A stretch of DNA of 21,274 nt from a virus. Position numbers and translations under genes: made by a program. The DNA is taken from IMG/VR virus record IMGVR_UViG_3300027972_000063, positions 1 through 21,274 of that record, one strand, 5' to 3'. Each line of letters begins with the position of its first letter. Positions within the stretch are counted from its first letter, which is position 1. A model generated the notes under the pieces. The model was not told the origin of the DNA. It saw only the letters and a program-made list of their open reading frames with translations, and did not search any database. Of this stretch, positions 1-21,274 are shown one piece after another.

Positions 1-333
1 GTTGGGGAGGAGCTCGGAGTTGATTAGGTAGATGTCGGCGGCTTGCTCATGCCATGCTTTCAGCCCTGCGGCAGTCCGCAAGTGTGCCACCCTCATCCAT
101 TGGGTGTGCGCCCACCGCTCGACCTGCGCGGGCCATGTGATCGAGCAGACGCGGAGCGGCGCGACAATGAGCGCACCGCGTAGCTGCCCGCAGGTCGCCA
201 GCGCGTCGATCGCCGTCAGCGTGACCACCGTCTTACCCTTGCCAGGGGAGACGAACAGTGCGGCTCTGTCGTTCTCGAGCAGGTGGTCGATCATCGGGCG
301 CTGGTAGGCGAACGGCTGGAAGGTTTGGCTCAT
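1..333 (-). CDS. SNF2-type DEAD-box helicase, N-terminal part (cut by window edge)
   Basis: The first 111 residues of a superfamily 2 helicase/ATPase are inside the window and the frame stays open to base 1. A Q-motif-like segment (PFAYQRPM, residues 7-14) is followed by a Walker A motif, SPGKGKT at 29-35. The motif Ia region reads ALIVAPLRVCSITWPAQVERW (from residue 54), the usual SNF2 arrangement in phage replication helicases. By family it would use ATP to move along or remodel DNA during replication or recombination. The ATG overlaps the stop of the VRR-NUC gene as ATGA, so the two are translationally coupled. The DEAH box and the second RecA domain lie outside the window, so the exact subfamily is open. 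Confidence 0.88.
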   Translation of the reverse strand, partial: MSQTFQPFAYQRPMIDHLLENDRAALFVSPGKGKTVVTLTAIDALATCGQLRGALIVAPLRVCSITWPAQVERWAHTQWMRVAHLRTAAGLKAWHEQAADIYLINSELLPN

Positions 334-605
334 GGAAAGATGATGTTGATTTGATCCTTGCCGCGTTCGATGTCGTCGCACCATGCGACTGCCATTCCTT
401 GATCGTTAAGTTTATCGAGCCATTTGAGTTGCAGCGCGGTCGGATGCTTGCCCGGAGCTTTGAACTCAACGAACAAGCACCGACCGGCGCGGATGAACAA
501 TCGGTCCGGCTGTCCACGCTGATTCTGCCCGGCGAGCTTGATGATCAAGCATCCCTTGGCTTTTGCGTAGGCACAGACTGCCTTCTCGATGGTCGACTCT
601 CTCAT
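330..605 (-). CDS. VRR-NUC domain nuclease
   Basis: A 91-residue protein made of a single VRR-NUC (PD-(D/E)XK superfamily) domain. The signature is visible: an N-terminal helix beginning ESTIEKAVCAYAK, then GQPDRL with P33-D34, then the strand LFVEFKAPGK with E47 and K49, and Q59 in the following helix. These match the metal-binding and catalytic positions of the family, which acts on branched or flapped DNA. An in-frame ATG at 713 would add 36 residues that read antisense to other coding sequence. The start at 605 is chosen because it makes an exact ATGA overlap with the upstream stop at 602-604. The gene overlaps the helicase start in the same way. A small VRR-NUC protein beside an SNF2 helicase is a common phage pairing. 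Confidence 0.9.
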   Translation of the reverse strand: MRESTIEKAVCAYAKAKGCLIIKLAGQNQRGQPDRLFIRAGRCLFVEFKAPGKHPTALQLKWLDKLNDQGMAVAWCDDIERGKDQINIIFP

Positions 606-862
606 AGTTTGTCCTTGTAGTTGCAGATTTGAGCGTAGAACTGAGTGCGCAGGCTTGCCATTACATAAGCGTTGACTCCGTCGGTGTTGTCGATGTCGGC
701 AGCAGCCTCGCAAGCGTCGATCTCACGACCTGTCATAAGGTGGCGCACGGTTGCCAGCAGTGCGATAGCGTCTGATTGCAGATCATCACCGATTTTTTTG
801 TATTTCTGATCCTCTTCCGAAGTCGGCATGTTGATCGTCTCTTCTGTGTCTGTAAGTGTCAT
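602..862 (-). CDS. hypothetical small acidic protein
   Basis: An 86-residue, acidic, largely helical protein with no family I recognise. It has no signal peptide, membrane segment or cysteine cluster. It sits between the coiled-coil protein and the VRR-NUC gene. It starts 11 nt after the preceding stop and overlaps the next start as ATGA, so it is most likely a genuine gene of the replication operon. A second ATG at 829 (MPTSEED) is a possible alternative start. No SD sequence separates the two, and the longer form gives the tighter gene spacing. Confidence 0.7.
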   Translation of the reverse strand: MTLTDTEETINMPTSEEDQKYKKIGDDLQSDAIALLATVRHLMTGREIDACEAAADIDNTDGVNAYVMASLRTQFYAQICNYKDKL

Positions 863-873
863 AGTTTTGTATG

Positions 874-1593
874 TTAGCGGCTCGAAACGATTGGTTTCTT
901 GAATGCGCGGATGCCGAGGGTCTCGGCGAGTGCCTCGACTGCATAGCCATGCTCCTCCATGTCCTTGAGCGTTGCGAGAATAGCGGCTCGCTTCGGCTCA
1001 ACGGTGACGAGGTCGTTGCGGAGCGATTGCAGTTGATTGATGTCGATGACCTCGAAGTCCCAAGCAAACCGGATGCCGTCGGCTAGTCTAGTCGCGGCAA
1101 CCTCGTTGCTTGATTGGAGCTTCTCAGCGGCGGCTTTCTTAGCTGCGATGACTGCCGCGATCCCGCCCTCCTCGGCTGCTTCACGTGCGGCTCTGGCTGC
1201 CTCGAACGCGGCACGCTCGGCTGCCTCCTTCTCAGCCTTGATGCGCAACACCTCCTCGGCATGGTCGCCGACAATTTTCTTGATGCGGTTCTCCTCAGAA
1301 ACTATCTCGGCGAGGAAATCGGCGGCTGCGTTGTCGATCATCTTGCCGATGCGGTTGACCGGTTCCTTGACGAGTTTCCTCGACTTCTCGACCTCGATGC
1401 GCATTGCTGCTAAGGATCGGGAATGAAACTGCGCCTTCGCGCTTTCGTCGTTGCTTGTGACGGTCGTGATCGCGGTTGACTTGGTTATCAGCTCCGCCTT
1501 GCGGGACTCTGCCTCCGAGGAGATTGTCAGTTGGTATCCATCCCCAGCGAGGATGAGCGGTGTGATTTCGGATAGTTCGGTTGTAGTGTTCAT
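874..1593 (-). CDS. coiled-coil phage protein, probably recombination-associated
   Basis: A 239-residue soluble protein. Residues about 60-165 are rich in Ala, Glu, Lys and Arg and read as a long charged coiled coil (many AAERAAFEAARAAREAAEE-like heptads from about 120). A compact C-terminal part follows and ends GIRAFKKPIVSSR. Proteins with this plan, ending in a G-[IV]-[RK]-x-[FY] segment, commonly lie next to single-strand annealing or nuclease genes in phage early operons. That resemblance and the VRR-NUC/helicase neighbours suggest a DNA-metabolism role, but no catalytic motif is visible. The start is firm: the ATG overlaps the upstream TGA, and the leader just before it is a run of AAACAACAAACAA with no SD sequence. 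Confidence 0.75.
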   Translation of the reverse strand: MNTTTELSEITPLILAGDGYQLTISSEAESRKAELITKSTAITTVTSNDESAKAQFHSRSLAAMRIEVEKSRKLVKEPVNRIGKMIDNAAADFLAEIVSEENRIKKIVGDHAEEVLRIKAEKEAAERAAFEAARAAREAAEEGGIAAVIAAKKAAAEKLQSSNEVAATRLADGIRFAWDFEVIDINQLQSLRNDLVTVEPKRAAILATLKDMEEHGYAVEALAETLGIRAFKKPIVSSR

Positions 1594-1772
1594 TTGTTTG
1601 TTGTTTTGGAAAATGGTCTTGGAGGCGAAAGGTCGATGTGGCCGGTGCAGGCGCAGCAGTCGATGAGGAGCGCTCGGTAGTGTTTATGGTAGCAGGTCGG
1701 GCAATGGTTCGGTGGGCAGACTCGCGCTCTTGCTTTGTGTGCGCGTTCGGCGAGAGCCTCGCGGATGCTCAG
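1590..1772 (-). CDS. small zinc-ribbon-like protein, start uncertain
   Basis: The frame ends in a TGA that overlaps the next gene's ATG. It encodes a Cys-rich segment: C-x4-C-x2-C (residues 19, 24, 27 from the proposed start), then 11 residues, then C-C-x-C (39, 40, 42). This resembles two zinc knuckles, so a small metal-binding protein is likely. No ATG, GTG or TTG occurs in frame after the upstream gene ends. A CTG at 1772-1770 overlaps the upstream TGA as CTGA, the same geometry as the ATGA junctions elsewhere here, and would give 60 residues. The only in-frame ATG, at 1952, would give 120 residues and a 184-nt overlap with the upstream gene. Start choice is inference. Confidence 0.5.
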   Translation of the reverse strand: MSIREALAERAHKARARVCPPNHCPTCYHKHYRALLIDCCACTGHIDLSPPRPFSKTTNK

Positions 1773-2242
1773 AACGGTTCGTTTTCCGTTGGCTTGTGAG
1801 GATAGTCCCACATGAGCCACGGGAGCCGGTGCAGGAGGATAGGCGGCATCCCGTCGCGGTAGGGTCGGATTGCCAGCCAAGCCACTTCCGAATCCATTGG
1901 ATCGCGCATCACGCAAAGCTCTGTCTCGAATGCGTTCAAGGCTGCGTGCCATGTCTGCGTCTCGGCGTCCGCGTTGCTCGGCACCATCGGGATCGCCTCG
2001 CCGTTCGTCCGCGATAGGCTGCGTTTCTCCTTGTGCGCTGCTTTCTCCGCGATGACTGCCGGCTGGAGTGGCGTCTTGTTGCTCACCACCAGACCGGCTC
2101 TGCGCTTTCCCGGCGGGTCAATGCGGTTGATCGCTGCCTCGACCTCTAGGTCTTCGGCGGTTAGTTGGCTTGATGCTGCGGCTGGCTTCGGTTGTGAGGC
2201 GGCTGCTACTTTCTTGGCGGCGATTATTTCGGCAATGGTCAT
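1769..2242 (-). CDS. hypothetical protein with Ala/Pro-rich N-terminus
   Basis: A 157-residue protein I do not recognise. The first about 40 residues are Ala-, Lys- and Pro-rich and probably flexible (MTIAEIIAAKKVAAASQPKP). The second half is more compact and contains several Trp residues (TWHAALNAF, VAWLAIRPY, LPWLMWDYP). There is no membrane segment. An upstream in-frame ATG at 2284 lies inside the HNH gene. The ATG at 2242 is preferred because the leader AACCAACCAGAACCGACC lies directly before it and resembles the leaders of the genes at 4447 and 4089. It lies between the HNH gene and the zinc-ribbon gene in the early block. Confidence 0.65.
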   Translation of the reverse strand: MTIAEIIAAKKVAAASQPKPAAASSQLTAEDLEVEAAINRIDPPGKRRAGLVVSNKTPLQPAVIAEKAAHKEKRSLSRTNGEAIPMVPSNADAETQTWHAALNAFETELCVMRDPMDSEVAWLAIRPYRDGMPPILLHRLPWLMWDYPHKPTENEPF

Positions 2243-2262
2243 GGTCGGTTCTGGTTGGTTAT
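2243..2262 (-). promoter_or_regulatory. CAACC-type, SD-less translation leader
   Basis: The 20 nt directly before the ATG at 2242 read, on the minus strand, AACCAACCAGAACCGACC plus flanking bases. They are almost free of G and have no purine-rich SD motif. The AACCGACC core also occurs in the leaders at 4448 and 4090. I read it as an unstructured initiation leader; this is inference from the repeated pattern. Confidence 0.4.
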
Positions 2263-2265
2263 GGT

Positions 2266-2760
2266 TTAGCTGTGTTGTCTGCAAAAAGTGCCGAATATTT
2301 GATTTTCAGCAGCGCGTCGGGATTTGATGGCATCGTCCTTTTCAACGAACCTCCCTAAATGTATGGTTTTCCCTTTAGATTGTATGTAAGTTGTCCACTT
2401 TTTCTTTTTATTACAAAAGCTGACGCCATTGACTCCCGACCTTGAATTTTTATTGATTTTACGATTCATGGTATTTTGTGAATGAGTGACAATCCTCAAA
2501 TTGCATATTTTGTTATTCATTCCGTCACCATCTATATGATCGATCAATGTTGGCCATTCATTGTTGACGAAAAACCATGCAAGTCTGTGCGATAAATACT
2601 TCCTTCTTTTGATAGTAATTTGTTGATACCCGCCTCCAGATGAAGTGCCAGCAATTTTGCCGCTCCTTCCTGTTCCTGTTCTGTTCCATGAAAAAACGCC
2701 GCTTTCTGAATCATAAGTCAGAATCTCTTTTAGCTCTTCAATCGTGATTAAATTTTTCAT
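2266..2760 (-). CDS. HNH homing endonuclease with AP2-like DNA-binding domain
   Basis: A 164-residue free-standing HNH endonuclease. After an N-terminal NUMOD4-like segment (DSESGVFSWNR, residues 17-27), the HNH core runs from SHRLAW (57-62) through LIDHIDGDGMNNKICNLRIVT (73-92), with H75, D77, N83 and N87 as expected active-site and framework residues. Residues about 108-140 (SGVNGVSF...WTTYI...LGRF) match the AP2-like domain that often follows HNH_3. Such genes are selfish elements that cut alleles lacking them. The gene is visibly more A+T-rich than the replication genes around it, in keeping with separate acquisition, and it interrupts no neighbouring frame. The start at 2760 (MKNLITIEEL) is preferred over 2781 because the domain begins there. 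Confidence 0.93.
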   Translation of the reverse strand: MKNLITIEELKEILTYDSESGVFSWNRTGTGRSGKIAGTSSGGGYQQITIKRRKYLSHRLAWFFVNNEWPTLIDHIDGDGMNNKICNLRIVTHSQNTMNRKINKNSRSGVNGVSFCNKKKKWTTYIQSKGKTIHLGRFVEKDDAIKSRRAAENQIFGTFCRQHS

Positions 2761-2774
2761 GTTTGCACCCGAAT

Positions 2775-2802
2775 GCCCCACCCCGCTTTAGCAGAGTGAG
2801 GC
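2775..2802 (-). promoter_or_regulatory. stable hairpin in the HNH 5' leader
   Basis: On the transcript GCCUCACUC (2802-2794) pairs with GGGUGGGGC (2783-2775): nine continuous pairs, two of them G-U, around a 10-nt loop. No U-tract follows, so it is not an ordinary intrinsic terminator. It sits 14 nt before the HNH start codon, where a hairpin could dampen translation of the endonuclease. Confidence 0.5.
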
Positions 2803-2830
2803 TTACCTTATGCAATATACTGCCTGGAAA

Positions 2831-3520
2831 TCAATAGTCGTCGCCGCCGAGGATGTCAGCCAGCTCGGTCAGAGCAGCGACAAGTGCCGCGTCCTCTGCC
2901 TTGCCGTCGGCTTTCGCCTTTGGAAGCCAGCCTTCAATAAGTTTCGCCGCGCCTGCCTCATCGACTTCGCCGAGCTTCTTGCCCTTGTATTTGCCGATGT
3001 GAACCATGACCGTCTCCCAGCCTGGCTGTTCGGATTTCTCCTCGGAGCTGCCATCGGATTCACCATCGACCTCGCGGTCTCGGATGCGGGTGTATTTACC
3101 AGACGGCTTGAGCGTTGTCTTGTCGCGGTCGGGCGCCATGAAACTGATGTTGGCATAGGTTCGGTCGTCCTTCGTCTCATGCTGGATGATGAGCTTAACT
3201 CCGAAGCCGATGAGAGCTTCAAGATCAAACTCGCCAAGCTCAGCGGATGTCAGGTCGCGGCCCATCATCTTTTTCAGATCCTTGCGGAGTGCTGCCTTTT
3301 CGTTGAGGCTCGGCGTGTAGCCACGCGACCAAATGCAGAAGCGGCGGTCGTTCTCTTCGTCCATGACCTCGGTCTCGAAGACGAGGCGGAACTCGTCTTT
3401 CTCGCCGTATTGTGTCATGCGTTTTTTCATCTCGGTAATGTCCACCAGCACGGCCTTGATCGGCCCTTCGGTTTCTGGGTGCGGGGTGAAGTTGCTTTGT
3501 TTTTTCTCACTTAGTTTCAT
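2831..3520 (-). CDS. putative OB-like ssDNA-binding protein with GKYKGK C-terminal domain
   Basis: A 229-residue protein. Residues about 18-135 resemble a phage family with the pattern 'K-A-V-L-V-D-I ... YGEKDEFRLVFET ... WSRGYTPSLNEKAALRKDLKKMMGRDLT ... FDLEALIGFGVKLIIQHE ... TYANISFMAP', often placed among phage replication or ssDNA-binding proteins. An acidic/serine linker follows (150-166). A second segment starts WETVMVHIGKYKGKKLGEV (168-186), a GKYKGK motif seen in the accessory domains of exonucleases and other DNA-metabolism proteins. The protein ends ILGGDDY, an acidic tip reminiscent of SSB partner-binding tails. The function is inferred from these similarities and the early-region context. 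Its leader is CAA-rich with no SD. Confidence 0.6.
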   Translation of the reverse strand: MKLSEKKQSNFTPHPETEGPIKAVLVDITEMKKRMTQYGEKDEFRLVFETEVMDEENDRRFCIWSRGYTPSLNEKAALRKDLKKMMGRDLTSAELGEFDLEALIGFGVKLIIQHETKDDRTYANISFMAPDRDKTTLKPSGKYTRIRDREVDGESDGSSEEKSEQPGWETVMVHIGKYKGKKLGEVDEAGAAKLIEGWLPKAKADGKAEDAALVAALTELADILGGDDY

Positions 3521-3532
3521 ACTGTATTTATT

Positions 3533-3550
3533 ACGTTGTTGTTTGTTGTT
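3533..3550 (-). promoter_or_regulatory. (CAA)-rich translation leader
   Basis: Minus-strand sequence AACAACAAACAACAACGT lies 12 nt before the ATG at 3520. It has one G, no SD core and little capacity to fold. It looks like a CAA-repeat translational leader; function is inferred. Confidence 0.4.
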
Positions 3551-3561
3551 ATTGGGGAGAG

Positions 3562-3765
3562 TTATGGGACAAGTCGCAGCAGATAGACGGCAATGACTCC
3601 GATGATTGCTCCGGTGATTGTGGCGGAGACAATGACTGGCGTGAGCGAGCGATCAACGTTTGGTCTGCGGATCTTCGTCTCGTTGAGCGTTAGCTTGCTC
3701 AGGTCGTTGATGTGGAGGCGCAGGAACTTGTCCGTGCCGGGCTTGATGTCGTAGTTTTGTTTCAT
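3562..3765 (-). CDS. small membrane protein, one C-terminal TM segment
   Basis: A 67-residue protein with a charged N-terminal half (residues 1-40) and one hydrophobic stretch at about 43-64 (PVIVSATITGAIIGVIAVYLL). The C-terminus is LRLVP. This predicts a single-pass or tail-anchored inner-membrane protein with a roughly 40-residue cytoplasmic or periplasmic domain. No family is recognised. Its leader (ACAACAGAAACCAACAAGACACACC, reading 3790-3766) is again G-poor with no SD. A holin role is possible from size alone but unlikely, because it lies outside the lysis block. A superinfection-exclusion or membrane-anchoring role would fit the early position equally well. Confidence 0.65.
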   Translation of the reverse strand: MKQNYDIKPGTDKFLRLHINDLSKLTLNETKIRRPNVDRSLTPVIVSATITGAIIGVIAVYLLRLVP

Positions 3766-3804
3766 GGTGTGTCTTGTTGGTTTCTGTTGTTATAGACCCC
3801 CGCG

Positions 3805-3841
3805 CCTCCTCGGTCAACCGACCAAAGAAAACGCGAGGAGG
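3805..3841 (-). promoter_or_regulatory. nested stem-loop between two small early genes
   Basis: CCTCCTCG (3841-3834 on the transcript) and CGAGGAGG (3812-3805) form an 8-bp stem. Inside the loop GGTC-ggtt-GACC (3823-3812) can form a smaller competing hairpin. No U-tract follows. The loop carries TTGGTCGGTTG (3825-3815), exactly complementary to the leaders of the two genes just upstream. Its role is unknown; a regulatory RNA element is a reasonable hypothesis. Confidence 0.45.
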
Positions 3842-3855
3842 TTTGGGAGAATGTA

Positions 3856-4089
3856 TTAGAGCGAGTCCAAATCATAGATGGTAACAGCTCCTGATTTTCT
3901 GGCGTACAAAGTGCCAGCGTAAAAATACCGGCGCGCGTGGATGTAATAACTGACCCCGTTGCGTAGTTTGCGCACGGTGTAATCTGGTCTCTCATACTCG
4001 CCATTCGCTAGGTAGTAGGTGCCGGAGTCGAGGACTGCAATTGCTTTTTGCGCGTCGGCGCGGGTTGCATACGTGTGTGGTGTTGTCAT
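3856..4089 (-). CDS. hypothetical small protein (77 aa)
   Basis: A 77-residue basic protein, rich in Tyr and Ala (MTTPHTYATRADAQKAIAVL ... YYIHARRYFYAGTLYARKSGAVTIYDLDSL), with no recognised family or membrane segment. Upstream in-frame ATGs reach 4182 but read over the end of the preceding gene. The ATG at 4089 is chosen because it lies directly behind the leader shared with the gene at 4447. The opening MTT-Ala/Thr-rich helix resembles the start of that neighbour, so they may belong to a class of small accessory early genes. Function unknown. Confidence 0.6.
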   Translation of the reverse strand: MTTPHTYATRADAQKAIAVLDSGTYYLANGEYERPDYTVRKLRNGVSYYIHARRYFYAGTLYARKSGAVTIYDLDSL

Positions 4090-4116
4090 ATTGTTGGTCG
4101 GTTGGTGTTGGTTTGG
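4090..4116 (-). promoter_or_regulatory. CAACCGACCAA leader, copy 2
   Basis: The leader just before the ATG at 4089 reads ACCAACCGACCAACAAT at its 3' end. It shares 14 nt (ACCAACCGACCAAC) with the leader at 4448. It has no SD sequence and is nearly all A and C. The stretch between the upstream stop and this start is only about 40 nt, so the leader fills most of the gap. Confidence 0.5.
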
Positions 4117-4129
4117 TTTGGAGAGTGTA

Positions 4130-4447
4130 TTAGAGTGATTTGATCGCCGCTTGCAAATCGGAGAGCGAGTATCCGCGTGCAAGGCATGCGTTATTAGCAG
4201 ACGCCATATCTTTGGCTGTCCATGATTGGGATCTTGCCCACTCGCGTTCCGACTCGATGCCTTCGCGGGTCGCTAATGGAGACGCAGCTTTTTGAGCCTC
4301 AATCAACTCGGCAGCAAGCGCCTCAATTTGTTTGTCATCACTATAACCACCTTGTCCCTCATTGTGCAATGCGCGGTATTGTGCGCGGGTGGCGGTAGCG
4401 GTTGCAATGTCTACTTTGATCTCGTTAATGTTGCGTGCAGTTGTCAT
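4130..4447 (-). CDS. hypothetical helical protein (105 aa), first gene of the early block
   Basis: A 105-residue, Ala/Glu-rich, helical protein (MTTARNINEIKVDIATATATRAQYRAL ... AKDMASANNACLARGYSLSDLQAAIKSL). No family, signal peptide or membrane segment is seen. It is the first gene after the lysis block and follows a candidate terminator and a 13-bp palindrome. An ATG at 4480 in the same frame would place the palindrome and leader inside the coding sequence and encode an unlikely NLTNQPTNT start. The ATG at 4447 directly follows the shared ACCAACCGACCAACACA leader and is preferred. Confidence 0.65.
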   Translation of the reverse strand: MTTARNINEIKVDIATATATRAQYRALHNEGQGGYSDDKQIEALAAELIEAQKAASPLATREGIESEREWARSQSWTAKDMASANNACLARGYSLSDLQAAIKSL

Positions 4448-4470
4448 TGTGTTGGTCGGTTGGTTGGTTA
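4448..4470 (-). promoter_or_regulatory. CAACCGACCAA leader, copy 1
   Basis: Directly before the ATG at 4447 the minus strand reads AACCAACCAACCGACCAACACA. It is an A/C-only leader apart from one G, has no SD, and shares 14 nt with the leader at 4090. The shared core CAACCGACCAA occupies 4462-4452. Confidence 0.5.
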
Positions 4471-4473
4471 AGT

Positions 4474-4486
4474 TAGGCATTGCCTA
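4474..4486. promoter_or_regulatory. 13-bp perfect palindrome, operator candidate
   Basis: TAGGCATTGCCTA: two 6-bp half sites around a single central base. It lies 27 bp upstream of the first early gene start and just past the candidate terminator of the lysis block, a natural place for a regulator site. No regulator gene is visible in the window. Confidence 0.4.
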
Positions 4487-4487
4487 G

Positions 4488-4529
4488 TAAAAAGAAAAGA
4501 CTTTTTTTCGTATTGATTGAAGAAAGTCT
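4488..4529 (-). terminator. candidate intrinsic terminator after the endolysin gene
   Basis: On the minus strand AGACTTT (4529-4523) pairs with AAAGTCT (4504-4498), with further TT/AA pairing inside a mostly unpaired loop. TTTCTTTTTA follows at once. The stem is A+T-rich, so it is weaker than the one after the capsid gene. Its position between the lysis and early blocks supports the call. Confidence 0.5.
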
Positions 4530-4562
4530 GCCAACCCTTGCAGAATAAGGTTTTTTGCGCCC

Positions 4563-5129
4563 TTAAACGGTCGCTTGAAAGTGCATCGCGTCGCGTCCCC
4601 ACGCTGCTCCGGCGCATGTCCAGCCCTCGGCAGCGAAGACCTCCATCACCTCGAGCGGCATTGTTGCCGATGCGGGCCATGCCTGGCGGTTGCGGTTGGT
4701 GTCCGGGTCAAGATCAATAGCGGCTCCGCGTGCGTGGAGCGATGGGAGAGAGCCGCCTCGCATCGGGCGGTTGTTGTAGCATCCTGCGTAGCGCGTGAGG
4801 ACGTCGCGGCCCGCAGGGATGTCTGCGAGGCCGGCGAGGATGCGCTCAAGCGAGTTGGCGACCTTGCGGTGGCAGCGGATCGAGCGGATCGGCTGGTCGT
4901 CGTAGCGGACGCCGTATTCGATGCAGTTGAGATTGACGAGCTGCGACTCATCGCCAGGGGAGCCGTAGAACGCTTGGAGCGCGGCCTGCGATGAGGACGG
5001 CCAAGGGTTGACTTTAGGTCCAAGCTGTTTTAGGTGCGCTTGGCAAGCCGCGATCGACCTCGGACCCCAGAAGCCATCGGGAGTTGCGCCGATGCGCTTT
5101 TGCATTTCGATGATTTGTTGGCGGTTCAT
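4563..5129 (-). CDS. endolysin, M15-family peptidase with N-terminal wall-binding segment
   Basis: A 188-residue lysis enzyme. Residues about 3-33 (QQIIEMQKRIGATPDGFWGPRSIAACQAHL) resemble a short peptidoglycan-binding repeat with the usual 'G-x-x-P-D-G-x-W-G-P-x-S' core. Residues about 85-188 carry the M15 (VanY/DD-carboxypeptidase-like) zinc site: SLHARGAAIDLDP gives H132 and D139, and the C-terminal RDAMHFQ gives H183. D180 and E164 are candidates for the general base. The family cuts peptide cross-bridges in peptidoglycan. No signal peptide is present, so it would need a holin to reach the wall; the one-TM protein two genes upstream is the candidate. Its ATG overlaps the DUF1353 stop as ATGA. 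Confidence 0.9.
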   Translation of the reverse strand: MNRQQIIEMQKRIGATPDGFWGPRSIAACQAHLKQLGPKVNPWPSSSQAALQAFYGSPGDESQLVNLNCIEYGVRYDDQPIRSIRCHRKVANSLERILAGLADIPAGRDVLTRYAGCYNNRPMRGGSLPSLHARGAAIDLDPDTNRNRQAWPASATMPLEVMEVFAAEGWTCAGAAWGRDAMHFQATV

Positions 5130-5527
5130 GGCTCGTGTGAGTGCTTTTTCTTGTAACTCGCCCAGCCGCCGAGCCTGACCGCGCTGTGGACGGTGTGGCG
5201 CGTCAGCCAGCTCACCCCAGCGTTATACATCGCCTCGAGGAAGATTCTATCCGCCTCTGCGCGATCTGCTGCTGAGAAGATCAAATCGCTGTCTTTTGAA
5301 TAGAGGAAGTCGTGGACAAGCGCGGCTGAGAAATACGATCCGAACGGTGAAAAGATGTTCCAGAAGATCTTGGGAACGCTCGCGCCGTCGGTATGAAATC
5401 CTTTCGGGATGCGGATCGTGCCGACAGATGAATGGTAGCGGAATGATTCGGTCAACTGGAATATCCGGCTGACTTTACGCATTCCTGCGTCACGGAACAC
5501 CGCCACATCTGGAAAGCAATCGTTCAC
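5126..5527 (-). CDS. DUF1353 family phage protein
   Basis: A 133-residue protein with the DUF1353 hallmark from about residue 41: GFHTDGASVPKIFWNIFSPFG, then AALVHDFLYS with a conserved His-Asp. It also has an acidic cluster (AADRAEADRIFLEAM) and a C-terminal SAVRLGGWASYKKK. The family is common in phage lysis and tail-end regions, but its biochemical role is not established. The start is a GTG that overlaps the stop of the holin candidate as GTGA, which decides the start. The preserved His/Asp residues suggest possible metal binding or hydrolysis, which is inference. Confidence 0.85.
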   Translation of the reverse strand: MNDCFPDVAVFRDAGMRKVSRIFQLTESFRYHSSVGTIRIPKGFHTDGASVPKIFWNIFSPFGSYFSAALVHDFLYSKDSDLIFSAADRAEADRIFLEAMYNAGVSWLTRHTVHSAVRLGGWASYKKKHSHEP

Positions 5528-5706
5528 TTCTTCTTCTTCAGTAAGTTGTAAAGTGTCACAAGTGAGACGCAGATTAAGAGTGACGTGGAGGTTGTCTTCA
5601 AAGCCCAGTCGAGCTGCTCTTGGAATTGCGTGATAACTCCGAGCGCGGAGGCTGCCGAACCGATAACTCCGTTCACTAAATTGTATGTTGCGCTGTGTTC
5701 GTGCAT
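5524..5706 (-). CDS. one-TM small protein, holin candidate
   Basis: A 60-residue protein with a polar N-terminus, a moderately hydrophobic segment (10-26), and a clear membrane helix at about 38-56 (KTTSTSLLICVSLVTLYNLL). It ends in a KKKK tail. Size, a C-terminal basic cluster, and a place two genes before the endolysin are what is expected of a small phage holin or holin-like lysis protein. I recognise no named holin family, so the call rests on topology and context. The start overlaps the upstream stop by one base (TAATG), and the stop overlaps the DUF1353 GTG. Confidence 0.6.
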   Translation of the reverse strand: MHEHSATYNLVNGVIGSAASALGVITQFQEQLDWALKTTSTSLLICVSLVTLYNLLKKKK

Positions 5707-6047
5707 TAGATTGATTCTGGCTCTGGTTCTGATTGCGGCTCCGGCTGTGCGGGTGCGGTGAAGATCACCTTGCCGTCTGGTTGCGGTGAGAATTGGTTGA
5801 AATCGGGTGCGGCAAGACCATCGGATTCGCCAAGTGCAGCGAGTGTTTGATGAATCGCGGAATAGACTGACAGAGCTTTCGCTGCGTTTAATCCGAACGC
5901 GTCCATGACGGCTTGCTGCTGTCCTTGGGTGTTGGCGAGATCGTAGGCTGCCTTTGCTTGTGACTTGAGGAAGCCGATCGTCTGCACGTTGATCTGGTCG
6001 ATCTGTTCGGCGATGGATTGGGCTTGGGTTTTGGATAGAAGGTTCAT
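5706..6047 (-). CDS. hypothetical protein between fibre and lysis genes
   Basis: A 113-residue protein: an N-terminal helical part (MNLLSKTQAQSIAEQIDQI ... AAKALSVYSAIHQTLAAL), then a Pro/Glu/Gln-rich tail (QPEPQSEPEPESI) that is probably disordered. No family is recognised. It might be a fibre assembly factor or small virion protein, based only on its place directly behind the fibre gene. An ATG at 6134 would add 29 residues overlapping the fibre gene. The ATG at 6047 starts 4 nt after the fibre stop and is preferred. Confidence 0.65.
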   Translation of the reverse strand: MNLLSKTQAQSIAEQIDQINVQTIGFLKSQAKAAYDLANTQGQQQAVMDAFGLNAAKALSVYSAIHQTLAALGESDGLAAPDFNQFSPQPDGKVIFTAPAQPEPQSEPEPESI

Positions 6048-6051
6048 GATA

Positions 6052-8211
6052 TTATGCTGCGTAGAATACTGCGTCAAAAATGTTTGCTGAAAGGTTAGTG
6101 GTTCCAGTTGTTGCATTTGCAGTATGAACATCAATCAATGCTTGCGATGAAACCCCAGCAGTCGTTGGACCTCCAGTAGTTGTGATTTGCGATAAAGTCC
6201 TAGAACCTTGAGAACTAAATGATGCTGTGATATTTCCAGCACCATCGCTTATGACAGAAATATAAAGTCTAGTCGAAGCAATATCTGTGCTCAAACCAGT
6301 GTTAGTCCATGAACTGTATGAAATTGCTGTTCCGTTGTGACCATAAACTCTCCAATCGTGAGAAGTTCCGCGAGATTTAAATTCAATACCAAATCCACGA
6401 TATGAAACCGCATCAACTCCGTCTGCAACTGGAGTGCTATCAGAACCGTATCGAATCCTGAATATGTTTAACCCATTCGTGAAGTTTGTTGATCCGATAA
6501 ATCCAACAACAGCAACCCCTTGAGGCCTGCTAAAAGCAATTCCTCCACCAGATAATACAGGGCTATTTGTAATACCTCGACCAATCTGCGCTCTTGCCCA
6601 TCCGCTATTCGCGGATCCACTTCCAAAAGATGCCCAACGATCACCTGCTATTGTTAAAGAATTGGCTCCAGTTGTTCCGCTTGTGGCAAAAGCCGGAACA
6701 GAAAGAACGCGAAAGACTGATCCGAGATTATAGAAATGTTCGATCCCAGTCAGGCTGCGAGTCATCAGCGCATCCGCCGTCGCCGCTGTTTGGTTCGTGC
6801 TGCGGAGTTGCCCCGTGAAAACAATCGACGCGGCGGCTTCGAGCTTGGTCTGGATGTATGCAAAAACGTTTGCCCATGTAACCTTCTTCAGACCGAACGA
6901 TGCCGCGCTGTCGGTCAGGACTGTCTCATCAGCATCGACAAGGGTTGTCTTTGCGGTCGCCCCGTTGATCTTCGACGCGATGCCTGCCGCAGTCGGTGTC
7001 ATCTCATCGGTCGTCAGCGCGACGGTGCCGCTTGCAATATCTGGTAATGAAATCGCGCTGTCTGCTGTAAGTGTAGCCGGACTGCCGAGAGTCTGCACGA
7101 ATGAGCCTCGATTCCATCCAAACAATCCAAGAACACGGCGCACAAATGAACGGTCGTCGCCTGTTATTGTTCCAAATTCGTGATGATTTGTTCCGCTTAC
7201 AGTTCTTGTTCTCCCGCCTAATCCAGAACTTGATCCAGCGCTTAGCCCAGTTCCAGATGTTGAGAAGCTGGATACACCAAAGCCATTTGTTGATGTTCCA
7301 TTCAAGGCAGCACTATTTGTAGATACTCCAGTAACTCCTGGTCCATCTGGGCTTGTTCCATTTACAGCGGAAGCACCAAAACCTGTTGCGGCAAATAAAG
7401 CGCGGCCTTGTGAATCACGTTTCACAATAGTGTTCGGAGTCGCTGCGCTTGTCGCATCCGAAATATCAGCGCTCACAAGACTGCGATTCTCCCAAAGACT
7501 AGCCCCGCGCATCAACGCTTGCCCTGCGGTTGGACTGGTGATCAATACATCTGAAAGTTCATCAAGCTCCGATCCGTTTTGCACCTTGACGAAGATCTCA
7601 ATAACCGTGTTGCCCGTCTTGCGTGTGACAACTCCGAGATAAACCATGTGATTCGGTGCTACCGGCCTGTTTGCTGCGCCAAAAACCATCCCGCCAGCGG
7701 TTGTAGGTGATAGCCAGATCGGATCGCCCTCAACAGCGGTTGGAGCCGAGATGCTGACTGTCATCAGCCCCTCGGTGATGACGTAGCCTGTGGCGTTGTT
7801 GGCGAGGGTTGACTCGCTGATGCCGATGGTCTTGCTGGATGTCAGCTCGGCGTTGGCTTGTGCTAGACCGATGATGATGTTGTTTCCAGATGCGCCAGTG
7901 ACGTAGACAACCTGCCCGGCACTGATGGCAAGTCCGGCTTTGCAAAACACTTCGAGTCCATCGCAGCGGCCTGTAATCCGTGGAGCTGTGACGATGCCGG
8001 TGAAGGTAGGGTTGGCAATCGGTGCCTTGAGCGCGAGTCCATCAAACACCGCGTTGCCAGAGACAGCGTTCGCGCTGCCGTCGATGATCGTTTGATCGAC
8101 TGTGGTTGAGCCAGCTGGGCCGCGTGCAGTTACAACGGTAACAGCAGCTTCTTGTCCAGTCTGAGTAACGACCACTTCACCAACTGCTCCTGTTTGCGTC
8201 ACGTTGCTCAT
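6052..8211 (-). CDS. tail fibre / receptor-binding protein
   Basis: A 719-residue modular fibre. Residues 1-35 are a short Thr/Val-rich, probably virion-attaching segment. Residues 45-75 contain the fibre motif 'AVSGNAVFDGLALKAP-x-NPTFTG'. Residues about 85-215 are a beta-rich module widely shared by phage tail proteins (LAISAGQVVYVTGASGN ... ATGYVITEGLM ... EGDPIWLSPTTAGG ... VKVQNGSEL). It is followed by 'DELSDVLITSPTAGQALMRGASLWEN' (217-242). Residues 282-333 hold short Gly/Ser/Thr repeats (GVTGVSTN.., GVSSFSTS.., GLSAGSSS..). The last about 220 residues are beta-rich and Gly/Ser/Thr/Asn-rich, the likely receptor-binding end. No enzymatic depolymerase motif is seen. The gene starts with an ATGA overlap. 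Confidence 0.85.
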   Translation of the reverse strand: MSNVTQTGAVGEVVVTQTGQEAAVTVVTARGPAGSTTVDQTIIDGSANAVSGNAVFDGLALKAPIANPTFTGIVTAPRITGRCDGLEVFCKAGLAISAGQVVYVTGASGNNIIIGLAQANAELTSSKTIGISESTLANNATGYVITEGLMTVSISAPTAVEGDPIWLSPTTAGGMVFGAANRPVAPNHMVYLGVVTRKTGNTVIEIFVKVQNGSELDELSDVLITSPTAGQALMRGASLWENRSLVSADISDATSAATPNTIVKRDSQGRALFAATGFGASAVNGTSPDGPGVTGVSTNSAALNGTSTNGFGVSSFSTSGTGLSAGSSSGLGGRTRTVSGTNHHEFGTITGDDRSFVRRVLGLFGWNRGSFVQTLGSPATLTADSAISLPDIASGTVALTTDEMTPTAAGIASKINGATAKTTLVDADETVLTDSAASFGLKKVTWANVFAYIQTKLEAAASIVFTGQLRSTNQTAATADALMTRSLTGIEHFYNLGSVFRVLSVPAFATSGTTGANSLTIAGDRWASFGSGSANSGWARAQIGRGITNSPVLSGGGIAFSRPQGVAVVGFIGSTNFTNGLNIFRIRYGSDSTPVADGVDAVSYRGFGIEFKSRGTSHDWRVYGHNGTAISYSSWTNTGLSTDIASTRLYISVISDGAGNITASFSSQGSRTLSQITTTGGPTTAGVSSQALIDVHTANATTGTTNLSANIFDAVFYAA

Positions 8212-8516
8212 ATTGGGGTAATCGTTTTTCCGAGGTTGAGATAAAATATATCCGTAATGTCTCTGCCAGCATTGTTGGTGACGATGATGTCGATTTCGTA
8301 AACTCCAGCAATTAAATCATCAGTTGATTGGACGATTTCGACTTTGCCATCCGCAATCGTGCAGGTCAAAAGCATTGGCTCGCAAGTGCCTTTGAGCCGC
8401 ATGGCTGACGTTGCAGTGTAAGTGCCATCCAAAGTGATTGGCACGCCGTCTATATCGACAAACTCGGCTGTAATGTCTAAGTTTTGCCCGCGCTTTAGAT
8501 AGATCGTGTCTGCCAT
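8208..8516 (-). CDS. small beta-rich tail/baseplate accessory protein
   Basis: A 102-residue, beta-strand-rich protein (MADTIYLKRGQNLDITAEFVDIDGVPITL ... GVYEIDIIVTNNAGRDITDIFYLNL). The pattern, in which a receptor-like strand pair is followed by 'AGVYEIDI-V-x-N', is that of small Ig-like or BppU-N-like domains found beside fibre genes. It is probably a fibre-base or adaptor protein; this is inferred. Its stop overlaps the fibre start as ATGA, so the two are made together. It is one of the few genes here with an SD-like sequence, GCAGGAG, about 9 nt before its ATG, inside the upstream gene. Confidence 0.65.
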   Translation of the reverse strand: MADTIYLKRGQNLDITAEFVDIDGVPITLDGTYTATSAMRLKGTCEPMLLTCTIADGKVEIVQSTDDLIAGVYEIDIIVTNNAGRDITDIFYLNLGKTITPI

Positions 8517-8519
8517 GGC

Positions 8520-9392
8520 TTATTCTCCTGCGTGGATGTCCAGAATCAAAGTGACTGGTGCGGTTGCACCTGTAAATGTAACCGAATCGCCTGTAAATGG
8601 ATGCGCACCTGCTTGCGATGCTTGCAAATGGACAAACGGTGCCGCAATAGTCAGCAGGTTGGTGCCTTCTCCTATCGCCACCGTGCCGCTGGTCGACGCA
8701 GAGCGAACAAGCATCGAATGCAGCTTCGTCATAGTCGGCAATGCGATTCCTTCGTTGTCAGTTGCGTTCCATGCGGTGCCGTTAAACTTGTAAGCTCGGG
8801 TCGTGCCGACTCCTGGCGTTGTGTCTGCCGAGGTTGCGGCGGTAGTAATCCCCGCGCATGTCCCGTTGGCATGTGCCATGTTCAGCGTAGCATCGTTTGC
8901 AGCGTGGTTTATCGCGCTGGTGGTGAGAGAGTAAGTCGCGCCAGATCCGCCGACGGTGTAGTGCGCGGTGATGGCAGCGTTGGCGTTTAAGGCAGCCCTG
9001 ACCTTCGTCGCAACTAGGCTGGCGGTGTTATCTGTCAAAAGCAATGCGACGGGGACGAGCAAGGGCGAGCCAGTGACAAGTGCTGATGTCACGGTCACGT
9101 TCAAGTCGCCTGCCGTAGTTGCGCCAGCGGCTGCTACAATCGTAGCTGTCTCGACTTGTGCAGTTCCTGCTGCCGTGCCTGTGACTGCGCCGGTGGACGT
9201 GTTAAGTGTAAGCACGCCAGCTGGCTGAATGATCATCGCCATCGAATAGGCGACGGTGGGCGCGTTTGTGTAAATAACAGATGCGAGTGCTGTCCCGATT
9301 GTTTGAGAGCCTGAAACATTTACTGCGCCGGGATCGGCCGTAGCAATCATGCCGTAACGAACTTCTGTGCCGGAAAGAGTCATAAAATACAT
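8520..9392 (-). CDS. virion structural protein with Ig-like/beta modules
   Basis: A 290-residue Ala/Thr/Gly-rich, beta-structured protein. Residues about 118-195 (DNTASLVATKVRAALNANAAITAHYTVGGSGATYSLT ... NDATLNMAHANGTCAGIT) match a module recurring in phage tail-tip and major tail proteins, in which a short helix ('VA-x-K-[VI]-R-A-A-L') is followed by 'Y/F-T-V-G-G-x-G-A-T'. The end (AHPFTGDSVTFTGATAPVTLILDIHAGE) is a jelly-roll-like finish. It lies just upstream of the fibre genes, so it is likely a baseplate or tail-tip adhesin. Starts at 9392 and 9383 (MTLSGTEVRYG) are both possible. A GGGG run sits 3 nt before the first. It is preceded by one copy of the 15-bp motif described at 9404. Confidence 0.7.
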   Translation of the reverse strand: MYFMTLSGTEVRYGMIATADPGAVNVSGSQTIGTALASVIYTNAPTVAYSMAMIIQPAGVLTLNTSTGAVTGTAAGTAQVETATIVAAAGATTAGDLNVTVTSALVTGSPLLVPVALLLTDNTASLVATKVRAALNANAAITAHYTVGGSGATYSLTTSAINHAANDATLNMAHANGTCAGITTAATSADTTPGVGTTRAYKFNGTAWNATDNEGIALPTMTKLHSMLVRSASTSGTVAIGEGTNLLTIAAPFVHLQASQAGAHPFTGDSVTFTGATAPVTLILDIHAGE

Positions 9393-9403
9393 TTCCCCTT
9401 TAA

Positions 9404-9418
9404 GTGGCGAAAGTCAAA
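9404..9418 (-). repeat. 15-bp dispersed motif, copy C
   Basis: Minus strand TTTGACTTTCGCCAC, identical to copies at 14454 and 16003; with copy B the identity is 17 bp (AATTTGACTTTCGCCAC). It lies 11 nt before the start at 9392, inside an 83-nt gap between genes. Confidence 0.75.
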
Positions 9419-9475
9419 TTTCAGCTTACTGTTACGCTAAGTCGAGAGAGTAAGTGATCGCAGCAAGTATAGGCT

Positions 9476-10198
9476 TTAACTAAACTCCCATTCATATGCC
9501 ACTTCAACGCTTGAAGTCCCGCCTGTGCCAATGTTCCACGATGTTTCTACCAGTGTGGCGTTGTATGTTCCGATCTTAGATCTCCATTCAAAAATTGACC
9601 ATTCGGAAATGTCTATTCCGGTAGGACCAATCGACACACCATCCCCGAAATGGCTAGGTCCTCCCGATCCGTCACCGGCGACAAGCCAGTAGGTCGCCGG
9701 AACCCTTTGTGTCCCGTTTGTGAATATAGGGACAAAATGCACGTTTGCTGTTATATCTCCGGTAATCGGAGCAACGCCGTCCTCTGTTCTCTCATAAGTT
9801 CCAACGACTTCTAATCCTAACGGAACTGTCATATAGAATTCCTGCTGCCCGATGTGGCGCCCGCTATTTTCTGCTGTAAATTCCGCAGCTTGCGGGTAGT
9901 AGAAGTCGAAAAAGAAGTCAATAAAATCATCGTTATCATCACCGATGCTGCTATCGAAGGGCGGCGTGGTGATAACCGCTCCGGTGGTGTCCGGGCGAAT
10001 TGATACCCTTGAGAATACTTGGGTGAATGTCCCGTCTAGTGTCTCGGAATATGTCACCCCATCCGCCTCATATGAGCGCGACCCGGAAAAGGTTATCTGG
10101 CAGCGGTAATTCTGCAAATGTGATGCCGCATCTATCGCGTAATTACCGCCGATTGGAAAATATGAACCAACATCCCTTGCTATAACGAGGCTGCTCAT
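9476..10198 (-). CDS. unrecognised tail-tip region protein
   Basis: A 240-residue, aromatic-rich, beta-structured protein with an acidic patch (SIGDDNDDFIDFFFDFYYP, around residues 84-102). No membrane segment or catalytic motif is visible, and I do not recognise a family. It lies third after the tape measure, where distal-tail and tip proteins are normally encoded, so a structural role is likely. An ATG at 10207 adds three residues. The ATG at 10198 forms an exact ATGA overlap with the upstream stop and is chosen. Confidence 0.65.
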   Translation of the reverse strand: MSSLVIARDVGSYFPIGGNYAIDAASHLQNYRCQITFSGSRSYEADGVTYSETLDGTFTQVFSRVSIRPDTTGAVITTPPFDSSIGDDNDDFIDFFFDFYYPQAAEFTAENSGRHIGQQEFYMTVPLGLEVVGTYERTEDGVAPITGDITANVHFVPIFTNGTQRVPATYWLVAGDGSGGPSHFGDGVSIGPTGIDISEWSIFEWRSKIGTYNATLVETSWNIGTGGTSSVEVAYEWEFS

Positions 10199-10743
10199 TG
10201 CTTCCACCAGTGATTGACTGAACCGTAGGAATCAACTCCTAGATCCCCTCCGCTGTAAACGTTTATTATTTCGAACGTGTTGGGGGAGCCTGCGGTAAAA
10301 TTTACCCTGCCAAGCCCCCGAAAAGATGTGAATCCAGTAGATGTGATGTCGGTTCCAGATGGGACGTCTTCTGTGGCTGATGTCTCAATGGTGACAACGT
10401 AGCTGTCAGGTGAGCCGAACGTCCCCACGCACTTCACCCAAACCCATGTGTCGGCGGTGACGGTGATCTCCGGCTTAGTCTCCGCGTCTAGCGGAATGGT
10501 ATTAAGGGTGGGCATTTCGCTGTTGACCGTTCCGGGGATGATTTGAAATTTATTTTCAGCAGTTCCTTGTTTGATCGTAAGTTTCAACTGTGATAATCTA
10601 TTTTTCATTGCGATCGATCCAACAATCTTTCTGTCTCTCAGCTCTTGCAATGTTTTATTAACTCCACGCGCCCAGCCTATTAACCCTCCAACGGTGGATG
10701 GTCTTTTCGGTATTGTAACGCTGCCTTGTAGTCTAAATTTCAT
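10195..10743 (-). CDS. unrecognised tail-tip region protein
   Basis: A 182-residue protein. The N-terminal 50 residues are basic and helical (RPSTVGGLIGWARGVNKTLQELRDRK). The rest is beta-rich with many Thr, Val and Gly residues and ends SVNHWWKQ. This looks like an attachment helix followed by a beta domain, as in tail-tip adaptor or fibre-like proteins, but no named family is recognised. Its ATG overlaps the previous stop by one base (TGATG) and its stop overlaps the next start, so three successive genes here are coupled. Confidence 0.6.
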   Translation of the reverse strand: MKFRLQGSVTIPKRPSTVGGLIGWARGVNKTLQELRDRKIVGSIAMKNRLSQLKLTIKQGTAENKFQIIPGTVNSEMPTLNTIPLDAETKPEITVTADTWVWVKCVGTFGSPDSYVVTIETSATEDVPSGTDITSTGFTSFRGLGRVNFTAGSPNTFEIINVYSGGDLGVDSYGSVNHWWKQ

Positions 10744-11561
10744 CAGTAATCGTAAAGAAACTGGTTTTTTTCGTTGTCTTGGATCAATCGGAAATCAAGT
10801 GTTTTGATAAACCTCTCTGGTCCCGATTGGCTTTGGGTAGGTGAAGCAAGCATCCATGTCCAGCCAGCCCCTGGGGCGGCTGGATCGCCGGGAGGATTAT
10901 CAACGATCTTGCCAAGTGAATTGAGCTGTGCAGTAGTAAATCCTTCTTCTGACTCAGTGTGGTAGCTGTATGTCCAGCCTCCTCTGTCCCATGTCTGGTC
11001 GCCTTCAGCTATGATATTGGCAAAGTTAATCGCATCGCCCACAATAAAATCAGAAAGCGTATCGTTTACAGCCAAACTGCCATCTTCCAGTAAGATTTTT
11101 ACTTTGTTGACTTCTCCGTCCCACACGTATTGTCCGCTCAGAAGATATCCAAGCACGGTTTTTGCTGTTTGCGATAATTCCTGCCACTTCGGATGCGAAG
11201 AAAACGGTTCAGCTATAAGCTGCCCAGTAAGCGTGCTGGTGGCTTGTTCTTTTTCAGTTCCACTCGAATTGGGGCCGAAAAACTGATACCCTGTAAAAAT
11301 GCACTTAACGATTGAAAAACCATCTCCCCGATCTGACGGTTCAAAATTTTTCAGTGATAAAAAGCGATAAATTGTTGGGACTTGTGGGAAAATAGATTCC
11401 CATGTAGTGCCACGACTAAAAACATTTACGGTCGAAAGATCGGTGTTGCGTATTAAGATGTCCTGCGACGCCTCGATGCCTCCGTTCTCCGTGTAATTAA
11501 CTGAGAAGCCGGGTTGCGGAACCCATTTAAGTGAAGAGCTTAAAAACTGTTTGATTGCCAT
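10743..11561 (-). CDS. putative distal tail protein (unrecognised family)
   Basis: A 272-residue protein beginning 3 nt after the tape measure stop. It is mixed beta and aromatic-rich (WVPQPGFSVNYTENGGIEASQDILI ... WDRGGWTYSYHTE ... GAGWTWMLASP) and ends FLYDY. Its place directly behind the tape measure is that of the distal tail (Dit-like) protein in siphophages, but I see no Dit or Tal sequence signature, so the name is positional only. There is no membrane segment and no peptidase motif that would suggest a tail-associated lysozyme. Confidence 0.55.
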   Translation of the reverse strand: MAIKQFLSSSLKWVPQPGFSVNYTENGGIEASQDILIRNTDLSTVNVFSRGTTWESIFPQVPTIYRFLSLKNFEPSDRGDGFSIVKCIFTGYQFFGPNSSGTEKEQATSTLTGQLIAEPFSSHPKWQELSQTAKTVLGYLLSGQYVWDGEVNKVKILLEDGSLAVNDTLSDFIVGDAINFANIIAEGDQTWDRGGWTYSYHTESEEGFTTAQLNSLGKIVDNPPGDPAAPGAGWTWMLASPTQSQSGPERFIKTLDFRLIQDNEKNQFLYDY

Positions 11562-11564
11562 AGC

Positions 11565-12836
11565 TTAGGGTTGTGGTGAAAGTTTTCTGTCGATGCTGCT
11601 GAGGATTTTAACTACATTGTTTCCATCCATCGTGCTTGATGGTGGTTCCACTGCTCCACCCAAGTATTTTGATGGGATTGGATTTTTTGCAAGGTTGGCC
11701 ATGGGACGAAGGGTTTCTACCAAAGATTCAATTTCTTTTCTAATCGCATCCCCTTTGTTTTCTTTAAAAGCATCACTAATTTTCCCAGCGTTTCGCCATT
11801 CTTCAGACCCTATTTTTCTAAGGGGGTTGTAATCTTCCAACATCTGCCAGAATGATTGTGCGATTTCTCGACCTCCTGCTTTTATGCCGATTTTCATTCC
11901 TCCAGCGATAGCTGTCCCAATTAGCTCTCCAACCCTTACAAGCCGCGTCATATCTCCACCAACCGCTTCCTGTATTGTTTTTCCAATCAAAGTCCCAAAT
12001 TCGGAAAACTTTGCCAAGAGTTGAGGTAGCTTAGTGTTCGCCGCATCCAATGCGACTTTCAATCCGTCATTAAATCCGGTTCCGAACGCGACTTTGAGTT
12101 CTGTTACTGCTGCTCCAAACTGGTTGATCTTGGCGTTTGTTCCAGAACTTCCCTTGTCGATTGCGCGGAAAAACCTTCCTCCTATACTTGTAGCATTTAC
12201 AAAAGCTTGTTTAACCATGGCAACGGAAATTGCTCCATCTTCCATGTCTTTTTTTAAGTCTTTCATTGATCGACCAGTATCTCGTGAAATCTGTTCAAGC
12301 GGGTTAAATCCAGCGTTGACGAATTGCAAAACCTCCTGACCCATGAGTCTGCCCGCCGCAGTAGTTTGGGCAAAGGCAAGTGCAAGGCTTCCAAACCTGT
12401 CAGAATTGCCCATGGACACATCGCCAAGCATTCTGAGAGTCGGCATGATGTCTTGAACTGATCCGCCAAAAGCCAAAATTGTTTTTGCTGCCTTTGAATA
12501 ATCTTCAAGATTCAAAGCGGATTTTTTTTCTTCTTCACGGAATTGCTTGATAAGGCTTTTGGCTGTTTCAAAGCTACCTGTCAAAACTTCAAGTTGAATG
12601 GTTAAATCCTCTACGGATGCAGCTGCTGAAGATGATCCTTTAACAAAAGACATTAACCCAGATACCAATGCTCCGGTTCCAAGTAGTGCAGTCAGAGCTG
12701 CAAACGGTGAAAGCAAGCTTTTGCCCACCTTCATCGCCACGCCACCGAGCGATTTGAAAGCCGATTGCACGCGAGCAAGTCCTCGCTCTACGGCGGCGCC
12801 TGCAAATTTTAAGGTGAATGTAGTGGTGAGTGCCAT
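11565..12836 (-). CDS. tape measure protein
   Basis: A 423-residue tape measure protein. The N-terminus (FAGAAVERGLARVQSAFKSLGGVAMKVGKSL) is the usual helical start, followed by a hydrophobic segment at about 41-65 (LLSPFAALTALLGTGALVSGLMSFV). The conserved tape measure domain follows from about 75: EDLTIQLEVLTGSFETAKSLIKQF, then LRMLGDVSMGNSDRFGSLALAFAQTTAAGRLMGQEVLQFVNAGFNPLEQIS. Helices and another hydrophobic stretch (GELIGTAIAGGMKIGI) complete it. In siphophages the length of this protein sets tail length, at roughly 0.15 nm per residue, so a short tail of about 60 nm is predicted. It begins 5 nt after the stop of the frameshifted chaperone. Confidence 0.9.
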   Translation of the reverse strand: MALTTTFTLKFAGAAVERGLARVQSAFKSLGGVAMKVGKSLLSPFAALTALLGTGALVSGLMSFVKGSSSAAASVEDLTIQLEVLTGSFETAKSLIKQFREEEKKSALNLEDYSKAAKTILAFGGSVQDIMPTLRMLGDVSMGNSDRFGSLALAFAQTTAAGRLMGQEVLQFVNAGFNPLEQISRDTGRSMKDLKKDMEDGAISVAMVKQAFVNATSIGGRFFRAIDKGSSGTNAKINQFGAAVTELKVAFGTGFNDGLKVALDAANTKLPQLLAKFSEFGTLIGKTIQEAVGGDMTRLVRVGELIGTAIAGGMKIGIKAGGREIAQSFWQMLEDYNPLRKIGSEEWRNAGKISDAFKENKGDAIRKEIESLVETLRPMANLAKNPIPSKYLGGAVEPPSSTMDGNNVVKILSSIDRKLSPQP

Positions 12837-12841
12837 GATGT

Positions 12842-13434
12842 TTAAAAATTAAATTTTGGTTTTGGTCGTCTTGCTATTGCCGCTAGCTTGGCGTTGATGT
12901 CATCGGCAACTTTGCCTCGCTGCTCAATGCCTTCGATCTCGCGCCCTGCCTCGATCCAAGCGCAAGACATGAGTTGGTTAACGAATGCTGCGGGTAGTTC
13001 ATAAAGGATTTGATCGCTGCTGAGGTTGGATTTTCCGAGGGTGTAAATGATTACCGCTTCCGCGCACGGGTCGCAGGCTTGCGCTTTTTGATTGCCTGCG
13101 CCGGGACTTTTTTTGGCACGGTCATCGAGGTGAAGTAGTTCTCAATTTCTTTGCTTGCGTGCGTCCAGAGTGCCACTAAAACCTTGCTTGTAGACTCCAT
13201 GAGGAATGTAGTCACCCGTGCCTTCGCTTGCGCTCCTTTGACGTTCTGAAGGCTCTTAGGATCGGTCGTGAAAGCAAAGCAGATTTCAGCTAGGCTGTAA
13301 TCATCGACATTGCCTTTCTGGGTCATCAATGGGTTTTTGCGCTCAGTTAGCCAATGGATATGGCCATAAGTGCAGGGATAGACCTTGTGGCCGGAGACGG
13401 TTTGCGGTGTTGCGTATGCGGGTGCTGATTTCAT
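12842..13434 (-). CDS. tail assembly chaperone, long form made by -1 frameshift
   Basis: The short-form frame starting at 13434 is read to the AAAAAAA run at 13114-13108, then shifts -1. Residues 1-109 are shared. The next codon is AGT at 13108-13106, and 88 further residues follow to a TAA at 12844-12842, giving 197 residues. The extension has no start codon of its own but reads well as protein (IIYTLGKSNLSSDQILYELPAAFVNQLMSCAWIEAGREI ...). It fills the whole gap before the tape measure. This is the layout of lambda G/GT and equivalents, where the long form binds the tape measure during tail assembly. A hairpin with correct spacing follows the slip site. Confidence 0.85.
13051..13434 (-). 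CDS. tail assembly chaperone, short form
   Basis: A 127-residue protein translated without frameshifting, ending in a very basic tail (PAQAIKKRKPATRARKR). It corresponds by position to lambda gpG: after the tail tube and directly before the tape measure. I see no strong sequence family signature, so the assignment rests on order, size and the frameshift into the following frame. Its ATG overlaps the upstream gene's stop as ATGA. In the known systems the short form is made in large excess and is absent from the finished virion. Confidence 0.8.
   Translation of the reverse strand: MKSAPAYATPQTVSGHKVYPCTYGHIHWLTERKNPLMTQKGNVDDYSLAEICFAFTTDPKSLQNVKGAQAKARVTTFLMESTSKVLVALWTHASKEIENYFTSMTVPKKVPAQAIKKRKPATRARKR
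13072..13100 (-). promoter_or_regulatory. frameshift-stimulating hairpin
   Basis: On the transcript CGCAGGC (13100-13094) pairs perfectly with GCCTGCG (13078-13072) around a 15-nt loop. It begins 7 nt after the slippery run, within the distance normally seen for stimulatory structures. Confidence 0.7.
13108..13114 (-). promoter_or_regulatory. slippery heptamer A AAA AAA (followed by G)
   Basis: In the chaperone frame the codons read CCA AAA AAA GTC, so the run forms the heptamer A_AAA_AAA in the right phase for tandem -1 slippage of both tRNAs. The -1 frame is open from here to 12842. Confidence 0.8.
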
Positions 13435-13988
13435 AGATAGGAAAGAAGTTGGAGTTGTTTGTTTTTTGGTAACTTGCCGTCGAGCATCACGATGGATGGT
13501 CCGGCGTTCACCACGGTTTTAGGAATGGCGGTTTTTGCCCAGTCAATTGCCGCCCAACGGTTGACGATGTAGCAGCAGATGTAAGTCAGAGGCGATTCTG
13601 GCAGTTCGTGCTCCAAGGCTGAAACTCGATTCAAATCCTTGCGGATGCTGTCCCGTGCGATGCCGAGAAAAGACGCGGCTTTTTCGACCCAGTCAGGTTT
13701 TGATTTTGCTCCTCGTGAATGATCAATAAAGTCCATGATCATCACAAACGGATGAGACGGAAACTCGCGGCGGAAAGACTCCTTGTGAGTCCATGCCTTG
13801 TTGATCTCCCTTGTCTCATATTGTCCACATTCTGAGAATGAGTTAAGCCGGAAAGAGAGGTAATCATGCCCATCGTCGGACTGGATTACTTCGGCAGGCT
13901 CAGGAAAACACGGCGCTATGCCGATGCTCATGCATGCGGCGAAAAAATTAATGTCACCCGTGCGATGGGTGGAAAGGTTTGCTGTCAT
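13431..13988 (-). CDS. unrecognised protein between tail tube and chaperone
   Basis: A 185-residue mixed protein. Features seen: an N-terminal segment THRTGDINFFAACMSIGIAPCFPEPAEV; a middle WTHKESFRREFPSHPFVMIMDFIDH; several Cys (19, 27, 54, 138, 139) without a clear metal motif; and a helical end (GKLPKNKQLQLLSYL). I do not recognise it. Its stop overlaps the chaperone ATG as ATGA, so its production is tied to tail assembly. A third chaperone-like or tail-tube-associated factor is a fair guess but unproven. No membrane segment. Confidence 0.6.
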   Translation of the reverse strand: MTANLSTHRTGDINFFAACMSIGIAPCFPEPAEVIQSDDGHDYLSFRLNSFSECGQYETREINKAWTHKESFRREFPSHPFVMIMDFIDHSRGAKSKPDWVEKAASFLGIARDSIRKDLNRVSALEHELPESPLTYICCYIVNRWAAIDWAKTAIPKTVVNAGPSIVMLDGKLPKNKQLQLLSYL

Positions 13989-14006
13989 ATTTCATAGGGT
14001 AAGATG

Positions 14007-14432
14007 TCAAGTAAGGCTGACTGGGGCGTTTGTCACAACTTCTGGGTGGAAGATCGCGGAACAATCGCCTGTCTCAAAATCGCTGTTGACGCGCTTTAGG
14101 CTGGCTGCATAGACAACCACGCCAGCACTGGCGACTGCGGTTCCGAAGATGCCTTTTGTATTAAGTGTCAGCGTATCGGATGAACCGTTTGCAAGCGTAA
14201 GAACCGATGCAATAGCTGGAGTAAATCCTGCTGTCTTGGTCGTTACAACTCCAGAAAGTTTGATGTCAGTGCGTGGGTCGGAAAGCGTAAATCCTACCGT
14301 AGAACTGATGTGATTCTTGATGTCAACCTTGTCAGATTGGTAATCATAGGTAATTTCACCAAGATAAAGTCCGGTAGCTGAAGATTCATCGACGGTTCCA
14401 AAACGGGCAAGGGAAAAGTTGCGTGCGGCCAT
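14007..14432 (-). CDS. putative major tail (tube) protein
   Basis: A 141-residue, beta-rich protein (ATGLYLGEITYDYQSDKVDIKNHISSTVGFTLSDPRTDIKLSGVV ... VLTLANGSSDTLTLNTKGI ... DFETGDCSAIFHPEV). Size, beta content and place between the putative tail terminator and the chaperone/tape measure pair fit the tail tube subunit. No definite family signature is visible, so the call is positional plus fold-like. It is preceded by a copy of the 15-bp motif (14454-14468), which may mark a control point for a highly needed structural protein. Confidence 0.65.
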   Translation of the reverse strand: MAARNFSLARFGTVDESSATGLYLGEITYDYQSDKVDIKNHISSTVGFTLSDPRTDIKLSGVVTTKTAGFTPAIASVLTLANGSSDTLTLNTKGIFGTAVASAGVVVYAASLKRVNSDFETGDCSAIFHPEVVTNAPVSLT

Positions 14433-14453
14433 GAATGAAGATTCCAGCCAACC

Positions 14454-14468
14454 GTGGCGAAAGTCAAA
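14454..14468 (-). repeat. 15-bp dispersed motif, copy B
   Basis: Minus strand TTTGACTTTCGCCAC. The TGA inside the motif (14466-14464) is the stop codon of the upstream gene, and the motif ends 21 nt before the start at 14432. Confidence 0.8.
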
Positions 14469-14886
14469 TTGCGCAAGATATAGCCGTCACCTTCCAAGTC
14501 GTCACACGGTATCCATCTGCTTCGGTTGTTTCTGGTGAGTTGACAAGCAACTGGAATACACGGATTCCAATTTGCCCGTCCATCCATGCTTCTGCTTGGT
14601 CCGATTCAATATATTCGGCAAGAGCGTTTCGCAAAGCATCATGCGCGGCCTTGCTGGTGGCTTGCTGTGCATCTTCTCCTGGCGTTGTGACCAGCTTAGT
14701 CTCCAATTCAATCTTGAAGATATTCCCATCCTGAACGCCTCCTGATTCAAATCGAGAAACGCTGTCGCCCTCGATGTAAACCCCAGGGTATTCCTTTGTG
14801 TCCTCAGTGTCGCGCATTGCCACCGGCAGGGTGGTTCCGCGTTGAATCCATCGTTTCCATGCGTCGAGTAGTTTGTCAGTTGTCAT
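14464..14886 (-). CDS. putative tail terminator protein
   Basis: A 140-residue alpha/beta protein: an N-terminal helix (LLDAWKRWIQRG), a strand-rich middle (YPGVYIEGDSVSRFES ... FKIELETKLVTTPGEDA), a long helix (ATSKAAHDALRNALAEYI) and a terminal strand pair (IRVFQLLVNS ... YRVTTWKVTAI). This order, with a strand in which an E-[LV]-E-[VT] segment precedes a charged loop and the helix, is that of small tail-terminator proteins which cap the tube and join it to the head. The assignment is from fold pattern and position, not a named family. The start is coupled by ATGA to the gene before it. Confidence 0.6.
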   Translation of the reverse strand: MTTDKLLDAWKRWIQRGTTLPVAMRDTEDTKEYPGVYIEGDSVSRFESGGVQDGNIFKIELETKLVTTPGEDAQQATSKAAHDALRNALAEYIESDQAEAWMDGQIGIRVFQLLVNSPETTEADGYRVTTWKVTAISCAI

Positions 14887-15650
14887 TTTATTTTTCGTTT
14901 GAGCTTTGCGGCCATTGCCGATTCATACCATTTCACGGTCATTCGACCGCCGGTGTTGATTGCGTCGATTGCGTCGGATTTTTTGAGAACGTAATCGGTG
15001 GATACGTAGGAGATGTTATTGGTAATCTTTCCAATCGGATTCCATTGAGAGGCGATGAGCTGCGCCGATCCACCGCTTTTAAACTTGTGGGCGTATCCAG
15101 CCACGTTCTTGCCGATAGTCAGGCGTGAGCCTTTGCGCTGTTTCGCGCCAATTGCTAGACCGGCTCCGATCCATGCACCTTTAGCCTTGCCTGAGTTTTT
15201 GTAGCGGATACGCAGCGCCTTTGTCATTGCTGCGCTCGATGTGATCCCTTTTTCGTTTCGCTTCATGGTCGGCACCCGGTTGCGCTTGCTGGTCTGCTTG
15301 CGGTCAATAAATGCGTTGACCTCTTCCGGGGTCTTTAGGATTCGATCCGGCGTGAATGTCACAAGCTGCCCGTTGATAACCAAGCCGGACAGTTTGCCCC
15401 TTGCCACGCCATTGACGTATGCTGCCTTGGATACGCTGTAAACCGCCCGATTTGCATCCTTTTTGATCGCGTCTTCCTGCTTTGTTTTCGCGTCCTTGTC
15501 ATCGCCCCATGCCTGCGTTCCTTTGACTAGGCTGCGGCAAGTAGCCACACCCCAGCGGCAAATCGCCGCTTCATTCGATTCACCAAAATCTTTAGCCATC
15601 GACATAATTTGCCGTTGTAGACCCTTGGTGTCTATGTTTGTGGTTATCAT
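14883..15650 (-). CDS. putative neck / tail completion protein
   Basis: A 255-residue basic protein with a helical N-terminus (IDTKGLQRQIMSMAKDFGESNEAAICRWGVATCRSLVKGTQAW) and a Lys/Arg-rich middle (FIDRKQTSKRNRVPTMKRNEKG). The C-terminal part is shared in style with HK97-gp10-like proteins (GYAHKFKSGGSAQLIASQWNPIG ... MTVKWYESAMAAKLKRKIK). It is larger than the usual 130-150 residues of that family. Position between the connector and terminator genes supports a neck or completion role. Both ends overlap neighbours as ATGA. Family assignment is tentative. Confidence 0.55.
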   Translation of the reverse strand: MITTNIDTKGLQRQIMSMAKDFGESNEAAICRWGVATCRSLVKGTQAWGDDKDAKTKQEDAIKKDANRAVYSVSKAAYVNGVARGKLSGLVINGQLVTFTPDRILKTPEEVNAFIDRKQTSKRNRVPTMKRNEKGITSSAAMTKALRIRYKNSGKAKGAWIGAGLAIGAKQRKGSRLTIGKNVAGYAHKFKSGGSAQLIASQWNPIGKITNNISYVSTDYVLKKSDAIDAINTGGRMTVKWYESAMAAKLKRKIK

Positions 15651-15982
15651 GCCGATTTATTGGTAGATACCAGCCCTACCGTGACGAAAAACGCGCCTTT
15701 GCTGATGGATGATACGCGCCAAGTATCGCCACGGCCTGCGGCTGCTTTGCCGAGGTAGCTGGTGACCGCTGCGGTGTAGGCAGTCGAGAACGTAGCTGTT
15801 TGAACTACGAAATCAAGCATTGCGTCTCGCTCAAATCCGCCATCCTCATAATCCCGTGAATGTCTGGCTTCTGAATAAGTCCCGCTGATAGCTGTGCCAC
15901 CAGCAATGGATAGCGTCTCCGCACCGATCACGGTTCGAGCAATAGGTGCTACGGTATCAATAAAATCGCTCAAAATAGACAT
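15647..15982 (-). CDS. putative head-tail connector / stopper protein
   Basis: A 111-residue protein: an N-terminal helix (MSILSDFIDTVAPIARTVIG), then beta strands (ETLSIAGGTAISGTYSEARHSRD ... DFVVQTATFSTAY ... DTWRVSSISKGAFFVTVGLVS). The plan 'short helix, then beta barrel with a central variable loop' is that of head-closure (stopper) proteins, and it is the first neck-type gene after the capsid and glycosyltransferase genes. No named family is certain. It is preceded by copy A of the 15-bp motif, whose TGA is the stop of the glycosyltransferase gene. Confidence 0.55.
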   Translation of the reverse strand: MSILSDFIDTVAPIARTVIGAETLSIAGGTAISGTYSEARHSRDYEDGGFERDAMLDFVVQTATFSTAYTAAVTSYLGKAAAGRGDTWRVSSISKGAFFVTVGLVSTNKSA

Positions 15983-16002
15983 GAAGTAGTTTTTTCTGGA
16001 TT

Positions 16003-16017
16003 GTGGCGAAAGTCAAA
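16003..16017 (-). repeat. 15-bp dispersed motif, copy A
   Basis: Minus strand TTTGACTTTCGCCAC. The TGA within it (16015-16013) ends the glycosyltransferase gene, and the motif lies 20 nt before the start at 15982. Confidence 0.8.
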
Positions 16018-16585
16018 GCTCGGGAGCGGCGGTGGTGGCTGCGTCGTGGATGTAGGTATGCAACACCTTGCTGATGTGATGCGCGGTCTTGATCCGCTTT
16101 CTGGCTTGATGGCACCAAACTAGATCCTCGCCGTAATTGCTGAACCCAAAGACGCAGCCTTTGACCTTCTGGCGATTCCAAGCACAAATGTGCCACGGTC
16201 CGCGCAGGGTAATGCCGCCCGGGTTAAACTGACCGTCTTGGTTTTTGATCCCAAAATGCACCACGCTTTCCAAATTGTTGTAAATCGCTTTCTGATTGAA
16301 AGTGATCACATCGGCTCTTGTCTCAATGGCTTTCAATACCTCCGAAACGTAATCATCAGATACGTCGTCATCGTCATCGCAAAACGCAATATATTCGCCA
16401 TTGGCTATATCAACCAATGCCTGCCGTTTCTCCCCGATGCTGCGGGTGCGGTTGTCACTCAAGATTAGATGCTCGACCTGCCCCGAACTCTTCAGCGCGG
16501 AACTCTGTTCCTCGATGCGGGTTTGTAGGGCGTAGAGCTGCTTCTCCCTGCCGCGAATGGTCGGTGTCAGTATGCTTAGTTTCAT
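16013..16585 (-). CDS. family 2 glycosyltransferase
   Basis: A 190-residue GT-A protein. Strand 1 with the nucleotide-binding start is MKLSILTPTIRGRE; then LILSDNRTRSIGEKRQALVDIANGEYIAFCDDDDDVSDDYV (from 40). The five consecutive Asp at 70-74 contain the DXD motif that holds the metal and the nucleotide sugar. The acceptor half is short and ends HAATT-type without a membrane segment, so it is likely soluble. Starts at 16588 and 16585 are adjacent; one at 16624 would read into an A-rich run and is less likely. It would add a sugar to a protein, lipid or glycan acceptor. The acceptor is unknown; virion proteins are plausible because of the location among head genes. Confidence 0.88.
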   Translation of the reverse strand: MKLSILTPTIRGREKQLYALQTRIEEQSSALKSSGQVEHLILSDNRTRSIGEKRQALVDIANGEYIAFCDDDDDVSDDYVSEVLKAIETRADVITFNQKAIYNNLESVVHFGIKNQDGQFNPGGITLRGPWHICAWNRQKVKGCVFGFSNYGEDLVWCHQARKRIKTAHHISKVLHTYIHDAATTAAPEL

Positions 16586-16673
16586 CATTTTTCTTTTTTT
16601 TGTTTTTCCAAAGTGGGCATTCATTCCACGCTTTTGTATCTTTAACTCGGCTCCAGCTTCCTTTGTGACTCAT
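16455..16673 (-). CDS. small basic protein, frame possibly disturbed at an A8 run
   Basis: The ATG overlaps the stop of the large glycosyltransferase gene as ATGA, the normal junction type here. It opens into MSHKGSWSRVKDTKAWNECP, then LWKNKKKK, a plausible small basic protein. As written, the frame then continues out of phase through the next gene to 16455 and gives a low-complexity, unlikely tail. One extra A in the A8 run (on the minus strand A5-C-A8-G-A5) would instead end the protein after KNKKKEK at a TGA that overlaps the glycosyltransferase ATG at 16588. So the real gene is probably about 16585-16673, with either slippage or an indel. Function unknown. Confidence 0.45.
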   Translation of the reverse strand: MSHKGSWSRVKDTKAWNECPLWKNKKKKNDETKHTDTDHSRQGEAALRPTNPHRGTEFRAEEFGAGRASNLE

Positions 16674-18850
16674 AGTTTTTCAAGTTGTTTGATCCAGCAT
16701 CTGCCGGCCATGTTGTATTTGATGCCTAGTGATTCCAATGCTTTTGATACGCCCGGCGAGTCAGCATCGTGGCCGCCAAAGAATCCGCCTTTTTTGACCT
16801 TTGGAAGCCATGCCTCAATGTCGCGCTTGGCGCTGGCGTAATCATGCGCAGCGTCGATGAAAACGCCGTCAAGCGAATCGTCAGCAAATTGTGCCGCCGA
16901 TCCTGCGCTGTCTCCCTCAATGATCGAAATCTCGCGTGGTCCTCGGTTGTTTTTGAACTCCTCCAACACGTCAATCCTGCCGGTTTCGTCATCGCCTTTG
17001 AAGGTATCGACGACAGAGAACTTGATCAGCTTTTTGATGTCCTCCAGCCGGTCTGCAAGATAGACCGCGCTTTTGCCTTTCCAAGCTCCGACCTCTACGA
17101 ACTGCCCGCATTCTGGGATTGTTTTTGCGACGTAATCATAAACATCTCGGAAATCAAACCATCCGTGAATATCTGTCGATACCGGCAAGGAGGAAACTAA
17201 GCGTTTAAAAATGCCCTGCCCAGTCAGGTAGTGATATTGATCATTGCTGCGCTCATAGGTCTGATCTGACTCTGCTTTCCCAAATGCCGGGTGAACATGC
17301 TCGAAAACGATTTCTGCTTTTGCGTCAATGATTACGCCGTCCTGCGCGGCTTTGTATGAAAACCAGTTATCTGAGAACATCGAAAAGAACTCTGGATGAA
17401 AGAAATGTCCCTGCTCAATGTAACGTGCGCGGGTGATGATCGCCATGCAGAGCAGGTCATCTTTTCTGAAACCGTCAGAAATCGCCAAAACTTTAGGCTT
17501 CGATGTGTCGCCGATGGCGCGAATGATCGCTTCGTCCCAACCTTGGAATGGTTTCCAGTCGTCGCTGAGTTGAATTAGTATCTCGCCCTTGCATGATTGG
17601 GCCGCTGCGTTCCATGCACCAACGCACCCCGAGTTGTGCGTGCTGATGACGCATCTGGCGTTGGTCAATGGGTATGAATCCACGTCGTCAACATCAATAG
17701 CGAAGATATGCTCAATCGAATCTGGATTGGTTGCGGATCTCAGCCATTCCATTCTCGAGCGCCAGGCTTGCGCTGGTCGTCCTCGTGTAGCGTGAAGAAG
17801 TGAAATTTTCGCACCGTTCCGAATAAAATGATTGGTTTCGATTGCGTCGGCTTCCTCTCGGCGGTTGTTTGCGCGTAGAGCCATGCCACGCAGCCCGATG
17901 CCGAGTGAGCCATAATAAGGTCTGCGAAGGTTCCATGGCGGCTCTGGATGCATCTCCAGCCCCAGCATTGCCTCAGTCCAGCCAAGCGCTGACTGTGGGT
18001 CGGAAATTGTTGATGCCAATCCGAGCTCTCCGTATGCCTCGCGCCGGCTTGGATCTGTTGCAAGTGCAGCCACAAGCATTTGTTTTTTGCTGCCATCATC
18101 ATCGGCAAGTCTAGCGAGTTGGAAATAGGCTTCGTAAAGTTCATTTCTTCCGACTCCTTCGGATTGCACAAACTCAAGAGCTGCTTGGATCGCCTCGTCG
18201 TTCCGATCCAATGCAATCAAACTTTGGAAGGTGTGAAATTTCTGCGACACGGTTCTTTTCTTTTCCGGTATGGATTCGAGGATCCTTAGATTCCTTTCAT
18301 CTCTAGATGCGCTGCGTTTTTCGCTGGCATGAATGATTTCGGCGCCGTCGAATCTCATGTGATTCGTGCCTTCATTAAATTTCAAGCATTCATGCACCGG
18401 ATGTTCCCACATGGCAGATCCTTTGCGCCAGATCCTTTCTCTCCAGTTGATGATGTTATCCTCCGGCACGACGTAGCGCATCAAAATGCCGTCAACGGCT
18501 TTGTCGTTGATGTCGGAAATTAAGCGCCGGATTTGCTCACCTGAATCTTCTGTCATAATGTCATCGGTGTCGGCCCACATGATCCAGTCGCAGGTAGCTC
18601 GGTTTGCTGATAAGTTGCGAGCTGCTCCAAAGTCGTCAACGTGGTTCCAATGTCCGATCTTGTTGAAATACTCACCGATGATGCAGCCGCGACTTTGCGC
18701 AATCTCAAGCGTTCGGTCTGGTTTCTGGTTGCCGATTGCCCGGATTATAACGACCTCATCGAAATGGTGTTGGAATTTATCAAGAAACCTTTCGATGTAG
18801 TTTTCGCAGTTTCCAGTTATTACGGAAAGTGAGATTGTATCTTTTTTCAT
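16670..18850 (-). CDS. GT2 - helical repeat - GT2 - SAM methyltransferase fusion
   Basis: A 726-residue multidomain protein. Residues about 5-200: family 2 glycosyltransferase, with SLSVITGNCENYIERFL at the start and the acid motif WADTDD at 92-97. Residues about 205-335: helical, TPR-like repeats (FQSLIALDRNDEAIQAALEF ... LYEAYFQLARLADDDG). Residues about 347-545: a second GT-A-like domain (SLLHATRGRP, IDVDDVD at 385-391, QLSDDW at 427-432). Residues about 560-726: class I methyltransferase, with EVGAWKGKS at 586-594 (SAM loop), VVDTF at 613-617, DGVFIDAAHDYASAKRD at 661-677 and GGHDAD at 692-697. It is probably cytoplasmic and builds a methylated glycan. Start 18850 is preferred to 18880, which lies at the terminator tail. 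Confidence 0.87.
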   Translation of the reverse strand: MKKDTISLSVITGNCENYIERFLDKFQHHFDEVVIIRAIGNQKPDRTLEIAQSRGCIIGEYFNKIGHWNHVDDFGAARNLSANRATCDWIMWADTDDIMTEDSGEQIRRLISDINDKAVDGILMRYVVPEDNIINWRERIWRKGSAMWEHPVHECLKFNEGTNHMRFDGAEIIHASEKRSASRDERNLRILESIPEKKRTVSQKFHTFQSLIALDRNDEAIQAALEFVQSEGVGRNELYEAYFQLARLADDDGSKKQMLVAALATDPSRREAYGELGLASTISDPQSALGWTEAMLGLEMHPEPPWNLRRPYYGSLGIGLRGMALRANNRREEADAIETNHFIRNGAKISLLHATRGRPAQAWRSRMEWLRSATNPDSIEHIFAIDVDDVDSYPLTNARCVISTHNSGCVGAWNAAAQSCKGEILIQLSDDWKPFQGWDEAIIRAIGDTSKPKVLAISDGFRKDDLLCMAIITRARYIEQGHFFHPEFFSMFSDNWFSYKAAQDGVIIDAKAEIVFEHVHPAFGKAESDQTYERSNDQYHYLTGQGIFKRLVSSLPVSTDIHGWFDFRDVYDYVAKTIPECGQFVEVGAWKGKSAVYLADRLEDIKKLIKFSVVDTFKGDDETGRIDVLEEFKNNRGPREISIIEGDSAGSAAQFADDSLDGVFIDAAHDYASAKRDIEAWLPKVKKGGFFGGHDADSPGVSKALESLGIKYNMAGRCWIKQLEKL

Positions 18851-18889
18851 ATGTCTGAATCGAATATGGGATTTATTCATTTTTTGACA

Positions 18890-18924
18890 ATAAAAAAACG
18901 CCGCCCTTTTTTACGGGGCGACGT
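18890..18924 (-). terminator. strong intrinsic terminator after the capsid gene
   Basis: On the minus strand ACGTCGCCC and its partner form a 9-bp G+C-rich stem (18924-18916 with 18906-18898, one G-U pair) and an A-rich loop. The stem is followed by TTTTTTTATT. It lies 28 nt past the capsid stop. Confidence 0.85.
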
Positions 18925-18952
18925 CTTATGAACTACGAACTACACCAGAGAA

Positions 18953-19846
18953 TTATGGTTTTGTGCCGAATGCAAGACCGAGGGTCAAACCAGTTGCGGT
19001 TCCGTAAAGGCACTCGAAAGCACCGAACATTTGACCAGTTGCTGTGTCGAAGCTGCGGCGATACCCCATCACGATTCCGGATGGATCGGCTGCGCGCTCG
19101 ACTGCGAGATACTCGGAACCGGCTTGCGGCTCAAGATAACGCATTGCAATGCTGATTGCATCAGGGTGAGCTGCGAAGCAAACAAGCGAAGTTGCAGCGG
19201 TTGGAAGAATGTTGGTTTCGTAAGTTGGGAAACCGACAAGCTGACCAAGCGTGCCTTGACGTGCTGCTTGGTTATCACCGATTGCGTAGGCTTGAAGCAC
19301 GTTGGTAGAACCAAGCAGCGATGCACCTACAACGGTGTTGTGAATAAAAGAGCAAACGCCAGGATCAACGTCTACATTGCGACCGGCAAGGACAGCGCGG
19401 AGTGCGATGAGTTGTGCCAATCCATAGCTGGATTCCGAAGTCGTCACAGAAGCGGCTCCGAAGTTGGTCGTGGTGATCAGCTTCCAGATGTTTTCCAGAA
19501 CTTTTTGACCAAGTGCGCGGCCAGCTTGCATTGCAAGTTCGTCAAAACGTGCGCCAGAGCTGTTTGCATTCTGGAGGTCGGTGATGTCGAAGCTGACGAT
19601 GTTGTGCTGGTTAAGGTTGACCGTGTTGTGAGTAATTGCGCCGCCACCAGTTTGATAGTTGGCGGAACTTGCGTTGAAAGTCGTTGCGGTCATCGCGGAG
19701 ATGAAAGGGACCACAATGGCATCACCTTTGCCTCTTGCGGAATCGTCAAGAGAGCGTGAGAATGCACGGAGCGGGGCGAGCTTTGCGGTGAAGGCTTTAA
19801 GGGCTTCTTGTGCAAAGATTGTATCGTTGAATGAAATGGTAGCCAT
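18953..19846 (-). CDS. major capsid protein
   Basis: A 297-residue protein with the features of HK97-fold coat proteins of the P22/lambda-like kind. It opens FNDTIFAQEALKAFTAKLAPLRAFSRSLDD. The glycine-poor start is followed by 'GDAIVVPFISAMTATTF' and 'NQHNIVSFDITDLQNANS'. Then comes a long helix (RFDELAMQAGRALGQKVLENIWKLI) and a C-terminal P-domain-like beta stretch (VCFAAHPDAISIAMRYLEPQAG ... YRRSFDTATGQMFGAFECLYG). About 300 residues is the normal size for this group. It follows the prohead protease by 18 nt and is followed by a strong terminator, as expected for the most abundant virion protein. No separate decoration gene is seen before it. Confidence 0.88.
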   Translation of the reverse strand: MATISFNDTIFAQEALKAFTAKLAPLRAFSRSLDDSARGKGDAIVVPFISAMTATTFNASSANYQTGGGAITHNTVNLNQHNIVSFDITDLQNANSSGARFDELAMQAGRALGQKVLENIWKLITTTNFGAASVTTSESSYGLAQLIALRAVLAGRNVDVDPGVCSFIHNTVVGASLLGSTNVLQAYAIGDNQAARQGTLGQLVGFPTYETNILPTAATSLVCFAAHPDAISIAMRYLEPQAGSEYLAVERAADPSGIVMGYRRSFDTATGQMFGAFECLYGTATGLTLGLAFGTKP

Positions 19847-19864
19847 TTGATTAATTAGTTGAGA

Positions 19865-20911
19865 TTATTTTTTGAGTTGTTTTTTGATCTCGGCTTGATT
19901 GGCATTGTAATATGCGGTTCTTGCCGAGCCTTTGAGATTGGAAAGTTCTTTGATGTGATCAATTTCAGCGGATGCTTCTTCGTTTGTTTCAATTGCTTCC
20001 GGTTGACCGATTGCTGCGAGAGATTCGGTAATTGCGGCTGGAATTGAAGCCTTAACTTTTTCGATCTCGGAGTCCTTGGCAATGATGCTGGCTTGGGCTT
20101 CGGCAAGTGATGCCTCGGCTTTTGCTTTTGATTCTTCTAGTTCAAGGATGATTGCTGACAATCCAGACAATTCTTGAATCTTGTTCTGAGCGATTTCAAG
20201 CTCCGTGCGGATGTATTCGTTTTCAGCGATCGATGCTTCGAGTTTGGAAATCTCATCGTTGCCCGGAAATAGTTTTGAAAGGATTGACATTGGATTATTA
20301 GTATGCTGGGTATTTTTAGGAGATGCTGAACGAATGTCAAGAATCGAATCAATGAAGCCATATTCTAATGATTGCGTGGCAGTCATCCATGTTTCTTGCT
20401 TCATCATTTCGCGGATATCTTCAACATCTTTGCCAGTCTTGCCGGCGTAAATCTCAGCGATGTTCTGCGATAATCCATCAAGCAAATCAGCAGCTTTACG
20501 AAGTTCTTCCGCGTTGCCTCTGACTCCTTGTGATGCCTCATGAATCATCATGCGACCATGCGAAACCATTCGGACTTCGTTACATGCCATGCAGATCACG
20601 CTTGCCATGCTCGCTGCCATTCCGGTTACCGTAGCAGTGACATAGACGCCGCGTTCTTGGAGCGATTTGATTTCTTGATAGACTGTATAGCCGTCAAAAA
20701 TGCTTCCGCCTGGGGAGTTGATTTCAATCTCAAGCGTTTCGATCGCGTTTTCGGCGCAATTAGTGATCTCTCCAAAGTCAGCCCCAGATGCATATGCAGA
20801 TGCGCCGAATAGTTTGCTGATATCCTCAGTGAGTTTCTCGACGGAGAATGGGTTAATGTCCTCGGTCAGTTTGACTTTTCCAGACTTGTTTTCAATCGTT
20901 GTCAGATTCAT
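19865..20911 (-). CDS. ClpP-type (S14) prohead protease with scaffold-like C-terminus
   Basis: A 348-residue protein. Residues about 35-195 are a ClpP/S14-fold protease: INSPGGSIFDGY (64-75), the nucleophile in GMAASMAS (Ser101), and the catalytic His in RMMIHEA (His124). ETWMTATQSLEYGFID follows (173-188), where the third triad residue lies. Residues about 215-330 are Ala/Glu/Ser-rich and coiled (SKLEASIAENEYIRTELEIAQNKIQ ...), like a fused scaffold. In such phages the protease cuts scaffold and coat during head maturation. A longer frame begins at 21073, but its first 54 residues overlap the portal gene and are Lys-rich. The start at 20911 has a GAAGAAG just before it and a 20-nt overlap with the portal end. 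Confidence 0.9.
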   Translation of the reverse strand: MNLTTIENKSGKVKLTEDINPFSVEKLTEDISKLFGASAYASGADFGEITNCAENAIETLEIEINSPGGSIFDGYTVYQEIKSLQERGVYVTATVTGMAASMASVICMACNEVRMVSHGRMMIHEASQGVRGNAEELRKAADLLDGLSQNIAEIYAGKTGKDVEDIREMMKQETWMTATQSLEYGFIDSILDIRSASPKNTQHTNNPMSILSKLFPGNDEISKLEASIAENEYIRTELEIAQNKIQELSGLSAIILELEESKAKAEASLAEAQASIIAKDSEIEKVKASIPAAITESLAAIGQPEAIETNEEASAEIDHIKELSNLKGSARTAYYNANQAEIKKQLKK

Positions 20912-21274
20912 CTTCTTCAGTTGTTTGGGATTTTGTAATTTTTTCTTCTTCTGAGTGATCAGGTTCTTCTGGCCCTTCAGGTTTTGCCATTTCGTTTGGC
21001 GTTTGCATAAACATTTCACGGTCTTCAATTTCGATTTCGACTCCGTATTTAGCAGATGCCTCTTGTGATACAATCGCTGCGATTGCTTTACGATTTGCCA
21101 CGGACCAAGCCCGTTTCATTAAAAATTCATCTTCGGTCAAACCTCTAGCTTCAAGAACTTCGGATAAGTTGCGTGATCCCGTCACCAGTTCTGACAATTC
21201 TAGTTTGGATTCCCTGCCGTCATCGACAGATAGGCGAGGTGGTCGCGAGAAGTCCCACGCGGTTGGACTGTCAA
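20892..21274 (-). CDS. phage portal protein, C-terminal part (cut by window edge)
   Basis: The frame is open from the right edge and yields about 126 residues of the C-terminus: DSPTAWDFSRPPRLSVDDGRE, then LSELVTGSRNLSEVLEARGLTEDEFLMKRA, and an acidic end (EEKITKSQTTEEDESDND). The sequence 'R-P-P-R-x-S-V-D-x-G-R-E' and the following 'G-x-x-[ST]-x-x-E-[VI]-x-E-x-x-G' pattern are those of lambda-type portal proteins, where a terminal domain feeds DNA into the head. The order portal, ClpP-type protease, coat supports it strongly. The TTG at 21197 is an internal codon, not a start. Confidence 0.82.
   Translation of the reverse strand, partial: DSPTAWDFSRPPRLSVDDGRESKLELSELVTGSRNLSEVLEARGLTEDEFLMKRAWSVANRKAIAAIVSQEASAKYGVEIEIEDREMFMQTPNEMAKPEGPEEPDHSEEEKITKSQTTEEDESDND

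Follow-up and report, generated by a model that had tools for sequence, protein, structure and literature searches.

How does translation begin at genes whose leaders consist almost entirely of A and C and contain no Shine-Dalgarno (SD) sequence? The question is raised by a block of presumably early genes in an IMG/VR phage contig (IMGVR_UViG_3300027972_000063), of which we analysed a stretch of 21,274 nt, called the window here, with the minus strand as its gene strand. The original prediction had described nearly pure A/C leaders without an SD core before the starts at 4447, 4089, 3765, 3520, 2242 and 1593, and both its coordinates and this description were borne out: A+C content at positions -30 to -1 of the minus strand was 0.87, 0.93, 0.87, 0.80, 0.83 and 0.80, respectively, and none of the six leaders had GGAG, GAGG or AGGA at -20 to -4. 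Pooled, the six comprised A.51, C.34, G.06 and T.09, compared with A.36, C.24, G.17 and T.23 for the remaining 23 of the 29 starts in the window, among which A+C peaked at 0.73 (Mann-Whitney p = 1e-4). Exactly these six of 29 starts thus had A+C of at least 0.8, and to this extent the absence of A/C enrichment elsewhere in the phage, which the prediction had named as counting against itself, is partly observed. When ATGs in any frame were considered, A+C of at least.8 preceded 7 of the 344 on the gene strand (the six starts plus an ATG at 4070, which sits 19 nt inside gene 4089) and 2 of the 410 on the opposite strand. Thirty-mers with A+C of at least.83 made up 0.65% of the gene strand, occurred nowhere on the opposite strand and formed 12 clusters, seven of which covered the six starts or ended within 3 nt of them (two at 1593).

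The leaders, all on the minus strand, differed in their surroundings. The leader of gene 4130-4447 (4448..4477) lies in a gap of 115 nt and that of gene 3856-4089 (4090..4129) occupies an entire 40-nt intergenic gap; the two have in common ACCAACCGACCAACA, which ends two bases before both ATGs and is 15 nt long, not 14 nt as the prediction had it when it correctly noted the sharing. Upstream of the first leader is a small palindrome able to fold, AGGCAATGCCT (4474..4485), which was present in relatives and occurred in 11 distinct contexts including the window. Directly upstream of the leader of gene 3562-3765 (3766..3795) is a strong hairpin (3798..3838), and the 90-nt gap that holds it had a predicted folding energy of -29.4 kcal/mol, with 0 of 200 shuffles equally stable. 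The leader of gene 2831-3520 (3521..3561), a 41-nt gap before a phage gene of unknown function (phrog_862) that is kept in relatives, is less pure than the others. That of gene 1769-2242 (2243..2265) fills the 23-nt gap after an HNH endonuclease gene (2266..2760), which lies inside the block and has a G-rich leader of its own (A+C 0.40 before the start at 2760). The stretch before gene 874-1593 (1594..1623) is coding sequence, because it falls within the 3′ end of the overlapping ORF 1590-1952. Folding predictions gave -0.3 to 0 kcal/mol for the 4089, 3520 and 2242 leaders, with no stable fold at 4089, and left five of the six leaders unpaired beside the start; the 3765 leader was spanned by a weak helix.

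Unsupervised gene calling in relatives and in host DNA had yielded large-gap leaders that were only mildly A/C-rich, with errors in start assignment blurring the signal, and was replaced by starts anchored by orthologs for the relatives and by unambiguous starts for the host. The leaders viewed came from 32 of 34 loci in one homolog set and 34 of 43 in another. At gene 3520, composition is kept rather than sequence: the 57 orthologs provided 30 distinct leaders with a mean pairwise identity of 47% (minimum 19%), and these had A+C of 0.77–1.0 and 3% G, compared with 21% G further upstream (-60 to -46). Some of these leaders contained CAA repeats, and nine divergent representatives had no fixed word common to all. 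The feature was not kept in the nine distinct ortholog leaders of gene 2242 (mean A+C 0.56) and was incompletely conserved in the nine of gene 3765 (mean 0.70), eight of which had the hairpin sequence. For the 4447 leader we found one relative, with A+C of 0.87, and for the 4089 leader none. Elsewhere in the phage, the feature common to some genes is a scarcity of G, not A/C purity. The leader of the major capsid gene (19847..19876, minus strand) is free of G (A.53, C.20, T.27), and across its 44 distinct ortholog leaders (from 79 orthologs, 46% identity) G averaged 3% and T 24%. In phage P8625 (described in PMC4642752), only 3 of 52 starts had A+C of at least.8, and an SD-like 4-mer preceded 7 of 52.

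Initiation led by an SD calls for a purine-rich core shortly before the start, which the block leaders lack. As the prediction had stated, most other genes of the window lack it too, with GGAG, GAGG or AGGA at two of the 29 starts (8516 and 605), a frequency that does not exceed the 13.5% found for random 17-mers. The host is probably a member of the Opitutales (Verrucomicrobiota). Capsid homologs were present in 18 and gene-3520 homologs in 6 of 372 Opitutales genomes, and among named phages a capsid match came only from one that infects a Puniceicoccales strain; a capsid-alignment scan of all genome contigs returned no relative. Because the whole-genome search was limited to the order Opitutales, hosts from other orders are also conceivable. 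A comparison with the 16S 3′ end, made with this host group standing in for the phage's own host, found CCUCC kept. It was intact in all nine readable loci of 17 of Verrucomicrobia type (eight with GGATCACCTCC and one with GGATTACCTCC; in the other eight the contig ends before the 3′ end) and in the 16S of three Opitutales genomes. The exact 3′-end pattern matched in only 2 of 52 Opitutales genomes, and Rfam found 16S in only 3 of 14. Because every readable 3′ end has CCTCC, these low counts most likely reflect assemblies from which 16S is missing, together with a variable base upstream of CCUCC.

The prediction had left open whether the leaders are a phage strategy or a host rule, and the host leaders place the answer in between. 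Host genomes were reached by a 16S pattern, among the matches listed, and the leaders compared came from 30 listed loci each for groES, S20 and rplL and from 11 of 13 for cold-shock genes; for E. coli, as a control, 46 of 48 CDS were taken, excluding two overlapping ones. In a sample of ordinary intergenic starts, rather than whole genomes, SD-like 4-mers preceded 14 of 112, compared with 8 of 112 in a control segment. Ordinary host leaders appeared SD-poor but were not A/C-rich, whereas rplL had an SD in 24 of its 30 listed loci and groES, mostly without an SD, resembled the phage leaders (A.49, C.24, G.06, T.20). The tabulation of -30 to -1 that the prediction had proposed, carried out in part, gave A+C of at least.8 at 11 of the 30 groES loci listed and 5 of 112 ordinary host leaders (Fisher p = 1.5e-5), alongside the six of 29 phage starts. 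At S20 the leaders were U-rich (0 of 30 loci listed at or above.8) and at cold-shock genes A-rich (1 of 11), which makes A/C one solution among several and means that it does not follow simply from presumed high expression. For rpsU, which has a strong SD in Bacteroidota, two of the eight readable host loci among 13 had AAGGAAG and six had no SD.

We think it likely that the block leaders serve SD-independent initiation and are kept single-stranded by the exclusion of G and, mostly, U, in a mode that the host uses at some genes and that the phage concentrates in this block. Leaving out G and most U would keep the RNA before the start from pairing with itself, and with self-pairing excluded a ribosomal subunit could settle on the single-stranded A/C-rich RNA beside the AUG, possibly with the aid of protein S1 or through direct contacts within the mRNA channel; such leaders may raise output. 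The same leader style before the host chaperone gene groES suggests an alternative start of protein synthesis, and because Opitutales use A/C leaders at groES and an SD at rplL, the phage would be exploiting an existing host mode in concentrated form. The idea that initiation depends on open, A/C-rich RNA has partial support, fitting the conservation at 3520, the five unpaired leaders and the likeness to groES.

Other readings of the same leaders need to be weighed. A purely passive host rule, in which SDs are little used, leaders need only avoid structure and A/C richness is a by-product of the absence of G without dedicated recognition, is somewhat doubtful. The near-background frequency of SD-like 4-mers at ordinary host starts and the G-poor yet T-containing leaders of the capsid gene and host S20 speak for it, but the block avoids U as well (T.09), the host does use an SD at rplL, and certain words recur directly before ATG. 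Besides CAA repeats, these words include AACCAACC, for which 47 of 82 distinct contexts lay within 16 nt before an ATG that opens an ORF of at least 40 aa; in the same test eight of 12 other words gave 13–24%, and the remaining four, which are close to the motif, 26–43%. In support of our preferred reading, 18 pure A/C bases before ATG were found at 107 sites, versus 36 for the reversed pattern (first 60 of 344 genomes listed). A 14-nt word before ATG occurred in 13 viral stretches, nine of which look like chance on the basis of GC content and reading frame.

The recurrence of AACCAACC and of a further word, ACCGACC, could also mark a binding site for an RNA-binding regulator of phage or host, or for a small RNA, that controls the block, and the ACA-rich enhancers of Salmonella are a target of GcvB RNA (PMC3879156); set against the missing fixed word among the divergent 3520 leaders and the lack of any Rfam family at threshold in the window, we hold such a site to be quite improbable. 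An element acting in the DNA, be it an operator, part of a promoter or a short homology for shuffling small accessory genes, is unlikely. It would account for sequences nearly identical to the 4447 leader that, in other contigs (twice in L081), precede small proteins which look different by eye, but leaders of one gene diverge to 19% identity with their composition kept, and promoter-like sites were absent from the 23–41-nt gaps and not in excess in the region (one, inside gene 4447, vs 1.7 expected). For leaderless mRNAs, whose transcripts begin at the AUG or a few nt away, the relevant observation is again that these gaps have no promoter-like site. As for chance or strand bias, base composition on the gene strand is tilted mildly towards A (28% A, 26% C, 25% G, 21% T), yet the rarity of A/C-rich 30-mers, the ATG counts, the concentration of their clusters at these starts and the persistence of the feature in relatives at 3520 make this explanation almost wholly implausible.

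In F. johnsoniae, bS21, bS18 and bS6 block the anti-SD. SD-scarce Verrucomicrobia have been described in the literature, as have ACA/CAA enhancers, and our preferred reading, initiation without an SD on single-stranded A/C-rich RNA, touches several of these systems. Like F. johnsoniae (Bacteroidota; PMC6847099) and the SD-scarce Verrucomicrobia with conserved CCUCC, designated class ii (PMC10783764), the Opitutales appear, in the starts sampled, to have ordinary intergenic leaders largely without an SD, and they have an intact CCUCC. Whereas F. johnsoniae, with its AT-rich genome, favours A at -3, -6 and -12/-13 (PMC6847099), here C is favoured too, U is excluded and the SD is still used at rplL. 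Also comparable are the ACA motifs that enhance translation in Salmonella: in enterobacteria, A/C motifs near the starts of dppA, yifK and gltI raise initiation, with S1 suspected, and an ACAA repeat cited in the same paper promotes SD-less initiation (PMC3879156). These ACA/CA-repeat enhancers resemble the block leaders as A/C-rich stretches close to the start, but those of dppA and yifK act beside an SD (PMC3879156). The TMV omega leader, which is CAA-rich as are some relatives' leaders here, raised luciferase 38-fold in E. coli and works in plants via HSP101 (PMC13205671); the likeness is compositional only, as the HSP101 mechanism does not apply and the leaders here are intergenic gaps of a DNA phage. 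In the portions of the literature covered, we found no published account of A/C leaders in Verrucomicrobia or their phages.

A bolder version, which we consider rather unlikely, is that Opitutales possess a second dedicated signal besides the SD, namely an A/C leader lacking G that the ribosome reads through S1 or another factor and that serves groES and other stress or high-output genes, and that phages adopted this leader as a portable cassette, (AACC)n-GACCAACA-ATG, with which internal phage genes would be started independently of the anti-SD. The coexistence of two initiation modes in one bacterial order, told apart by leader composition, would offer a natural system for asking what replaces the SD, with phage 3520 and host groES as testable leaders that come with dozens of natural variants. 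In these phages, SD-trained gene finders may place starts wrongly. Separately, the start taken at 9392 is probably at 9383. A TCTC word upstream of the 3520, 1593 and capsid leaders was more frequent than in shuffles; it is coding in 1593, and its distance to the ATG varies in 3520.

Among the genes under consideration in the 21,274-base viral record (G000), all of which lie on the minus strand, six starts (4447, 4089, 3765, 3520, 2242 and 1593) were indeed preceded by the A/C-rich leaders of the original prediction, with A+C of 0.80–0.93 over the last 30 nt (positions −30 to −1). Only these six of the 29 gene starts in the window reached 0.80, the next highest value being 0.73. When ATGs in any frame were considered, 7 of 344 on the gene strand reached this level upstream, namely the six starts plus an ATG 19 nt inside gene 4089, as did 2 of 410 on the other strand. 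Similarly, 30-mers with A+C of at least 0.83 formed 12 clusters on the gene strand, 7 of them at the six starts, and none on the other strand. The scarcity of Shine–Dalgarno (SD) motifs extended, as also claimed, across the window: SD-like 4-mers (GGAG, GAGG or AGGA at −20 to −4) were seen before 2 of the 29 starts, a frequency that does not exceed the 13.5% expected at random; the corresponding counts were 26 of 46 for annotated genes of E. coli and 7 of 52 for Verrucomicrobia phage P8625. The stretch common to the 4447 and 4089 leaders was present at equal distance from the ATG, although it spanned 15 nt rather than the 14 reported.

The block containing these genes (4447–330, minus strand) encodes a phrog_862 protein, an HNH protein, a VRR-NUC protein and small unknown proteins, and calling it 'early' is a guess from this content. 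Of the named phages, only P8625 matched the capsid protein (24.7% identity, two records), which also matched at least 79 viral loci in IMG/VR. A capsid profile matched 18 of 372 Opitutales genomes in whole-genome searches confined to that order, and no capsid relative turned up when all genome contigs were scanned. Based on the matches to P8625 and the 18 genomes, the host is probably in or near Opitutales.

Comparing ortholog leaders gene by gene, we found that the composition rule is clear at 3520, where 57 orthologs had 30 distinct leaders with a mean pairwise identity of 47% (below 60% in 83% of pairs). Nine representatives, mutually less than 60% identical, all had A+C of 0.77–0.90 and zero to three Gs, and G rose to 21% at −60 to −46, which together are good evidence for selection on composition at this gene. 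CAA repeats reached the start in five loci (L098–L100, L112 and L113). At the capsid gene the rule holds for low G (3% G and 24% T in 44 distinct leaders). At 1593 the 30 distinct ortholog leaders had A+C of 0.77, but this conservation is confounded by protein constraint because an upstream ORF extends into the leader in the window. At the remaining leaders the rule is loose or untestable: A/C richness was not kept in orthologs at 3765 (0.70) and 2242 (0.56), gene 4447 had a single relative in the compared set, with a leader of like kind (0.87), and gene 4089 had none. Directly in front of 2242 in the window lies the HNH endonuclease gene (2266–2760), and none of the 149 contigs compared had a start-aligned counterpart of it; in several relatives its place just before the 2242 gene is taken by a stem rich in GC together with a T-run.

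Put most simply, these would be leaders that hold the RNA open and work independently of SD. The predicted folding energies of the 4089, 3520 and 2242 leaders were −0.3 to 0 kcal/mol, and the small hairpins predicted for 4447 and 1593 fell outside the last 26 and 47 nt, respectively; at 3765 the A/C stretch was spanned by a predicted weak helix and preceded by a predicted hairpin. A cannot pair with C, which suffices to account for the unstructured leaders. This 3765 hairpin, predicted to be strong (3798–3838, minus strand; −29 kcal/mol; arms CCTCC/GAGGAGG), lies between genes 3856–4089 and 3562–3765, and its sequence was found in 8 of 9 distinct 3765-ortholog leaders. The palindrome AGGCAATGCCT (4474–4485, minus strand) recurs, whole or in part, in L080, L081, L082, L088, L089, L094, L097 and L098, preceding a block gene in 11 distinct contexts; in 8 of these it is followed by a small hairpin with a stem that varies by phage (TCGC/GCGA or GTTGC/GCAAC), which the window lacks.

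Among hosts, the 16S 3′ end retained an intact CCTCC in all 9 readable Verrucomicrobia-type ends (17 loci inspected) and in three Opitutales genomes. The suggestion of a host-wide rule held only in part: in three Opitutales genomes, the 112 intergenic starts that were unambiguous had a mean upstream A+C of 0.55–0.57, with 5 leaders reaching 0.8, and SD-like 4-mers occurred at 14 (versus 8 in a control segment). Order-wide samples of four gene families differed: A+C was at least 0.8 in 11 of 30 groES leaders (L406–L435; at most one G in 16, SD-like 4-mer in 4), 0 of 30 rplL leaders (L436–L465; SD-like in 24), 0 of 30 S20 leaders (U-rich; SD-like in 4) and 1 of 11 cold-shock leaders (SD-like in 1). 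Judged from leader sequence, two initiation modes coexist within one order, rplL with SD versus groES. In the first 60 of the 344 listed genomes, 18 pure A/C bases preceded an ATG 107 times, and the reversed pattern occurred 36 times; at about two per genome, leaders this extreme are seldom seen in hosts. Ten loci with this 18-base form include, by eye, an inovirus-coat-like protein and two PEP-CTERM-like secreted proteins; at L359, in an Opitutales genome, a 73-aa protein with this by-eye resemblance to an inovirus coat protein has a CAA-rich, SD-less leader. Together, these counts indicate that A/C leaders are an apparent minority mode among the hosts, pronounced at groES, with SD also a working mode.

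From the leader position, and by analogy with published enhancers (PMC3879156, PMC13205671), we infer that composition would act through translation. Whether some factor recognizes A/C as such or the absence of structure alone matters divides the evidence: the block leaders' avoidance of U and the recurrence of words lean toward recognition, and the U-rich S20 leaders lean toward structure. Precedents exist for A-rich, SD-free initiation in Bacteroidota (PMC6847099) and for some Verrucomicrobia in which SD is scarce yet CCUCC is kept (PMC10783764). Searches of open-licence papers listed no account of A/C leaders from either Verrucomicrobia or the phages that infect them.

Across the window and relatives, AACCAACC occurred in 82 distinct contexts, 47 of which were followed within 16 nt by an ATG opening an ORF of 40 aa or more. 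Two overlapping words, CCAACCA and ACCAACC, stood in this position in 34–43% of their contexts, and other words in 13–27% (CAACAAC 27%, AACCGACC 26%, ACCGACC 16%). In addition to composition there may be a copied leader cassette, since near-copies of the 4447 leader precede seven proteins that differ from each other by eye: at 4447 (minus strand) and its relative in L148, at 4089 (minus strand), twice within one phage (L081; one copy also in L088), and once each in L091, L482 and L485. The near-identical leader AACCAACCGACCAA (or AACCGACCAA) stands at L081:3282 and 3483 and in L088, L091, L482 and L485, with small proteins downstream.

The element TTTGACTTTCGCCAC has three exact minus-strand copies (9404–9418, 14454–14468 and 16003–16017) ahead of presumed late genes, a number reached in 0 of 100 shuffles. 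With up to 2 mismatches allowed, the window and its relatives together supplied 45 distinct contexts, 39 of which had an ORF of 50 aa or more with its ATG starting 20 or 21 nt downstream (a range of 17–23 nt was examined first), and the exact element with 20-nt spacing was found in 31 viral stretches. Its 13-mer was present in 13 of 132 Opitutales genomes, versus 28 for the reversed control. TTTGACTTTCGCCAC resembles a late promoter or 5′ element specific to phages. Beside the capsid gene lie, by eye, two neighbouring glycosyltransferase-like genes (16013–18880), the larger with an apparently methyltransferase-like C terminus.
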